A DNA stretch of 55,043 bases. Origin: a virus. Below the pieces are notes generated by a model that was not told where the DNA came from, made no database searches, and was given only the letters and a program-made list of their open reading frames with translations. The stretch is taken from IMG/VR virus record IMGVR_UViG_3300042479_000786, positions 1-55,043 of that record; one strand, 5' to 3'. Made by a program: the position numbers and the translations under genes. Positions 1 to 55,043 of the stretch are shown one piece after another. Positions within the stretch are counted from its first letter, which is position 1, and every line of letters starts with the position of its first letter.

Positions 1-122
1 ATCTCGATGTATTCCTTTGCTGTGGTATCGTACCAGACAAAGACGATTGATACACCGAACTCCGCTTCTTCATCGGAGGCGTACCTGCCCCCGATGAATA
101 TAAACAGCTCCTCGTCGGACAT
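1..122 (-). CDS. Hypothetical protein, cut by window edge
   Basis: The first 40 or so codons of a leftward gene are visible; its 3' end lies beyond the window. It starts with MSDEELFIFIGG, and the ATG (122-120) sits one base after the TAA stop of the upstream gene, so it belongs to the same leftward operon. The visible part is acidic with an aromatic beta-like stretch (VSIVFVWYD). No family is recognised. Confidence 0.6.
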   Translation of the reverse strand, partial: MSDEELFIFIGGRYASDEEAEFGVSIVFVWYDTTAKEYIE

Positions 123-123
123 A

Positions 124-693
124 TTATTTGCTTCTAAGCATTTGCTTTAAACGCAGATTGTGTATGGCAATTTGAGAAGCATGCTCGATTATCGATTCTC
201 CTACACTCAAGCAGTTTGAAATCTGAAGCACCGCTTCCATTGGATCTTCTATCTGGGATATGATAAACGACCCGAGCAACACCGGCTTGAATGCGATGTC
301 TGGAGGTAGGTTGAATGTGGATGACATCGCGGACAATGATTCCTTTATAGAGGAATCAAATTCTTTCAGATCATCAATGTCAGTGATATTATGCTTAGCC
401 ATCGTGTCGGTCAAGCTGGCTTCGATCAGCTCAGAGAAGGCCAGAGCCACGCTAGCACAGATGCTACTCAGTTTTTCTGAAGACTCATCCATCATCTCAT
501 CCGGAGTGTTCTCGAAAGATCGTGCAGCAGTTGCCTCTTCTTCATTGGTGGCCATCGTCAGCCCTATGGACGGGCTCACGCTTTTCTTGATCAGGATCAG
601 GAGCGTCTCCTTTTCCTGTGCGGTCATTTTGTTTGAGCCATTGGTGATAGAATCGCAATGTGCTCGTAGCTGGGTGATCATTTTGTTTTCCAT
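124..693 (-). CDS. Hypothetical protein, 189 aa
   Basis: A soluble, mostly helical acidic protein of 189 residues that I do not recognise. It starts MENKMITQLRAHC and has a basic C-terminus ending LKQMLRSK. No signal peptide or membrane segment is seen. It follows the 129-residue gene by 26 bases and abuts the next leftward gene with one base between, which supports co-transcription. The plus-strand reading frame over the same bases is a shadow. Function unknown. Confidence 0.65.
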   Translation of the reverse strand: MENKMITQLRAHCDSITNGSNKMTAQEKETLLILIKKSVSPSIGLTMATNEEEATAARSFENTPDEMMDESSEKLSSICASVALAFSELIEASLTDTMAKHNITDIDDLKEFDSSIKESLSAMSSTFNLPPDIAFKPVLLGSFIISQIEDPMEAVLQISNCLSVGESIIEHASQIAIHNLRLKQMLRSK

Positions 694-719
694 GTTTGTT
701 GTTTGTTATTGGTTATTGG

Positions 720-1109
720 TTAGTATTCAGAAGGTAAGAGGATCACATTCTCGCAGATCCACAGGCAGATGCCAGCAGCTGGGAAGTCAGTGTATTCAAT
801 GAACTTGGTGTGCAGGATATTGTTATTGCCATCGGTGAATACGATGTATGCGGATCTATCCGGTTCGACGCTTAGCTCACAGGTAACGAACGGCTCCTGA
901 GCGATGGCTGGGATCATGAACTTAGCTACCGCCATCTCATATCCTAGCCAGCGGCATCTGAATTCTTTCATGATGCTCTTGATTCCGCTCGTATAGACGA
1001 TACCTATCATGGTCTCATCTTTATGAAGCTCCGCTGTGCCGATTGCTTCCAGAGCCTGTTCGGGATTCATATCCGGATCGAAGCGTTTAGTTGGTTGGCT
1101 CTTTTTCAT
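720..1109 (-). CDS. Hypothetical protein, 129 aa
   Basis: A 129-residue protein starting MKKSQPTKRFDPD. The first 20 residues are charged and probably disordered; the rest looks like an alpha/beta fold with hydrophobic strands (YIVFTDGN, ICLWICENVILL). It overlaps the 3' end of the upstream gene by 23 bases, typical of the compact leftward cluster. No family recognised. Confidence 0.6.
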   Translation of the reverse strand: MKKSQPTKRFDPDMNPEQALEAIGTAELHKDETMIGIVYTSGIKSIMKEFRCRWLGYEMAVAKFMIPAIAQEPFVTCELSVEPDRSAYIVFTDGNNNILHTKFIEYTDFPAAGICLWICENVILLPSEY

Positions 1110-1383
1110 TGGATGGTTTGTTTATGATGAACGAATGATACTCAAGCACCAGATCGCCGTACCCGATCCCTACTGCGATCACTAAGGTGACGAACGGCGG
1201 CTCTAGGTTAGAGAAGATGTGAGAGAATTCCTCAACCACTTCTTTGTTGTCTGACTTGAAGTATGCCTTGATTACCTCTAGCGTCCTGAGCCCCATGCCG
1301 CGAAGATCTAATTGTCCATCGGCATTGAAGTTAAGGATCAGCTTATGTCCTGGGGATACCCGATTTGCTACGTACTCTCTCAT
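1087..1383 (-). CDS. Hypothetical protein, 98 aa
   Basis: A 98-residue protein that overlaps both neighbours: its start shares the ATGA of the preceding stop (1380-1383) and its end runs 23 bases into the following gene. One hydrophobic stretch (FVTLVIAVGIGYGDLVL, about residues 64-80) could be a membrane segment or a buried strand pair. Translational coupling to the 124-residue protein upstream is likely. No family recognised. Confidence 0.6.
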   Translation of the reverse strand: MREYVANRVSPGHKLILNFNADGQLDLRGMGLRTLEVIKAYFKSDNKEVVEEFSHIFSNLEPPFVTLVIAVGIGYGDLVLEYHSFIINKPSNEKEPTN

Positions 1384-1754
1384 CCGAATACCACCTTTCC
1401 CATGACAGACATCTGGAAGATAGCGTCTGCATCTGATGCATCATATGACCCATCTAGGATCGCATCGATATACCCAGAGTCTCCATTTAGCGCGGATTCG
1501 ATAGATGATCCGCTGCACTGCCCTAGCAGTTCGCAGTCGTTCTCTACATCATATACGCTCAACTTGAATTCTGGATCAGTGAATAAGGCCTGTGCAATCA
1601 ATTTAGAATCGACCGACTCTGAATTAAAATACTTGCTCAGCTCGCCCTCATCTAGGACGTACCAATGATTCGAAGCGCCCTCTAAGGACGTAACCACGAT
1701 CGACTCGAAGACTTCTAGTGACAGGTTATCTTGGATGGATTTTCTCTTGCTCAT
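1380..1754 (-). CDS. Hypothetical protein, 124 aa
   Basis: The ATG at 1754 (MSKRKSIQDN) is chosen rather than an in-frame ATG 63 bases upstream, because a TATATTTG promoter box lies at 1783-1776 and would put the transcript start between the two. The acidic 124-residue product has no recognisable domain. It is the first gene after this promoter and is coupled to the next gene by an ATGA overlap. Confidence 0.65.
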   Translation of the reverse strand: MSKRKSIQDNLSLEVFESIVVTSLEGASNHWYVLDEGELSKYFNSESVDSKLIAQALFTDPEFKLSVYDVENDCELLGQCSGSSIESALNGDSGYIDAILDGSYDASDADAIFQMSVMGKVVFG

Positions 1755-1775
1755 GTTCTTTGTTTTGATTTTTGA

Positions 1776-1804
1776 CAAATATAAATAAATCACGCATATG
1801 CCAA
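1776..1804 (-). promoter_or_regulatory. Bacteroidota-type promoter (leftward)
   Basis: On the minus strand TATATTTG occupies 1783-1776 and matches the TAnnTTTG box of the Bacteroidota primary sigma factor. A TTGG lies 18 nt upstream (near 1804-1801). The start codon of the 124-residue gene is about 20 nt downstream. The match is good, but there is only one minus-strand example of this quality, so activity is an inference. Confidence 0.5.
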
Positions 1805-1872
1805 TGTGAATAGGCAAAGAAAAATATGCATGAGTGCGATCCTAAGACATCAGCCGCAATGACCTGAACCAA

Positions 1873-2238
1873 TTAAAACAACCACAATTCAACGCCGTCC
1901 TTATCGATTACGATCCTGCCGGAATACTTCTTGAAGATCGTATCGACAGCTCGTGTTAAGGCGTTCTCTTGGTCATATGACTTGAGTTCGATCTCTAGCT
2001 GCCGGCTGATGGCAGAGCAGATGGTTGTACTCATCTTGGTTCCCTCTTCGATGAGCCCTAGGGCATGCGCGGCCTGTCCATAATCCCATCTACCCGTAAC
2101 GGATATATGAAGATCCGGAAGGAAATGCTTAAGCCCATCTATAATCGGTCCGGATTGAATCCCGTTGGCATTCATCCGTACGATGGCCTGTTTGATCACG
2201 GCCATGTTCTGCTCGAATTCTTTTTCTTGCTTGTTCAT
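1873..2238 (-). CDS. Hypothetical protein, 121 aa
   Basis: A 121-residue protein (MNKQEKEFEQNMAV...) with a helical N-terminal half and a C-terminal beta stretch (RIVIDKDGVELWLF). No motif is recognised. The start lies two bases after the stop of the 88-residue gene upstream. Downstream, 118 bases separate it from the next start codon; that gap holds the leftward promoter at 1776-1804. Confidence 0.6.
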   Translation of the reverse strand: MNKQEKEFEQNMAVIKQAIVRMNANGIQSGPIIDGLKHFLPDLHISVTGRWDYGQAAHALGLIEEGTKMSTTICSAISRQLEIELKSYDQENALTRAVDTIFKKYSGRIVIDKDGVELWLF

Positions 2239-2240
2239 GG

Positions 2241-2507
2241 TTACTTTAGTTCTGAGTTAATGAAAGATTCAATCTCATCTCGGAAGTCCAGATCCTCACC
2301 CCATACCGTATCGGCATGCAGGGTCTGGAATTCATCCGTCATGTCCTTGGCCAGCTCGTACATCCCTCCATGCCCTTGAAGAGCGTGGATTAGCTGAATG
2401 GTGCCACATGGCTCATCTTTGTTTAGCTCGAGGGCTATGGCGCTTACAATCTCGAAGTGAGTCTCGTGCCAGCAATCGAATTCTATTGGCAAATGTTTAC
2501 TGCTCAT
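2241..2507 (-). CDS. Hypothetical protein, 88 aa
   Basis: A small acidic protein (MSSKHLPIEFDCWHETHFEI...) of 88 residues, about 20 percent Asp/Glu, with several His residues in the first half (KHLP, CWHETHF, IHALQGHGG). It lies just downstream of a tRNA gene and two bases before the next gene. No family recognised; a small acidic inhibitor-type role is possible but unsupported. Confidence 0.6.
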   Translation of the reverse strand: MSSKHLPIEFDCWHETHFEIVSAIALELNKDEPCGTIQLIHALQGHGGMYELAKDMTDEFQTLHADTVWGEDLDFRDEIESFINSELK

Positions 2508-2535
2508 GATGATTAGTTTTAGTTGGTTTATATTG

Positions 2536-2613
2536 TGACAGGGGCGGGAGTCGAACCCGCACGCTTCCTAGCTTTTGTAGGCATCGGAACTGCTACCATT
2601 ACACCACCCTGTC
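2536..2613 (-). tRNA. tRNA gene with abnormal anticodon arm
   Basis: The minus strand folds as a tRNA: a perfect 7-bp acceptor stem (GACAGGG at 2613-2607 with CCCTGTC at 2543-2537), a consensus D arm (GTGTAATGGTAGCA), a T arm of GCGGG-TTCGACT-CCCGC and discriminator A. No CCA is encoded. The anticodon arm does not fit 5 bp plus a 7-nt loop. Either TTCC/GGAA closes a 17-nt loop, or CCTA/TAGG closes a 7-nt loop that lacks the invariant U33. Relative to a normal tRNA the arm is about 5-6 nt too long. I therefore give no amino-acid identity. It sits between two leftward genes and is presumably cut from the operon transcript. Confidence 0.7.
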
Positions 2614-2620
2614 TACCTGA

Positions 2621-2833
2621 TCAATCCTCCCACATCGAATCGTAGTAGGTTTCATTCATCCGTCTGAGCTCATCCTTTGTCAGGACAATAAGATCAGATC
2701 CGATCTGGTGCTGCACGCTTTTGATAAACTCTTTCTGCAGTTCGACCTCCGTATAGCTGATCTCCAATATCGGATCATCTTTCCAAGATTCGAATGCGTT
2801 CTTTATCTCGGCCATTAGCTTGTCGTATCTCAT
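2621..2833 (-). CDS. Hypothetical protein, 70 aa
   Basis: A 70-residue helical protein (MRYDKLMAEIKNAFESW... ending MWED). It lies 4 bases after the 301-residue gene and 7 bases before the tRNA 5' end, so transcription reads from this gene into the tRNA. No family recognised. Confidence 0.6.
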   Translation of the reverse strand: MRYDKLMAEIKNAFESWKDDPILEISYTEVELQKEFIKSVQHQIGSDLIVLTKDELRRMNETYYDSMWED

Positions 2834-2837
2834 AGGA

Positions 2838-3743
2838 TCACCAATTATTTAGTTTTGCGAATCTTTGTATTTCTTTCTGGGGGATGGTATGGCATCCGAT
2901 GATCAGGCTGCCCTCCCTCATACAGGAAGCCTTGTAGTTCCCTACATGATGATCTGCGATGTCCAGACCGGCTTTGATCAAACCGTAGAGCCGTTTAGCA
3001 TGCTCGTATGGAACCTTAGCCCCGAGCGTTGTCTCCACAACGTCATCCACCTTACGAAGCATCAGGGGTGTGAGGTCAGAATTCAACCTCCAATAGTTGT
3101 TATCACCCTTGAGCCATTTCTTTAGCTCGGCCTTGTTCTTCAACTTACGCTCAGCACTGACGGCCGCCTTAATCTTGGCAACCCTAGCCTCACGCTCTTC
3201 TGCAGCCGCCTCCAGATCGAATCCCTCTAGGTCTAGCGCGTAGCTCCAGAGATCAGCAGCACGCTGGAATGATTCATCCGAGCTAGCCTTCATCATAGCA
3301 ATCTCAGCATCTAGTGTTGTGTCGAATGCCTCGCAGTACTTGGTAGCATTGGAGACCATTATCTGGATCTCATACGCGGCGCCATCCTTGGTTATCTGAC
3401 GGGTTCTTTTGTTCTTCAGTATATTCATTTGGCCGGTGATCCGGTGCTGCTCGTAGGATAGATTCTCGATAAGCCCCCATGATGGATTATAGCAGGAGAT
3501 CACGTCCATATGGCTGATCGCCTTCCTGACATGGCTCAGGTGCTTTGTTGTTGTGTTCGAATAGGTGCGGTATGTTAATAGCACAGCGCCGCTGCCGATC
3601 AGTTTTGCCATCGGGAAGTGACTCCCGTAGGAGTAGATGGTCTTGCCTTGGAAGTACATGGACTCACCCTGTGTGCGTCCTGATGGTTGGCTCTGGTGTG
3701 CCCAGATATGCGGTAGCTCGGATGGATTGAATACTGTCTTCAT
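2838..3743 (-). CDS. Conserved phage protein (HIWAHQ... YSYGSHFP type)
   Basis: The 301-residue product has an N-terminal domain (about 1-95) of a kind seen in many phages: HIWAHQ, SMYFQGKTIYSYGSHFP, then YRTYSNTTTKHLSHVRKAI. Members usually follow this order with conserved His, Tyr and Ser/Thr residues and have no known biochemical function. A basic helical region rich in Ala, Glu and Lys (about 160-215) follows, then a C-terminal helical part. It is the largest gene of the leftward cluster. The family resemblance is from memory of the motif pattern; the role is unknown. Confidence 0.65.
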   Translation of the reverse strand: MKTVFNPSELPHIWAHQSQPSGRTQGESMYFQGKTIYSYGSHFPMAKLIGSGAVLLTYRTYSNTTTKHLSHVRKAISHMDVISCYNPSWGLIENLSYEQHRITGQMNILKNKRTRQITKDGAAYEIQIMVSNATKYCEAFDTTLDAEIAMMKASSDESFQRAADLWSYALDLEGFDLEAAAEEREARVAKIKAAVSAERKLKNKAELKKWLKGDNNYWRLNSDLTPLMLRKVDDVVETTLGAKVPYEHAKRLYGLIKAGLDIADHHVGNYKASCMREGSLIIGCHTIPQKEIQRFAKLNNW

Positions 3744-3763
3744 TGCTCGTGTAGTTTAAAGGG

Positions 3764-3979
3764 TTATGGATTGATGATACCGGCCTCGATCAGCCGCTGT
3801 GCCTCGCGTCCGAACCAACCCTGTAGCTGGTAGGCAAGACGGGTGTCGTGCAGGTATTGCCACGCCTGCACTCGCTGATCATATGTGGCATCATCGCCCT
3901 CACAGAAGCCCTCAGCGATCGCCGTGGCCAGATATGGGGTCATGATCAATTCTTCTGGTGATGTGGTCGTGTCGGTCAT
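3764..3979 (-). CDS. Small conserved phage protein, 71 aa
   Basis: The ATG at 3979 (MTDTTTSPEEL) is chosen because it overlaps the upstream stop as ATGA; an earlier in-frame ATG would bury 70 bases in the previous gene. The C-terminal half (AWQYLHDTRLAYQLQGWFG, then REAQRLIEAGII) matches a small family common in phages and plasmids, which I recall as DUF7417-like without being able to verify it. These proteins are helical and uncharacterised. Confidence 0.65.
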   Translation of the reverse strand: MTDTTTSPEELIMTPYLATAIAEGFCEGDDATYDQRVQAWQYLHDTRLAYQLQGWFGREAQRLIEAGIINP

Positions 3980-4236
3980 TGGATGAGTTGTGTTGTCTGG
4001 ATGATAATGGAGTCGAAGAGTATATTGTTGGCATCTTCGCTGTCCCATAGATTGAATCTATACGACCGGCCTGTGACATATTCGACATCATAAACCATGA
4101 CGCCCCTGTCGTAGTTAAAGAAGTCGCAGAGCGATTCCACTATCTTGTCTGTTGTCGGATCAGCGATAGCCGCGATCACTGCCTTCGGATCCTGATATAT
4201 CAGGACAACGTGGCCTGCTGGGATGTTGATATTCAT
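3976..4236 (-). CDS. Hypothetical protein, 86 aa
   Basis: An 86-residue protein beginning MNINIPAGHVVLIYQ, with alternating hydrophobic strands in its second half (GVMVYDVEYVTGRSYRFNLW), suggesting a small beta-rich fold. It is coupled by ATGA overlaps to the lipoprotein gene upstream and to the 71-residue gene downstream. No family recognised. Confidence 0.6.
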   Translation of the reverse strand: MNINIPAGHVVLIYQDPKAVIAAIADPTTDKIVESLCDFFNYDRGVMVYDVEYVTGRSYRFNLWDSEDANNILFDSIIIQTTQLIQ

Positions 4237-4349
4237 TTTCTTACAGAATAAGAGCCCTCGAAATGACAGGCGGTTGTGTTATACTTTTTACTGCTGACAC
4301 ATGAGGTCAGTAATGTTATTGCTGCTAGGATTGTGATCAGGATCTTCAT
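4233..4349 (-). CDS. Small lipoprotein, 38 aa
   Basis: A 38-residue ORF starting MKILITILAAITLLTSC. The charged start, hydrophobic core and LTSC lipobox form a type II signal peptide with predicted cleavage before Cys17, leaving a 22-residue lipidated peptide (CVSSKKYN...). Both ends share ATGA overlaps with neighbouring genes, which strongly supports translation. Comparable tiny phage lipoproteins act as superinfection-exclusion factors or as outer spanin subunits. No lysis genes are adjacent, so either role is only a possibility. Confidence 0.65.
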   Translation of the reverse strand: MKILITILAAITLLTSCVSSKKYNTTACHFEGSYSVRK

Positions 4350-4519
4350 TTTTTCTCGGATTGGATTGTTTCTTGGTTTATGATATTGCAGCCCATGTCC
4401 TTCCATCCGAAGGACTCCATTTTCTTGAGGTAGTTCTCGAGGTGGGCTGCGTTCTTGAATTCTACTTGCTCATCGATCCATTTGGTCGATGTTTTCTTCA
4501 GCAGGATGGTCGCTCTCAT
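4346..4519 (-). CDS. Hypothetical protein, 57 aa
   Basis: A short basic protein (MRATILLKKTSTKWIDEQ... ending SEKK) of 57 residues. ATGA overlaps at both ends (4516-4519 and 4346-4349) place it in a four-gene coupled chain. No signal or membrane segment. The DUF-like pattern 'strand, charged helix, FGWKDMGC' suggests a small alpha/beta protein, but no family is recognised. Confidence 0.6.
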   Translation of the reverse strand: MRATILLKKTSTKWIDEQVEFKNAAHLENYLKKMESFGWKDMGCNIINQETIQSEKK

Positions 4520-4731
4520 TGTAGCTCAGGTTTGAATTTCGAGAGGTCGAACTGTTCTTTGTCGGCTCCGATTTTCTCCAGCACGATGTCGATCAGAGCT
4601 AGCTCGCTCATCCATGTCTCGGTGATGGTGGTCTGGACGGTAGAGAAGGTGATCCCGTACCGGATGCCCAAGGTAACCTCGGTGTGAATGCCGAACGGCT
4701 GATATACGATTGAAACGATTTTTTTTGTCAT
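4516..4731 (-). CDS. Hypothetical protein, 71 aa
   Basis: A 71-residue protein (MTKKIVSIVYQPFGIHTEV...) with beta-type segments followed by a helical C-terminus. Its start codon and 5' leader lie in a 24-bp sequence repeated exactly at the start of the next gene upstream (5005-5028). It begins an ATGA-coupled chain. No family recognised. Confidence 0.6.
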   Translation of the reverse strand: MTKKIVSIVYQPFGIHTEVTLGIRYGITFSTVQTTITETWMSELALIDIVLEKIGADKEQFDLSKFKPELQ

Positions 4732-4751
4732 GGGGATGGATTGTTTAGGGG
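4728..4751 (-). repeat. 24-bp direct repeat over a start codon, copy 1
   Basis: This segment covers the first bases of the 71-residue gene and about 20 nt of its leader. It is identical over 24 bp to 5005-5028, which covers the same position of the next gene. Read on the minus strand it is CCCTAAACAATCC followed by ATCCCCATGAC. It looks like a duplicated translation-initiation region. Confidence 0.75.
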
Positions 4752-4787
4752 GTGAATATGGGCGGTAGTTATCCGCCCGTGTGTTGG

Positions 4788-5009
4788 TTAGTTGAATTCA
4801 ACTTGCTTTAAGCCTTCGCCGTTAATGAATTCATATCTCGAAAATTCCACTGAATCAATACAAGTGACTGCCCATAAGTCTTCATTTGTTGGGCGGTATT
4901 CGTATTGTTTAGCCAGCTTCATTTCGATAAAATCCGTTGTGACATTGAATTCCGTTGTTATTGATTCAAACAGATAAGAGCCTTCGTAGAAATTAATTGT
5001 CGTCGTCAT
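4788..5009 (-). CDS. Hypothetical protein, 73 aa
   Basis: A 73-residue protein (MTTTINFYEGSYLFESI...) rich in aromatic residues and predicted beta strands. It shares its leader and start-codon context with the 71-residue gene downstream (24-bp repeat), but the two proteins are not obviously similar beyond the first two residues. No family recognised. Confidence 0.6.
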   Translation of the reverse strand: MTTTINFYEGSYLFESITTEFNVTTDFIEMKLAKQYEYRPTNEDLWAVTCIDSVEFSRYEFINGEGLKQVEFN

Positions 5010-5028
5010 GGGGATGGATTGTTTAGGG
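5005..5028 (-). repeat. 24-bp direct repeat over a start codon, copy 2
   Basis: Exact copy of 4728-4751, again spanning the start codon (minus-strand ATG at 5009-5007) and the leader. Retention without a single mismatch suggests recent duplication, or selection on the leader as a translation or regulatory element. Confidence 0.75.
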
Positions 5029-5032
5029 AGGA

Positions 5033-5290
5033 TTAATTAAGGCCGTGGAAAAAGTCATTGCCGATAACTACCGGCTCGTATTCCTTGTGATCAGCTAACA
5101 TGTCATCACAGTCACGAAAGTCAGAATAGAAAGCTAACTGCAGTTCGGGAAAAATGCAGATCACAAAAGTCTCATCACCTTGGATTGGATGCTCGGCCAG
5201 AAGCACTGTTTGACCTAGTGAGTTAACCATGGTGTTGTAGATTGTCGGCTCAGCTGCCGTTAGTCTGGCGAAGTTTAATCGATTGCTCAT
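5033..5290 (-). CDS. Hypothetical protein, 85 aa
   Basis: An 85-residue protein (MSNRLNFARLTAAEPTI...) with a central hydrophobic strand pair (TFVICIFPELQLAFYSDF) and an acidic C-terminal half (FRDCDDMLADHKEYEP). It follows the 103-residue gene by 9 bases. No family recognised. Confidence 0.6.
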   Translation of the reverse strand: MSNRLNFARLTAAEPTIYNTMVNSLGQTVLLAEHPIQGDETFVICIFPELQLAFYSDFRDCDDMLADHKEYEPVVIGNDFFHGLN

Positions 5291-5299
5291 AGTGGATGA

Positions 5300-5611
5300 T
5301 TATTTGGATTGTGAATGTCTTGTTAAGTAAGCTACCTGCTGATCGTTCTTTAGCTTCCTGAGGCTGTCTAGCTCAGGAGTGGTCTCAGGCAGCATGAATT
5401 GGGTTATGTAATATTCGTCACCGGCATAGTAACCGAGCCGATCGATCTGGTTGACAACGATATTCGCATTGTCGGTTGGTGTGTACTGCGCAGCACGTCG
5501 GCTGTCGTTAGCGTAATGATCAGCCCATCGCTTGGCCTCGGCTGCCGATGGGTGGGTTGACAAGGCCTCTGAGGTCGTGTCAGTCTCGATTGTTACTGTG
5601 TAGCTGGTCAT
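5300..5611 (-). CDS. Hypothetical protein, 103 aa
   Basis: A 103-residue protein (MTSYTVTIETDTTSEAL...). The opening beta hairpin followed by a helix with HPSAAEAKRWADHYAND resembles small phage and plasmid proteins of unknown function. It is coupled to the two-helix membrane protein upstream by an ATGA overlap at 5608-5611. Confidence 0.6.
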   Translation of the reverse strand: MTSYTVTIETDTTSEALSTHPSAAEAKRWADHYANDSRRAAQYTPTDNANIVVNQIDRLGYYAGDEYYITQFMLPETTPELDSLRKLKNDQQVAYLTRHSQSK

Positions 5612-5766
5612 GATCTGATATGTTTTACTGCGATGAATAATCCGATTGAATCTGCGATACCTGCAAGGATAATGAATGAATCAGGGCTGCTGGCCGATAG
5701 TGCTATGATCGCTCCGAAGCCGGATGCGATGAAGCAGAATAGAAGGGTGCTGGATGGTGTGTACAT
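5608..5766 (-). CDS. Small two-helix membrane protein, 52 aa
   Basis: A 52-residue ORF whose TGA overlaps the next ATG. It carries two hydrophobic segments: LLFCFIASGFGAIIAL (about 8-23) and FIILAGIADSIGLFIAV (about 31-47), followed by a short basic tail (KHIRS). A hairpin membrane topology is likely. Phage proteins of this size include holin-like and exclusion proteins, but nothing in the context points to lysis. Confidence 0.55.
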   Translation of the reverse strand: MYTPSSTLLFCFIASGFGAIIALSASSPDSFIILAGIADSIGLFIAVKHIRS

Positions 5767-5777
5767 GGTTTCTAGGA

Positions 5778-5963
5778 TCAATAAAAGTTACTCAATAAAA
5801 GTTTTTCCTCGATGTCTGTTTGGATGCGGAACGAATTCTCATCCACATCATCTGGGTCAGACCAACGTTTTTTTGCTTGGCTGATCGCCTCTTCTATACT
5901 AGATGCGTATTCTGAATTCCAGCCGCCACTTTTAAAATTGTAGATGTACTCTTGATTTTTCAT
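5778..5963 (-). CDS. Hypothetical protein, 61 aa
   Basis: A 61-residue protein (MKNQEYIYNFKSGGWNSEY...) with a GGW motif near the start, an AISQAKKRW helix and an acidic C-terminal half. It lies 11 bases before the membrane protein gene and 15 bases after the tRNA-like element. No family recognised. Confidence 0.55.
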   Translation of the reverse strand: MKNQEYIYNFKSGGWNSEYASSIEEAISQAKKRWSDPDDVDENSFRIQTDIEEKLLLSNFY

Positions 5964-5978
5964 GATATGTGTAGTTTA

Positions 5979-6075
5979 GTGCAACGGGCGGAATCGAACC
6001 GCCACCGACATCAGAGCCATGTCTCTAGCGTAGTGCTAGACTGCTCTCTGAGGTTGGCCGCCTTGGGCATTGCAT
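5979..6075 (-). tRNA. tRNA-like element, identity unclear
   Basis: The minus strand carries a textbook T arm (GGCGG-TTCGATT-CCGCC) followed by CGTTGCA (5986-5980). A partner TGCAATG lies at 6075-6069 and gives a 7-bp acceptor stem with one wobble, for a total of 97 nt. Between them CAGAG/CTCTG could form an anticodon stem enclosing a 29-nt loop that itself holds the hairpin TCTAGC-ACTAC-GCTAGA. Alternative shorter folds use GACAT/ATGTC. None gives a canonical 7-nt anticodon loop with U33. It could be a degenerate or interrupted tRNA or a tRNA mimic. A chance T-arm match in a short coding stretch is the main alternative. Confidence 0.4.
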
Positions 6076-6127
6076 CCTTCTTGATCGGTAGCACCGCTTG
6101 CCGTTTCCCTAGCTCCTTATTCCTCAC
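6011..6127 (-). CDS. Possible small ORF, 38 aa (GTG start)
   Basis: A low-confidence reading frame beginning at a GTG that overlaps the upstream TGA (GTGA at 6127-6124). It encodes MRNKELGKRQAVLPIKK... ending LETWL, a basic soluble peptide. The coupling to the frame upstream and the coding-like composition argue for it; the GTG start and overlap with the tRNA-like element argue against. The frame cannot be extended to an upstream ATG. Confidence 0.25.
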   Translation of the reverse strand: MRNKELGKRQAVLPIKKDAMPKAANLREQSSTTLETWL

Positions 6128-6264
6128 TTCGCTCTCAGCAACTCGCTGGTCTTGGCGTTGGTCTTGGTTCTGTCTAGGCCGTGTTCAGGTGTCAACCTGA
6201 GATGGTATGCTGGGTAAACCCTTGACCGCCGATCTAGTTGACTTCTAGATTGTGGGGGACGCAC
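6124..6264 (-). CDS. Possible small ORF, 46 aa (GTG start)
   Basis: A low-confidence frame from GTG at 6264, encoding a basic peptide with RRSRVYPAYHLRLTPEHGLD followed by a Thr/Lys-rich tail ending LLRAK. It may equally be the remnant of a longer gene, since the bases upstream contain several stops. It is listed because the composition is coding-like and it leads directly into the next small frame by a GTGA overlap. Confidence 0.25.
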   Translation of the reverse strand: MRPPQSRSQLDRRSRVYPAYHLRLTPEHGLDRTKTNAKTSELLRAK

Positions 6265-6621
6265 TACATATGTGCGCTGATTTCTCTGTCTTCACGACGA
6301 GGCATGATCTATCCGTAGATTGACCTGATAAAGAACGTTGTCGCTGATTGACTCTGCAATGATACGGCGAGTTTATTGATATAACCTAATTTATTATTTA
6401 GATTTCTTCTAAGTGATTGATTATCAGTGTGAATAATTTCATTGTCCTGTGTTTATTATGTTCGCCTTGGCTCTTGCATATATATGTATGCGACTAGACG
6501 CTATCTAGGCATTCAGGCTGTTTATTGTCTGTTGGCAATAAAGGCACCAAAGAAGCGATTTAAGCCACTCTGATGCCTTTCTGGTATACTGATATGGATT
6601 GCTGGAGATCTGAGTTTTCCG
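6265..6621. other. Non-coding gap
   Basis: About 360 bases without a convincing reading frame on either strand; only frames of about 14 codons occur. The stretch is AT-rich in the middle (about 6370-6440). It holds a 5-bp hairpin at 6258-6274 (CGCAC/GTGCG) at its edge and a small palindrome GCATA-TATATG-TATGC at 6476-6491. The 13-mer at 6478-6490 recurs at 7209-7221, in the leader of the 193-residue gene, but it is low-complexity. Nothing else is recognised. Confidence 0.5.
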
Positions 6622-7203
6622 CTAGTAGCAAGGCTTTCCAGCGAGGTTGTATACGATCCGTAGATGGTGGGCTGTGATCGATCCTCGTGGCCTGATGTTC
6701 TTTGGCGGCACCTTGTTGATGGGCTTGAGTTTCAAATGGGCATAATCCTGAGTGAGGAACCGGTCAAGAGGTTCACCCCAGAAGAGAGCTAGGGCTCCGA
6801 GCATGATCAGGCCTATGTTCCAATACTTGCCTTCCCTTAATGCTACGTAAGAGGTTAAGGTGATTTGGATGCCTTCTGACTTCAACTGATCGATCTGGGA
6901 TGCTATTGGTATGTCGTGATATGCCAGCAGGTAATCGTTGTTTGAGGCTGCCAGAATAGATGAATCGGTAGCTACCCTCATCGCCTGTCCTGCTAGAGTA
7001 CCAACGGTTCTAGCGCGTTTTACGGTGGGCAAGTAATATCTGCTACCAATTGGGGGTAATGGAAGCACGCGGCGTGGGTGTTCCTCAAGGTGTTTCACGC
7101 GCCCAGAGCGGATCATAGCCTCCTCAAGCCTGCGTTCCGATGTGCATTTGAGCAGTTGTTCTGTGCGGAGTTCAACATGCCTCCAGAGTTCAGGTATTGT
7201 CAT
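6622..7203 (-). CDS. Hypothetical membrane-anchored protein, 193 aa
   Basis: A 193-residue basic protein (MTIPELWRHVELRTEQ...). An N-terminal helical, Arg/Glu-rich part is followed by a central region and one hydrophobic segment, IGLIMLGALALFWG (about 129-142), probably a single membrane helix, then a basic tail (LKLKPINKVPPKNIRPRG). No signal peptide. It is the first long gene left of the 7231-7252 palindrome, which lies just upstream of its start and may control it. No family recognised. Confidence 0.6.
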   Translation of the reverse strand: MTIPELWRHVELRTEQLLKCTSERRLEEAMIRSGRVKHLEEHPRRVLPLPPIGSRYYLPTVKRARTVGTLAGQAMRVATDSSILAASNNDYLLAYHDIPIASQIDQLKSEGIQITLTSYVALREGKYWNIGLIMLGALALFWGEPLDRFLTQDYAHLKLKPINKVPPKNIRPRGSITAHHLRIVYNLAGKPCY

Positions 7204-7230
7204 GCTCTATATATATGTATGGTTTCAAAT

Positions 7231-7252
7231 TAACACGACCAACGTCGTGTTA
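7231..7252. promoter_or_regulatory. Perfect inverted repeat, possible operator
   Basis: TAACACGAC and GTCGTGTTA form a perfect 9-bp inverted repeat around CAAC. It is not followed by a T-run in either direction, so it is not a terminator. On the minus strand a TAATTTG sequence, one base short of the TAnnTTTG consensus, begins inside the right arm, 25-30 nt before the start of the 193-residue gene. A repressor binding here would block that promoter. Operator function is inferred. Confidence 0.45.
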
Positions 7253-7264
7253 TGGCCTGTGATC

Positions 7265-7492
7265 CTAGTGCTGCGCACCGGTGCGATTCTTTAGCGGGTG
7301 CAGGTGGCCAGCATGCTGTATGCCTGAGCAGGTGATCAGGGTGATGGGTCTTGGGTATACCGGCCGGACGCAAGACATGATGGCTGCTTCCATTGTGGCT
7401 GTAGGGCTGGAGCGGAAAGGGGAGGGGGGATGTTCCGAGACCTCTCGGCCCCCGCCAGCACTGGTATGCCACACCGTCTCTTGACCGATCAT
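7265..7492 (-). CDS. Hypothetical protein, 75 aa
   Basis: A 75-residue frame (MIGQETVWHTSAGGG...) whose ATG overlaps the TGA of the 57-residue membrane protein gene as ATGA. That overlap is the main reason for choosing it over two other open frames covering the same GC-rich stretch. The product is rich in Pro, Ser and His and looks largely unstructured. No family recognised. Confidence 0.45.
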   Translation of the reverse strand: MIGQETVWHTSAGGGREVSEHPPSPFRSSPTATMEAAIMSCVRPVYPRPITLITCSGIQHAGHLHPLKNRTGAQH

Positions 7493-7662
7493 GGCTTTAG
7501 CAATATCGTTAATGCCAACAGGACCGTGACTATAACCGTAGCCATCTTCTTCTCTTTATCTGGCAATTGTTCATACATACATGAGTAGCCAAAGCTCACT
7601 ACTAACAGGGCACACAGAACGATTGTAAACGCAACAACCTTTAAAAATAATAGCACTTCCAT
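7489..7662 (-). CDS. Small two-helix membrane protein, 57 aa
   Basis: A 57-residue ORF (MEVLLFLKVVAFTIVLC...) with two hydrophobic helices, about 3-22 and 43-55, joined by a charged loop (YEQLPDKEKKM). It is the first leftward gene of the divergent region and overlaps the next start as ATGA. A TATTTTTG box at 7674-7667 lies only 4 bases from the ATG, so the mRNA may be leaderless. Its placement resembles that of small phage inner-membrane or exclusion proteins; function unknown. Confidence 0.55.
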   Translation of the reverse strand: MEVLLFLKVVAFTIVLCALLVVSFGYSCMYEQLPDKEKKMATVIVTVLLALTILLKP

Positions 7663-7666
7663 ACCA

Positions 7667-7674
7667 CAAAAATA
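7667..7674 (-). promoter_or_regulatory. Possible leftward promoter box (TATTTTTG)
   Basis: On the minus strand TATTTTTG at 7674-7667 matches TAnnTTTG and lies 4 bases before the start of the leftmost-reading 57-residue gene. No clear TTTG partner is found 17-23 nt upstream. If active, it would produce a nearly leaderless message for the leftward cluster. Confidence 0.35.
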
Positions 7675-7683
7675 AATTATTTA

Positions 7684-7716
7684 TTTGGAAGTCTGGAACC
7701 TAATACTATACCTTTG
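7684..7716 (+). promoter_or_regulatory. Rightward promoter of the replication operon
   Basis: TTTG at 7684-7687 and TACCTTTG at 7709-7716 are separated by 21 nt, fitting the Bacteroidota TTTG-N(19-21)-TAnnTTTG promoter. Transcription would start near 7720-7724, producing a leader of about 140 nt before the ATG at 7864 that contains the hairpin-rich element at 7756-7852. Confidence 0.6.
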
Positions 7717-7755
7717 ACGCAGTTCTTTATCCAAAAATCGAAGTCTAAAGTCAGA

Positions 7756-7852
7756 GGTAGTAGCCTGATTTAAACAATAACATTACGCCCATTGAGGGCT
7801 GCGAGGTGATGAAAATCACCGCTACTACCGCAGTCCTTAATGGGCTTTTTTT
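7756..7852 (+). ncRNA. Structured leader RNA with terminator
   Basis: Three elements nest here. (1) A long stem pairs 7787-7803 (GCCCATTGAGGGCTGCG) with 7829-7845 and is followed by seven T residues, the form of an intrinsic terminator. (2) Inside it sits a perfect hairpin, GGTGAT-GAAA-ATCACC (7805-7820), with a GNRA loop. (3) The bases after that hairpin, GCTACTACC (7821-7829), are fully complementary to GGTAGTAGC upstream (7756-7764), which would make a pseudoknot or a competing fold. It lies between the promoter and the first replication gene. It could be an attenuator, a riboswitch-like switch, or an independent small RNA ending at the terminator. No known class is recognised. Confidence 0.55.
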
Positions 7853-7863
7853 ATCTCCAAAAT

Positions 7864-8799
7864 ATGAGAAAGTCATTCGTGCTTTACACCGATCTTTACG
7901 AAACATTACAACATTTGAGTGACGAAAACCTCGGACGACTCACCAAAATGATCTTCGAGTACGTAATTTTCGACGTCGAGCCGGACACGTCTGACATGCT
8001 GTTTTTGGTGTTTAACCCCATAAAAATGCAAATTAACCGCGATAACGAAAAATACGAGAAACGCTCAGAACGCAGTCGTGTCAACGGTTCCATGGGAGGA
8101 CGACCAAACAAAAATAACCTAGATAACCCACTGGGTTTTCTGGGTTACCAAAATAACCCAGAGGTTATTCTGGGTTACAAGAAAAAGCTAACCGAACCCA
8201 GAAAACCTGATAATGATAATGATAATGATAATGATAATGATAATGACAATGAAAAGAGAAAAGAAATATATGTGGCTTCGCATGTTTTTTTTGAAGAGGA
8301 ATTGAAAACTCAAGGGCTTAAAGAAAACTCAAAAAAAAGGGTAACACATTCCCGGGGGGCGGAGGGGGTCACCCAGCCGAAAGTCAAAACTTTCAAACAG
8401 TGGACATCTGAAGATTTAAAAAATAACATCTCACCCCATGTTATAAAATACGGCCGAGAAATCTGCAATGAGTTTTACCGATACTGGAGCGAACCAACCG
8501 CAAACGGAAAAATGAGGATCAATTCAGAATCTGCCTTCGAGGTGACCAGGAGGCTTGACACCTTCCTTCGCAACGCAAGCAAGTTCGGCTCCAAGCAGAA
8601 GGTCATCCAAAACCAGCTGGCTTTCAAAACCAAAGCAGAGGCCGAGCAGTACATGATCGACACTTACTTCCACGGCAAGAGCGAATACGGCCCAAAGGTT
8701 TACGGCATCGAACTAGTCGACGAGAATAACCAACCAAGAGACATCAACACCATCCACGAAGAAATCAACAAGGCCGTCCTAGGCGGATTAAATCTCTAA
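7864..8799 (+). CDS. Replication initiator-like protein, 311 aa
   Basis: The start is the ATG at 7864 (MRKSFVLYTDLYETL); an in-frame ATG 24 bases upstream lies inside the terminator stem and is rejected. Residues 1-80 resemble the N-terminal domain found in many phage and plasmid replication-organiser proteins of the DUF6291 kind (name from memory): LSDENLGRLTKMIFEYV, then KYEKRSERSRVNGSMGGRP. A variable linker (about 84-165) holds seven Asp-Asn dipeptides and the iteron-like DNA repeats. The C-terminal part (about 175-230) has HVIKYGREICNEFYRYWSEP, a motif common in such proteins and probably helicase-interacting. It is followed after 2 bases by the primase-helicase gene, as lambda O is followed by P. 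Confidence 0.6.
   Translation: MRKSFVLYTDLYETLQHLSDENLGRLTKMIFEYVIFDVEPDTSDMLFLVFNPIKMQINRDNEKYEKRSERSRVNGSMGGRPNKNNLDNPLGFLGYQNNPEVILGYKKKLTEPRKPDNDNDNDNDNDNDNEKRKEIYVASHVFFEEELKTQGLKENSKKRVTHSRGAEGVTQPKVKTFKQWTSEDLKNNISPHVIKYGREICNEFYRYWSEPTANGKMRINSESAFEVTRRLDTFLRNASKFGSKQKVIQNQLAFKTKAEAEQYMIDTYFHGKSEYGPKVYGIELVDENNQPRDINTIHEEINKAVLGGLNL
8113..8200 (+). repeat. Iteron-like TAACCCA/TGGGTTA cluster, possible origin
   Basis: Within 88 bases the heptamer TAACCCA or its complement TGGGTTA, allowing one mismatch, occurs about eight times in both orientations (near 8113, 8124, 8132, 8141, 8153, 8163, 8171 and 8194). Two sets form inverted repeats: AACCCA-C-TGGGTT at 8125-8137 and AATAACC-CAGA-GGTTATT at 8152-8169. 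The cluster lies in the linker of the initiator-like gene, the position of the lambda origin inside gene O. Origin function is inferred. Confidence 0.5.
8209..8250 (+). repeat. GATAAT hexamer tandem repeat
   Basis: Six perfect GATAAT units are followed by one GACAAT. They are in frame and encode seven Asp-Asn dipeptides, so copy-number change would alter linker length without a frameshift. The AT-rich tract lies directly beside the iteron-like cluster, where a DNA-unwinding element would be expected. Confidence 0.85.
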
Positions 8800-8801
8800 C
8801 C

Positions 8802-10991
8802 ATGCTCAACCAAGCCAAGCACCTGATCGAAAATGGATTCTCGGTAATCCCGGTCAACGAGAAGAAGCAGCCCATGGTCGCATTCAAGAGATCCGGCTAT
8901 ACCCAGAACCTGCCAGGAAACGAACTCGACCTGCTCTATACCCAAAGCCATGGCATCGCCATCATCGCAGGGGAGGTCTCAGGTAACCTGATCTGCATCG
9001 ATGTGGACCTGAAGTACGACATCTCCGGCGATCTCATGTCACGACTCAAGCAGCGGCTCGTGGAGGTCATCCCAAGCTTCTTTGACCGCATCGTTCTCCA
9101 ACAAACCAGAACCAATGGCTTTCACCTGATCTTCCGTGTCGAACAAGGCACCAAGGTCGGAGGGAACAAGAAACTGGCTATGAGATCCACCAACGAGGCA
9201 GAGCTCGAGGAGGACCGGAAGAACAATCCGAAACTAAAAAAATCAGAACGCGTATTGATCGAGACCAGGGGGGAGGGGGGTTATTTCCTAATCGCTCCCA
9301 CCCCAGGATATAAAATCATAAAAAACACCTTCGGCTCCATCGGGACATTCACCCCAGATGAGTTAGATGCCGTATTTGCCACCTGCCGTTCGTTTAACGA
9401 GCTTGAAATAGCAGAAGTGGTATATGACATCCAAGACAGAAAGATAATGTCTGTAACGTCCTCTATCGAGGTCAGCCCTTGGGATGATTATAACAACCGG
9501 ACCGATGGTGTCGCCCTTCTCGAGAGTTATGGGTGGGAGGTAAGTGGTCAGATTAACTCAACCACACTCAAGCTTTTGCGTCCAGGCAAGCCATCAAAAG
9601 GCGAGCACAGCGCTTACTACCACACGGATTCAGGTAAGTTAGTAGTCTTTTCTACTTCCACCCCATTCGAGACTGAGCGCAATGGTACCTCACCGGCATA
9701 TACCCCGTTCGCTATCTATGCCGTCTACGAACATAACGGGAACATCAAGGAAGCGGCTAAGATGCTTAGCGATCATGGTTTTGGTAGTAGCAAGTTCAAG
9801 CAGGAGTCACACCGTCCAGAGGTAGTACTCCGGCCGAAAGACATGCCAGAGCATCGGTCCAAGCCAGCCGATCCAGAGGAGCCATCCCGTATGGAAGACC
9901 CCGACAACAAGGACTCTGATGTGTCGAAGTTTATTGGTGACTTCAACAACGCTGTTGGATACCTCAACATGGCCAGAAGCAACTCCCTGCCAGAGGGATT
10001 GAAGTTCGGATACGAGAAGCTGGATAACCACTGGAGACTCAAGAAAGGGGCGCTTGTCATTGTCCACGGATTGGCCAACGTAGGGAAGTCTACCTTCATG
10101 TGGTATATCGCTATCCTATCCGCCATGGCACACGGCTGGAGATGGGTGATCTATACCGGTGAGAATGATTATGAATTCGTGATCCGTCGTATGATGGAGA
10201 CCTATTCTGGCAAGTCTCTCCATACCCTCACCCAGGACGAATGGGATATCGCTGAGATCTTTGTCCGCACACACTTTGTGTTCATCACCAACGACTTCAC
10301 GTACTCTTACAAAGACCTGCTCGGGATCGTTGAGAAGCTCATGGAAGAGCAGCACTTCGATGCCATCATGGTCGATCCGTATAACTCGTTAGTTGTCGAT
10401 GATACCATCGCTAAACAGATCAAGATATTGGCAGGTAATAAGCACGATTACGATTATATGGTAACCACGGAGCTTAGGGTATTCTGTCGTAAGACCGGCT
10501 TGAGTGTTTATCTCAATGTCCATACAGGAACAGAGGGAGCGAGAAGGGTAGCTAAGGATCCAAGCAAGCCTCCTAAAATGTACGAGGTAGAGGGTGGAAA
10601 TAAGTTCGCAGCACGGGCTGATGATTTCATCACCATACACCGCAACACAAAGGACGAAAGCTCATGGATGATAACCGAGGTTCATATCGATAAGATCAAG
10701 ACCCAGGAGACCGGTGGCCGGCCTACTGCCGAGGATCGCCCTATCACACTCAGGTTCCTTCCGGAGATGGGTAGGTTTATGGGAAGCACGCTAGGCACCT
10801 CGCATACATTCGATCCGATCAACCAATACAAGAAAGGTAAGCACGCTTACCCTAACTCTACACCCGAACCGGTTAACCTTCCTCCTGAGATAACCCCAGA
10901 GGAATATGTCAAACCGGTGACCCCAGGTCTGCTTAATGCCAGAGAGAGCTTTTTTACATCTAATGTCAGCGATGACGATTCACCATTCTAG
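8802..10991 (+). CDS. Primase-polymerase/replicative helicase fusion
   Basis: A 729-residue protein joining two replication activities. Residues 1-210 form a bifunctional primase-polymerase (prim-pol) domain: ENGFSVIPVNEKKQP at the start, the catalytic CIDVD pair (Asp67, Asp69) and a later GEGGYFLIAP strand. Residues about 395-700 form a RecA-fold SF4 helicase with Walker A GLANVGKST (423-431, Lys429) and Walker B IMVDP (Asp525). Prim-pol domains synthesise primers and the helicase unwinds the fork; such fusions are common in phages and plasmids. The gene follows the initiator by 2 bases and precedes the NinB-like gene by 2 bases. The middle region (about 340-395) is charged and Pro-rich, a likely flexible linker. 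Confidence 0.85.
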   Translation: MLNQAKHLIENGFSVIPVNEKKQPMVAFKRSGYTQNLPGNELDLLYTQSHGIAIIAGEVSGNLICIDVDLKYDISGDLMSRLKQRLVEVIPSFFDRIVLQQTRTNGFHLIFRVEQGTKVGGNKKLAMRSTNEAELEEDRKNNPKLKKSERVLIETRGEGGYFLIAPTPGYKIIKNTFGSIGTFTPDELDAVFATCRSFNELEIAEVVYDIQDRKIMSVTSSIEVSPWDDYNNRTDGVALLESYGWEVSGQINSTTLKLLRPGKPSKGEHSAYYHTDSGKLVVFSTSTPFETERNGTSPAYTPFAIYAVYEHNGNIKEAAKMLSDHGFGSSKFKQESHRPEVVLRPKDMPEHRSKPADPEEPSRMEDPDNKDSDVSKFIGDFNNAVGYLNMARSNSLPEGLKFGYEKLDNHWRLKKGALVIVHGLANVGKSTFMWYIAILSAMAHGWRWVIYTGENDYEFVIRRMMETYSGKSLHTLTQDEWDIAEIFVRTHFVFITNDFTYSYKDLLGIVEKLMEEQHFDAIMVDPYNSLVVDDTIAKQIKILAGNKHDYDYMVTTELRVFCRKTGLSVYLNVHTGTEGARRVAKDPSKPPKMYEVEGGNKFAARADDFITIHRNTKDESSWMITEVHIDKIKTQETGGRPTAEDRPITLRFLPEMGRFMGSTLGTSHTFDPINQYKKGKHAYPNSTPEPVNLPPEITPEEYVKPVTPGLLNARESFFTSNVSDDDSPF

Positions 10992-10993
10992 CT

Positions 10994-11422
10994 ATGATAA
11001 AAGTAAGAACCAAGATCTTAAACGGGAAGATTAGCGAAAACATTCCCCTGATGCAGGAGGCTCTCAGGTTATTTGATAACGAGGACGTCACCATTATCAT
11101 TGAGAAAACCAAGCGCAAGCGGAGCGGCCCACAGAATGCTTTTTACTGGGGGTGCGTTCTTCCATACATCACATGGGGGATCATAGAGCTAGGCAATGAG
11201 TGGACGGATGAGGATTCTCATATCCTGATGAGGAGCAAGTTCCTCCAGAAGGCAATCCTGATCAATGACGATGGGGAGTTCGTCACCAAGACCAAAAGCA
11301 CCACCGAGCTCGACACGGTCCAGTGGGAAGAGTATATCACCAAGATAAGAGCATGGGCATCCGAAATGCTCAATATCGAAATACCATTACCAAACGAATA
11401 CATTGAATCAAACCCTAAATAA
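10994..11422 (+). CDS. NinB-like recombination protein
   Basis: A 142-residue basic-start protein with IIEKTKRKRSGPQNAFYWG (about 36-54), the signature 'R-S-x-P-Q-N-A' region of NinB-family proteins. Lambda NinB binds single-stranded DNA and acts in recombination with the Red/RecFOR pathways. Length matches the family (about 140-150). It is directly downstream of the primase-helicase, as expected for a replication-recombination operon. Assignment is by motif and context. Confidence 0.65.
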   Translation: MIKVRTKILNGKISENIPLMQEALRLFDNEDVTIIIEKTKRKRSGPQNAFYWGCVLPYITWGIIELGNEWTDEDSHILMRSKFLQKAILINDDGEFVTKTKSTTELDTVQWEEYITKIRAWASEMLNIEIPLPNEYIESNPK

Positions 11423-11430
11423 ACAGAACC

Positions 11431-11688
11431 ATGAGAACACTAAAACAACATTACTCAGACGAGAGCCGCATCATCCGGATGATCAGAAACACGGACGGCA
11501 CAATGAACATCGGAACATACCTTCCTATCGAAGAGGGTGGGCAGTACAACCTTCACGACAAGTCTGTTGTGATCATAGACGAGATTGTTGAACAGTGGGA
11601 AGCCAAGGGGTTTTTTACCACCTCAGCTCCAACGATCTACAAAGTCCGCGCCCAGGTGGTGTATGTACCAGAAGTTTCAAAGAAATAA
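11431..11688 (+). CDS. Hypothetical protein, 85 aa
   Basis: An 85-residue protein (MRTLKQHYSDESRIIRMIR...) with an A-rich leader, 8 bases after the NinB-like stop. The beta-rich middle (KSVVIIDEIVEQWEAKGFF) is followed by a C-terminal strand (KVRAQVVYVPE). A different frame over the same bases, beginning inside the previous gene, is rejected. No family recognised. Confidence 0.65.
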   Translation: MRTLKQHYSDESRIIRMIRNTDGTMNIGTYLPIEEGGQYNLHDKSVVIIDEIVEQWEAKGFFTTSAPTIYKVRAQVVYVPEVSKK

Positions 11689-11702
11689 CAAAGAAATTTT
11701 TA

Positions 11703-11710
11703 TATTTTTG
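11703..11710 (+). promoter_or_regulatory. Possible promoter box (TATTTTTG)
   Basis: TATTTTTG fits TAnnTTTG and stands 10 bases before the ATG at 11721. No convincing TTTG box lies 19-21 nt upstream. The surrounding sequence is strongly AT-rich. Confidence 0.4.
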
Positions 11711-11720
11711 TACCCACGAT

Positions 11721-12101
11721 ATGGCAAAGAAAAAAGTAACAATCGAATATAACCTAGAGGCAATGTCCTCTAGTATCACGGTCCCATTGCAGTTCAGAGG
11801 AACAATGGACTCCCTGCTGAGTGCATTCAAAATGAATGCATTCTCTGCCTATGATGTCGGCAGAAAGTTTTCCGGATTCGGGACCCACGACGATATCAAG
11901 ACCATGCTTGAATTCCTTTGTTCAATAGGGATACTGGCAAAGATAGACAGCAAGGCTAAGGGTCTCTATCAGTTTACTTCTGACGAACTAACCGTTGCCA
12001 GGATCAAACAGACGTTAGACTACCTCAGCGGCCATGTCAAAGCTATCACTGCCTTGAAAGATGAAATAATGGCCCACTATGAAAAACGAGCCGAAGATTA
12101 G
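11721..12101 (+). CDS. Hypothetical protein, 126 aa
   Basis: The ATG at 11721 (MAKKKVTIEYN) is preferred to an earlier in-frame start within the preceding gene, because a promoter box lies just upstream. The helical product contains a possible winged-helix-like pattern (FSAYDVGRKFSGFGTHDDIKTMLEFLCSIGILAKI, about 38-72): helix, turn, helix, then a 'GILAKID... GLYQF' wing. A DNA-binding role is therefore possible. The next gene overlaps by 23 bases. Confidence 0.6.
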   Translation: MAKKKVTIEYNLEAMSSSITVPLQFRGTMDSLLSAFKMNAFSAYDVGRKFSGFGTHDDIKTMLEFLCSIGILAKIDSKAKGLYQFTSDELTVARIKQTLDYLSGHVKAITALKDEIMAHYEKRAED

Positions 12102-12348
12102 TAAAGTAGAGCTCACAATGTCTGTCTTCGGAGTCAGGCATTGTGTGGAGCTCTCCACTACAGGTCCGCCAAGCGACATCATCGGTGACTACATTGGCGA
12201 TATCCGGAAGAACCATATCAACACCGCCAATATCCTCAGGGTAGATGTAGATGGGATTAATATTTACAAAAGCAACTCTTACGCTAGAATCGAAAGCATA
12301 TGGCAAAGAAGAAACCTTCCGGAGTTAATGGCTCCGGATTTACTGTAG
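12079..12348 (+). CDS. Hypothetical protein, 89 aa
   Basis: An 89-residue beta-rich protein (MKNEPKISKVELTMSVFG...). It overlaps the previous gene by 23 bases and the next by 49, a pattern repeated along this operon. An internal start (MSVFGVRH) is possible. No family recognised. Confidence 0.5.
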   Translation: MKNEPKISKVELTMSVFGVRHCVELSTTGPPSDIIGDYIGDIRKNHINTANILRVDVDGINIYKSNSYARIESIWQRRNLPELMAPDLL

Positions 12349-12719
12349 AGGACTGGGCTAGGCTAGCAGAACTGGCTGAGGAGCATCCGGTTGTATGGAG
12401 CGCTATGCAGGTTATTAAGACCGTGTTTAGCCGGGCTCACATCGAGAGCTACGAGACCATTAATGAAACGCTTGGTTTTCTCAATGACTCACTAAAGGAG
12501 ATCTCCCAACTGCCAAAGGCCGAACGACCAAAGCTTCTGGACAATAACAAGGAAAAGGAATTCGATGCCATCCTCAAAGTGGTACAGTCGATTCCTAAAA
12601 TCAATGCTGACCTGATCAACATGAGAAACGATCTGTTCAGCGAAGATGATGAAACCGGTTTGAATAACGACTCACTATCTGACACATGGGCGAACGACAA
12701 GAGAAAAGAATCCAAATAA
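12300..12719 (+). CDS. Hypothetical protein, 139 aa
   Basis: A 139-residue acidic helical protein (MAKKKPSGVNGSGFTVEDW...). Long amphipathic helices between residues 25 and 105 suggest a coiled-coil or helical bundle, and the C-terminus is disordered. It sits two genes before the putative small terminase. No family recognised. Confidence 0.6.
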   Translation: MAKKKPSGVNGSGFTVEDWARLAELAEEHPVVWSAMQVIKTVFSRAHIESYETINETLGFLNDSLKEISQLPKAERPKLLDNNKEKEFDAILKVVQSIPKINADLINMRNDLFSEDDETGLNNDSLSDTWANDKRKESK

Positions 12720-13057
12720 AAGAGAAGCCAATCAAAGCGCATAAGAAGTTGACAGCCAACGAGATACGGCAGTTGATGTATAGTAACTTTGAGATCTATG
12801 GATTTTTTATAAGCGAAGGAAGGTTCCTTTTCGCCTTCTTTACATATATCGATCACGCGGGCAATCAGGTAATCACTTGCCGGTTATTCATGTCTACCAT
12901 AGAGTTTCTACCCTACGAAAAGCGGGTGGAGCTCTATAAGGAGATGGCGCCATATCTTAAAAAGAAGTTTGTTAAGAATCCTCACCTGATGCCAACAACA
13001 GCTGATGAGATTAAAAAGTATATGGTATGGCGGGTTTCGAGCGTGGAAATATTATAG
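12686..13057 (+). CDS. Hypothetical protein, 123 aa
   Basis: A 123-residue basic protein with a 30-residue Lys-rich start (MGERQEKRIQIKEKPIKAHKK) and a compact aromatic middle (FEIYGFFISEGRFLFAFFTYIDHAGN), probably a beta sheet. It overlaps both neighbours by about 30 bases. Position before the terminase genes suggests a head or packaging accessory role, but nothing in the sequence proves it. Confidence 0.6.
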   Translation: MGERQEKRIQIKEKPIKAHKKLTANEIRQLMYSNFEIYGFFISEGRFLFAFFTYIDHAGNQVITCRLFMSTIEFLPYEKRVELYKEMAPYLKKKFVKNPHLMPTTADEIKKYMVWRVSSVEIL

Positions 13058-13440
13058 TAAAAGCCTCTGCTGGAAAGCACCAGTTCGTTAGAAAGAGCAT
13101 ACAGCACTTTATCTCTAACGAGAACGCCTTGAGGTATGTAGGGCTGCATCCGGACCTAACACCGGATGAGCTCTGGCCTGAAGAAGAGCCGCTGTCACTA
13201 GATGAGACCCTGATAGCTCTACGCCTAAACCGGCTTAAGAGGATGTACATTGACAATGAGATGTACGAGATCATGGAGTGCAGCGTGCTCAAGCGTAAGC
13301 AGAATGAGAAGTCGTACTGGGAGTTCGTAGAACTGCTAACCGAAAGCATGGAACTTCTAGGGCAGGGATATGTCAATGACATACTAGAGCCACTAGGGTT
13401 TAGTCAAAAGAATTACTGCGTAACTAAGCGAGTCAGATGA
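13027..13440 (+). CDS. Putative small terminase subunit
   Basis: A 137-residue helical protein directly upstream of, and ATGA-coupled to, the large terminase gene. Residues about 15-45 (KHQFVRKSIQHFISNENALRYVG) could form a helix-turn-helix, followed by acidic and helical oligomerisation-type segments (LDETLIALRLNRLKRMYID, SYWEFVELLTESMELL). Size, position and helical content fit TerS, which recognises viral DNA and stimulates the motor. TerS sequences diverge strongly, so the call rests mainly on context. Confidence 0.5.
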   Translation: MAGFERGNIIVKASAGKHQFVRKSIQHFISNENALRYVGLHPDLTPDELWPEEEPLSLDETLIALRLNRLKRMYIDNEMYEIMECSVLKRKQNEKSYWEFVELLTESMELLGQGYVNDILEPLGFSQKNYCVTKRVR

Positions 13441-15323
13441 TCAACATCATAACATCAGCAATGAAGGAGAAGCCCATTTTCGAATGGGAAGGGATGCCGA
13501 CGTTTAGGAGCAAGAGCGAAGAGTCTGCATGGTGGGACCGGGAACGGAATCGTTGGGAGGTTGGGTTCGGAGGGCTCACTGGGCAGCACTACTTTACGAT
13601 ATCGCAGGGCACGTATAAGAACGCGTCCAACAAATACATCCGCCCCTCTGTGCGCGACGGGGATATGCTAGTCTTTGAGGAGTACAACGAATGCCGGCGG
13701 ACGATGGAAGATCTATTCATCGCCAAACGGCGCGGGTTTGCATTGTCCAGTATTTTCGGAGCAGCCATCCCGATGCATGCATCCATCACATATCCTGGAT
13801 CTACGAACCTGATCACATCTGCAGATAAGCCGCGACTAGAAGAACTCTACAAGGATAAGACCCTAGTATTCTATTCGGAGATGTCTGAAAAGATTAAACC
13901 GGCAATCGTATCCTCCAGGCAGCACGGCTATCTCCACTTCGGAAAGAAAGTCGGCAACGACATCACCGGGCTAAACTCAAAGATCCTGTGTATCCAAACA
14001 ACAGAGGCGCCAAAAGACGCAACTGCTTTTGAGGCATACCGGGCCACAACAGCATTCATCGACGAGGTCTTTCTGCACACCCGGCCCGATGTTGTTGTCG
14101 CGTCATCCCAGGCTTCGCTTCAGGATGGATTCCGGAAGATCAATCCAATTGTACTAGGCGGGAGCTGCGGGGTTGCATCCACAGAAGGAGCTTCGCGCAT
14201 GCAGGAGTACTGGCTAGATGCTCAGAACAATATGGTCAGGACGATCTTTATTCCCGGCACCCTGTGTATCGTAGATGCGCCAGAGCTGGATGACGAAGGC
14301 CGGCCAACAGGCAAGATGCTAAACTTCTGCCCCAACGGACGGAGTAATGAGAAGGCTGCGTTTGATTGGATCATGACCATGAGAGGCCGGTTCGAGAAGG
14401 CAAAGAACAAGAAGAAGCTCCTGCAGTTCATCAAAGCCTATCCGCTATCCATCGAAGAAGTGTTTGACGTCAACACCCAGGGTGTATTTACTGAGGATGT
14501 AATGGAGATCATACAGAGCGCTTCGATGAGGATAACTAGAGAATCATACCCTGTCAATAGATATGATCTTATAGAAGACGCCAGGGGCGCTATCAACGCC
14601 AGGGTGAACAATACAACAGGCGACTTTTACATCCTAGACCATCCGGTTAAGGGAATTGTGTATGGAGCAGGCAATGACCCGATCCCATTCGGTCAGACGG
14701 ATGATATTACGTATCGGAGATCTGAGAACGCCATAGCCATTGGCGGCCTGTTGGAGTTGAAGATGCATGCATATTACTCCGAGAGAACCCACGATGCGGA
14801 TATAGCCGCTACCAAGATGCTTCTTTTGATGAGGTATTACAACGACGCAAAGGTTCTCATAGAAAGAAATCGGGGAGGCACGCTCATTGACAAAATAAAA
14901 AACCATGGCTTTGTCAGGCTACTAGCTCCTCAGCCAAAGTTCCTAGGAAGCTCCGGATATGATAAGCGAGTAAAGCACGGATGGTACAAGGATGCGCATT
15001 CGTCCATTGTCGCCAATGCTGAGCTAGTAACATATATTACCAAATACGCTGATCGTATATACTTCAAGCGACTTATAGACGAGATTAAAGTATTCATTAT
15101 CGAGAACACCGACGTTGCCGATGCATGGGTCTCCTTTCTTCTATACGCCAGGGACTACTACGAAAGACTTGCCAAGCAGTCAAACATGAACATGGTTGCT
15201 AGAGAAACGACAGTGGTGGTCATAAAAAATGGAGAGCGCGTGGTAGAGCGAAAGATTGTGTATACCCAAGAAGATGATTCTAGTCACTTAAACAGAAACG
15301 ACGTTTTTAATCATGGAAGATGA
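13437..15323 (+). CDS. terL: Terminase large subunit
   Basis: A 628-residue packaging ATPase-nuclease. An N-terminal region with EWEGMPTFRSKSEESAWWDRE leads to a P-loop-like segment, AKRRGFALSS (96-105), and a Walker B plus catalytic carboxylate, TTAFIDEVF (Asp209, Glu210). The C-terminal half shows an RNase H-like nuclease pattern with AIAIGGLLELK and LIERNRGGTLID (Glu476 region). Terminases pump DNA through the portal and cut it at headful or defined ends. The P-loop is atypical: no GK[ST] is present, and Lys97/Arg98/Arg99 with Gly100 probably replace it, as in other divergent terminases. Genes for portal, scaffold and capsid follow. Confidence 0.85.
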   Translation: MINIITSAMKEKPIFEWEGMPTFRSKSEESAWWDRERNRWEVGFGGLTGQHYFTISQGTYKNASNKYIRPSVRDGDMLVFEEYNECRRTMEDLFIAKRRGFALSSIFGAAIPMHASITYPGSTNLITSADKPRLEELYKDKTLVFYSEMSEKIKPAIVSSRQHGYLHFGKKVGNDITGLNSKILCIQTTEAPKDATAFEAYRATTAFIDEVFLHTRPDVVVASSQASLQDGFRKINPIVLGGSCGVASTEGASRMQEYWLDAQNNMVRTIFIPGTLCIVDAPELDDEGRPTGKMLNFCPNGRSNEKAAFDWIMTMRGRFEKAKNKKKLLQFIKAYPLSIEEVFDVNTQGVFTEDVMEIIQSASMRITRESYPVNRYDLIEDARGAINARVNNTTGDFYILDHPVKGIVYGAGNDPIPFGQTDDITYRRSENAIAIGGLLELKMHAYYSERTHDADIAATKMLLLMRYYNDAKVLIERNRGGTLIDKIKNHGFVRLLAPQPKFLGSSGYDKRVKHGWYKDAHSSIVANAELVTYITKYADRIYFKRLIDEIKVFIIENTDVADAWVSFLLYARDYYERLAKQSNMNMVARETTVVVIKNGERVVERKIVYTQEDDSSHLNRNDVFNHGR

Positions 15324-15528
15324 ATTTATTTTAAACGATCTTAGGTCCCAGTCACAGAAGGTTGTATTCACAAACTCAGACAGGGCAACCGAGATCGGTT
15401 ACTTCATGAGGTTTGCGGAGTTCAAGCCAGAGGGGGTAAATGCCGTAGGGCTAGTTGCAGTAATAATTGATAAAACAGGTAAAGTTTGTTATCGTGAGCC
15501 AAAGTCAATCAGATTCGTATTCGAGTGA
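15313..15528 (+). CDS. Hypothetical protein, 71 aa
   Basis: A 71-residue protein (MEDEFILNDLRSQSQ...) overlapping the end of the terminase gene by 11 bases. The second half is beta-rich (VNAVGLVAVIIDKTGKVCY). Similar short frames often follow terminase genes. No family recognised. Confidence 0.55.
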   Translation: MEDEFILNDLRSQSQKVVFTNSDRATEIGYFMRFAEFKPEGVNAVGLVAVIIDKTGKVCYREPKSIRFVFE

Positions 15529-15802
15529 TTCTGAATTAATCAGAAACGCTACACCGGCAAAAACTTTGTCGGAGCCAGTAAAGATATCAAACGCTCTTTA
15601 CCAAGGAATGGACGGGATGAAGATCCCTTATCGCATTAACGTGCATACGGAGTATGAGGTCGTAAAGCATAAGTTAAAATTTAATGTTTCGTTTACCGGA
15701 CATCAAACCAGGATTGAAATGATATTCAAAGGGGAACCGGATCTTCAGGAGATAAAAGCAAGATTAGACCGACTGGGCTTTTTATTTAAGAAAGTTTCAT
15801 AG
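15494..15802 (+). CDS. Hypothetical protein, about 102 aa
   Basis: The frame has no ATG in its first 45 codons. A GTG at 15494 (MSQSQSDSYSS) is the most plausible start; a TTG at 15467 would extend it by 9 residues with a 62-base overlap. Residues about 45-90 contain beta strands (KHKLKFNVSFTGHQTRIEMIF) and a C-terminal helix. It is the last gene before the terminator at 15847-15876. Confidence 0.45.
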   Translation: MSQSQSDSYSSDSELIRNATPAKTLSEPVKISNALYQGMDGMKIPYRINVHTEYEVVKHKLKFNVSFTGHQTRIEMIFKGEPDLQEIKARLDRLGFLFKKVS

Positions 15803-15846
15803 ATTTGCTGATCGCTACTTGCTCGTGGGGATTGTATTTGGGGGAG

Positions 15847-15876
15847 CGCTGACCTAGAAATGGGTCAGCGTTTTTT
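15847..15876 (+). terminator. Rho-independent terminator
   Basis: CGCTGACC (15847-15854) pairs perfectly with GGTCAGCG (15863-15870) around an 8-nt loop and is followed by six T residues. It closes the replication-terminase transcription unit. Confidence 0.85.
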
Positions 15877-15894
15877 ATATAAAAAAATTTTTTG

Positions 15895-15902
15895 TTCCTT
15901 TG
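15895..15902 (+). promoter_or_regulatory. Possible promoter box (TTCCTTTG)
   Basis: TTCCTTTG deviates from TAnnTTTG at one position, follows a terminator and an A/T-only tract, and lies 4 bases before the ATG at 15907, so a nearly leaderless message would result. Confidence 0.4.
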
Positions 15903-15906
15903 CACA

Positions 15907-16269
15907 ATGGACAGGAGATTTTTAAATGTAAACTACGATGCTCCGGTTGAGATTCACTTAACCATCAGGAGCATTTGCGATAAGATCCTTATCGACTCAG
16001 GAGAGAAGAAGAGAATCCCGGAACTTTACCAGGATCTGGTGATCTACGCCATCTCCAACATCAAGTCAGGAGACAAGATAGAAACATCTGACCTATCCGG
16101 TCGGTCCGTTAAGACTATCTTCTACCTAGACAGGGAGCACAGGAGCCAGGTGATGTATCTCCTAGGAGGAGAGGAGTCTATGACCATGAGAGAGAAGTAT
16201 GACATCCTTCTTGAATACAGTATCAAGAAGCTATACAATATGGAACTCATCAAAGGCGTAGCGAAATGA
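15907..16269 (+). CDS. Hypothetical protein, 120 aa
   Basis: The ATG at 15907 (MDRRFLNVNYDAP) is chosen over an upstream TTG that would lie within the promoter box. The product is a helical 120-residue protein (EIHLTIRSICDKILIDS..., VMYLLGGEESMTMREKYD). It overlaps the RuvC-like gene by 4 bases (ATGA), so the two are probably translated together. No family recognised. Confidence 0.6.
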   Translation: MDRRFLNVNYDAPVEIHLTIRSICDKILIDSGEKKRIPELYQDLVIYAISNIKSGDKIETSDLSGRSVKTIFYLDREHRSQVMYLLGGEESMTMREKYDILLEYSIKKLYNMELIKGVAK

Positions 16270-16727
16270 GCAAGAGATATTTCATAGGATGCGATCCCGG
16301 TCAGTCCGGAGGGTTCGTGGTGCTAGACCATGATCAGAACGTGATCTCCGTATTCAAGACCCCAGACAATCGAGTTGACTTTGTTGACAAGATGATGGAT
16401 CTTAAAAACCTAGATGGACAGATATTCCTGATAAAGGAACGCGTGCATTCGCAACCAAAGAACGGCGGGAAGTCAAACTTCACATTCGGATATAACATCG
16501 GAGTCTTAGAAACATGCCTGACGGTGGCAAAGATCCCGTTTCAGGACGTAACTCCTCAGACCTGGATGAAGATGTACATGATGAAGAAAGAGAAGGAGGA
16601 AGCTCACACTGCATGGAAGAATAGACTGAAGGCAAAAGCTCAGGAATTATTCCCGGACCAGAAAGTGACACTGTGGAACGCAGATGCTTTTCTCATCGCC
16701 GAATTCTGCCGCAGATACATCAAGTGA
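16266..16727 (+). CDS. RuvC-like Holliday-junction resolvase
   Basis: A 153-residue RNase H-fold nuclease of RuvC type. Conserved acids are visible at Asp10 (FIGCDPGQSGG), Glu58 (FLIKERVHSQ) and Asp140 (WNADAFLIAEF), spaced as in RuvC (158-173 residues in bacteria). Phage members cut branched DNA during replication and resolve junctions before packaging. Its location immediately before the portal gene, away from the replication operon, fits a role in clearing branches for the packaging motor. Confidence 0.8.
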   Translation: MSKRYFIGCDPGQSGGFVVLDHDQNVISVFKTPDNRVDFVDKMMDLKNLDGQIFLIKERVHSQPKNGGKSNFTFGYNIGVLETCLTVAKIPFQDVTPQTWMKMYMMKKEKEEAHTAWKNRLKAKAQELFPDQKVTLWNADAFLIAEFCRRYIK

Positions 16728-16757
16728 TCTTAGCTTCTGATTATAAGCAATTAAATG

Positions 16758-16765
16758 TATATTTG
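16758..16765 (+). promoter_or_regulatory. Probable promoter box (TATATTTG)
   Basis: A perfect TAnnTTTG match in the 59-nt gap between the RuvC-like and portal genes, 21 nt upstream of the portal ATG. The upstream box is not obvious. Confidence 0.5.
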
Positions 16766-16786
16766 GTCCTTGTAAAGGGTTGAAAA

Positions 16787-19081
16787 ATGGCTAAGAAGAA
16801 TACTACGAATCTACCAAACTCAGACGTTATTAGTTACCAGCCTCCTAGGCAAGATCTTACCGAGAATCAGATCATTTCTGATTACGGTGGATGGGACGAC
16901 TATGACCGTCAAATGATTCGATATTGTTCAACATTTTACAACCGGCCAAACGAATTTTACGACAGCTTCTACCAACAGCAAGCATCCGTCAAGTCGGCCC
17001 TATACAACAGAAGCTACGCTCCGGTCATTCAGATACTTGAAAATTACCGGTATTACAATGGCGAGCAGATCAACTTCAATTACTCTTTCCTTTCCAAGAC
17101 AGTAAGTGGTGACGAGATCCCTGCCCCATTCATCCCAGGCCAGAAGATTTACCAGATCGTTGAGTACCTAAAGGGCTCATATGCTTCAGTTCTTCGTGGG
17201 GCAAAGATGCGATCTAGGTCTCTATCCAAAGAGGCAGGAGGGCGCCGTTACACGCGGATGACGCTAGCGATGTTAAAGTATGACAACAAAGATATCTTCG
17301 ACTTACTAGAAGATACGTCAGGACTTGTTGTCGAACCGGTCCCGGAAGAGACGATGCAATCCAAAGAGGCAATTTATAAGTACATGGAGGAAACTCCATT
17401 TGAAACCTCCGAACGACTAGGTAACGATCTGCTTGAGTTCATCACAAGAGACAACGACTTCACTGGGAAAAGCATCCGAAGTTACTTCGACACAAAGGTA
17501 GGTAGATACTCTGGCATCATCTGCCGGGTATTGAATGGTCGAGTTGACCTTCAAACTATTCCAGGATATCAGTTGATCATAGACAATCGTGTAGATGACG
17601 ACCTTAACTCCTTCGCCAGGTTCCGAGGGATGATCGAGTACCTGACCCCTGAAGAGATCTTTGAACGATATCCATTCAACGATGTAGAGCGAGAGGAGAT
17701 CTTATCGAATGCCGGTGGACTGAATACGTTCATGGCTCCTTTCAATAGCTTCTCTGACCCTATAAACTTCCGATGGTGGTCGCCTACGAATCGTCAAATG
17801 GCTATTGTGTCCATGTACTGGATGCAGCTAGTAGACACTAGATACGTATACAAGAGAGACGCCAATAACAAGATCAAAATTCCATACGAATACAAGATCC
17901 TTAAAAAAGAAGATCCTCGATCAGGGGAGTTCTTTATCACCGTCCCTCGTCAAGGTGTTCTTATTGGGAACAAATACGTAAGGGACAATAAGTTCTGCGA
18001 TGACGTAGTATACCATCCGTCAGACAAAAAGCAGCCACTCCTTCCTTTGCATATCATCTGTCCTAATATGGTAGGCGGAACCAGTAAGTCTGTAGTAGAC
18101 CGGTTACGCGCCCATCAGGACATGCATGATGCTATCTCTTTGAGAATTCGTGATAAGATGGCCAAGGCCCACGGGAAGGTTCCGATTATCGATGGATCTC
18201 AACTTCAGGGAATGGGCGCCCTGGACCTGGAAGAAGATTTCAAGAAACTAGGATTCAGCGTTGTTAATTTAGCCAGCACAGAGGCAGGAGATCCCACTAG
18301 AGGTCCTTTGGTCCAGTATGCAGACTTTACCATGGACAACGACGTTCGTGCGCTGATCACATTAAAGCAAGAAGAAGAACGCCTGATGAATGATATGTAC
18401 AACACGTCCCCTATCGTAATGGGAACGCAGCAGACATATACCGGTTACGGAACTCAGCAGGCTGCCATCTCCCAGGCTACAATGAGTATCATCAACGATA
18501 CACAAACCCATATCCAGTTCCTATCCAACGTGCTTCAGTATGCCATTAACGTGGCGAAGAAGTACTACACATCCAAAGAAGGGCAGGAAGCCGCTAAGGA
18601 TCTATTTAACGATAGAACCATTCACCTTCTAGAGATATCAGCAGACGCTCGGTTCGAGGACCTTTCTGTTATTGTTGACATCTTGGATAACATCGATCAA
18701 ACAGAACGTAAGGAGCTGATGATGCTAGCACAGACGATCATCCCAACCGGCAACTTGGCCGCACTGGAAATGATGGTAGATCTATCTTCTCAACAAACCA
18801 AGACAGGCCTTAAGAATGCGATTGGATACATCGTATCTAGAGCTAAGCGCGAGGCGAAAGAGAAGGAAGATGCAATAGCAGCTCAGCAGATGCAGATGCA
18901 ACAGCAGCAACTCGAGGCTCAGGCCGACATGCAAGAGTCTCAACTCGAAAGCAAAGAGTATGCAACCCAATCTACAAATGACACCAAGCTAGCTGCTAAA
19001 GCAATGGATCTTGAGGCGAAGGGAATTACTCCAGAAGGAGGAGCTCCGATGGCGCCACAAGGTCCGCAAGCCCCTATGTAA
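16787..19081 (+). CDS. Portal protein
   Basis: A 764-residue protein placed after the terminase and before scaffold and capsid. It has the expected portal plan: an N-terminal helical part, a wing with beta strands (GIICRVLNGRVDLQTIPGYQLIID, about 240-265), a long central clip/stem region (LHIICPNMVGGTSKSVVDRLRAHQDMHDAISLRIRD), and the crown with long helices. The C-terminal 70 residues are Gln/Ala-rich coiled coil (QQMQMQQQQLEAQADMQ, about 704-720) and a Pro-rich tail. The dodecameric portal forms the DNA entry channel. The large size is typical of portals in Bacteroidota podophages and crAss-like phages. Confidence 0.8.
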   Translation: MAKKNTTNLPNSDVISYQPPRQDLTENQIISDYGGWDDYDRQMIRYCSTFYNRPNEFYDSFYQQQASVKSALYNRSYAPVIQILENYRYYNGEQINFNYSFLSKTVSGDEIPAPFIPGQKIYQIVEYLKGSYASVLRGAKMRSRSLSKEAGGRRYTRMTLAMLKYDNKDIFDLLEDTSGLVVEPVPEETMQSKEAIYKYMEETPFETSERLGNDLLEFITRDNDFTGKSIRSYFDTKVGRYSGIICRVLNGRVDLQTIPGYQLIIDNRVDDDLNSFARFRGMIEYLTPEEIFERYPFNDVEREEILSNAGGLNTFMAPFNSFSDPINFRWWSPTNRQMAIVSMYWMQLVDTRYVYKRDANNKIKIPYEYKILKKEDPRSGEFFITVPRQGVLIGNKYVRDNKFCDDVVYHPSDKKQPLLPLHIICPNMVGGTSKSVVDRLRAHQDMHDAISLRIRDKMAKAHGKVPIIDGSQLQGMGALDLEEDFKKLGFSVVNLASTEAGDPTRGPLVQYADFTMDNDVRALITLKQEEERLMNDMYNTSPIVMGTQQTYTGYGTQQAAISQATMSIINDTQTHIQFLSNVLQYAINVAKKYYTSKEGQEAAKDLFNDRTIHLLEISADARFEDLSVIVDILDNIDQTERKELMMLAQTIIPTGNLAALEMMVDLSSQQTKTGLKNAIGYIVSRAKREAKEKEDAIAAQQMQMQQQQLEAQADMQESQLESKEYATQSTNDTKLAAKAMDLEAKGITPEGGAPMAPQGPQAPM

Positions 19082-19090
19082 AGGAATAAA

Positions 19091-19120
19091 TTTGTTTTTT
19101 ACTAAATTCTCCATAAATTG
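19091..19120 (+). promoter_or_regulatory. Probable promoter for scaffold and capsid
   Basis: TTTG at 19091-19094 is followed after exactly 19 nt by TAAATTG (19114-19120), one T short of TAnnTTTG. The scaffold ATG is at 19126. The spacing equals that of the stronger promoters at 24958 and 47082. Confidence 0.45.
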
Positions 19121-19125
19121 CACCC

Positions 19126-20190
19126 ATGAGCAAAGTAACAACGACAACCAATCCAGAAGAAGTGATCGACAATCAAGTGGTAGATCCAAATGTGGTAGAC
19201 CCAGCAGCTCAAGCTGCAGCAACTGACGAACCAGAAGCTGTAGATCCAGCCGTTGATCCGAATGTCGTAGCAGCCGATGACGACGATATCTCTGATGACG
19301 AACTAGACGGATTTGTCCGGCCCTCATTCTTTTCGAATACAGGCGTAGCTGCAGCAGACCCGGCTACTCAGGCGCCTACGGATAGCCAAGAGCTAGAACG
19401 ACTTCGGTCTGTCGAGCAGGATTACCTTTCATTGAACTCGGACCCACTAGTGGAAGCTGCGTTCAATTTCCGCAAGTCAGGAGGGACTGATGTCATGGCG
19501 TTCGTAAACGAACTCACTGGCGGATACAAAGACATCAACAAAATGTCGATGGATGAGATGTATGAGACCAATTACCGTAACGGTATTGCGAAAAGATACA
19601 ATCTCACAGAAGACGATATCGAAGAAGCCCTAGAGGACTTCAATAACCTGTCAGCTGCAAAGAAGGCAGAGATAATCGATCCGATCCGCGAAAAGCTGGA
19701 AGCGGAATCGAAAAACGGAATTAAGACCCTCAGCGAAAAGTTCGCTGGTCAATATAAAGGTCAAGAAGAGAAGGTCAAAGCATTCGAGGATAGAGAGCGC
19801 AAATCTATCCAGGATCTTGACACTAAACTGGATGCATTAGTAGGCAAGACACTACACAGAGTTCAAGTAACCACTGAGATGGCAAAAGAACTACGCGAGT
19901 CCGCCATGAAGTTTGCAATCCGAAATCCAGAGACCCTGGAAGCAGATGTTGACGCCACCATCTCAATGTGGATGTGGATGCTCAATGGCGAAAAGGTTCT
20001 CAAGCAGCACATTCGTTACGGTCAAAACAGAGGACTGGAAGCTGGTGTAATCGGTAGGTCGAATGGAAACGCAAGCCCGATTAAGACCAATAGCTCATCA
20101 GTTGGATCTGGAAGTGACAAGTACGAGCAATTAAAACAAAAGACTGGAGGCAAACTGCCTCGAGTCGGGAACTCATCTCCAACTAATTAA
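19126..20190 (+). CDS. Scaffolding protein
   Basis: A 354-residue acidic protein directly upstream of the capsid gene. The first 90 residues are disordered, with Val-Asp-Pro repeats (VVDPNVVDPAAQA, VDPAVDPNVVAADDDD). Residues 95-300 are predicted helical with heptad-like stretches (KAEIIDPIREKLEAESKNGIK, DLDTKLDALVGKTLHRV). The C-terminus is basic, Ser/Gly-rich and likely contacts the shell. Helical acidic proteins in this position guide procapsid assembly. Function is assigned from composition and context. Confidence 0.7.
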   Translation: MSKVTTTTNPEEVIDNQVVDPNVVDPAAQAAATDEPEAVDPAVDPNVVAADDDDISDDELDGFVRPSFFSNTGVAAADPATQAPTDSQELERLRSVEQDYLSLNSDPLVEAAFNFRKSGGTDVMAFVNELTGGYKDINKMSMDEMYETNYRNGIAKRYNLTEDDIEEALEDFNNLSAAKKAEIIDPIREKLEAESKNGIKTLSEKFAGQYKGQEEKVKAFEDRERKSIQDLDTKLDALVGKTLHRVQVTTEMAKELRESAMKFAIRNPETLEADVDATISMWMWMLNGEKVLKQHIRYGQNRGLEAGVIGRSNGNASPIKTNSSSVGSGSDKYEQLKQKTGGKLPRVGNSSPTN

Positions 20191-20198
20191 CAACGAAA

Positions 20199-21557
20199 AT
20201 GGCTAATCAAGTTTCGAACCTCAATATTGAGGACAATCTATACAGCCGCGCTCTGAATGATCGTAATGATTTCAGCCGAGTATATGACCTTTCTGGTGGT
20301 TACTCTAAACTGTTAACAATCATCAACATCCTGAACGCCGGTAATTCAAAATCAATCGATACTGATAAATACGAAAAATCATTCATGACGAATGGTTACG
20401 TAATTTCTCAGATTGCATCTTCAAGCACTTCAGGTGCGAATGTTATCGTTGTATTGGCAGACCCAACTTACGATAACTTCCGCGTGAATGACCTCGTTAT
20501 GTGCGAGTCTTTGGAAGTTCAAGGTATCGTCGTTGCTAAAACACCAGGCTTGGTAACAATTACGCCAGCTCCAGGCGGAACAACTACAGCTCAACTAGCT
20601 GCTGAATTCGTATTGAATAAATTCATGAAAGCATATGGCGATGCGCAACCTTTGCGTAACTCCGTAGGTCGTGAGTCTCTTTACCAATTCCCGGATGTTG
20701 ACTTCAACTACACTCAAGTTATTCGTGAGAGTACTTCAGTGAGCCGTCGTGATAAAATCAAGTCCCGCGTTATGTGGGAAGGCGGAATGTGGTGGGAAGC
20801 TCAACAGCCTTTGGCAATCGAAATGATGCTTAAGCGCAAGGAGTTCATGTCCCTATGGGGTCGTCGTGGAAAAGGAACAATCAATGGACAAGAAGTGAAT
20901 ACCAACGGTGGTATTGACTGGGCGATTAAAGAGCGTCCTGTTGGACGTGGCGTTTATTACCCACTTGCTTCGTTGCCATCCGAATCTACATTCGAGAAGT
21001 TCTTGTCTGATGTATACGATCGCAAAGCTCAACAAGGAGAGAAATTCTTGATGATGGGCCGAGGTATGCTTCATCATATCCAGAAGAACTTTACTAAAGA
21101 CTTCATCCAGTATGCAGGTACATTGAACACGTTCGGTGGCTCTGATGTTACTGGCTTGAACGTAATGCAGTACAGCGTTGCTGGCATGAAGTACAACTTC
21201 ATGGAAATGCCTATCCTGAACGACCCAGACTTCTTCCCAGAGGCAGCAGGCGTACCGGGTGCTAACTTCCGTAAGCGTCAGTACGATTGCTATTGCCTTG
21301 ACTTGGATCCAATCCCAGTAAAAGGTGGCGGAACAGCTCCGGCTATTGAGAAAATTCACTTTGGTGGAAGCGAGTACTACGAAGCGTTTATCGCAGGTAT
21401 GGACTCAGCACCTTCAGGTGGTGTTTCTGACAGTGCTATTCAAGCGGCAGCTGCCACTCGCGTAGTTACTGATGTAGACAACTCTACATATCACGTTATG
21501 TCCGATTGCGGCTATGACATGATCGGGAAATTCTCTGGTAAAATGGAGCTTATCTAA
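20199..21557 (+). CDS. Major capsid protein
   Basis: A 452-residue protein following the scaffold, with HK97-type organisation: an N-terminal arm (LNDRNDFSRVYDLSGGY), an E-loop-like region, and a helical P domain with VMWEGGMWWEAQQPLAIEMMLKRKEFMSLWG (about 188-220). Arg codons are nearly all CGT and Gly is largely GGT, unlike the AGA/CGG-rich neighbouring genes; this bias is expected for the most abundant virion protein. The leader is A-rich (AACAACGAAAATGG). Its position after TerL, portal and scaffold makes the call firm without sequence search. Confidence 0.85.
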   Translation: MANQVSNLNIEDNLYSRALNDRNDFSRVYDLSGGYSKLLTIINILNAGNSKSIDTDKYEKSFMTNGYVISQIASSSTSGANVIVVLADPTYDNFRVNDLVMCESLEVQGIVVAKTPGLVTITPAPGGTTTAQLAAEFVLNKFMKAYGDAQPLRNSVGRESLYQFPDVDFNYTQVIRESTSVSRRDKIKSRVMWEGGMWWEAQQPLAIEMMLKRKEFMSLWGRRGKGTINGQEVNTNGGIDWAIKERPVGRGVYYPLASLPSESTFEKFLSDVYDRKAQQGEKFLMMGRGMLHHIQKNFTKDFIQYAGTLNTFGGSDVTGLNVMQYSVAGMKYNFMEMPILNDPDFFPEAAGVPGANFRKRQYDCYCLDLDPIPVKGGGTAPAIEKIHFGGSEYYEAFIAGMDSAPSGGVSDSAIQAAAATRVVTDVDNSTYHVMSDCGYDMIGKFSGKMELI

Positions 21558-21586
21558 TCTTTGTTTAACTTTTAAAAACTAGAAAA

Positions 21587-22363
21587 ATGAGCTCAACACA
21601 ACCATTATATTTGTTCCTTAATACGGTACAAGCCGCAGGAGCAGATGTTGTAGTATCTGAAGGTCTTGCGACCGTAGGCGCATCTACAAACATCAGCCCA
21701 GCAATGCGTGTTCCGTTAATTTCGGACATCGCCCTTAAAACAGGCGCTGCAGCTGTTGCTCGTCAACAAACTGCATTGATCGCAGGGACTCCATCAACTG
21801 CTGGCACAGCATATTCGCTACAAGTAACTCAGTTACTAGGAAGCCAATGGACAACAGTCTATGCGTCGTATGTTACAGTTACTGGCGATACTGCTATTAT
21901 CGTAGCAGGTAAAATTGCATCTGTGCTAACAAAGCTTATTTCAACCGGAGGAATTGCATTAGCATCTGCTGCTAATTCTGGAACAGCTACGATCACAATG
22001 ATCGGATCTGCAGGAAATCCTCTGTTTGTTTCAGCTGCCTTGGAAGGAACAATCACAATCACTCAAACCGTTGCAGGAAACGAAGCGGCTGGAGTAGGTT
22101 CTGATTTGATCGCCGAAGGAATTGTAGGAGTAGAAGCTCAACCAGTAGCGGCTACAGTGTACAGCCTGGCTCTTTTTACATACGGTAATCCAGTTAATTC
22201 TGGAAACACTATCGTTCGTAATCAAGATGGCATCTTGTATGTGTACTACGATTCTGCCTCAGCCAATGCAGCTGCGTTCATCACAGCAGGTATTGCAGCT
22301 AAATTGACTACAATTACATCTGCTACAAATGCAGGTTTAGCCGTGTCAGTTCCGCAAGACTAA
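21587..22363 (+). CDS. Structural protein, possible head decoration or fibre
   Basis: A 258-residue Ala/Thr/Val/Gly-rich protein with regular beta-strand character (TITMIGSAGNPLFVSAALEG, TVYSLALFTYGNPVNSGN). It is low in Arg, Lys and Trp, as in head decoration or fibre proteins. It follows the capsid gene and ends at a strong terminator, so it is co-expressed with the capsid. A TAATCTTTG sequence at 21555-21563 might add a promoter. Exact role unproven. Confidence 0.55.
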   Translation: MSSTQPLYLFLNTVQAAGADVVVSEGLATVGASTNISPAMRVPLISDIALKTGAAAVARQQTALIAGTPSTAGTAYSLQVTQLLGSQWTTVYASYVTVTGDTAIIVAGKIASVLTKLISTGGIALASAANSGTATITMIGSAGNPLFVSAALEGTITITQTVAGNEAAGVGSDLIAEGIVGVEAQPVAATVYSLALFTYGNPVNSGNTIVRNQDGILYVYYDSASANAAAFITAGIAAKLTTITSATNAGLAVSVPQD

Positions 22364-22382
22364 TCTGTATACAGATTCTAAC

Positions 22383-22412
22383 AAAGGGCCGGGATTCGTT
22401 CTGGCCCTTTTT
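22383..22412 (+). terminator. Rho-independent terminator
   Basis: AAAGGGCC (22383-22390) pairs with GGCCCTTT (22403-22410) around a 12-nt loop, followed by more T residues. It ends the scaffold-capsid unit. Confidence 0.85.
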
Positions 22413-22443
22413 GTTTCTAGCAAATAAATAATAAAAATATTTA

Positions 22444-22451
22444 TATCTTTG
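22444..22451 (+). promoter_or_regulatory. Probable promoter box (TATCTTTG)
   Basis: Perfect TAnnTTTG match, after a terminator and a 30-nt A/T tract, 19 nt before the ATG at 22471. The upstream box is replaced by AT-rich sequence. Confidence 0.5.
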
Positions 22452-22470
22452 TATCATAAACTAAAACGTA

Positions 22471-23418
22471 ATGGCAAAAGAAACACTTGTACTGATGCCT
22501 TCTGGGCTATCAGGATCTGGACTCAGAATGTTCCAGTATTCATACTACGATAGCGCAAAGCGCAAGCAGGTGAACTTCTTAGTGAATGGTACCGTCTATG
22601 AGGGATCGCTAGCTATCGGACGTGATCCAAACCAACAACGAGAAGAAAAGAAGATTTCCTTCGATGCTACAAACTTGAAGTATTCGATCTCATACGATAC
22701 TGATGAGAAGACCTCCGCAGATTATATCGAAGCTCAGTTCATCATTAACCATCCAAATGTATTCAGCTCAAGTGGAAAGCAGAACGCAAACTACTCCGGG
22801 AAGACGCTTTGGATCGCAGAGCTTCAGCAGCAGTCGATAGAGAACTCATACAACGACATGCTTAAGCGCCTGGATGTAATGAACACATTCCTTAAGATGT
22901 CTCCTTATTCATGGAGAGAATGTGCATTTCGCTTCGGAGTAAACCCAACCAAGAAGGGGCCTCATGAAATCGCGGCAGAGCTTGTCAATACAAAGAATGG
23001 AGTCATCCTTCAGACAATCGAAAACTGCGAGGAATTCTTTAAATGGAAGTCTACTTTCCACAAAGACGATCCGAAGTCTGTAGCAGAAAAGGCGTCTGCG
23101 CTAGGTATCATCAAACGAGACAACGAAACGTACAAGTTTGACAACAATCCTATCGGAAGAACCATTGATGAGGTTACAGCGGCGCTTACCGCTGACAGAA
23201 CAACCCTTCGTCAGGTGATCAAAGACATTGACTCCAATGACTATGATCTAGCAGATTACATCGAACGAGTGGAGCTTCACTTCCCGAAAGAATACGACTC
23301 CTCTGGATCAATCAAGAAGGTTGACCCTATAAATAAAGAAGAAGTCGATCATGTCTCCGCGGCACTGGAGTCTTCCGAATCGACCTCCAGGTCGCCAAAG
23401 AAGACCATCACAGCATAA
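22471..23418 (+). CDS. Hypothetical structural-region protein, 315 aa
   Basis: A 315-residue protein (MAKETLVLMPSGLSGSG...) with an N-terminal beta-rich domain (about 1-110), a helical middle (SYNDMLKRLDVMNTFLKMSPYSW) and a disordered, acidic-then-basic tail (SESTSRSPKKTITA). It is a single-gene transcription unit between two terminators. A role in head maturation or DNA binding is possible. No family recognised. Confidence 0.6.
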   Translation: MAKETLVLMPSGLSGSGLRMFQYSYYDSAKRKQVNFLVNGTVYEGSLAIGRDPNQQREEKKISFDATNLKYSISYDTDEKTSADYIEAQFIINHPNVFSSSGKQNANYSGKTLWIAELQQQSIENSYNDMLKRLDVMNTFLKMSPYSWRECAFRFGVNPTKKGPHEIAAELVNTKNGVILQTIENCEEFFKWKSTFHKDDPKSVAEKASALGIIKRDNETYKFDNNPIGRTIDEVTAALTADRTTLRQVIKDIDSNDYDLADYIERVELHFPKEYDSSGSIKKVDPINKEEVDHVSAALESSESTSRSPKKTITA

Positions 23419-23435
23419 TCGCTCAACCAAACACT

Positions 23436-23460
23436 AAAGCTACCAATCGGTAGCTTTTTT
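23436..23460 (+). terminator. Rho-independent terminator
   Basis: AAAGCTACC (23436-23444) and GGTAGCTTT pair perfectly around an AATC loop, followed by a T-run to 23460. Confidence 0.85.
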
Positions 23461-23463
23461 GTT

Positions 23464-23471
23464 TATATTTG
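23464..23471 (+). promoter_or_regulatory. Probable promoter box (TATATTTG)
   Basis: Perfect TAnnTTTG, immediately after the preceding terminator and 17 nt before the ATG at 23489. The region 19-21 nt upstream falls inside the terminator hairpin and lacks TTTG. Confidence 0.45.
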
Positions 23472-23488
23472 ATTCGCAAATTCATTAT

Positions 23489-23668
23489 ATGGCAACTCCT
23501 AAAAAACACCCAGGATTCAAGGCTGTACAGAAGAAGATCGCCGCAAAGCAAGGCATCTCGATGGACCGAGCAGGAGCGATCCTGGCGACTTCAGCTCGAA
23601 ATGCATCTCCAGCAGCTAAGCGTAAAAACCCAATGCTCTCTCATGTAAAAGGGAAAGCAAAAAAATAG
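23489..23668 (+). CDS. Small Lys-rich phage protein, 59 aa
   Basis: The ATG at 23489 (MATPKKHPGFKAVQKK) lies just after a promoter box; an earlier in-frame start is inside that box. The protein is 59 residues and strongly basic. The pattern HPGFKAVQKKIA..., then AGAILATSARNASPAAKRKNPMLSHV is one I recall from many phage structural clusters, always uncharacterised. It heads a run of five similar-sized basic genes. Confidence 0.65.
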   Translation: MATPKKHPGFKAVQKKIAAKQGISMDRAGAILATSARNASPAAKRKNPMLSHVKGKAKK

Positions 23669-23672
23669 CATC

Positions 23673-23825
23673 ATGCCTACTAAAAAAGGGCTATACGCCA
23701 ACATACACGCGAAGCAGAGTCGAATCAAAAAAGGATCTGGTGAAGTTATGCGAAAGGTTGGATCCAAAGGAGCACCAACAAATAAGGCATTCGTTAAATC
23801 AGCAAAAACAGCTAAAATAAAGTAA
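23673..23825 (+). CDS. Small Lys-rich phage protein, 50 aa
   Basis: A 50-residue basic protein: KGLYANIHAKQSRIKKGSG, then MRKVGSKGAPTNKAF. This GLYANIHAK...GSGE...KGAPT signature recurs in small proteins of many phages and large viruses and is usually annotated as unknown. Separated by 4 bases from its upstream neighbour and 2 from its downstream one. Confidence 0.65.
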   Translation: MPTKKGLYANIHAKQSRIKKGSGEVMRKVGSKGAPTNKAFVKSAKTAKIK

Positions 23826-23827
23826 CC

Positions 23828-24301
23828 ATGGCAACTAAGGCAATGATGTCATCACCTAAGAGAGATGGTGGTATCCCGAAAACGAGAAAGTCCTTATTTG
23901 GCAATAAGGAGATCACCACATCACGCGATAAGAATCCCAAGACCAATCTTATTGTAAAATCTAAGTATACAAAAAGTCCTGACGGAACCTCCAAAACAAA
24001 AATAGTTGAAAAGAAGCCGGGCCCTTTCGCAAGAAAGGAAACCACAACTATATACAGAGGTACTAATCAGGATGATGTAATGACTGAGAAAAGGATTAGA
24101 AAGAAAGGCGTCCTGCCAAAAGTCAAGACAACAACGACCGATAACTTAATGAGAGAGAAGTCAGTAAAGAAAAACTTTCTTTACAAACTAGGAAGCAGAG
24201 GAGAGCGGAAGAAAATGAAAGGCGACGTAAGGGGTGAGTCAGAGCGATTTACACCAAAAAACTGCTTAAAGGGAAGTTGTTCTGCAGGTTTAAAAAAGTA
24301 A
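23828..24301 (+). CDS. Lys/Arg/Thr-rich protein, 157 aa
   Basis: A 157-residue protein, over a quarter Lys+Arg, probably disordered, with repeated K-T-T-T/T-T-T-D segments (KETTTIYRG, KVKTTTTDNL) and two Cys near the end (KNCLKGSCSAGLKK). Composition resembles DNA-neutralising virion proteins. No family recognised. Confidence 0.55.
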   Translation: MATKAMMSSPKRDGGIPKTRKSLFGNKEITTSRDKNPKTNLIVKSKYTKSPDGTSKTKIVEKKPGPFARKETTTIYRGTNQDDVMTEKRIRKKGVLPKVKTTTTDNLMREKSVKKNFLYKLGSRGERKKMKGDVRGESERFTPKNCLKGSCSAGLKK

Positions 24302-24324
24302 CAAACCATTTTAACAAAATAATC

Positions 24325-24723
24325 ATGGCAATCAAAAAAATGAAAGATGGTGGACCAGGTAAACCATCAAAGGGCTCGTCAGCGTCAAAGTCATTGATCC
24401 CTAAAAAGCCGTTCAAGCAACCAATGACAAATGCTCAGACAGATGCAAATAATGCATTTACTGATAGACGAGAGCGTCGTCAAATGCGTACTGCCGTTGG
24501 AGGGGTCGTTGGAGGTACACTAGCAGCCCTGGCGAACACACCAGGAGGCAGAAAGGCCATTAAAAAAGGAGCAAAGGCAGTAGTCGGCGTTGCTAAGAAG
24601 ATCGGCCCAGCAGTAAAGAATCTAGTTCAGAGAAACAAGGATTTCATTTCAAATCCTGAAACAGGAAAAATGGAACGCGTCCCTCGCGCCAAGAAGGCAA
24701 AAGTTGAAACCAAATCTAAATAA
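24325..24723 (+). CDS. Basic protein with Gly/Ala-rich core, 132 aa
   Basis: The ATG at 24325 (MAIKKMKDGGPGK) is chosen over a TTG 48 bases upstream inside the previous gene. Basic ends surround an Ala/Gly/Val segment, AVGGVVGGTLAALANTPGG (about 54-72), which could insert in a membrane or form a flexible hinge, then AVVGVAKKIGPAVKNLV. Such amphipathic basic segments resemble phage ejection or DNA-binding peptides. No family recognised. Confidence 0.55.
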   Translation: MAIKKMKDGGPGKPSKGSSASKSLIPKKPFKQPMTNAQTDANNAFTDRRERRQMRTAVGGVVGGTLAALANTPGGRKAIKKGAKAVVGVAKKIGPAVKNLVQRNKDFISNPETGKMERVPRAKKAKVETKSK

Positions 24724-24732
24724 TTCTCTATC

Positions 24733-24894
24733 ATGGCAAAAATGGTAAAAGAAAAAAAGACCGGTGAAATGTACTCTAGCAAAAAAGCTATGATGAAACA
24801 TGAGAAATCCGAAGGCCCTAAAATGCGGGCGATGGAATATGGCAAGAAGAAAGCAGGTAAGGCTGCTCCTGGGAAGTCAAAGAAGATGTGCTAG
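24733..24894 (+). CDS. Small Lys/Met-rich protein, 53 aa
   Basis: A 53-residue protein (MAKMVKEKKTGEMYSSKKAMMKHEK...) with about 16 Lys and 8 Met, ending SKKMC. It is the last of the five basic genes and stops 42 bases before the next terminator. It has the same MAKxxK-type opening and A-rich leader as its neighbours. No family recognised. Confidence 0.6.
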   Translation: MAKMVKEKKTGEMYSSKKAMMKHEKSEGPKMRAMEYGKKKAGKAAPGKSKKMC

Positions 24895-24936
24895 TAGCTC
24901 ATCTTTAGAATAGTTATATGCGACACATGTAACATC

Positions 24937-24960
24937 AAAAGGGCGCTTCGGTGCCCTTTT
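24937..24960 (+). terminator. Rho-independent terminator with UUCG loop
   Basis: AAAAGGGCGC and GTGCCCTTTT pair (one G-T wobble) around a TTCG loop closed by C-G, the extra-stable tetraloop. The T-run then overlaps the upstream box of the next promoter. Confidence 0.85.
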
Positions 24961-24988
24961 GTATTTGGCGCTCTTTTGATTACATTTG
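24958..24988 (+). promoter_or_regulatory. Promoter of the neck-tail unit
   Basis: TTTG (24958-24961) and TACATTTG (24981-24988) are 19 nt apart, a full match to the Bacteroidota promoter. The TTTG is part of the terminator T-run. The ATG at 24993 is 4 nt after the downstream box, so the message is likely leaderless. Confidence 0.6.
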
Positions 24989-24992
24989 TTTC

Positions 24993-25868
24993 ATGACAGG
25001 CCAGGAAATAAACAAACTATTTGAGCAACAGATCGGTCAGACATACTCTGGCATTGAGGATATCTTCAAAAAGCAAAGAAGATTCGATCGGGCGCTAATC
25101 GATGCCATCGAGGATAAGTATGGAAAATACGCACTGGACCAGCAGTACGAAGAACTCTCTTCATTCATAAAGACAGAAGAGCCTATGTCAATTGACCCGG
25201 GTTCAACTAATGAAGTGTCATTGATCACCAATAAGATTAATCACATCTTATCTGCAAAGGCAAAGTACTACACCCTTTTAACAGATACAGTCATTGTCAG
25301 CGTGTCGAATACCACCCCTATTATTGTGGAGCTATTCAATCCTAACAATATCAGAAAGGGAGATAGGTTATTGATAACCGGTATCGCTGGCAATACAGCA
25401 GCAAATGGCGAGCATTACGTAACGCCATTGAATAGATTTAAGTTCGCTTTGTACAGCACCCCTGGCACCGGTAGTCCTGTTGCAGGAAACGGAGACTACG
25501 CTCCATCCGCCGGTGTTTCTATTTCAAAAGTCAGCTACAATTACTGCCAGCTAATAAAGGCAGACGAAAAGATTTCAGCATGGAAGACCGGAACAAAAAG
25601 GTTTCCATTGTATGAGTATTCCGAGACCTTTGCCAAGTTCTATCCTAACGATGCGCTAGAAGGGTTCCCTGCAGAGGTAACGATGAACTATGTGACATCT
25701 GATGTTAGGACCATAGATCTTACTGATGGAGTCTTCGATTACACAACAATATACCCTGAGAAATTCATTTACAACGTGATCTCGTTCGCAGCTAAAAGCT
25801 TTGATCTGTCTTTCAGAGATTATACGGCAGCTCAAGCAGCTAACCAAGATATAATGACCAACCCATGA
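24993..25868 (+). CDS. Putative neck/tail structural protein, 291 aa
   Basis: The ATG at 24993 (MTGQEINKLFEQQIG) follows directly on a promoter box. A helical start (about 1-75) is followed by a beta-rich domain (VIVSVSNTTPIIVELFNP..., RKGDRLLITGIAGNTAANGEHYV) resembling small beta-barrel modules of head-tail proteins. The next gene overlaps by 4 bases. Position between head and nozzle genes suggests a connector or tail-tube role; not proven. Confidence 0.55.
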   Translation: MTGQEINKLFEQQIGQTYSGIEDIFKKQRRFDRALIDAIEDKYGKYALDQQYEELSSFIKTEEPMSIDPGSTNEVSLITNKINHILSAKAKYYTLLTDTVIVSVSNTTPIIVELFNPNNIRKGDRLLITGIAGNTAANGEHYVTPLNRFKFALYSTPGTGSPVAGNGDYAPSAGVSISKVSYNYCQLIKADEKISAWKTGTKRFPLYEYSETFAKFYPNDALEGFPAEVTMNYVTSDVRTIDLTDGVFDYTTIYPEKFIYNVISFAAKSFDLSFRDYTAAQAANQDIMTNP

Positions 25869-26497
25869 CGAGAAAGCAGTATACCGACCTTTTGTTGGCC
25901 GAATTTGTTGGAGGGGATGTTTATGACGAGATGCATGCAAGCGTTCGTCTGGTAGCCGGGCTATTGGATATCGCAAGAGAGCAGGCAATCATCACATACG
26001 TAACAAAGAAGAAGACCATCCCGGCGCAGCTATATCAGACCACATATCCTTTGTTCAAAAAGGACTTGCAGTATGATCCGTGCTTCACCGTATTCGGAAC
26101 AAACTCATCGGTCATTCAACTAGACGCAAGCAAGGACGGTATGGGCTATATCGGAGGAGCGGATGGCGTTACGCCGTATATCCGCAGCCACGATCAGACA
26201 GAGCACGCTAACAGCATGCAGCATCCGATCATGGCCATGATAGCCAACAAGAATCCGGTGGCCATCTATATCCCGGAATTCAGCCTGATCAAGATCAATA
26301 AGACACCCGGGAAGCTCCCGAAAAGAATAATGCTATCTGCCGTATTTACGAATCCGGATATGATACCAGAATATAACGAGGACGTTGATGACTATCCTAT
26401 CACAATGGAGATATTCACAATGGCCAAGGATTACCTTCTTCAGGTAGACATCAAGCAGCTAATTGCAACCAACACCGATCCTAAGAATAAGCGATGA
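25865..26497 (+). CDS. Putative neck/tail protein, 210 aa
   Basis: A 210-residue protein (MTRKQYTDLLLAEFVGGDV...) with a helical first third and a beta-rich remainder (RIMLSAVFTNPDMIPEYNED). ATG overlaps on both sides (25865-25868 and 26494-26497) tie it to its neighbours. Similar triplets of 200-300-residue genes precede the nozzle gene in other podophages. Function inferred from order only. Confidence 0.5.
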   Translation: MTRKQYTDLLLAEFVGGDVYDEMHASVRLVAGLLDIAREQAIITYVTKKKTIPAQLYQTTYPLFKKDLQYDPCFTVFGTNSSVIQLDASKDGMGYIGGADGVTPYIRSHDQTEHANSMQHPIMAMIANKNPVAIYIPEFSLIKINKTPGKLPKRIMLSAVFTNPDMIPEYNEDVDDYPITMEIFTMAKDYLLQVDIKQLIATNTDPKNKR

Positions 26498-27180
26498 ACA
26501 GAAGCATCTCTACACCGGTAAGTTTAAAGGCGGTAATAGCATCCGCAAAACAACAGTTGAGAATCGCCTCGACTAACGAGCACGATCTTATGCTATACCG
26601 GTTGGCGGATGAGTCCATTGGACAGATAGGTGCTCTTGATGGATTTGTGAAGACCACCAGATGCTTTGATATCGAAGATTATCGATTCGAGCTTCCGGAA
26701 GGATTTATACGTCCAATCGCTATTCGCTTAGTGGGAACGCAGACCGATGGAATTGCCGGCAATGTCCTTTACTTCGATCAAGACTTCTTGCGTCAATGTG
26801 ATTGCGAGGACACTGAGTACAGAAACTTCCCAGACATCTCGGCAACCGGTCAGATATCAAACGGATACTGGGTGTTCAATACCGATATAACCGCCACACA
26901 AGCCGTTATGACGTATTACGGAAGAAACCTGGACGAAGATTGCTTGATGATCATGTTCGAGCAGCAGGAGCGAGCTGTGAGGGCCTATATCTGTTGGAGC
27001 TTCTGCAGAACCTTCTTTGATCTGTATCCGCGTGACGTGCGTGCCGATTATCAGAGCGAATGGACTGCTCAGAGACGGTTCCTAATTGGAGATGCAGTAC
27101 AACGTGACTTCCGGAATAAAAGAACTCAGATCGGCTCAATTGCAAGCGCTATCATTAGTAACCATAACTTCTCCATCTAA
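26494..27180 (+). CDS. Putative head-tail adaptor, 228 aa
   Basis: A 228-residue protein with an N-terminal helix, a beta domain (CFDIEDYRFELPEGFIRPIAIRL) and a C-terminal helical part (QQERAVRAYICWSFCRTFFD). The beta-then-helix plan and the place just before the nozzle gene fit a head-completion or tail-tube adaptor of the T7 gp11 or P22 gp4 kind. Its stop shares one base with the next ATG (TAATG). Sequence similarity is not claimed. Confidence 0.5.
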   Translation: MNRSISTPVSLKAVIASAKQQLRIASTNEHDLMLYRLADESIGQIGALDGFVKTTRCFDIEDYRFELPEGFIRPIAIRLVGTQTDGIAGNVLYFDQDFLRQCDCEDTEYRNFPDISATGQISNGYWVFNTDITATQAVMTYYGRNLDEDCLMIMFEQQERAVRAYICWSFCRTFFDLYPRDVRADYQSEWTAQRRFLIGDAVQRDFRNKRTQIGSIASAIISNHNFSI

Positions 27181-30100
27181 TGGCAAATGTTCAATTAAGA
27201 TCATTTGGGGGTTTGAATACAGACTCCCACATTCAGGATATTCGCAATGGCGACTATACGGATGCTAAAAACATTGATCATGTAAGCACAGCTGATGGGG
27301 AATCCCTTGCCATAACACCGCGTGTTGGGAATGAATTTGGGTTTAGTTTAGGAGAGATAACAAGACAAAATAAAGTATACATCTTTATTCCTCCAACAGA
27401 ATTCCCCGAAGGCGGATTTGTCATTAGCTTTTTTAGAACAGATCAAGTAACTGAATTGATACCTGATTTAATCATAGAGGGGGATAATGTAAACTCAATA
27501 CGTAGTCAAGTTACTCAGCATTTCCAGACATTTAACATATCTGTATACCTACAAGATGGGGGAGAATTTAATCCAGCCTTGTCGTCTTATGCAGGATCTT
27601 TTGTTGTTGTTCCTGGACAAGGAAGTGAGATCGGTTTTTGTTATGACTATATTATCGAAAGCACAGGAACAAATATCCTAGACATACAGATAGTTCAGGA
27701 AGCAATTAGTCCATCAAGAAGTGGCCTGCTAGAGGTAGTGGGCAGCAAAAGTATTGGAAATGACTTATTCATTATTTCAACATCTAAAAGAGATAAGCCT
27801 TTCAATATAAACGCCTTAGATGTATTATCAATCGGAGGAGATGTATACATAGTTCCAGAGACTCAAGACTTTGAGCATATAAGTGGAATTGAAATATACA
27901 TTACAGGAGTCCCAAGTGTACCGCAAGTTAACGGAATGTTTATTGCAATATTTGAATTGCAGCCATCTGGCTTATATTGGATTAGACTTTTTAATACATA
28001 CATAGATCCGGCTACTTTAGTTTATCAAGGAGGAGGTATAATAGAATTCAATCCACTTGGAATTGGAGAAATAGGAGTAGCTCAAAAGGATGAATCAAAA
28101 AATACATGGGAATACACCAGGCTCTTGAGATCAAAAGAGCTGAACTTGTTTACATATCACCAATGCGAGACACAGGGTGAGGTGTCTTCAAACTTGAGGT
28201 CAATCTATTTTACTGACAACTTCAATCCACCAAGATGCTTTTACTATAAATCAAAAGCTCCATACATAAAAGACGGTGCCGTAAAAGTCATAAATCCATT
28301 ATACGGAATATACAACTACGAATCTATAAATACCCAGACAAGGCACATCTTGGGCCAGGGCCTTATGGACATAAGTTATGAAACACAGATCCAGAATGGA
28401 GGGTCTCTTTATGCTGGGAATCATAGGTACTTTGTTAGAGGAGTATTGTCTGATGGATCATATACAGACTGGTCACTACCTTCAAATCCAATCCCTGTAT
28501 ACAATTCATCTACAACAGATAATCCGTATAAGATAGTAGGTAATATAGAGGGATCTCAAACAGGAAAGCAGAATGTAATTCGCATATCAAATATAAACTC
28601 AGCAGTTTACGATTACATCGAGGTAGCTGCTATTGTTTATGTGAATATTACGTTTGACGCTACTCAATATGGAATATTCGCTAAACTAAAAATAGCTGCT
28701 GGACAAATCGAAATTGTCGTTAATCATAATGGAGGAGAGAACGTAGTAGAATTAAATCCAGATGAACTTAGTGTTCAAACCCAAACATACGCAACAGCTA
28801 AAAACAATGAGCTTCTAGACAATAGGTACATACTGTCAAACTTAAAAGACGGGGATACTTATGATATTGACGACTTGTTTGAAACGGCTACGTATTCGCT
28901 AAAATACAAAACAATCCAAGGGCCAGGGGTATATCCTGACATTACATTTGGGGGATTCCAAGACCCGTCGAATGTATTCAATTTTACCGGATACATGTTA
29001 AATGAGACATACAGAATAGGTGCTAGGGTTATTTATAAGAACGGAGCCGTTAGTCTGATAAGGAAGTTATTTGACGTAACGATCGATGCAGAACAAGATA
29101 GCACCGACGGAAGAAGGACCTCAGGACTTAGTGATTATGGTCTTTATGGATTCAATGGAGAGTACAGAGTGCCATATATCGAAGTATCTGGAATAGACAT
29201 AAGCAATAAGCTACTCTCTGGCGTATTGGCTAGTGAAATAATTGAAAGAGTCGAGTTCTTCAGAGCCGAGGTTTCAAACCCTACAATCATAGGTTCTGGT
29301 TATGCTGTGTTGCATGTTAATTGCATATACGAAGGATCTCAACCAATACCAGGAATACCAACACCTCCGGAAGACGATGGAGGTATGGTTGTCTTTTCTC
29401 CCAAGTGGCTAAAGGTAGCTCTTCCATCATCGATAGTATATAATTTTACAATAGAGCTAAACCAGCTACCCGCTCCTATTGCACAGATGCCATATAATGA
29501 TTTTGGAAGGGGTATTATAGACTATGAATTTCCATTTATATCTGGATTTTATCCTAGTAGCCCTACTCCGACACCTTTGCTTGTACCTCAATCACTATAC
29601 ATACCTGATGACATAAGGTATTACGACCCAAGGTACACGCAAGGTCTTCCTCCAAACAATTCATCAACCGGATATATATGGAATGATACCGTTTCTAGTA
29701 TTTATTTGATTGATGATATTGTAAATGGAACTCAAACGAAAATATCCGCAGGAGACGTATTGGTAAATATAGGGCAACCGGATAGATTTGCAGAGCAAGT
29801 TGACACCTCAATGATCCCTAATAATTATTATAGATCATTAGTTACAACTAGTTTTTTTTTAAATAAAGAAGAAATAGGAATAACAAGGAGCGAATTATTA
29901 ACTCCAGAGGCTCCTATTTATTTTGAAAATAACTGGGTATATAAAAAATTTGGTAAAACTCAATCATACACAAGTGGTGTATTGAAGTCGTATTTTAAAG
30001 CATACTCTAACAACCCTAGCTATGTAGTTAAAACAAGTCAACCTCCTTCTAATATGATGGGGTATATTGACAATGGGGTTAGGTATATCCAAATAAAAAG

Positions 30101-31814
30101 AAATATAGAAAATCAATATTCACAAAGCAACGAGGATCAGTATATTTATCTAGGTGCGCATCAGTCAATAAAAACAAGTAATGTTATTGATTTGTTCGGA
30201 GGAGACGCGTTCACGACTCATACATATCTTCGTCATTTTATTGCAAATGAAAATAAGCTTCCTGACCAAGAATGGGCAAGAGGAGACTCTCAGGGACTTA
30301 CTTTCTTAGCACAGACAAGAACAAATCCACACCTTCTATATAAGCAAGAGAACGTACGACTCTGGCCATGGGACGCTCAGAATCTTACGACAAACGCTCT
30401 CAAGATGAAGAATTATTTCGAGAGCACTAACTTGGATGAGTACTTTTATAATTCTGGGTATAACATTAGAATGGAATTGGCATATCGCGCAGGATTCTCT
30501 ATAGGAGAAACATATGCAACAGACTATCCTACCCGGATAATATATTCAGACTCCAAGCCACAGACAGCCAAGACAGATTTTTATAGAAGATTCGGAGTCT
30601 TTTCATACGCTGACCTTGACTCTTCTTTTGGGGAGATTAACAGTATGAAGAATATTAATGGAGAATTGTTTACCCTTCAGGTAAGTAAGTTCCAAAAGCA
30701 ATTCTTCAATACAAGAGGAACCCTTAGTGTATCTGACGGAACTCAGGTTGTACTAGGAGATGCAGGTGTTCTTTCTCGCCCTGGAATTACAATAACAAGC
30801 TACGGATGCTCTAATAAATGGTCTTCGTTCCTAGGAAGATCAGCAGGAGGAGATGACGTTTTATATTGGTACGATGAGGTAAATAAAAAACTGATGAGAT
30901 TTGGAGCAGATGGAGCCATTCCTATATCCGACAGATCATCAGTAAGAACAATGGTACTCAATGGCCTTAAGTGGATATTGGACTTTGACTCTCCGGCAGA
31001 TAATTATGGTATCCATGGTATTTGGAATCAAAGACTAAACGAGGCTACGTGGACATGCAGAGCCTATCGTAAGGAAGATATTATATGGTCCGAGTCTCAA
31101 ACAATACCAGCTGGAAGCATAGTCATTTTAAAGGACGAGCAAAACTTTCTTAATTTCGAAAAAACTGCAGTCCTTTATGTATGCACCAATACACATGTAG
31201 CCACTCAGAGCAAGAAGCCTGGCGTCGGATCTCTGTGGACTCAATATTACACACGACCATCGATAGACGACCCAGAATACTACAGCATCAAAACAATCAC
31301 ATGGAACGAGTCAAAGAACAAGTTTATCAATAGAGACGAAACGCCTCATCCAAGGATCTATTTAAGATGGAAGGACACGTACCTATCCCCTCGGCCGGCG
31401 GATGAGCCAAACGCTATCTATGAGCATAACGAAGGAGAGTATCTCCAGTGGTATATGCTAGGCGGGCAGTCTCAAACTGAACCTGGGTTCATTGATGTGA
31501 TATTCAATATCGATCCAAATACAACCAAGCAATTCATATCCCTGATATGCAATAGCGAGATTGTACCTAGCAGAATAGAGGCATTCACTAAGAACCATTC
31601 TACAGTGATGACTGCCGGTGAATTCCTAGAGCAACTAGACCAATACGTAGCTCCGATACCTAATAATATCCAGAACGGAAGCACGGGAGAGGATAACACC
31701 TTCCTGTATGGACAGTGGATAAAAGTCCGGTTCTATTTTGATCCATTGCAATTCCAGCGCCTAACAAATATCGTTTTGAAATTCAATCCGATGGCTAGAC
31801 TATGGAACAGTTAA
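27180..31814 (+). CDS. Tail nozzle / tubular protein B-like, 1544 aa
   Basis: A very large beta-rich protein opening with VQLRSFGGLNTDSHIQDIRNGDY, then AKNIDHVS; this 'gGLNT...i.dG....A.Nv' start is typical of podovirus nozzle proteins (T7 gp12, P22 gp10 type), which form the tail end as a beta-propeller hexamer. At 1544 residues it is about twice the usual length, so extra domains are inserted. Near residues 1170-1300 lies a propeller-like part (YGCSNKWSSFLGRSAGGDD, NGLKWILDFDSP). The first 3.8 kb is AT-rich with many ATA and AGA codons, while the last 0.8 kb has the composition of the neighbouring genes, suggesting a mosaic history. Confidence 0.65.
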   Translation: MANVQLRSFGGLNTDSHIQDIRNGDYTDAKNIDHVSTADGESLAITPRVGNEFGFSLGEITRQNKVYIFIPPTEFPEGGFVISFFRTDQVTELIPDLIIEGDNVNSIRSQVTQHFQTFNISVYLQDGGEFNPALSSYAGSFVVVPGQGSEIGFCYDYIIESTGTNILDIQIVQEAISPSRSGLLEVVGSKSIGNDLFIISTSKRDKPFNINALDVLSIGGDVYIVPETQDFEHISGIEIYITGVPSVPQVNGMFIAIFELQPSGLYWIRLFNTYIDPATLVYQGGGIIEFNPLGIGEIGVAQKDESKNTWEYTRLLRSKELNLFTYHQCETQGEVSSNLRSIYFTDNFNPPRCFYYKSKAPYIKDGAVKVINPLYGIYNYESINTQTRHILGQGLMDISYETQIQNGGSLYAGNHRYFVRGVLSDGSYTDWSLPSNPIPVYNSSTTDNPYKIVGNIEGSQTGKQNVIRISNINSAVYDYIEVAAIVYVNITFDATQYGIFAKLKIAAGQIEIVVNHNGGENVVELNPDELSVQTQTYATAKNNELLDNRYILSNLKDGDTYDIDDLFETATYSLKYKTIQGPGVYPDITFGGFQDPSNVFNFTGYMLNETYRIGARVIYKNGAVSLIRKLFDVTIDAEQDSTDGRRTSGLSDYGLYGFNGEYRVPYIEVSGIDISNKLLSGVLASEIIERVEFFRAEVSNPTIIGSGYAVLHVNCIYEGSQPIPGIPTPPEDDGGMVVFSPKWLKVALPSSIVYNFTIELNQLPAPIAQMPYNDFGRGIIDYEFPFISGFYPSSPTPTPLLVPQSLYIPDDIRYYDPRYTQGLPPNNSSTGYIWNDTVSSIYLIDDIVNGTQTKISAGDVLVNIGQPDRFAEQVDTSMIPNNYYRSLVTTSFFLNKEEIGITRSELLTPEAPIYFENNWVYKKFGKTQSYTSGVLKSYFKAYSNNPSYVVKTSQPPSNMMGYIDNGVRYIQIKRNIENQYSQSNEDQYIYLGAHQSIKTSNVIDLFGGDAFTTHTYLRHFIANENKLPDQEWARGDSQGLTFLAQTRTNPHLLYKQENVRLWPWDAQNLTTNALKMKNYFESTNLDEYFYNSGYNIRMELAYRAGFSIGETYATDYPTRIIYSDSKPQTAKTDFYRRFGVFSYADLDSSFGEINSMKNINGELFTLQVSKFQKQFFNTRGTLSVSDGTQVVLGDAGVLSRPGITITSYGCSNKWSSFLGRSAGGDDVLYWYDEVNKKLMRFGADGAIPISDRSSVRTMVLNGLKWILDFDSPADNYGIHGIWNQRLNEATWTCRAYRKEDIIWSESQTIPAGSIVILKDEQNFLNFEKTAVLYVCTNTHVATQSKKPGVGSLWTQYYTRPSIDDPEYYSIKTITWNESKNKFINRDETPHPRIYLRWKDTYLSPRPADEPNAIYEHNEGEYLQWYMLGGQSQTEPGFIDVIFNIDPNTTKQFISLICNSEIVPSRIEAFTKNHSTVMTAGEFLEQLDQYVAPIPNNIQNGSTGEDNTFLYGQWIKVRFYFDPLQFQRLTNIVLKFNPMARLWNS

Positions 31815-31815
31815 C

Positions 31816-31823
31816 TATATTTG
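31816..31823 (+). promoter_or_regulatory. Possible promoter box (TATATTTG)
   Basis: Perfect TAnnTTTG just after the nozzle gene stop and 21 nt before the next ATG. No TTTG at the expected distance upstream. Confidence 0.35.
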
Positions 31824-31844
31824 TAACAAGAAAAAAATAAAATA

Positions 31845-32585
31845 ATGGTCCTTTCTAGTTTGATTAATCTCCCGAAAGGGATGGGGAGAAGCGACTCTGA
31901 TTTGATGGAGCCAATGGCGTATAGGACAGATCCAGCAGCGCCTCCAGGAGACGGTAAAGGCATACTAGGGTCTCTAAATCCATACGGAGCAGCCCTCGGC
32001 GCCCTCGGCACCGGCATTGGAATGATAACAGATGCCGTACGTGTAAGAAAGGCAAAACGTGAGCTAGCTAGAATGGGGTCCCGTCCAAAGGTATCCGTAC
32101 CACAGGAGGTAATGGCCGCATATCAGAATCGACTCAAGAGATCTAAGATGTACCAAGGGTTTACCCAAGCAGAGACTGCACAGGCCACCAAGGGTATCGC
32201 AAGATCAAACGCAGCGATGGCTCAGAGAGCTCAAAATATGGGCGGATCAGCTCAGGCCATGCAGACAATGATGGGCAACCAGGCTGCAAACGCATACTCA
32301 GGATTAGCTGCTCAGTCTGCTCAAATGAACAGAGCTGGCCAAGCAAGGGATTTGTCAGCAGCCGACATGCTAGGCAGTCAGGTTGGTGGATATCAGACTG
32401 AAAACCAAAGACAGGCAGGAGGGCAGTGGGACACGAAGGTGTCTACGCTAGGGGCTCAAATGCAGCAAGGAAACCAAGGCATCAGTAACTCCCTACAGAC
32501 TATGGCTGGCCTAGGCTGGCAAAGCGCAATGGCCGCGGACGCTGGAGATACAAACTACAACACATACAATACAACAAAACCATAA
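31845..32585 (+). CDS. Internal virion (ejection) protein, gp14-like
   Basis: A 246-residue protein with a hydrophobic Gly/Ala segment near residues 42-62 (NPYGAALGALGTGIGMITDAV), then a long Ala/Gln/Met-rich helical region (AQATKGIARSNAAMAQRAQ, MGGSAQAMQTMMGNQAANA). Small Ala/Gln-rich proteins with one membrane-active segment, followed by two larger ejection genes, match the T7 gp14-gp15-gp16 arrangement. Those proteins leave the head first and form a channel across the cell envelope. The call is from composition and gene order. Confidence 0.6.
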   Translation: MVLSSLINLPKGMGRSDSDLMEPMAYRTDPAAPPGDGKGILGSLNPYGAALGALGTGIGMITDAVRVRKAKRELARMGSRPKVSVPQEVMAAYQNRLKRSKMYQGFTQAETAQATKGIARSNAAMAQRAQNMGGSAQAMQTMMGNQAANAYSGLAAQSAQMNRAGQARDLSAADMLGSQVGGYQTENQRQAGGQWDTKVSTLGAQMQQGNQGISNSLQTMAGLGWQSAMAADAGDTNYNTYNTTKP

Positions 32586-32586
32586 G

Positions 32587-34209
32587 ATGGCAGAAGAAGG
32601 TCAGGCGCTGTCTTTAGGCACCGCCATTGGATTAGGATATAAGACTAAGGATATCGGTCCTCAGTTACTGAAGTTCCAGGCGGAGCAATTGGCCACCGGA
32701 TCTGCAAGAAAAGCTGCTGCTCACAAGCAGAAGCAATCTGAGTACGATAAGATATACAATGACATAATCAAGATAGACTCATCTTTCGCTCACAAAGGAG
32801 TAAAAGGACTTCTTGACAATGACACAAAAGAAGCGATAACCAAACTGAATAAAGGCATTCAGGAAGGGGCGTCTCCTCAAGAATTAATGAGCACGCTTTA
32901 CGACTACACTACAAAGGTAAACTTTAGAAAAATTCAGTCTAAAGAAAGAGATGCCATTGAAAAAGATAATTACGAAGGCGCCCCGGTACCTCAGATACTT
33001 ATATCCGCTGCCGGAAGAACCCAAGATGGAGATATCGCCTTAATGGTAAATGAGAAACTGACAATGGAGGCGATGGGTATTTCGCAAAACACAGATCCAG
33101 GGACAATAGGATATCAAGCCCTTCCAAAAGAAGGGGCAGAGACCGCTCTTAATACTATAGATTTCAGCGTCCCGGCATTACAGGGCATGGCTGATGTAAA
33201 AAAAGAAGTCCGTACAGTAAAAGGAGAAAAAGGATACCAGGACGTTGTTACTACCAATTACATCCCCTCTGTAGATGTATACAAAAATCTATTGGAAGGC
33301 GAGCTGTCAAAGCAGAACCAACTCGCTGCAGAAGTAGTTCGAATAGCGAAAGCAGAAGGTAAAGATGAGTCGCAATTGTTAACGGAACTCATAACCAAGG
33401 CACAGGCTGAAGGAAGACAATATAATAATAGCCAGCTATTGAAAGAAAAGGTAATAGACTATTACGTGACTAATAAGTTTCCTACTTGGCAACAACAAAA
33501 AACAAAGGCTGTTCAGATGACTGCTATTACTCCAACCAGAAGCTCCGGTAGAGACGGCGACAACCCTAAGCCGAACCCGGCAGAGGTCCCTGTCTACCAA
33601 AGCGAATTCATAAGCCAGCCGCTTAGGAGGTTCATGAATACAAAAAAAGCACTAAGCAGCAGTATGAACTCGATGTCTGATTCTCAAATTATAGAATTAT
33701 TCAAAGATCCAAGTAAGATAAAAAACGCCACGGCTAGAAAGGAGATGGAGGTTATTAAACAAGCCTGGGATATCCAAAAAGCGTCTCCATATGCAAACTA
33801 TCCATCGGCCTCGGTGTCAGCTGGAGGTGAAGACATAAAATTAAGAAACGGAGCTACGATAAAAATAGATCAGCTTTATTTTGTTCCGGATCCAAAGGTA
33901 AAGGGAGGAGGAACCTTCCACGCCAAAGGTTCCGCGAATGTTACGCAGGGAGGAAGGGTCGTTAATATCGAAGACAAGGATTACGAGCTTCATGTAGATG
34001 ACATACAGACGCTACAATCTAAGACCGGAGGATCAGCAGGAGCCGTGTATAAGACCGCTCTACTTAACTGGGACAACTCTGCCGAAGGTAATAATGTTCC
34101 GACGATTGGAGGGTATGTTGAGGCTATTAAGACTGGTAGAAGGTCAGCAAAGTCAGCAGTAGCTCCAGCGGGGAAAAAGAAAAAAATAACAGGAGTTGGA
34201 GGCAATTAA
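32587..34209 (+). CDS. Internal virion (ejection) protein, gp15-like
   Basis: A 540-residue mainly helical protein (MAEEGQALSLGTAIGLGYK...), separated by one base from the gp14-like gene. A GQALSLGTAIG start and long Lys/Gln-rich helices (FQAEQLATGSARKAAAHKQK) lead to a C-terminal beta-type part (GGEDIKLRNGATIKIDQLYFV). Its place between a small Ala/Gln-rich protein and a giant protein fits the second ejection component (T7 gp15 role), which lines the DNA channel in the periplasm. No catalytic motif is seen. Confidence 0.55.
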   Translation: MAEEGQALSLGTAIGLGYKTKDIGPQLLKFQAEQLATGSARKAAAHKQKQSEYDKIYNDIIKIDSSFAHKGVKGLLDNDTKEAITKLNKGIQEGASPQELMSTLYDYTTKVNFRKIQSKERDAIEKDNYEGAPVPQILISAAGRTQDGDIALMVNEKLTMEAMGISQNTDPGTIGYQALPKEGAETALNTIDFSVPALQGMADVKKEVRTVKGEKGYQDVVTTNYIPSVDVYKNLLEGELSKQNQLAAEVVRIAKAEGKDESQLLTELITKAQAEGRQYNNSQLLKEKVIDYYVTNKFPTWQQQKTKAVQMTAITPTRSSGRDGDNPKPNPAEVPVYQSEFISQPLRRFMNTKKALSSSMNSMSDSQIIELFKDPSKIKNATARKEMEVIKQAWDIQKASPYANYPSASVSAGGEDIKLRNGATIKIDQLYFVPDPKVKGGGTFHAKGSANVTQGGRVVNIEDKDYELHVDDIQTLQSKTGGSAGAVYKTALLNWDNSAEGNNVPTIGGYVEAIKTGRRSAKSAVAPAGKKKKITGVGGN

Positions 34210-34243
34210 TTCCCATTGAACAAAACAAGCAAATAAAACACTG

Positions 34244-37200
34244 ATGCCGAACGAAGACGTATTGCTGAATATATGGAATGCCGCCAAGGATACATATGAA
34301 CTTGGAGATTTTGATTCATTCAAACAGGATATGAATGACCCAGCGGCTCGGTCTAATTTCCATAAAGCAGCAGCAGCTGACTTCGACATAGGCGATCTTG
34401 CATCATTCGAGTCAGATCTAGGTTTCAGTAAGCCAAAGAAGAAAGCTCCTCCACTCCCGTCAAATCTTAATCCTCAGCAAGTAAAGTCTTACCTGAGCCG
34501 ATACGGAGGGAGAGACATAACGGATAACGAAGCAGCCGATTTATCATCGATGATCAGCGGTAAATCAACAGACGAAGCTCTTCTTATCACCACTGATTAT
34601 TTTAAACCGAAGGTTACCGCTCCGCCAATGGCTGGAGTAGGGGTAATGCAAACCGGTTACCAGGCTCCTGAGCAACCTTTGGTGATGGCTCCTACACCGG
34701 AGTCTCAATACCAAGGCGCAATGCCTGAGCAGGTTGATTTAGGGTTCGAGACAGTAGCACAAGAGATCGCTAGACCAAAGAGCGATGAAGAGGTGAAGGC
34801 CAACATCACGAACACGATGATGGATGAATACTCTAAGGCAGATAAAGACCTAGATTATATATTCAAAGGCTTAGATTCTGGGTATCTAGACGTAGAGTCT
34901 CAGGCTCTAATCAAGTCATTGACACCTGATTATACCGTTCCGATATCGGATATGAATGATCAGCAGAAAGAAGATGTTAAAAACAGACTGAAAGCACTTA
35001 AGTCCGGGGAAAAATCCGCAAAATTAATAACAAACCTAGCAACTGTAAAATCTCTACAACAAGAGACTACGAACAATATTGCTAAGCTTACACAAGAAAT
35101 AAATGACCTTAATACAAATCCTCAAGCAGATCAGTTAGAGGTTAAGAGAAAACAAAAGGAACTAGATGATCAGATCATAATCAACCAAGTCTCCAATAAA
35201 ACATACTATCCTGTTCAGCAGGAGAAAGAACGCAAAGCAATATACGACTCACAGGAGGCGTTAAGAGCACTCCCATTAATAGATCGGTTTGGAGTACTTA
35301 AAAAGCAGGCGGCTATTAATATAGTCGGCCTTGTGCCAACCGTTCTCAATACTGTAGGGGAGATTGTGAATAAATACTCCACAGAGGGCCTTGTTACAAG
35401 GTACATTAATTCATCAATATCAGAAAAAACAGGAATTGATTTTACTAAAGCCAGAATTACAAATCCCGAAGGAGAGTACCTTAAGAATCTAGCGGAGACT
35501 CAAAAGAAGGATCTTCAGAAATACAAAGAAGCCCAGCCTGAATATCTTGCAACTACAGTCAGTATCTTGGATGGACTTAATTTCGCAAACGTCGGCCAGG
35601 CTGGAGGTCAGTTAGTAGGGTCAATGGGAGCTGTAATGCTGGGAACGGTAGCAGCAGGTCCTGCGGGTGGTTTTGCAGCCGGTTATGCTTTGGTTTACGG
35701 AGACGCTGTAGACGAAGCGCGAAAAGCGGGATATAGCGAAGACGAGGCTGAATTATACGGTCAAATACTTGCAGTTGGATCAGGTATACTGGAAGAAGTT
35801 CCAATAGCAGGTTTGTTGAAAGGATTCACAAACTCAATGCTCAGAAAAAGCGTACTAAGACAAATTAGAATAGACTTAGCTGCAGGAATACCTAAAGACC
35901 AGATTGCAAAGAAGATAATTAATGGAGCACTTAACTCAGGGGCCGAGGCTCTGGTAGGAGGTATTCCAGAAGCGGTGACAGAGGTGTTGCAGACTGGTCA
36001 AGAATATGTAACCAAGTACGCTTTTAACGAACTAGCAAAAGACGAAGAAGACATAGGGTTCGAAATCCCGTCTCTTAAAGAAATAGGAAAGCAATCCGTT
36101 GAATCATTTGTTCTTGGCTTCTTTGGTGGTGGGTTTACGGCAGGTGTCGGTGAGGCATTCTCCGGAAGTGAGTCATATAGCAAGCTGGCGTTGGCGGCAA
36201 TAAGAGACAACGATCGATTCAATAACCTCAATGTGGTTGCTGATGGACTACTTGCTTCAGGTAAAATAACACAACAGCAGCGCGATAGCTTTGTAGGTAA
36301 CCTAAAGATTGCCGTAGAAGCGAAAGCATCTGTTCCGAAATATATCAAGGATGACAATGTCCGCCAGCGTGCCATCGAACTGATCCTTAATAAAAAAGAG
36401 CTAGAGGTAGAAATGGCCTCCGTTGATCCTAGCATGGCTGATGGGTATAAATCAAAGCTTGCATCTATTCAGGCAGAATTAAAGTCCATCTCTGATCAGA
36501 AATGGAAGGCCCCGGCAAGTCCTGTGCTATTCTCATCTGTAGATGGGCTGGAGGCAATGACGCACGCGCTAACGAATAACTCCTCCAAAGAAAACTCTGC
36601 CGGGATATTTGTATCGACGATTGCAGCTGGGAAAGGATTCGTAGGGCAGATACTGAAGTCTATTGGAGAAGAAGCTCCTATCGCCAAGCCGCTTGTAGAA
36701 CGCACCGTGGCCTCCCTAGAAGCTCTCGCCAATTCATTCTCATCTGCCCCTGTAAAAACAGAGATGACCCAGAAGGCAGCAGAGCAAGCTCAGCAACTGG
36801 CAGATCAACTTAAGTCCTATGGGAATGTAGTTGACTCTGTTGCTACCGACACGATTCCAGGAATGGATATCACTGCCGAGGCGGATAATATCGCCATGGG
36901 AGTTCCTATCAAGGAGCTAGAGTTTATGAATGAGGTTCCTTCAGATATCCTGGAGGCCTACCAAGGTATTGTAAACGGAGAGGCAGTGTCTCCCGTGGAT
37001 GCATCTAATGTCCAGAATTTCCTGTACGAGAAATACAGCAAACTAAATGACATCAAGGACAAGCTCCAAAAGAAAATAGAGAAGACAACAGATCCGGAAA
37101 AAGCTAAAAAGCTAAACGAGTCATTGATCTCAATCAAAAAAGTCCAAGGAAATCTCTCTCAAGAGATACGCTCCATGGGTCGATATAAGTCAGAGGCGGC

Positions 37201-40200
37201 GATTAATGAGAATACTACCGGTGTAGCATCTCAGCAGAAGACTAAGACAGCGGCAGCGGCAACGACCCAGGAAGCCGTCATTCCAGCCATTACAGAAGAG
37301 CAACTTGCTGAAATGGAATATGACGTGGCGAATCCACCGCAAGCAGTCCTAGAGGCTAATATGAGCCCAAAGGCCCGCAAGCTACTCAATGCAGCAGTTA
37401 AGTTCATCGAGAAGATCGCGCCAAACGCAAGGGTGTATGTGCATACTACAGCAGACGAGTTCAACTCAGCTGTTGAAGCTACATATGGCCAGCGCCCTGA
37501 AGGAGACACTGACATGGGTCTGTGGATTCCGGGTGAAGATGGAAAGACCAAGGCTGTACACTTCAACATAGGACTAATCCTATCCCCAACACCGGTAGGA
37601 ACACAGACACAAGAAGAAGCGAACAAAGAGGCCCTAAGGACATTCTCTCACGAGGCGATGCACGTAGCCCTTCAGGAAATGTTTGGCAATGATCAGGTTG
37701 CCTTTAAGTCCTTCCAGGACAAACTAGGCAAGGTGCTTTCATCTTCCGATTCCAAGGAGCTGAATAGCTTCGTAAAAAGATATAAAGGCAAAGACTATTC
37801 AGCGGAGGAGTTCCTAGCAGAACTAGGAGGCATCATGTCTTCTGAAGGCAGAAACATACCTAAGCCGATATTCGCCAAGATCGCCAAGCTGATCAATGAT
37901 TTCATTGTTGCAGCAGCGACAAAGGTAGGATTCAGTGTAGACAAGAATCTTCTATTCAAGGATACGCTCGACACGACAGATGTTGTAAACTTCTTCAACA
38001 CGCTATCCGGAGCAACTCGCACCGGTCTTGTTTCTGGAGTGGAGCAAACAGCGGCTCCATTGAAAAAAAGAGCTACAGCAGCTAAAGAGAAAGCAGCAGC
38101 AGAAAATCAACAAGTTGTAGAAGACGAAGAGCTGCCGGTGAGCAGAGCTCGCGTAGCTCTTGGTGACCTGCGTGATAACAAGCACTTCATGTTCTCTGAC
38201 CTGAAGTATCCGGATGTCGTATTCAAGGACATCGATACAGAGTCTGAGGCCAATATTGCAATTAACTTCTACAAGAAGATCATTGATAAATTCAATAAGG
38301 AATTCGACCGTGATGTAAAAGTCACCACGGAGAAGACAAAAGACGGCCGCTTTGCTGTAGTTGTTGAATACGAAACAGGCCTAAAGCCGAAGTACTTCTC
38401 GTATCCAACGGCCCAGATGGGCGAGCATCATATCGTCGATGCCCTCACCAATGAGGTCCCGTTGACATCACTTCGTCATGAGCTCATCCACGAGATGCTT
38501 GTTAAGCATATCACAGATAAGTTCGAACGGATCAACACGCTAGACAAGAGCGCTGACGCGGCAACGATCGAAGAGGTTCAACGCAACCGGGCATTCAACT
38601 ATACGCTAGAGGATGTGTTCTTCGAGCGACTGGTTGAGAACATCGAACGCCAGCCTGACGGGGTGGATACCTTTGACATCAATACTTACGGAACCGATGT
38701 AACAAACCGGTTAAACGAAGAGATCAAAGGGCCAGTGACCAAGGAAAAGGTAATGGCCACCCTTGCGGACTTACTAGAAGGAAGCAACCCGTGGCTCGCG
38801 GATACTATCAATAAAATATTCTCCGGCCTTGATTATACCAAGATAAAGGATATCAGGACCGCAGCGGAGGTTGTTGGATCTAAATTCAAGCAGCGTTTCG
38901 ACCAGGCCAAGGATATCCTGCCTAAAGACTTACAACGCAAGATCTATGATTTCACTGAGCTATTCAATCAGGAGTACCAAGGAGTTCAGACCAGACTAGC
39001 GAAACAAGCTAAGCCAGAGGCGGCACCGACTTCCAAGGCAAGAAAAACTGCAGCAACAGAAGCTCAGCTGCTATTTACGTCTGCCACTCAACGAGGATTT
39101 AATCTTGAGACTAAAAAGCTCGTCAATTATACAGATAAGTTCGACAAACTAATTAAGCTTGACTATAAAGGTGTTAAGCGAATAGGGACAGATAAGTTCA
39201 ATAAAGAGTTCTCAGAATTATCTGAATTGATATTGGGCGTATATGCCGATATCATGAAGATTGAGATTCCTAAGTTGAAGGCTAAGTACAACTTCGGGGA
39301 ATCATTCTTAGGGAGCTGGCAGACATTCTTCGAGCCATCGATGAATCTAAACCTAAGCATCACTGACAAGACAGATACATCTAAGCTTTCTGATCTTATA
39401 AATCAGATCGCAGAAGGAACTTCTCAGGATGCCTATATCATCGAGATGGTGTCAGAATTAGATGCCGCATACAGAAAGAACAAAAACAACATCCAGCTAT
39501 ACCAAGACATGGGTGATGGCATCTCTGTATACCCTCAGGTGATGGCTACGTTCATGGATGAGCTCACCCCTACTCAGCGGGCTGAATTAGGTCAGCGACT
39601 TAAGGCTGCTGGCTTCGATTCGTTCTCTATCGGACCTGACTTCGCTAAGATGAGCGTGTTTGACGGAGGTGCTAGTCAAGATGAAAATGTTGACCGAGAA
39701 AAAGAAAGAGCTGAAAGAATTGCATTTGTTGAAGAACAGAGAGCTATATTTGAAGCCGCTATAAAGGGTAACGAGACGTTCTCCAAAGGAGTAATAATCA
39801 GCACTCATATCAAACGATCTGCATACGTATCAGGAACTATAACAGGTAAAGATGGACTACAAAGAAAATACGATCGACGTGACGTTTTTGAAGCGTTCAA
39901 ACCAGGGGTCGTCCCCAGAGCAAGAAAAGCCGCAAATGGACCAGCAAGAGGAAACAGACTCTTTAACGAGCCTATCCCGGAAGTTAAGACACTTGCGAGC
40001 AAATATTTCGAAAGCACGTTCGGAAGGCCGATCCCCAACTACACAGGAACTCGACGTTTAGACACGGCAAAATCAAAGAGAATCTCTGACGCCTTCGCTG
40101 CCATGAAGCACGATCCTCAAAACCTTGAGGTGGCTAAAGCTTACCGGCAAATGGTGAAAGAGACGATCGATCAGTATGATGCAATCATCGCTGCTGGATA

Positions 40201-43200
40201 CTCGGTTACCATCAACGACAATGAGCCGTATTCGAACTCTGCGGACATGATCGATGACTTGAGGAATAACAAAACCCTCAACATATTCTCCACAGAATCT
40301 GGCTTCGGAGATAATCCTATAACTGATCAGCAGAGGAGAGATAATCCGCTACTGACGAAGACCAAGTACAAAGATTCCAATGGTGTCCCATTGCTTGCTA
40401 ACGATCTATTCCGATTCGTTCATGACTTCTTCGGCCACGCTGAGCTAGGTAATAGCTTCGGAGCAAAAGGAGAAGAGAACGCATGGAACGTGCATGCACG
40501 CATGTACTCTCCACTGGCTCGTAAGGCAATGACCACCGAGACCCGGGGACAGAACTCTTATGTGAATTTCTCTGGTGTAAACAAAGAGGTGGATGCATTA
40601 AGGGAGAAGGGTGTAAAGCAGCGGGAGGAAGGTGACACAGAGGGAGCAGATGAAACTACCAATAAAATATACGAACTGACTAAGTTCGCAGATCAGAAAG
40701 TAGGATTGCTCCCTGAAGAGTTCAGTACTATTGACGAGACTGACGAGGGAGACCGACAGGAAGAGCTAGGATTGCCAATCCCAGGACCAAGAGCGCGTAT
40801 GGCCGCTGCTCCAAAAAATGTACAGGAGAGAGTCGGAAGAGAAGGCGGTATCATAAACGGCACGAATCTTCAGGTAACCGGTAAAGAGAAGATCACTCCA
40901 GGCAAGACGACATTCACAATATACGAAGCGCCTACAAAACAACAAAGAGAGAAAGGCAATATTGCTGGGAAAAGAAAAGAAACATTTGGTTTAGAAGACA
41001 TTAAAAAGAAGGCAATCAATAGCAACTCGGCTATCGTGAATCGGGCAGAAATGCTATCATCAGGTTTGTTTAAGTATAAATATGATGAGGTTGACGAAAA
41101 CAATAAAAAGACAGGTAAGAAAATCTCTGGCGAATATCCGCTTCCGTATAGCAATCCTAAGGCAAATAGGGCTATAAATCAAACAGTAAACAAGGCTAGA
41201 GCCATAGTAGGAACATCTGTCGAAGCAAAAGCCGAAAAGAAAAAACTGCTTGATAAATTAAAAAAGGAGATAATTCCTGTTTATGAGCAGGTAATAAATA
41301 CAATGGCTGAGAATATCAGAGCCTTGTATGACACGCTTACTCCAGAATTTATAGAGCAGTCGAAGAGGTGGTACGAAGGAGCAAATAGGTTTGCTAATTC
41401 ACTAGCGAATTCATACAACATATCAGTAGAACAATCCTCTGGTATGTTGGCGGTTCTTAGCCCTCAAAAGGACTGGTTCAATAATGTATCAGCTGGCGAA
41501 CGTGTGATGGATATAATGTCCAAGCATACCGATAAGCCATTCACAAAAGAATTGTTAGACAATGCCGTAAAATATAATTCCAAAGGTGGCAAGGTGCCTA
41601 ATTGGGTCAACGACATTAAAAAGCAATTTAAGACGACCGAAGGTATGTCCATTAATGATATGCAAAACCAAGGCATATCAATGGCTGCACAGGCGAACCT
41701 ATTGAGGATTCTTGACCATTATTATAACTCGCCTAATGTCTTACAGACAACGCCTGATGGTCAGGTTATAGGATATGGAGAAAGTACAATCATGTGGAAT
41801 CCAGCATCTGAGATAGGCCGGGCAATGATGATATTCAGAGACCCTGCTCAGTCTAATATCGAAGTATTGCTAGGGGAAGGAAACAAGGTTCGAAACTTCT
41901 ATAATAATATTGTTGATCCTAATTCAGAAAAAGGCTATCTAACAGCCGATACGCATGCATTGGGTGTTGCATTTGGACTTCCAACCAGCGCGAATGACGC
42001 AGGCGCCTTTAAATTGTTTAGTGGCGGCGAGGAAAGTATCTATGCTATTGTAAAAGATGCATATACTATAGTTGCCAATGAGTTAGGAATGCTTCCAAGA
42101 GAATTGCAAAGTATCACTTGGGAAGCATTCAGAACCGGAACTAACGATAAAAATAGAACGAAGGCGAAAAATAAAGCTAACTTTGATATGATGACCTCGA
42201 TGAGAAATCAAGGCATCGACCCATATACAATAACACAATCCATCATAAATGAGAACAGAAGCACCGATCCCGAGTGGGCAAAAGAACTTGGAATCAATAC
42301 TCAAAAAAGACTTTCTGAAATACTCAAAAGAACTGGACGAGAGACCCAACAAGGAGCTGGCGAGAACGTATCTGTACGGGGACAGCAACGAGAACGAGTC
42401 GGAGGAACCGATACCGGAGTGGTTCAACAGCCTTCCGGAGAAGCCGTAACCTCTCGATCAAGAAGAGCAGCAGAGCCTGAAGGAACGTATTACGATCCAT
42501 CTCGCGCAGCTACAGAAGGAACCAGAAAGGATCGTGAGACGCAGGTTGAGATATACAACTCAGCCCTGATGGCTCATGATGAGTTTATCGGATCCGAAGA
42601 CGAGAAGTCTGCAGCTATCTATAGCGCAGTGAAGAAGTCAACAGGAATTGACCTGAGTGCTGTCTCACTGGCTAGATTGTTATTCGCTGTTCAGCACGGT
42701 ATCGAGCCATCATTCGATGAGAAACGCGGAGGTGCAGGACAAGGTCCGCTCGCTGGAGCTACCACTAGAAACAGTGCTGTAAAGGCAAGGATTATTCAGA
42801 AGTTATCTCAGGCCGGTGGACGGGTGAATAAGAAGCTTGTAAAGGAGCTCAACAAGACCCTGAAGTATACCGTCGAAAATCAGACAGAAGCAATGGAGAT
42901 CGCCTCTATTGCAGTGAAAGAGTACGGAGGTATCGACAGCCCAGCTGGATTGGATGGACTATTCAACCTAGCGAATGAATTCTCTGGAGCCGTTACCACG
43001 TTTGTGGTTGGAGATATCCTTAATCAGGCCTACAAAAAGGCAAAGGAAGCAACCCAGGATACAGAGGCAAGACGCCAATATACAGCGATCGCTAACCGGG
43101 CCGCGAACCACCTTGCCGATAGGGCTCGTGAGAATGGCCGGGAGATCGCAGCGCTATACAGACTCTACCTAACCAGCCCAGAGGGTATTTACATGGTCGA

Positions 43201-46200
43201 GGCTGCTCGTATGGTAGGTGATATCCAAAAAGCATTTGCGAATCCATCACAAGCCGAGGAGATCCTGCGTTTAAAGTCAGAACTAAATAAAGCAAAGTCT
43301 GATGCAGCTGCTCAGGCAGCTAAGTCAGCCGCCGTTGAGGCCGCCAAGCAAGCCGCTCTAGGAAGGAAAAAGACAAAACCAGCCGCAACTACCACCACGA
43401 CTCCTCCAGCTCCTCCGGCTCCTCCTAAGCCGCCGGCGACAAAGCCAGCAGAGCCTAGCGCCGGAAGCATCAAGAAGGAGAATTCTATAATCAAGGGAAT
43501 CAAGGATCGATTAAAGGCCTTAGCAGGTCTACGTTCGCGCCGTACGCTCCCAGCCGGTGTTGATGCTGAGATTGTCGATTACCTTTCTGAATTGGCTAGA
43601 GTCCATTTCGAAAGAGGGTCGTTCAACTTCCATGATATCAAAGAGAAGATTGCCAAAAAACTCTTGAAGGAATCGATCACTCTTACTGACGTGTATTACG
43701 ATGAGATGTGGAATGACATCTATCGTGAAGCTCATGATGAGATGATTAAATACAATGCATCGGCCCTGGCTGAACGTATTGTATCAAGAGCGAAGGCTCA
43801 GAAACTATCAACAGCCAAGATTATCGATCCAATCAAACTCATGATGGACGAATTGCTTGGCCGGGCTACTCAGGACATCGAAGGATTTGAAAATCCCCAA
43901 ATGACCGAAGTAGAAAAGCTGAGAAGTCTTTTGTCTAACTTCAACGGCACAGGAAAGCCGGTCTGGACAGAGTCTAAGGCCGCTGTATCTAAGCAGATTG
44001 ACGCGCTAGATCCTACCAAGTATTCTGATGCCGCCAAGGTGGAGCTTCAGGGCAAACTGGATTCGTTCTACAATGACGAGATCTCAAACTCGTTGCCAAG
44101 GTCTGCTCAGAAAATCACAGCGACCCTTGAGCAGGATCTAAAAGATCGCGGCATTGAGTTGGACAAGATCCTACTTAAGTCAAATCAGATCATAGCAGAC
44201 ACAAGAGATGAGTTTATCTCAAACCTGGTTGATCGTATTGTAACGGGAGTTGGATTGACGACTAGCCAAGCGCAAGACATCGCAGAGGCCTTTACGGCAG
44301 AATACGACGCGAAGGTTGACCGACTTGCAGAAAAAGCTCTTCGCCGATTCGTTCCTAAAACAAAAAACGCATCAAAGATCCTGAAGAAGTCAGCCGCTGA
44401 AAAGGCATTTGAGATGATCCGCTACGGAGCTGTTGATGCGAATGCTTCACTCACAGACGAAGAGGGCAATACAACGGATCTGAATATCCTATTCGCTGAG
44501 ATCTTCGGCCTTCCGGTGATGACAAACGAAATCCGTGACACGCTCAAAGCGTTTGCGGATGCCATCTCCAAAACACCGGTAGATAGCATAATACGCCAGC
44601 AGATATACAACAACATGATGCTGTATATTCAGTTCCAGAAGGCAAAAGACACCATGATGGGTGATATTTTCTTGGCCCAGGTTTACAATAACGTACTACT
44701 GTCAACGGATACGATGCTAAAGGCATTTAATTCGAACATCGTTAACTGGCCATCAGAATTCGTAACCCAATCATTACGGGCTGCGGTAGAGGGTGACTTT
44801 AGCCTGATCCCGTTATTGGTAAAAGGATACTTCGGGAAGAAGGGCAAGAAAGGAACTGATGTATTCGGTCGTGAAGGATTCAATAACTCCAGAATGGCAT
44901 TAGCCGGGATGGTGGAATCTGAATACTTCAATACCAATAACATAGCAGAGGTGTTGTCTAAGTACGGAGATACTCGACTACAGAGAGGATGGGGGCGCTA
45001 TGCTAGAAAAGCTGGACGATACCTTAGCTCTATTGACGTTCTATTGACATCATCAGCTACTCAAGCACGTATTTCTGATCTTCTTTTTGATGATCTAAAG
45101 TATCAGGCCAAGCTTGCCGGCAAAAAAATACCTGGTAAAGAACTCGCCAATATTGTTGCAGCTATTCAAGGAGTAGATGCTGCGCCTACAGAGGCTGCCA
45201 TACATCAAGCTATTGCTGAATTCAAGGAGGCGTATGGGGATGGCGTTGATCTTAAGTCAAAAGAACACAAGTCCTTATTCTTCGCAAGGGTCATGGAGAT
45301 CACAAGACAAGGCACTGCAGCCAGGGCTCGTGAATTCATTATGAACAACAAGTGGAACGAAACAGGCGAAAGCCCGTGGGCAGAAGGATTAGATGCTGCC
45401 CGTATCCAAGAGATACTAGACGAAGCAAAAGAGGTAGCTAGTAAAGTAGGTCTCGTCGGCACCCCTCCTGGAACATGGGGCGTGTTCGCAACGATGCTAA
45501 AGTTACCCGGGCAGTTCGCTCCTGGATCTCAGACTTTCCTTGGGAATATGTTCGCCAATGCCCCTATGAACGCGGCAGAAAAGATCATGCAGGGTAATAC
45601 GCTGATTGCAATACCGGTATTGAGCATCAGGCTGTTTAAAAATCAGCGCGGTGTGCTGAATTCAACCGAGGTGACGCGTAAATTCTATGAGCGATTCGGC
45701 ATCCGGACTAAGATGTACGGACGAGTTACAGGGAAGCGTTTCGGCACGGACGTAAATATGGAAAAAAAAGAGATGATCGCAAGATTTGTCCTTGTCCAAT
45801 CGGCTGTAATCCCTATCTCATATATGGCCTTTAATGCTGTAGCTGCCGCAATCGCATCTGCTTTTGATGATGATGAATTAAAAGAGGAGATCATAAACAA
45901 TACGCTAGAGGCCGTTTCTAAAATTGACGAGAACGATCGTCAGATAGCTTTCTTTGGAGATAAAACAGCAGAGCCGGGCAGTCCTGAGTTTGAAGGTAAA
46001 TGGAAAGATGTTCCGTTCTACGTAACCGGCCCTATGTACGGATACACAGATCCTGGAGCATTCTCGAAGATGACATCACTCAAGTCGATGTACGGCATAG
46101 AGCCTTATACGATCTATGCTTACGGGCATTTCGTGGCGAAGTACAATGACAATCCAATCATCGCCTCGGTGATGGGTACTGTTGGTGCGAATAACGACAT

Positions 46201-47077
46201 ATTGCTATTCAACAACAAGCCTAAGGAACTTGGGGATAATTGGTTCGGCACTGTGCTCAAATCATCAATGCTGCAGCTCAGCCTAGTAAAGGATCAGGCC
46301 GCTGTCAAACCATTGATGGAGTGGGCCGATGCTATGGGCGGAATGGCCGCATACGAAAGCGTTGATAAATTCTCGGATCGAATGAAGATGCAGTTCGCTA
46401 AGAAGATGGCTGGACTCGCTAGTAACCTGGTCCTTCCAGCAGAGGCGAAGAACTTCAATCAGGATATCATGTCATTCATGGGCGCCTCAATGGACGATCC
46501 TAGGACATTCATTGAGTATGTCTACAACCGTGGGCCTATCATGGAGCTCCTGATCAACAAAGAGAAGACAGACTCATTTGACTTTCCTGTCGGGGTTAAG
46601 ACAAAGCGCGTGCTTCCGATCGGAACCCAGGGCCTGATGTACATACGCAATGACAATGGCACGATATCATTCCCTCAGGTTGATCAGGTTCTCAATGGGC
46701 CAGGTGGAAAGTATTATGCCATGTTCAAGAAGTATCACAACGACAAGTTCGACAAGCCTAACATCTCTTCATACTACGTTATGGAGAATGACGAACCGGT
46801 TAAAAAGGAGTTCTCAACAGAGGAGCAGAAGCTTGTTCGTGATGAGTACAAGAAGGTCATGAGAGAATTTTGCGATAGCAAATACGATCAACTAACGAAC
46901 ACATCTATCGGGGACTTCGGCATAGCGTTTGACGGATTCTTAAGCGCATATGATGGCAACAGGGGGTATCAGGACTATATTGTGAAGAAGGTAATGGGAG
47001 AGGACGCTTTCTTTGTAGGTCCGATTGATGGAGAGGAGATTTCTAAGTCAGTTGGCGATACATGGAGGATTCGTTAA
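34244..47077 (+). CDS. Giant polyvalent ejection protein, 4277 aa
   Basis: A 12.8-kb gene in the position of T7 gp16. Visible parts in order: two LGDF-SF type motifs (21-26, 50-55); a Gly/Ala membrane-active segment (about 454-487); zinc-peptidase motif HEAMH (1136-1140); a second HELIH (1412-1416); a domain with HDFFGHAELG (2060 on), GEENAW (2076) and ETRGQNSYVNF, known from other phage polyvalent proteins; an alpha-helical domain with AVLSPQKDWFNN (about 2402-2413), seen in phage DUFs with a DNA-glycosylase-like look; a Pro-rich linker (about 3046-3070); and a C-terminal part with APGSQTFLGNMFA (about 3757) and a membrane segment (about 3844-3874). R-x-R-x-A linkers recur near 1301, 1600, 1892, 2183, 2740 and 3097. 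Such proteins are injected with the DNA and carry several anti-host activities. No RNA-polymerase motif (DxDGD) was found. Confidence 0.75.
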   Translation: MPNEDVLLNIWNAAKDTYELGDFDSFKQDMNDPAARSNFHKAAAADFDIGDLASFESDLGFSKPKKKAPPLPSNLNPQQVKSYLSRYGGRDITDNEAADLSSMISGKSTDEALLITTDYFKPKVTAPPMAGVGVMQTGYQAPEQPLVMAPTPESQYQGAMPEQVDLGFETVAQEIARPKSDEEVKANITNTMMDEYSKADKDLDYIFKGLDSGYLDVESQALIKSLTPDYTVPISDMNDQQKEDVKNRLKALKSGEKSAKLITNLATVKSLQQETTNNIAKLTQEINDLNTNPQADQLEVKRKQKELDDQIIINQVSNKTYYPVQQEKERKAIYDSQEALRALPLIDRFGVLKKQAAINIVGLVPTVLNTVGEIVNKYSTEGLVTRYINSSISEKTGIDFTKARITNPEGEYLKNLAETQKKDLQKYKEAQPEYLATTVSILDGLNFANVGQAGGQLVGSMGAVMLGTVAAGPAGGFAAGYALVYGDAVDEARKAGYSEDEAELYGQILAVGSGILEEVPIAGLLKGFTNSMLRKSVLRQIRIDLAAGIPKDQIAKKIINGALNSGAEALVGGIPEAVTEVLQTGQEYVTKYAFNELAKDEEDIGFEIPSLKEIGKQSVESFVLGFFGGGFTAGVGEAFSGSESYSKLALAAIRDNDRFNNLNVVADGLLASGKITQQQRDSFVGNLKIAVEAKASVPKYIKDDNVRQRAIELILNKKELEVEMASVDPSMADGYKSKLASIQAELKSISDQKWKAPASPVLFSSVDGLEAMTHALTNNSSKENSAGIFVSTIAAGKGFVGQILKSIGEEAPIAKPLVERTVASLEALANSFSSAPVKTEMTQKAAEQAQQLADQLKSYGNVVDSVATDTIPGMDITAEADNIAMGVPIKELEFMNEVPSDILEAYQGIVNGEAVSPVDASNVQNFLYEKYSKLNDIKDKLQKKIEKTTDPEKAKKLNESLISIKKVQGNLSQEIRSMGRYKSEAAINENTTGVASQQKTKTAAAATTQEAVIPAITEEQLAEMEYDVANPPQAVLEANMSPKARKLLNAAVKFIEKIAPNARVYVHTTADEFNSAVEATYGQRPEGDTDMGLWIPGEDGKTKAVHFNIGLILSPTPVGTQTQEEANKEALRTFSHEAMHVALQEMFGNDQVAFKSFQDKLGKVLSSSDSKELNSFVKRYKGKDYSAEEFLAELGGIMSSEGRNIPKPIFAKIAKLINDFIVAAATKVGFSVDKNLLFKDTLDTTDVVNFFNTLSGATRTGLVSGVEQTAAPLKKRATAAKEKAAAENQQVVEDEELPVSRARVALGDLRDNKHFMFSDLKYPDVVFKDIDTESEANIAINFYKKIIDKFNKEFDRDVKVTTEKTKDGRFAVVVEYETGLKPKYFSYPTAQMGEHHIVDALTNEVPLTSLRHELIHEMLVKHITDKFERINTLDKSADAATIEEVQRNRAFNYTLEDVFFERLVENIERQPDGVDTFDINTYGTDVTNRLNEEIKGPVTKEKVMATLADLLEGSNPWLADTINKIFSGLDYTKIKDIRTAAEVVGSKFKQRFDQAKDILPKDLQRKIYDFTELFNQEYQGVQTRLAKQAKPEAAPTSKARKTAATEAQLLFTSATQRGFNLETKKLVNYTDKFDKLIKLDYKGVKRIGTDKFNKEFSELSELILGVYADIMKIEIPKLKAKYNFGESFLGSWQTFFEPSMNLNLSITDKTDTSKLSDLINQIAEGTSQDAYIIEMVSELDAAYRKNKNNIQLYQDMGDGISVYPQVMATFMDELTPTQRAELGQRLKAAGFDSFSIGPDFAKMSVFDGGASQDENVDREKERAERIAFVEEQRAIFEAAIKGNETFSKGVIISTHIKRSAYVSGTITGKDGLQRKYDRRDVFEAFKPGVVPRARKAANGPARGNRLFNEPIPEVKTLASKYFESTFGRPIPNYTGTRRLDTAKSKRISDAFAAMKHDPQNLEVAKAYRQMVKETIDQYDAIIAAGYSVTINDNEPYSNSADMIDDLRNNKTLNIFSTESGFGDNPITDQQRRDNPLLTKTKYKDSNGVPLLANDLFRFVHDFFGHAELGNSFGAKGEENAWNVHARMYSPLARKAMTTETRGQNSYVNFSGVNKEVDALREKGVKQREEGDTEGADETTNKIYELTKFADQKVGLLPEEFSTIDETDEGDRQEELGLPIPGPRARMAAAPKNVQERVGREGGIINGTNLQVTGKEKITPGKTTFTIYEAPTKQQREKGNIAGKRKETFGLEDIKKKAINSNSAIVNRAEMLSSGLFKYKYDEVDENNKKTGKKISGEYPLPYSNPKANRAINQTVNKARAIVGTSVEAKAEKKKLLDKLKKEIIPVYEQVINTMAENIRALYDTLTPEFIEQSKRWYEGANRFANSLANSYNISVEQSSGMLAVLSPQKDWFNNVSAGERVMDIMSKHTDKPFTKELLDNAVKYNSKGGKVPNWVNDIKKQFKTTEGMSINDMQNQGISMAAQANLLRILDHYYNSPNVLQTTPDGQVIGYGESTIMWNPASEIGRAMMIFRDPAQSNIEVLLGEGNKVRNFYNNIVDPNSEKGYLTADTHALGVAFGLPTSANDAGAFKLFSGGEESIYAIVKDAYTIVANELGMLPRELQSITWEAFRTGTNDKNRTKAKNKANFDMMTSMRNQGIDPYTITQSIINENRSTDPEWAKELGINTQKRLSEILKRTGRETQQGAGENVSVRGQQRERVGGTDTGVVQQPSGEAVTSRSRRAAEPEGTYYDPSRAATEGTRKDRETQVEIYNSALMAHDEFIGSEDEKSAAIYSAVKKSTGIDLSAVSLARLLFAVQHGIEPSFDEKRGGAGQGPLAGATTRNSAVKARIIQKLSQAGGRVNKKLVKELNKTLKYTVENQTEAMEIASIAVKEYGGIDSPAGLDGLFNLANEFSGAVTTFVVGDILNQAYKKAKEATQDTEARRQYTAIANRAANHLADRARENGREIAALYRLYLTSPEGIYMVEAARMVGDIQKAFANPSQAEEILRLKSELNKAKSDAAAQAAKSAAVEAAKQAALGRKKTKPAATTTTTPPAPPAPPKPPATKPAEPSAGSIKKENSIIKGIKDRLKALAGLRSRRTLPAGVDAEIVDYLSELARVHFERGSFNFHDIKEKIAKKLLKESITLTDVYYDEMWNDIYREAHDEMIKYNASALAERIVSRAKAQKLSTAKIIDPIKLMMDELLGRATQDIEGFENPQMTEVEKLRSLLSNFNGTGKPVWTESKAAVSKQIDALDPTKYSDAAKVELQGKLDSFYNDEISNSLPRSAQKITATLEQDLKDRGIELDKILLKSNQIIADTRDEFISNLVDRIVTGVGLTTSQAQDIAEAFTAEYDAKVDRLAEKALRRFVPKTKNASKILKKSAAEKAFEMIRYGAVDANASLTDEEGNTTDLNILFAEIFGLPVMTNEIRDTLKAFADAISKTPVDSIIRQQIYNNMMLYIQFQKAKDTMMGDIFLAQVYNNVLLSTDTMLKAFNSNIVNWPSEFVTQSLRAAVEGDFSLIPLLVKGYFGKKGKKGTDVFGREGFNNSRMALAGMVESEYFNTNNIAEVLSKYGDTRLQRGWGRYARKAGRYLSSIDVLLTSSATQARISDLLFDDLKYQAKLAGKKIPGKELANIVAAIQGVDAAPTEAAIHQAIAEFKEAYGDGVDLKSKEHKSLFFARVMEITRQGTAARAREFIMNNKWNETGESPWAEGLDAARIQEILDEAKEVASKVGLVGTPPGTWGVFATMLKLPGQFAPGSQTFLGNMFANAPMNAAEKIMQGNTLIAIPVLSIRLFKNQRGVLNSTEVTRKFYERFGIRTKMYGRVTGKRFGTDVNMEKKEMIARFVLVQSAVIPISYMAFNAVAAAIASAFDDDELKEEIINNTLEAVSKIDENDRQIAFFGDKTAEPGSPEFEGKWKDVPFYVTGPMYGYTDPGAFSKMTSLKSMYGIEPYTIYAYGHFVAKYNDNPIIASVMGTVGANNDILLFNNKPKELGDNWFGTVLKSSMLQLSLVKDQAAVKPLMEWADAMGGMAAYESVDKFSDRMKMQFAKKMAGLASNLVLPAEAKNFNQDIMSFMGASMDDPRTFIEYVYNRGPIMELLINKEKTDSFDFPVGVKTKRVLPIGTQGLMYIRNDNGTISFPQVDQVLNGPGGKYYAMFKKYHNDKFDKPNISSYYVMENDEPVKKEFSTEEQKLVRDEYKKVMREFCDSKYDQLTNTSIGDFGIAFDGFLSAYDGNRGYQDYIVKKVMGEDAFFVGPIDGEEISKSVGDTWRIR

Positions 47078-47081
47078 TCCG

Positions 47082-47112
47082 TTTGATTTATACTTCAAAT
47101 TACATATCTTTG
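47082..47112 (+). promoter_or_regulatory. Promoter of the tail-fibre unit
   Basis: TTTG (47082-47085) and TATCTTTG (47105-47112) are 19 nt apart, a full match to the Bacteroidota consensus. The gene start at 47135 follows 22 nt later. Confidence 0.65.
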
Positions 47113-47134
47113 AACACATCAATAGTCAAACAAA

Positions 47135-47704
47135 GTGGCACTAAAGATCGATTTTTCGTACGCACAAAGCGCTGACCTCAAATCACTTGAGATCTATGAC
47201 ACTACGGGTATATACAATTCTACCACTAATGTAGGAGGATGGGGCACGCCTAACCCTGAAATAGCTGATGTCGATTCTGATCTGATCAGGATTCAGTTTG
47301 TGGGTGACTCTGTTTCGTATGAAATGCAGATGTACCCCACACTGCCTAACGTGATCAATCAGCCATGGGTTATTAACAATACAAACCTAGGCCTATCGCC
47401 TACCCAAAAGATAAATGACGGTCAGTACCAGATCACTCGTACAACTATTGCCAATGACGTTACCTACGTAAAAACACGCCGGGTGTTCCTCATTGGCCAA
47501 GTAAAATGCTGTGCGGATCAGATGCTGGATATGGAGAAGCCAGGTTGCTCATGCAGCAATGGCCGGCTCACTGATGCATCGATCCTGCAGTATACTTTAT
47601 TCACGTTGAGAAAAGCTTTCTTGTCTCATAAATTCGAAAGAGCTAACCAGATCCTAAGATATGCGCAGTCGTTGTGCGAATCAAAAAATTGTAAAACCTG
47701 CTAA
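47135..47704 (+). CDS. Tail-region protein with Cys cluster, 189 aa
   Basis: The start is a GTG at 47135, fitting the promoter just upstream; no ATG is available before residue 65. The first 120 residues are beta-rich, as in tail proteins (LIRIQFVGDSVSYEMQMYP). The last 70 contain nine Cys, in KCCADQ, GCSCSNG, LCESKNCKTC, around a helix. Paired CxxC-like spacing suggests a bound metal or disulfides. It may anchor the fibre genes that follow; function unproven. Confidence 0.55.
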   Translation: MALKIDFSYAQSADLKSLEIYDTTGIYNSTTNVGGWGTPNPEIADVDSDLIRIQFVGDSVSYEMQMYPTLPNVINQPWVINNTNLGLSPTQKINDGQYQITRTTIANDVTYVKTRRVFLIGQVKCCADQMLDMEKPGCSCSNGRLTDASILQYTLFTLRKAFLSHKFERANQILRYAQSLCESKNCKTC

Positions 47705-47707
47705 TTT

Positions 47708-48556
47708 ATGAATGATTGCGTAGGATGTGAAGAAATTTCATTGCCAATAGGCACGCCAGGCGAAGATGGCAAGAACGCATTTACTACAACCACAGCTGGA
47801 TTTAACCAACCAGCTTCAGGTTTTAGTGTTCCTGTATCTGTATCTGATTTAGGGCAATTAACTAACCAGTGGGCTATCCCCGGGCAGGTTGTGTTCCTAG
47901 CAGATGTAAATGGATTTGGTGGATATTATCAGGTAGTTTCTATTACAGGAAGCACCACTATCGACTTGTTGAATCTTGGATATGCCTCCAACTCTGCCGA
48001 TTCGACTCCTATCGCTTTCCCCGCTAAGGTATCACCTGCGGGAATAGCCGGACCTGCCGGTAGTCCTGGAATAGAGGGCCCTGCCGGCCCTTCTGGCGCT
48101 TCATCAAACCTACTGCTTTCTTCATACGATAATAGGTTTGCAGTGAATACCATTGGAGCCGAGGTTGTGTATACCGGGGTTATTCCAGCAGGGTCTGTAT
48201 CTAACCTTGGAGACACGATTCGAATTGATATCCCGATGACTTTCTTTGATGGTAGTTATGGAGATCAGAGCTTAGTATACGTGACTGTAGACACAGGAGG
48301 CGGAGAGTTTCAGGTATGCAGCACAAATGGATATTCTGATAATCAAAGAGGAGTTATGTCTATTAGCCTGATCAAGGCAGTCGGGTTAACTAGGACATTT
48401 GACTCAGCTACGTATAACTCAGGCGCAGGTCTTCCGAATGATCTTACTGGGGTTGATCTTTCGTTAGAAATAACAATCAGGGTCTACATACAAGAATTGA
48501 ACACAGCCGGTTCTGCTATAATGAAGTCACTGACCGCATATAAACTCACATCATAA
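47708..48556 (+). CDS. Tail fibre protein with collagen-like segment
   Basis: A 282-residue protein opening with MNDCVGCEE, then a GEDGKNAF fragment common near phage fibre starts. A collagen-like Gly-X-Y segment spans about 112-134 (GIAGPAGSPGIEGPAGPSG). The C-terminal 150 residues are beta-rich (DTIRIDIPMTFFDGSYGDQ), a likely trimeric head. Such collagen-like repeats trimerise phage fibres. It starts 4 bases after the previous stop and shares TAATG with the next gene. Confidence 0.65.
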   Translation: MNDCVGCEEISLPIGTPGEDGKNAFTTTTAGFNQPASGFSVPVSVSDLGQLTNQWAIPGQVVFLADVNGFGGYYQVVSITGSTTIDLLNLGYASNSADSTPIAFPAKVSPAGIAGPAGSPGIEGPAGPSGASSNLLLSSYDNRFAVNTIGAEVVYTGVIPAGSVSNLGDTIRIDIPMTFFDGSYGDQSLVYVTVDTGGGEFQVCSTNGYSDNQRGVMSISLIKAVGLTRTFDSATYNSGAGLPNDLTGVDLSLEITIRVYIQELNTAGSAIMKSLTAYKLTS

Positions 48557-49827
48557 TGGCATATTTCGAATCCACGGTTAAGATTGCTATAGACAATAGC
48601 ACAGGCACGGTAACGGTTGACGTGAGTAATAATTCACTGATGCGCTATTACCTTGATGTGGATCCGCTAGGGGTCACATTAACCACCGGAGTGGCCATTA
48701 CAGCCGGGGGTGGCACGCCAGAAGAAGGCGCTACGTTTACGTTCTACAATTCCGGGGGAGCTACCCTAGGCGTAGGCGGTACGTTTTCCGTTATGGGGCA
48801 TCTTCTTACCGAATTCCAAGCATTCACCCCGGGTATGATCATTGCTCGTTTTGATACACTTGCTTGGCGCATCTTCTTGCTTCCTGACTTCTCGGCCCTT
48901 CCGGCACCGGCATCTCTGGTGAGCAGCACAAACCTTGCTACAACGCCAGGACTAGGAGGAGGAACAATCACACTTGACCCTGCATCTAGCGACACATTCC
49001 AGCGTTTTACTGGATCCGGTACGCTAGTAGGGAACGTGACCATCACGGCCACCGGTGGTGTTGAAGGAGATTACTTCAATATTGACCTCAATCCTACGCT
49101 GACTCCTGGAGCTAGCACAATCATATTGTCCTTCGGCCTGACAACAGTTACGCTGAATGTTGCTGATGTAAATCACCGGACCTTTGCCCTTGCATACTTC
49201 GACGGATCTAATTGGGATGTAGTGGTGCTTAACCGATCAGTTGCTACAACTGATATCCTGCCTAATGCAGTGACGAATGCCAAGATCCGTAAGTCTGTTG
49301 GGAACTCTGTTATCGGGAATCCGTTGAATACCACGGCGGACGTAGTGGACGTCACTTTCTCAAAAAAGGAATTCGGCATTGGGTGGACCGGGTCTACCCT
49401 TTCTACTGATACGTACATAGGCATGCGCGTGGCTGAGGTGTTTGTAACACAAGCCCAAGCTCGTTTGCTATTAACAACACCGATACTAGGTATCGCTGCG
49501 CCTACGGCTACTGAATTTATTCAGATTCATTCAGCTATGGTGAACATATCAAGTACGAATGCTTCAAATTCCGGGATTATAGATGACTTGAACATCATCT
49601 GCGGATCAGCTCCATCGGTCGTGGCTGCGGTTTACAAAACAAGATATGCATTTGCATCTCAGGTGGATAGAAAGCTTTTGTTTGTAGAGAAAGAGAACGT
49701 CAGTGAGACGTCATTCCAAATCATTGAAAACAAAGGGATCTACATTTCTTCCGGAGCGGACAATGCTACATTCGTCGGCGACCTTGCGATTTACATTTTC
49801 TACAGCATTTTCGATACTTCTTTCTGA
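48556..49827 (+). CDS. Tail fibre / host-recognition protein, 423 aa
   Basis: A 423-residue Thr/Gly/Ser-rich beta protein (MAYFESTVKIAIDNSTGT...). A middle region, DILPNAVTNAKIRKSVGNSV (about 234-253), matches the 'A-V-T-N-A-K-I' connector seen in trimeric tail fibres, and a C-terminal globular beta domain follows. It overlaps both neighbours (48556 and 49827, TAATG or TGATG type). A baseplate or fibre role is inferred. Confidence 0.6.
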   Translation: MAYFESTVKIAIDNSTGTVTVDVSNNSLMRYYLDVDPLGVTLTTGVAITAGGGTPEEGATFTFYNSGGATLGVGGTFSVMGHLLTEFQAFTPGMIIARFDTLAWRIFLLPDFSALPAPASLVSSTNLATTPGLGGGTITLDPASSDTFQRFTGSGTLVGNVTITATGGVEGDYFNIDLNPTLTPGASTIILSFGLTTVTLNVADVNHRTFALAYFDGSNWDVVVLNRSVATTDILPNAVTNAKIRKSVGNSVIGNPLNTTADVVDVTFSKKEFGIGWTGSTLSTDTYIGMRVAEVFVTQAQARLLLTTPILGIAAPTATEFIQIHSAMVNISSTNASNSGIIDDLNIICGSAPSVVAAVYKTRYAFASQVDRKLLFVEKENVSETSFQIIENKGIYISSGADNATFVGDLAIYIFYSIFDTSF

Positions 49828-50642
49828 TGCAGTTATACACACGCAACGAGTTATTGAAACGTGCATGGATCGCAGATTCCGTGCAAGCAGATCTCATGAT
49901 CGATGCCATCGAGGCTTCGTATAATGGGGATGTCAATACATTCGATTGCCTGATGAACACTGTGGCAAACCTTCACTGGTTAAGCCAAGCGTTGAAGTGC
50001 ATCGATCCGGCCGTTGGGGAACCATTCCCTGTGGTTATCGGGGCACTGGAAACGCTTCAGGTCAGTAAGGTTGTTATGAATCCATTCGCAGAAGGAATCA
50101 CGTACAGCTTCTACATCGCCCAGTCTGATCAGAATGGAGTAATACAGAGCTGTACAATCGCCTTCACCACGGTCCTGGGAGATGATCTAGAGACATCCAG
50201 AGCCGGTTTGATATCATCCGTGAATGCATTGAGAGACGTGGGTCAGATCTATGTGACGGCCATCAACGGGACCAATGCAAATGAGATTTTATTGGTGGCC
50301 CTATCCGGCACTCCGATATTTTACCTAGCAGACATCTCAGAGACAACCTGCTCAACCATTACAATAGGAAACAATGAGGTCGTCTATACCTCTAGCGTGG
50401 ACTATTCTAACCGGTGCTTAACGGATGAGCAGATCCAAGGCATCGTTCTGAAGGTGGAGACGATCTGCGGGGCTCCATGTGTTCCAGATCCACAGATATT
50501 CCTTACCGATACGATCCCGAATATCATACAGTATACTGATGTCGCTCAGTATACGGTTGTTTATCCCGTGGATGACACTCCAGTAGTGACCAAAAAATTC
50601 GACTTCAATCAACAAGACTTCAAACCTAACGACTTCGCATAA
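49827..50642 (+). CDS. Tail-region protein, 271 aa
   Basis: A helical start (MQLYTRNELLKRAWIADSV) is followed by Cys-containing beta domains (CIDPAVGEPFPVVIGALETLQ, ETICGAPCVPDPQIFL). The C-terminus is acidic with KKFDFNQQDFKPNDFA. It is coupled to both neighbours by one-base or two-base overlaps. Probably a fibre or fibre connector; no family recognised. Confidence 0.55.
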   Translation: MQLYTRNELLKRAWIADSVQADLMIDAIEASYNGDVNTFDCLMNTVANLHWLSQALKCIDPAVGEPFPVVIGALETLQVSKVVMNPFAEGITYSFYIAQSDQNGVIQSCTIAFTTVLGDDLETSRAGLISSVNALRDVGQIYVTAINGTNANEILLVALSGTPIFYLADISETTCSTITIGNNEVVYTSSVDYSNRCLTDEQIQGIVLKVETICGAPCVPDPQIFLTDTIPNIIQYTDVAQYTVVYPVDDTPVVTKKFDFNQQDFKPNDFA

Positions 50643-51229
50643 TGCCAGCTACTACTAAACCACAAATACAGGTTCTGATCAATGCCATCCAGCCAGAGGT
50701 TGAATTCCCGGCAGAGTCGATGAACGTGCTGTTAACACAAATGCTGAATGCTTCATTCGGGCCTTTATGGGGAGCTGGTATTTATGGCGTAACTCCGGCA
50801 GTTGATGCAGATGAGACATTTGGATATAGAGCTGGAAGCTTGGGTCATAACTCGGCAGACTCTAGATCTTACCTTTGTGTATCTGCGACAGCTGGTGCGG
50901 CGGTATGGACTTTATTAACCGAAGACAATGGCCTAGAGATTATGACCATGACCAACGGAGGGATTCGGCAAGCTATTGTTTCTACGGCGAATATAAATTT
51001 GACAGCTAATGTCGCTAACTTCACACTTAGGCTTCCGGCATTTCCGTATACTGGAAAAAGCGTTCGTGTATTTATCGACCCAGTGGGAACTGTTTCCGGA
51101 ACGCTTACTGTCACTTCCTCAACAGGGGCTGCTGTTTCTAATATGACAGCTGCTGCTCTTGACTCTTATATTTATACTTATAACGGATCTGCTTGGATTC
51201 TGATAGGCTTTTCAGGAACGATTGTCTAA
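50642..51229 (+). CDS. Tail fibre-type protein, 195 aa
   Basis: A 195-residue protein with an N-terminal helix, a GHNSADSRSYLCVSATAGAAVWTLL segment typical of fibre head domains, and a C-terminal beta sandwich (GKSVRVFIDPVGTVSGTLTV). It follows in the same coupled chain as its upstream neighbours. A 58-nt gap with no recognised signal follows. Host recognition is inferred. Confidence 0.55.
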   Translation: MPATTKPQIQVLINAIQPEVEFPAESMNVLLTQMLNASFGPLWGAGIYGVTPAVDADETFGYRAGSLGHNSADSRSYLCVSATAGAAVWTLLTEDNGLEIMTMTNGGIRQAIVSTANINLTANVANFTLRLPAFPYTGKSVRVFIDPVGTVSGTLTVTSSTGAAVSNMTAAALDSYIYTYNGSAWILIGFSGTIV

Positions 51230-51287
51230 TCAATTAAATGGAAGTAGAGTCCCAAGGGCCTTAATCGCAGTGTAATAAAATCACCTC

Positions 51288-51860
51288 ATGTCGCTAGTCA
51301 GGAAAAGAATCGTCCTGCCTTTGATACCAACGGATATCTTCCAGGTTATAAGGCCAACTCAGAACAAGGACGCTGTTCTTGACCTGACGTATCAACAGCT
51401 GCTATCCGCTCTTTCAGAGGTATTCTCTGGAGGCGGATCGCTTATTTTACTGCAGACCAATGGGGTTGATAATGGGGACCAGAACCTTCTGAATCTAGTA
51501 GAGGGAACGAACGTCACCATCACCGACGATGGCCTAGGGAACGTAACGATCGACTCAACCGGATCCGGGTCCACTATTCTCCTTCAGACAGACGGCGTTG
51601 ATAACGTCGATCAGGCGAAGTTAAACCTCGTCCCTGGCACTAGTATCGCAATCACAGACGACGGTCTCGGAAACATCACCTTTGATGTGTCTGGATCAGG
51701 ATTGCTCCTTCAGACGGATGGCGTTACCAATACCGACCAGACGAAGCTGAATCTTGTCGGAGGTACTAATGTAACCCTGACTGATGATGGGGCTGGTAAT
51801 GTCACGATTGACGCTACAGGTGGTGATTCAATATCACCATTTTTATTAATGGGAGGGTAA
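51288..51860 (+). CDS. Repeat-containing tail fibre protein, 190 aa
   Basis: Residues 53-180 consist of three repeats of about 42-44 residues, each running LLQT(D/N)GV-N--DQ--LNLV-GT, then TDDG-GNVTID (starting near 53, 97 and 139). Repeats of this kind build elongated beta fibres in phages. The N-terminal 50 residues (MSLVRKRIVLPLIPTDIFQVI) may attach to the particle. It ends in MGG after a Gly/Ser-rich stretch. Confidence 0.65.
   Translation: MSLVRKRIVLPLIPTDIFQVIRPTQNKDAVLDLTYQQLLSALSEVFSGGGSLILLQTNGVDNGDQNLLNLVEGTNVTITDDGLGNVTIDSTGSGSTILLQTDGVDNVDQAKLNLVPGTSIAITDDGLGNITFDVSGSGLLLQTDGVTNTDQTKLNLVGGTNVTLTDDGAGNVTIDATGGDSISPFLLMGG
51441..51833 (+). repeat. Three in-gene repeats of about 126-135 bp
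   Basis: Three direct, diverged repeats coding the LLQT...TDDG-GNV-ID unit begin near 51441, 51573 and 51702. Strongly conserved DNA segments include CTTCAGAC and GACGATGG-type words. They allow recombination to change fibre length. Confidence 0.7.
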
Positions 51861-51863
51861 AAT

Positions 51864-52193
51864 ATGGCAACAACATACAAAGTTTTAGGACAATCTAGTC
51901 CTGCTGCAACAACAGAAACAGCACTATACACAGTACCATCTGCTACATCAGCAATAGGTAGTTCTATTATAATAGCAAACAGAAGTACATCTGTAGCATA
52001 TTTTAGAGTGAGTATAGCTGTAGCAGGAGCAGCAACATCAAATAAAGATTACATTTACTATGATTTACCAATAGGAGCTAATGATACATTTATAGCTACT
52101 ATTGGTATTACATTAGCAACAACAGATGAGGTAAGAGTTTATGCATCAAATACAAACCTAAGCTTCTCATTATATGGTTCAGAAATAAGTTAA
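51864..52193 (+). CDS. Conserved aquatic-phage tail protein, 109 aa
   Basis: A 109-residue beta-rich protein (MATTYKVLGQSSPAATTET...). This opening, followed by IIIANRSTSVAYFRVSIA and DYIYYDLPIGANDTFIA, is a pattern I recall from tail-module genes of many aquatic phages. Its codons are markedly AT-rich (AGA, ACA, GCA) compared with the gene just upstream, marking the start of a distinct distal tail segment. Confidence 0.6.
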   Translation: MATTYKVLGQSSPAATTETALYTVPSATSAIGSSIIIANRSTSVAYFRVSIAVAGAATSNKDYIYYDLPIGANDTFIATIGITLATTDEVRVYASNTNLSFSLYGSEIS

Positions 52194-52194
52194 C

Positions 52195-53439
52195 ATGGCA
52201 CAAGGATATTCATCATACAATATAATCAGCAGTGAGATTTCATATAAAAACTCTCCTAACATAGATGCGTTTGGTAGGCTAAGGGTTAGTAATCCATTCA
52301 CATTATTTGATTCTAGCCACAGGTATTCTGACAATGGCCTATGGTCAACAGGTTCTGCTACAGGCGGTACAGCTACATTTAACTCTAGTCAAGGATTAGT
52401 TGATTTAGGTGTTACAGCAGCAAGTGGATCAGAGGTGATAAGAGAAACGGTAAAAGTATTTTCTTATCAACCTGGAAAAAGCTTATTTGTGCTTTCTACA
52501 TTTGTAATGAACACTGCTAAGACAGGACTTAGACAAAGGGTGGGGTACTTTGGAGCTGATAACGGATATTATTTAGAACAAAATAATAGTACCGTTAGCT
52601 TTGTTGAGAGGAGTTCTGTTACAGGAGCATTGGTAAACACACCTATCGCACAGGCTAGTTGGAATGTTGATCCAATGGATGGTTCTGGTCCTAGTGGAAT
52701 AACCCTTGACCTGACTAAATCACAAATCTTATTTATGGATTTAGAGTGGTTGGGAGTGGGTACTGTAAGGATAGGCTTTGTTATAAATGGTAACTTCTAT
52801 GTATGTCATAAGTTTCATCATGCCAATATACTTCCATATACGTACATAACTACAGCATCTCTACCATTAAGATATGAGATAACAAACACATCAGCTACAA
52901 GCGGAGTTAGTACATTAAAGCAGATATGCTCTACTGTATTATCAGAAGGTGGATATGAGTTGTCTGGATTACAACAAGCTGTTGGGAATCCTATAAATTC
53001 ACCTAGGACACTAGGGACTGCTGGTACATTCTACCCTGTAATAAGTTTGCGTTTGAAGACAACTAGGCTAGATGGCATTGTTATTCCTTCTGCCCTATCT
53101 GCAATGCCGATTAGCACTGGTAATTTTAATTGGAGACTGATAGCAGCAGGAACAACTACAGGAGGTTCTTGGGTTAGCGCAGGTACGAATTCTTGCGTAG
53201 AGTATAACATATCAGCAGGGACTACATTTACTGGAGGTAGAATACTTGCAAGTGGATTTTTCAATGCATCAAATCAAGGAACAAGTCAGATAGATATATC
53301 AAAAGAATCTCTATTTAAGTTCCAATTAGAAAGGAATGGTTTAACATCAACACCATTTGAACTTACACTGGTAATTGCTTCTGATAGCGGTAGTGATACT
53401 GTTGTTGCATCATTAGACTGGGAGGAAATAAGCAGATAA
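52195..53439 (+). CDS. Conserved aquatic-phage tail fibre protein, 414 aa
   Basis: A 414-residue beta-rich protein with NIDAFGRLRVSNPFTLFDS near residues 22-40, a signature common in tail genes of marine and freshwater phages. It is followed by jelly-roll-like strands and a C-terminal ESLFKFQLERNG region. It follows the 109-residue gene by one base, as is common for this pair. AT-rich codon use matches the whole 51864-55043 stretch. Host-binding role inferred. Confidence 0.65.
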   Translation: MAQGYSSYNIISSEISYKNSPNIDAFGRLRVSNPFTLFDSSHRYSDNGLWSTGSATGGTATFNSSQGLVDLGVTAASGSEVIRETVKVFSYQPGKSLFVLSTFVMNTAKTGLRQRVGYFGADNGYYLEQNNSTVSFVERSSVTGALVNTPIAQASWNVDPMDGSGPSGITLDLTKSQILFMDLEWLGVGTVRIGFVINGNFYVCHKFHHANILPYTYITTASLPLRYEITNTSATSGVSTLKQICSTVLSEGGYELSGLQQAVGNPINSPRTLGTAGTFYPVISLRLKTTRLDGIVIPSALSAMPISTGNFNWRLIAAGTTTGGSWVSAGTNSCVEYNISAGTTFTGGRILASGFFNASNQGTSQIDISKESLFKFQLERNGLTSTPFELTLVIASDSGSDTVVASLDWEEISR

Positions 53440-53440
53440 T

Positions 53441-54175
53441 ATGAGTCAAGGATTTACAAGGGGAGTACCCATAGACACAGACCCAACATTATCACTAGAT
53501 AGTGATTTGGTTGTTCCTTCACAAAAGGCAGTAAAAACATATGTAGATACAGGTCTTTCAACAAAGCAAGATACTCTTACAGCAACAAAGTCAGTAGAGA
53601 TTGTATCTAATAATGTTGAACTTGATGGTGATTTAACAACTCCATTAGCTAACTATGTATATGGTACTGATGGATTAGGAGCTAGAGGATGGAAACCAGA
53701 CCCTACAGGTGGCGGTAATTCTATAGAAGAATTAACTAGTGATGTAACAGCAGGGCCTGCAGGATCACCATCAGCAAGTGTTGCAGCTACATTAGCAGCA
53801 AGTTATAAATCAGGATCAGCATCCGTTGTATTTGATGGGGCAGGTGGTGTGATTACATCAGGCACTACAGGATACGCCCAAGTGCTATACAATGGAACAA
53901 TTACATCATGGACTATAGCAGGGAATGTATCAGGTAGTTGCACTGTTACTGTGTTCAAGGATACATATGCCAACTTCCCTCCATTGATAACATCAGATAA
54001 CGTATTCACTGTACAGCCAGCATTAGCAGCACAGCAGAAGAATCAGAATCTAGCTCCTGTATTTTTAGGATCACAAGCAACGGTGGCAGCAGGGGATTGG
54101 ATTGGATTTACAATAACAGGAATCACCACCCTGGCATGGGTGAATTTAACAATAGCAATAACTAAAACAGTATGA
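53441..54175 (+). CDS. Tail fibre protein, 244 aa
   Basis: A 244-residue protein with LVVPSQKAVKTYVDTGLSTKQ (about 23-43), a helical trimerisation motif frequent in tail fibres, followed by a GTDGLGARGWKP connector and a beta-rich C-terminal domain (SVVFDGAGGVITSGTTGYA...). The arrangement stalk-connector-head is usual for receptor-binding fibres. The next gene overlaps by 4 bases. Confidence 0.65.
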   Translation: MSQGFTRGVPIDTDPTLSLDSDLVVPSQKAVKTYVDTGLSTKQDTLTATKSVEIVSNNVELDGDLTTPLANYVYGTDGLGARGWKPDPTGGGNSIEELTSDVTAGPAGSPSASVAATLAASYKSGSASVVFDGAGGVITSGTTGYAQVLYNGTITSWTIAGNVSGSCTVTVFKDTYANFPPLITSDNVFTVQPALAAQQKNQNLAPVFLGSQATVAAGDWIGFTITGITTLAWVNLTIAITKTV

Positions 54176-54414
54176 CATACACAATCATTTCTACAAGACA
54201 AATAGATGAATCTCTATTCACCACTGTTGAATACAACTTTGATGGCACTATTGTCACTACAGAGGTGGCTCACTTCATGCCTAAGTCAGAGGAAGAGATA
54301 GCACAGAATATCATCAACAGAGCAGCATCAGAGCTGGCTAGGATGGAAGCAGCTGCAATGGTTGCTGCACTTATTGGAGGTATTGTAATTGGAGAAGAAA
54401 AGCCTATTGAATAA
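54172..54414 (+). CDS. Small tail-module protein, 80 aa
   Basis: An 80-residue protein (MTYTIISTRQIDESLFTTV...): a beta hairpin domain (TIVTTEVAHFMPKSEEE) followed by an Ala-rich helix (ASELARMEAAAMVAALIGG). Small proteins of this plan commonly accompany aquatic-phage fibre genes; they may be assembly chaperones or linkers. Overlaps both neighbours. Confidence 0.6.
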   Translation: MTYTIISTRQIDESLFTTVEYNFDGTIVTTEVAHFMPKSEEEIAQNIINRAASELARMEAAAMVAALIGGIVIGEEKPIE

Positions 54415-55043
54415 TGTCATTGTGGACAGGAGCAGTTAGTACAGATTGGGGTACAGCAGGTAATTGGGCTGTAGGCGGTACTGGAATTGGTGTTCCAAGT
54501 GCTACAGTTGATGCTATATTTACAGGTACTCCTATAAGGAATTGTACTACAGGTACAGTGGCTCGGGCATGCCTAGCATTAAATACAACAGGGTATTTAG
54601 GTACGTTGGAAATAGGTAGTTCAACTGCTGGTTATATAAGAGTGTACGGTAACATAACTCTTGGAAGCACAGCAGGTCATATTACGGGATTATCGTATAT
54701 GGGTATAGAAGGTGCTACTTGTGCATTAGATGTTGCAGCAGGATTCACTGTACCATATCTTGCATTTGGCACAGCATCAGGTGGACCTCTTAGTTCTACC
54801 ATCACTCTTACTAGAAGTTTTGTTGTAACTGCATTATTTAAAGCAGGTAGCGCGGGTTCTACTGCAACAGTGACAGCAGGTAGCGCAATGAGTATTGATG
54901 TTACAAATGGATCAGTTTTAGCTTCAGGAACTAATGCTAGTACTACATTAAATGCAAATGTCACATTAAAGCTATTTGGGACTACGTCTTATGGAAACAA
55001 CTTTAATGTAAGCGGAAGTGTTACGTCTCAAGCTGGCTCTACC
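54414..55043 (+). CDS. Beta-helix tail fibre/adhesin, cut by window edge
   Basis: The first 210 codons of a rightward gene are visible; it runs off the window. The ATG shares one base with the previous stop (TAATG). It starts SLWTGAVSTDWGTAGNWAVGG, the opening of many repeat-rich extracellular beta-helix proteins, and continues as short Gly/Thr/Ser-rich strands (SMSIDVTNGSVLASGTNAST). It is likely a long, receptor-binding or depolymerase-bearing fibre; the functional C-terminus is not in view. Confidence 0.65.
   Translation, partial: MSLWTGAVSTDWGTAGNWAVGGTGIGVPSATVDAIFTGTPIRNCTTGTVARACLALNTTGYLGTLEIGSSTAGYIRVYGNITLGSTAGHITGLSYMGIEGATCALDVAAGFTVPYLAFGTASGGPLSSTITLTRSFVVTALFKAGSAGSTATVTAGSAMSIDVTNGSVLASGTNASTTLNANVTLKLFGTTSYGNNFNVSGSVTSQAGST

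Follow-up and report, generated by a model that had tools for sequence, protein, structure and literature searches.

A candidate attenuator leader with loop-loop complementarity between its 5' hairpin and its own terminator, ahead of phage replication genes

The window, by which we mean the whole stretch of 55,043 nt that was analysed, from a virus of Bacteroidota, carries a compact leader directly before a gene encoding a DUF6291 protein, which is followed by a gene for a PrimPol/DnaB-like helicase and then by a NinB-like gene (Table 1). Because these are the genes that come next, the leader is taken as the head of a replication operon. A promoter had been claimed upstream of the terminator in the preliminary description, and one is present there, but of the Bacteroidota type (TTTG/TACCTTTG), with 21 nt between its two elements; a scan for sigma-70-type promoters misses it. 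The TACCTTTG box follows the TAnnTTTG consensus described for Bacteroides and Flavobacterium (PMC7366714). As the Bacteroidota box has been placed at -12 to -5 (PMC9723704), transcription is predicted to start at about position 7721.

Table 1. Leader features and first operon genes in the window
Feature	Position	Strand	Basis
-33-like element, TTTG	7684-7687	+	sequence, consensus
-7 box, TACCTTTG (TAnnTTTG consensus, Bacteroidota sigma-A)	7709-7716	+	sequence
Hairpin P0 carrying the A strand	7748-7771 (arms 7748-7754/7765-7771; loop A7755 plus A)	+	covariation
A strand, GGTAGTAGC, in P0 loop	7756-7764	+	sequence; loop-loop helix partner of B
Linker from P0 to P1, 15 nt			sequence
Terminator stem P1, 16 pairs	7787-7845 (GCCCATTGAGGGCTGC 7787-7802 with GCAGTCCTTAATGGGC 7830-7845)	+	fold, compensatory changes
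Inner hairpin P2, GGTGAT-GAAA-ATCACC	7805-7820	+	sequence
B strand, GCTACTACC, nine-base bulge	7821-7829	+	complementary to A; adjoins P1 3' arm, no spacer
U-run of the intrinsic terminator	7846-7852	+	sequence
DUF6291 protein, first operon gene, 311 aa from ATG 7864	7864-8799	+	PF19808, E 1.3e-24
PrimPol/DnaB-like helicase, second operon gene	8802-10991	+	PF09250, PF03796; PHROG primase/helicase

The element folds at -47 kcal/mol, with z = -5.7 against dinucleotide shuffles. Its 3' half is the strong intrinsic terminator that had been proposed, P1 and the U-run both being read directly from the sequence, and it ends close before the start codon, with a gap of 11 nt rather than 12. On direct reading, A and B are perfect reverse complements, which bears out the nine-base complementarity between upstream RNA and terminator interior noted earlier; a match of this kind arose by chance in 21 of 20,000 shuffles, and a scan of the whole window found the layout of a terminator loop complementary to upstream RNA only at this leader. 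The hairpin P0 around A had been overlooked in the preliminary description and is kept by compensatory change. The only bases that A:B and the P1 stem have in common in the window are those of one optional pair, G7803-C7829. The GNRA hairpin reported in the terminator loop does exist, as P2 with its GAAA loop, but this loop is not a conserved feature, and most other families lack P2; a role of the loop as a functional receptor was accordingly rejected and the hairpin regarded as incidental. Extension of A:B into the P1 3' arm (7746-7764/7821-7839, 79% complementary) was also rejected, since it adds only 1.6 kcal/mol and is not general.

Between the promoter box and P0 lies an insert of about 30 nt (7718-7749) that is missing in the related contig L002. 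It resembles the terminator 3' arm together with the bases after it, as if a copy had decayed (CGCAGTTCTTTAT at 7718 against CGCAGTCCTTAAT at 7829), and could pair with the P1 5' arm at 7791-7803. Words with at most one mismatch to GGTAGTAGC occur 15 times in the window where 6.5 are expected (1 of 100 shuffles), one of them being an exact copy at 9783 in the helicase gene. Within the DUF6291 gene, at 8106-8180, CTGGGTTA/TAACCCAG recurs in inverted copies, which gave a chance-like scan match on the minus strand. A tRNA-Gly (gcc) gene lies on the minus strand at 2535-2613.

The pattern GGTAGTAGC-N40..70-GCTACTACCGCAG retrieved 24 IMG/VR contigs, all 24 of them homologues. L002, whose primase-helicase is 80% identical, contains the element, and its helices P0, P1 and P2 all show compensatory changes. 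In 14 aligned members, changes on both sides were observed at six of the seven P0 pairs and at 7 of the 16 P1 pairs, while the sequence of P2 turns over completely inside this exact GGTAGTAGC family. The first genes after the leader vary as well, including DUF6291, HNH endonuclease, helicase-like and unknown genes. A:B is invariant in this family because the search pattern fixed it; a pattern for the 3' half alone returned 14 further contigs with one true member (L137), which already has the same A, so that the exact family cannot reveal covariation of A:B.

A covariance model of the close members gave weak matches before DUF6291 genes, in which the letters were different yet still complementary (GUCGUAG/CUACGAC, GUAGAAG/CUUCUAC and GGUCUCAC/GUGAGACC). 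Further DUF6291 loci, taken from bacterial genomes and isolated phages as well as viral contigs, revealed a recurrent succession of promoter box, A, terminator with B in its loop, U-run and ATG, with A falling within the first bases of the predicted transcript. An unfiltered scan for A/B pairs produced many chance matches, the control counts exceeding the real ones at 7 nt, and therefore only results filtered for promoter, terminator and gene, or obtained by comparing cognate with non-cognate combinations, are used here. The filtered scan yielded 97 matches, against 1 and 8 in the reversed and complement controls, and among these are 72 distinct elements; their A strands represent 36 different words, and B matches A in every case. 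The general anatomy of an attenuator leader, in which the first gene of an operon is immediately preceded by a promoter, a structured RNA segment and an intrinsic terminator, was found in the window and in the 72 distinct relatives, which precede DUF6291, helicase, ERF, HNH or YopX genes. A sense reading frame lies close behind the leader in 94 of 96 scan matches, under a permissive start filter. The ATG of the distinct relatives comes 6-51 nt after the U-run (median 18), and in most of them a further promoter would not fit into this gap. Upstream of A there is a TAnn[TC]TTG box at a distance of 3-39 nt, mostly 5-14 nt, whereas A in the window stands 39 nt after the box.

Isolates with the leader include Cellulophaga phages phi19:3 and phi13:2, Flavobacterium phage 11b and Olleya phage Harreka_1. 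The terminator U-runs precede gp007 and gp058 in phi19:3 and PHG11b_62 in 11b. The isolates were reached only through protein (DUF6291) anchoring; no match came from searching isolated phages at the nucleotide level, whether the query was the window or one of three diverged elements. The exact A...B pattern had no match in bacterial genomes; a DUF6291 query led to bacterial-genome loci, and two of these (L150 and L154) have the leader. By eye, a similar leader was recognised in the cultured Pedobacter sp. Leaf170 (L152:3860-4002; AAGATTGACA/TGTCAATCTT, 18-bp terminator) and the same design in a Woesebacteria-labelled contig (L163; AACGGCTAA/TTAGCCGTT); since the scan missed both, it undercounts. 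Phage phi19:3 has two cassettes, with CTCTCACAA before its DUF6291 gene and CCTTCAC before its YopX gene, and three contigs (L177, L183 and L187) likewise have two cassettes each with different words. Judging from these words, each operon has its own A/B address.

In the families without P2 (GGTAGGA, or A6, and L091/L176/L242, or A7) the terminator stem consists of a lower part of about 11 bp and a short upper part, separated by a shared internal loop, AGTA/GAAA or TGAA/GGA, whose bases may form tandem sheared G-A pairs. A second type of leader, with no terminator, was observed about 110 bases upstream of the DUF6291 start in L026, L028/L029, L030, L186, L189, L193 and L194. It has a stem from the presumed +1 (GAGAGG/CCTCTC, GTGTG/CACAC, GTGGTG/CACCAC) and a loop often containing (A)AAGGTT, and a segment of the loop is complementary to RNA near the ATG (ACACAGTT/AACTGTGT, CAGAGTT/AACTCTG, CGAGTT/AACTCG, AGACTAT/ATAGTC). 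This second type has no Rfam match; it looks like a covarying H-type pseudoknot, perhaps acting on translation.

Pairing between A and B was assessed with a cognate test in which terminators were picked by energy and position alone, blind to A and B. In 21 of 27 independent leaders the interior of the terminator matched the RNA upstream of it over 7 nt or more; non-cognate combinations, 702 in all, reached this length in 12% of cases (binomial p 8e-15; Mann-Whitney 1e-11). In the GGTAGGA family (24 sequences) the A:B helix is 99.4% paired, against 37-54% for slid controls; three of its seven pairs have changed on both sides (AU to GC and CG, GC to UA, AU to GC), and its covariation score was reached by none of 500 shuffles. 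G-U pairs are absent from A:B in this family, whereas P1 has many, a strictness that fits a kissing geometry and would equally fit inverted sites in DNA. Between the twin leaders L242 (CTCTCAC/GTGAGAG) and L245 (CTTCCAC/GTGGAAG), 4 of 14 A/B sites have changed, each with compensation, compared with 2 of 75 other sites, and a joint switch of A and B distinguishes a second near-identical pair (L198 and L200). Overall, A and B evolve at 0.06 changes per site, below the 0.10-0.18 of the linker, stem and 5' flank, and are therefore constrained, not diversified; diversifying selection was rejected, as these rates show the opposite despite the occasional joint switches. The check by covariation proposed in the preliminary description is thus answered in its favour by compensatory changes in the A:B helix, P0 and P1 and across 36 A words, and the view that A:B pairing is under selection is well supported by these comparisons.

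The geometry of the element is also conserved. B adjoins the P1 3' arm with 0 nt between them in 61 of the 72 distinct relatives, and the distance from the end of B to the U-run is mostly 15-20 nt (median 17), whereas the corresponding distance in ordinary terminator-like hairpins of the same contigs is scattered from 2 to 30. The spacing from A to B is 40-79 nt, mostly 47-56, and across the 36 A words the stem flanking A is longer and commoner than in shuffles (p = 1e-5). Such an arrangement is what stacking of a kissing helix on the terminator would require. The order of events was modelled for 36 families by folding, with nested structures only, the RNA exposed while the polymerase stands on the U-run and protects 12-16 nt. 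A:B was the minimum-energy state of the exposed RNA in 29-31 of the 36 families, and the full-length RNA formed P1 in 35 of 36; as the preference shifts from A:B to P1 on completion, A:B is predicted to be available exactly when termination is decided. The model orders these events and gives no sign of their effect because it ignores pseudoknots. A:B and P1 are mutually exclusive in it, although the two could coexist, and a kissing helix on P1 might strengthen the terminator.

On the comparative evidence we regard the element as a probable transcription attenuator, acting in cis from the 5' end of a phage early/replication operon, in which A:B would delay closure of the terminator and so permit read-through. 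This reading builds on four points established from the sequence and by comparison: the anatomy of the leader, the selection acting on A:B pairing, a geometry that is conserved and a constant placement ahead of genes. A:B would presumably form in the nascent RNA. The polymerase would start at about 7721 and make P0, the loop of which would expose A; the terminator, with B as its loop or inner bulge, would be made next. B would leave the polymerase as the enzyme reaches the U-run, so that A:B pairing and terminator closure would coincide. If A caught B first, closure of P1 would be delayed and the polymerase would run into the operon, whereas if A were occupied or missed B, P1 would close and a leader RNA of about 100-130 nt would be released. 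P0, A:B and P1 could all be present together in this released RNA, which would then be an intramolecular kissing-loop pseudoknot in which B stacks on the P1 3' arm. As to the input, our preferred guess is that A would be occupied by accumulated leader RNA or by a phage factor recognising the fold. The earlier suggestion of an attenuator or switch before the replication operon is hence upheld as a pseudoknot-capable attenuator, but not as a pairing that competes in the manner of a classical exclusive helix: B lies in a loop or bulge and ends before the P1 3' arm in all families, and because A:B shares no stem bases with P1 bar the one optional pair, the leader is not a classical mutually exclusive terminator/antiterminator. 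A ligand switch or riboswitch was rejected, there being no conserved core; only the promoter, the helices and the U-run are common across families.

The direction of the effect is the more delicate part of this reading, and read-through is favoured over termination only slightly. It is possible, though we find it rather doubtful, that A:B instead stacks on P1 and strengthens or accelerates termination, making the leader a default-off gate that would need an antitermination factor; taken by itself, this sign of the effect would be nearly as likely as read-through. The spacerless junction of B and the P1 3' arm is the arrangement needed for coaxial stacking, all helices are able to coexist in the released RNA, and the different words used per genome, such as the two of phi19:3, would suit a factor that reads structure and not sequence, for which the recognition of RNAI/RNAII by Rop is a model. 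However, a plain strong hairpin would terminate without such machinery, A:B is predicted to precede P1, and no candidate protein was identified.

An RNA of self-directed immunity or gene dosage similar to that of phage P4 appears unlikely. The released leader would then act in trans, either its B or its A pairing with the complementary strand of a nascent leader, and shut off the operon in further genome copies or superinfecting relatives. The position before replication genes, the self-complementarity of the leader and the P4 CI RNA precedent (PMC4825925) are in keeping with such a role, as are the specificities switched jointly in near-identical leaders and the pairs of cassettes with different words in one genome. 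Against it, A and B can be satisfied in cis within the released RNA, they change more slowly than the rest of the leader, and single words such as GGTAGTAGC and GGTAGGA are common to many phages, unlike a diversifying immunity. The stand-alone small RNA ending at the terminator that was offered as an alternative in the preliminary description, here read as acting on other targets with only an incidental gene behind it, seems very improbable: although it would account for the element having its own promoter and terminator, a very stable fold and a 5' end protected by pairing, nearly every relative sits within the short distance before a sense gene given above and none is confidently alone, and 36 A words leave no conserved seed. 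We give least credence to A and B being inverted DNA sites of a phage repressor, at the promoter start and about 50 bp downstream, with their location in RNA loops coincidental, for while the strict Watson-Crick match and the clustering of A-to-B spacing near 51 would be consistent with such sites, A is embedded in a covarying hairpin, B keeps a fixed distance from the U-run and 3' arm even where P2 is inserted 5' of it, and the spacing ranges from 40 to 79.

To our knowledge, little is known of how transcription is controlled in phages of Bacteroidota, which dominate gut and marine communities. The attenuator reading would, if true, provide a direct way to ask how these phages time their replication genes, as well as a portable attenuator with programmable specificity, for which 36 natural A/B words already exist. 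With members in isolated phages and a similar leader recognised by eye in the cultured Pedobacter genome, the class lends itself to immediate testing. More tentatively, the leaders may together represent an undescribed and widespread device of Bacteroidota phages, in which a promoter is followed by a leader of about 100 nt. The 5' end of this leader would form a kissing contact with the loop of its own terminator while the polymerase stands on the U-run, every operon would have a private address, and the device would serve early genes as a self-sensing timer or a dosage gate. The claim that no described class has this layout agrees with our searches: no Rfam 15 family reached its gathering threshold for the window or for 15 loci with divergent members, the best sub-threshold matches at relaxed settings were microRNA hairpins far below their cut-offs, and no description of this leader was found in the literature searched, with subscription journals mostly outside its coverage. 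Attenuator leaders are known as a general kind, whereas the present architecture appears to be undescribed, as do its spread and the covariation of its addresses.

Several known systems share parts of the design. The preQ1-I and SAM-II riboswitches place a pseudoknot near a terminator or start codon in a 5' leader and have a conserved ligand-binding core, unlike the present leaders, in which the paired letters turn over freely and no core is common across families. HK022 put RNA, which we compare here by description only, is a structured leader of a phage early operon that alters termination, but it has no terminator and modifies the polymerase for distant ones, whereas this leader has its own. 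Kissing complexes of the ColE1 RNAI/RNAII and TAR type involve loops of 6-9 bases, fully Watson-Crick paired and stacked on the 3' arm of a stem; the loops described here are similar in size and pairing, although the contact there is intermolecular and here would join the 5'-terminal hairpin with the terminator of one leader. In plasmids pT181 and pIP501, attenuation takes place just before a replication gene through loop-loop contacts with a counter-transcribed antisense RNA, and the pairing of pre-emptor and terminator arm is mutually exclusive, in contrast to this leader, whose partner lies in cis and whose terminator arms are spared. Termination in satellite phage P4 is Rho-dependent, and the C4 RNA of P1 and P7 is an RNA of the P4 CI type. 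The CI RNA of P4 pairs with the flanking seqA and seqC and stops transcription of the replication genes (PMC4825925). The likeness to P4 is that a phage replication operon begins with an untranslated leader containing complementary segments, the pairing of which governs premature termination in P4 (PMC4825925), and A/B with a predicted intrinsic terminator do precede the DUF6291/PrimPol-helicase operon; the faster diversification of specificity segments is absent here, A and B being the slower part. Unlike P4, where a processed CI RNA acts in trans on flanking segments, this leader holds both partners itself, and B forms the loop of its own intrinsic terminator.
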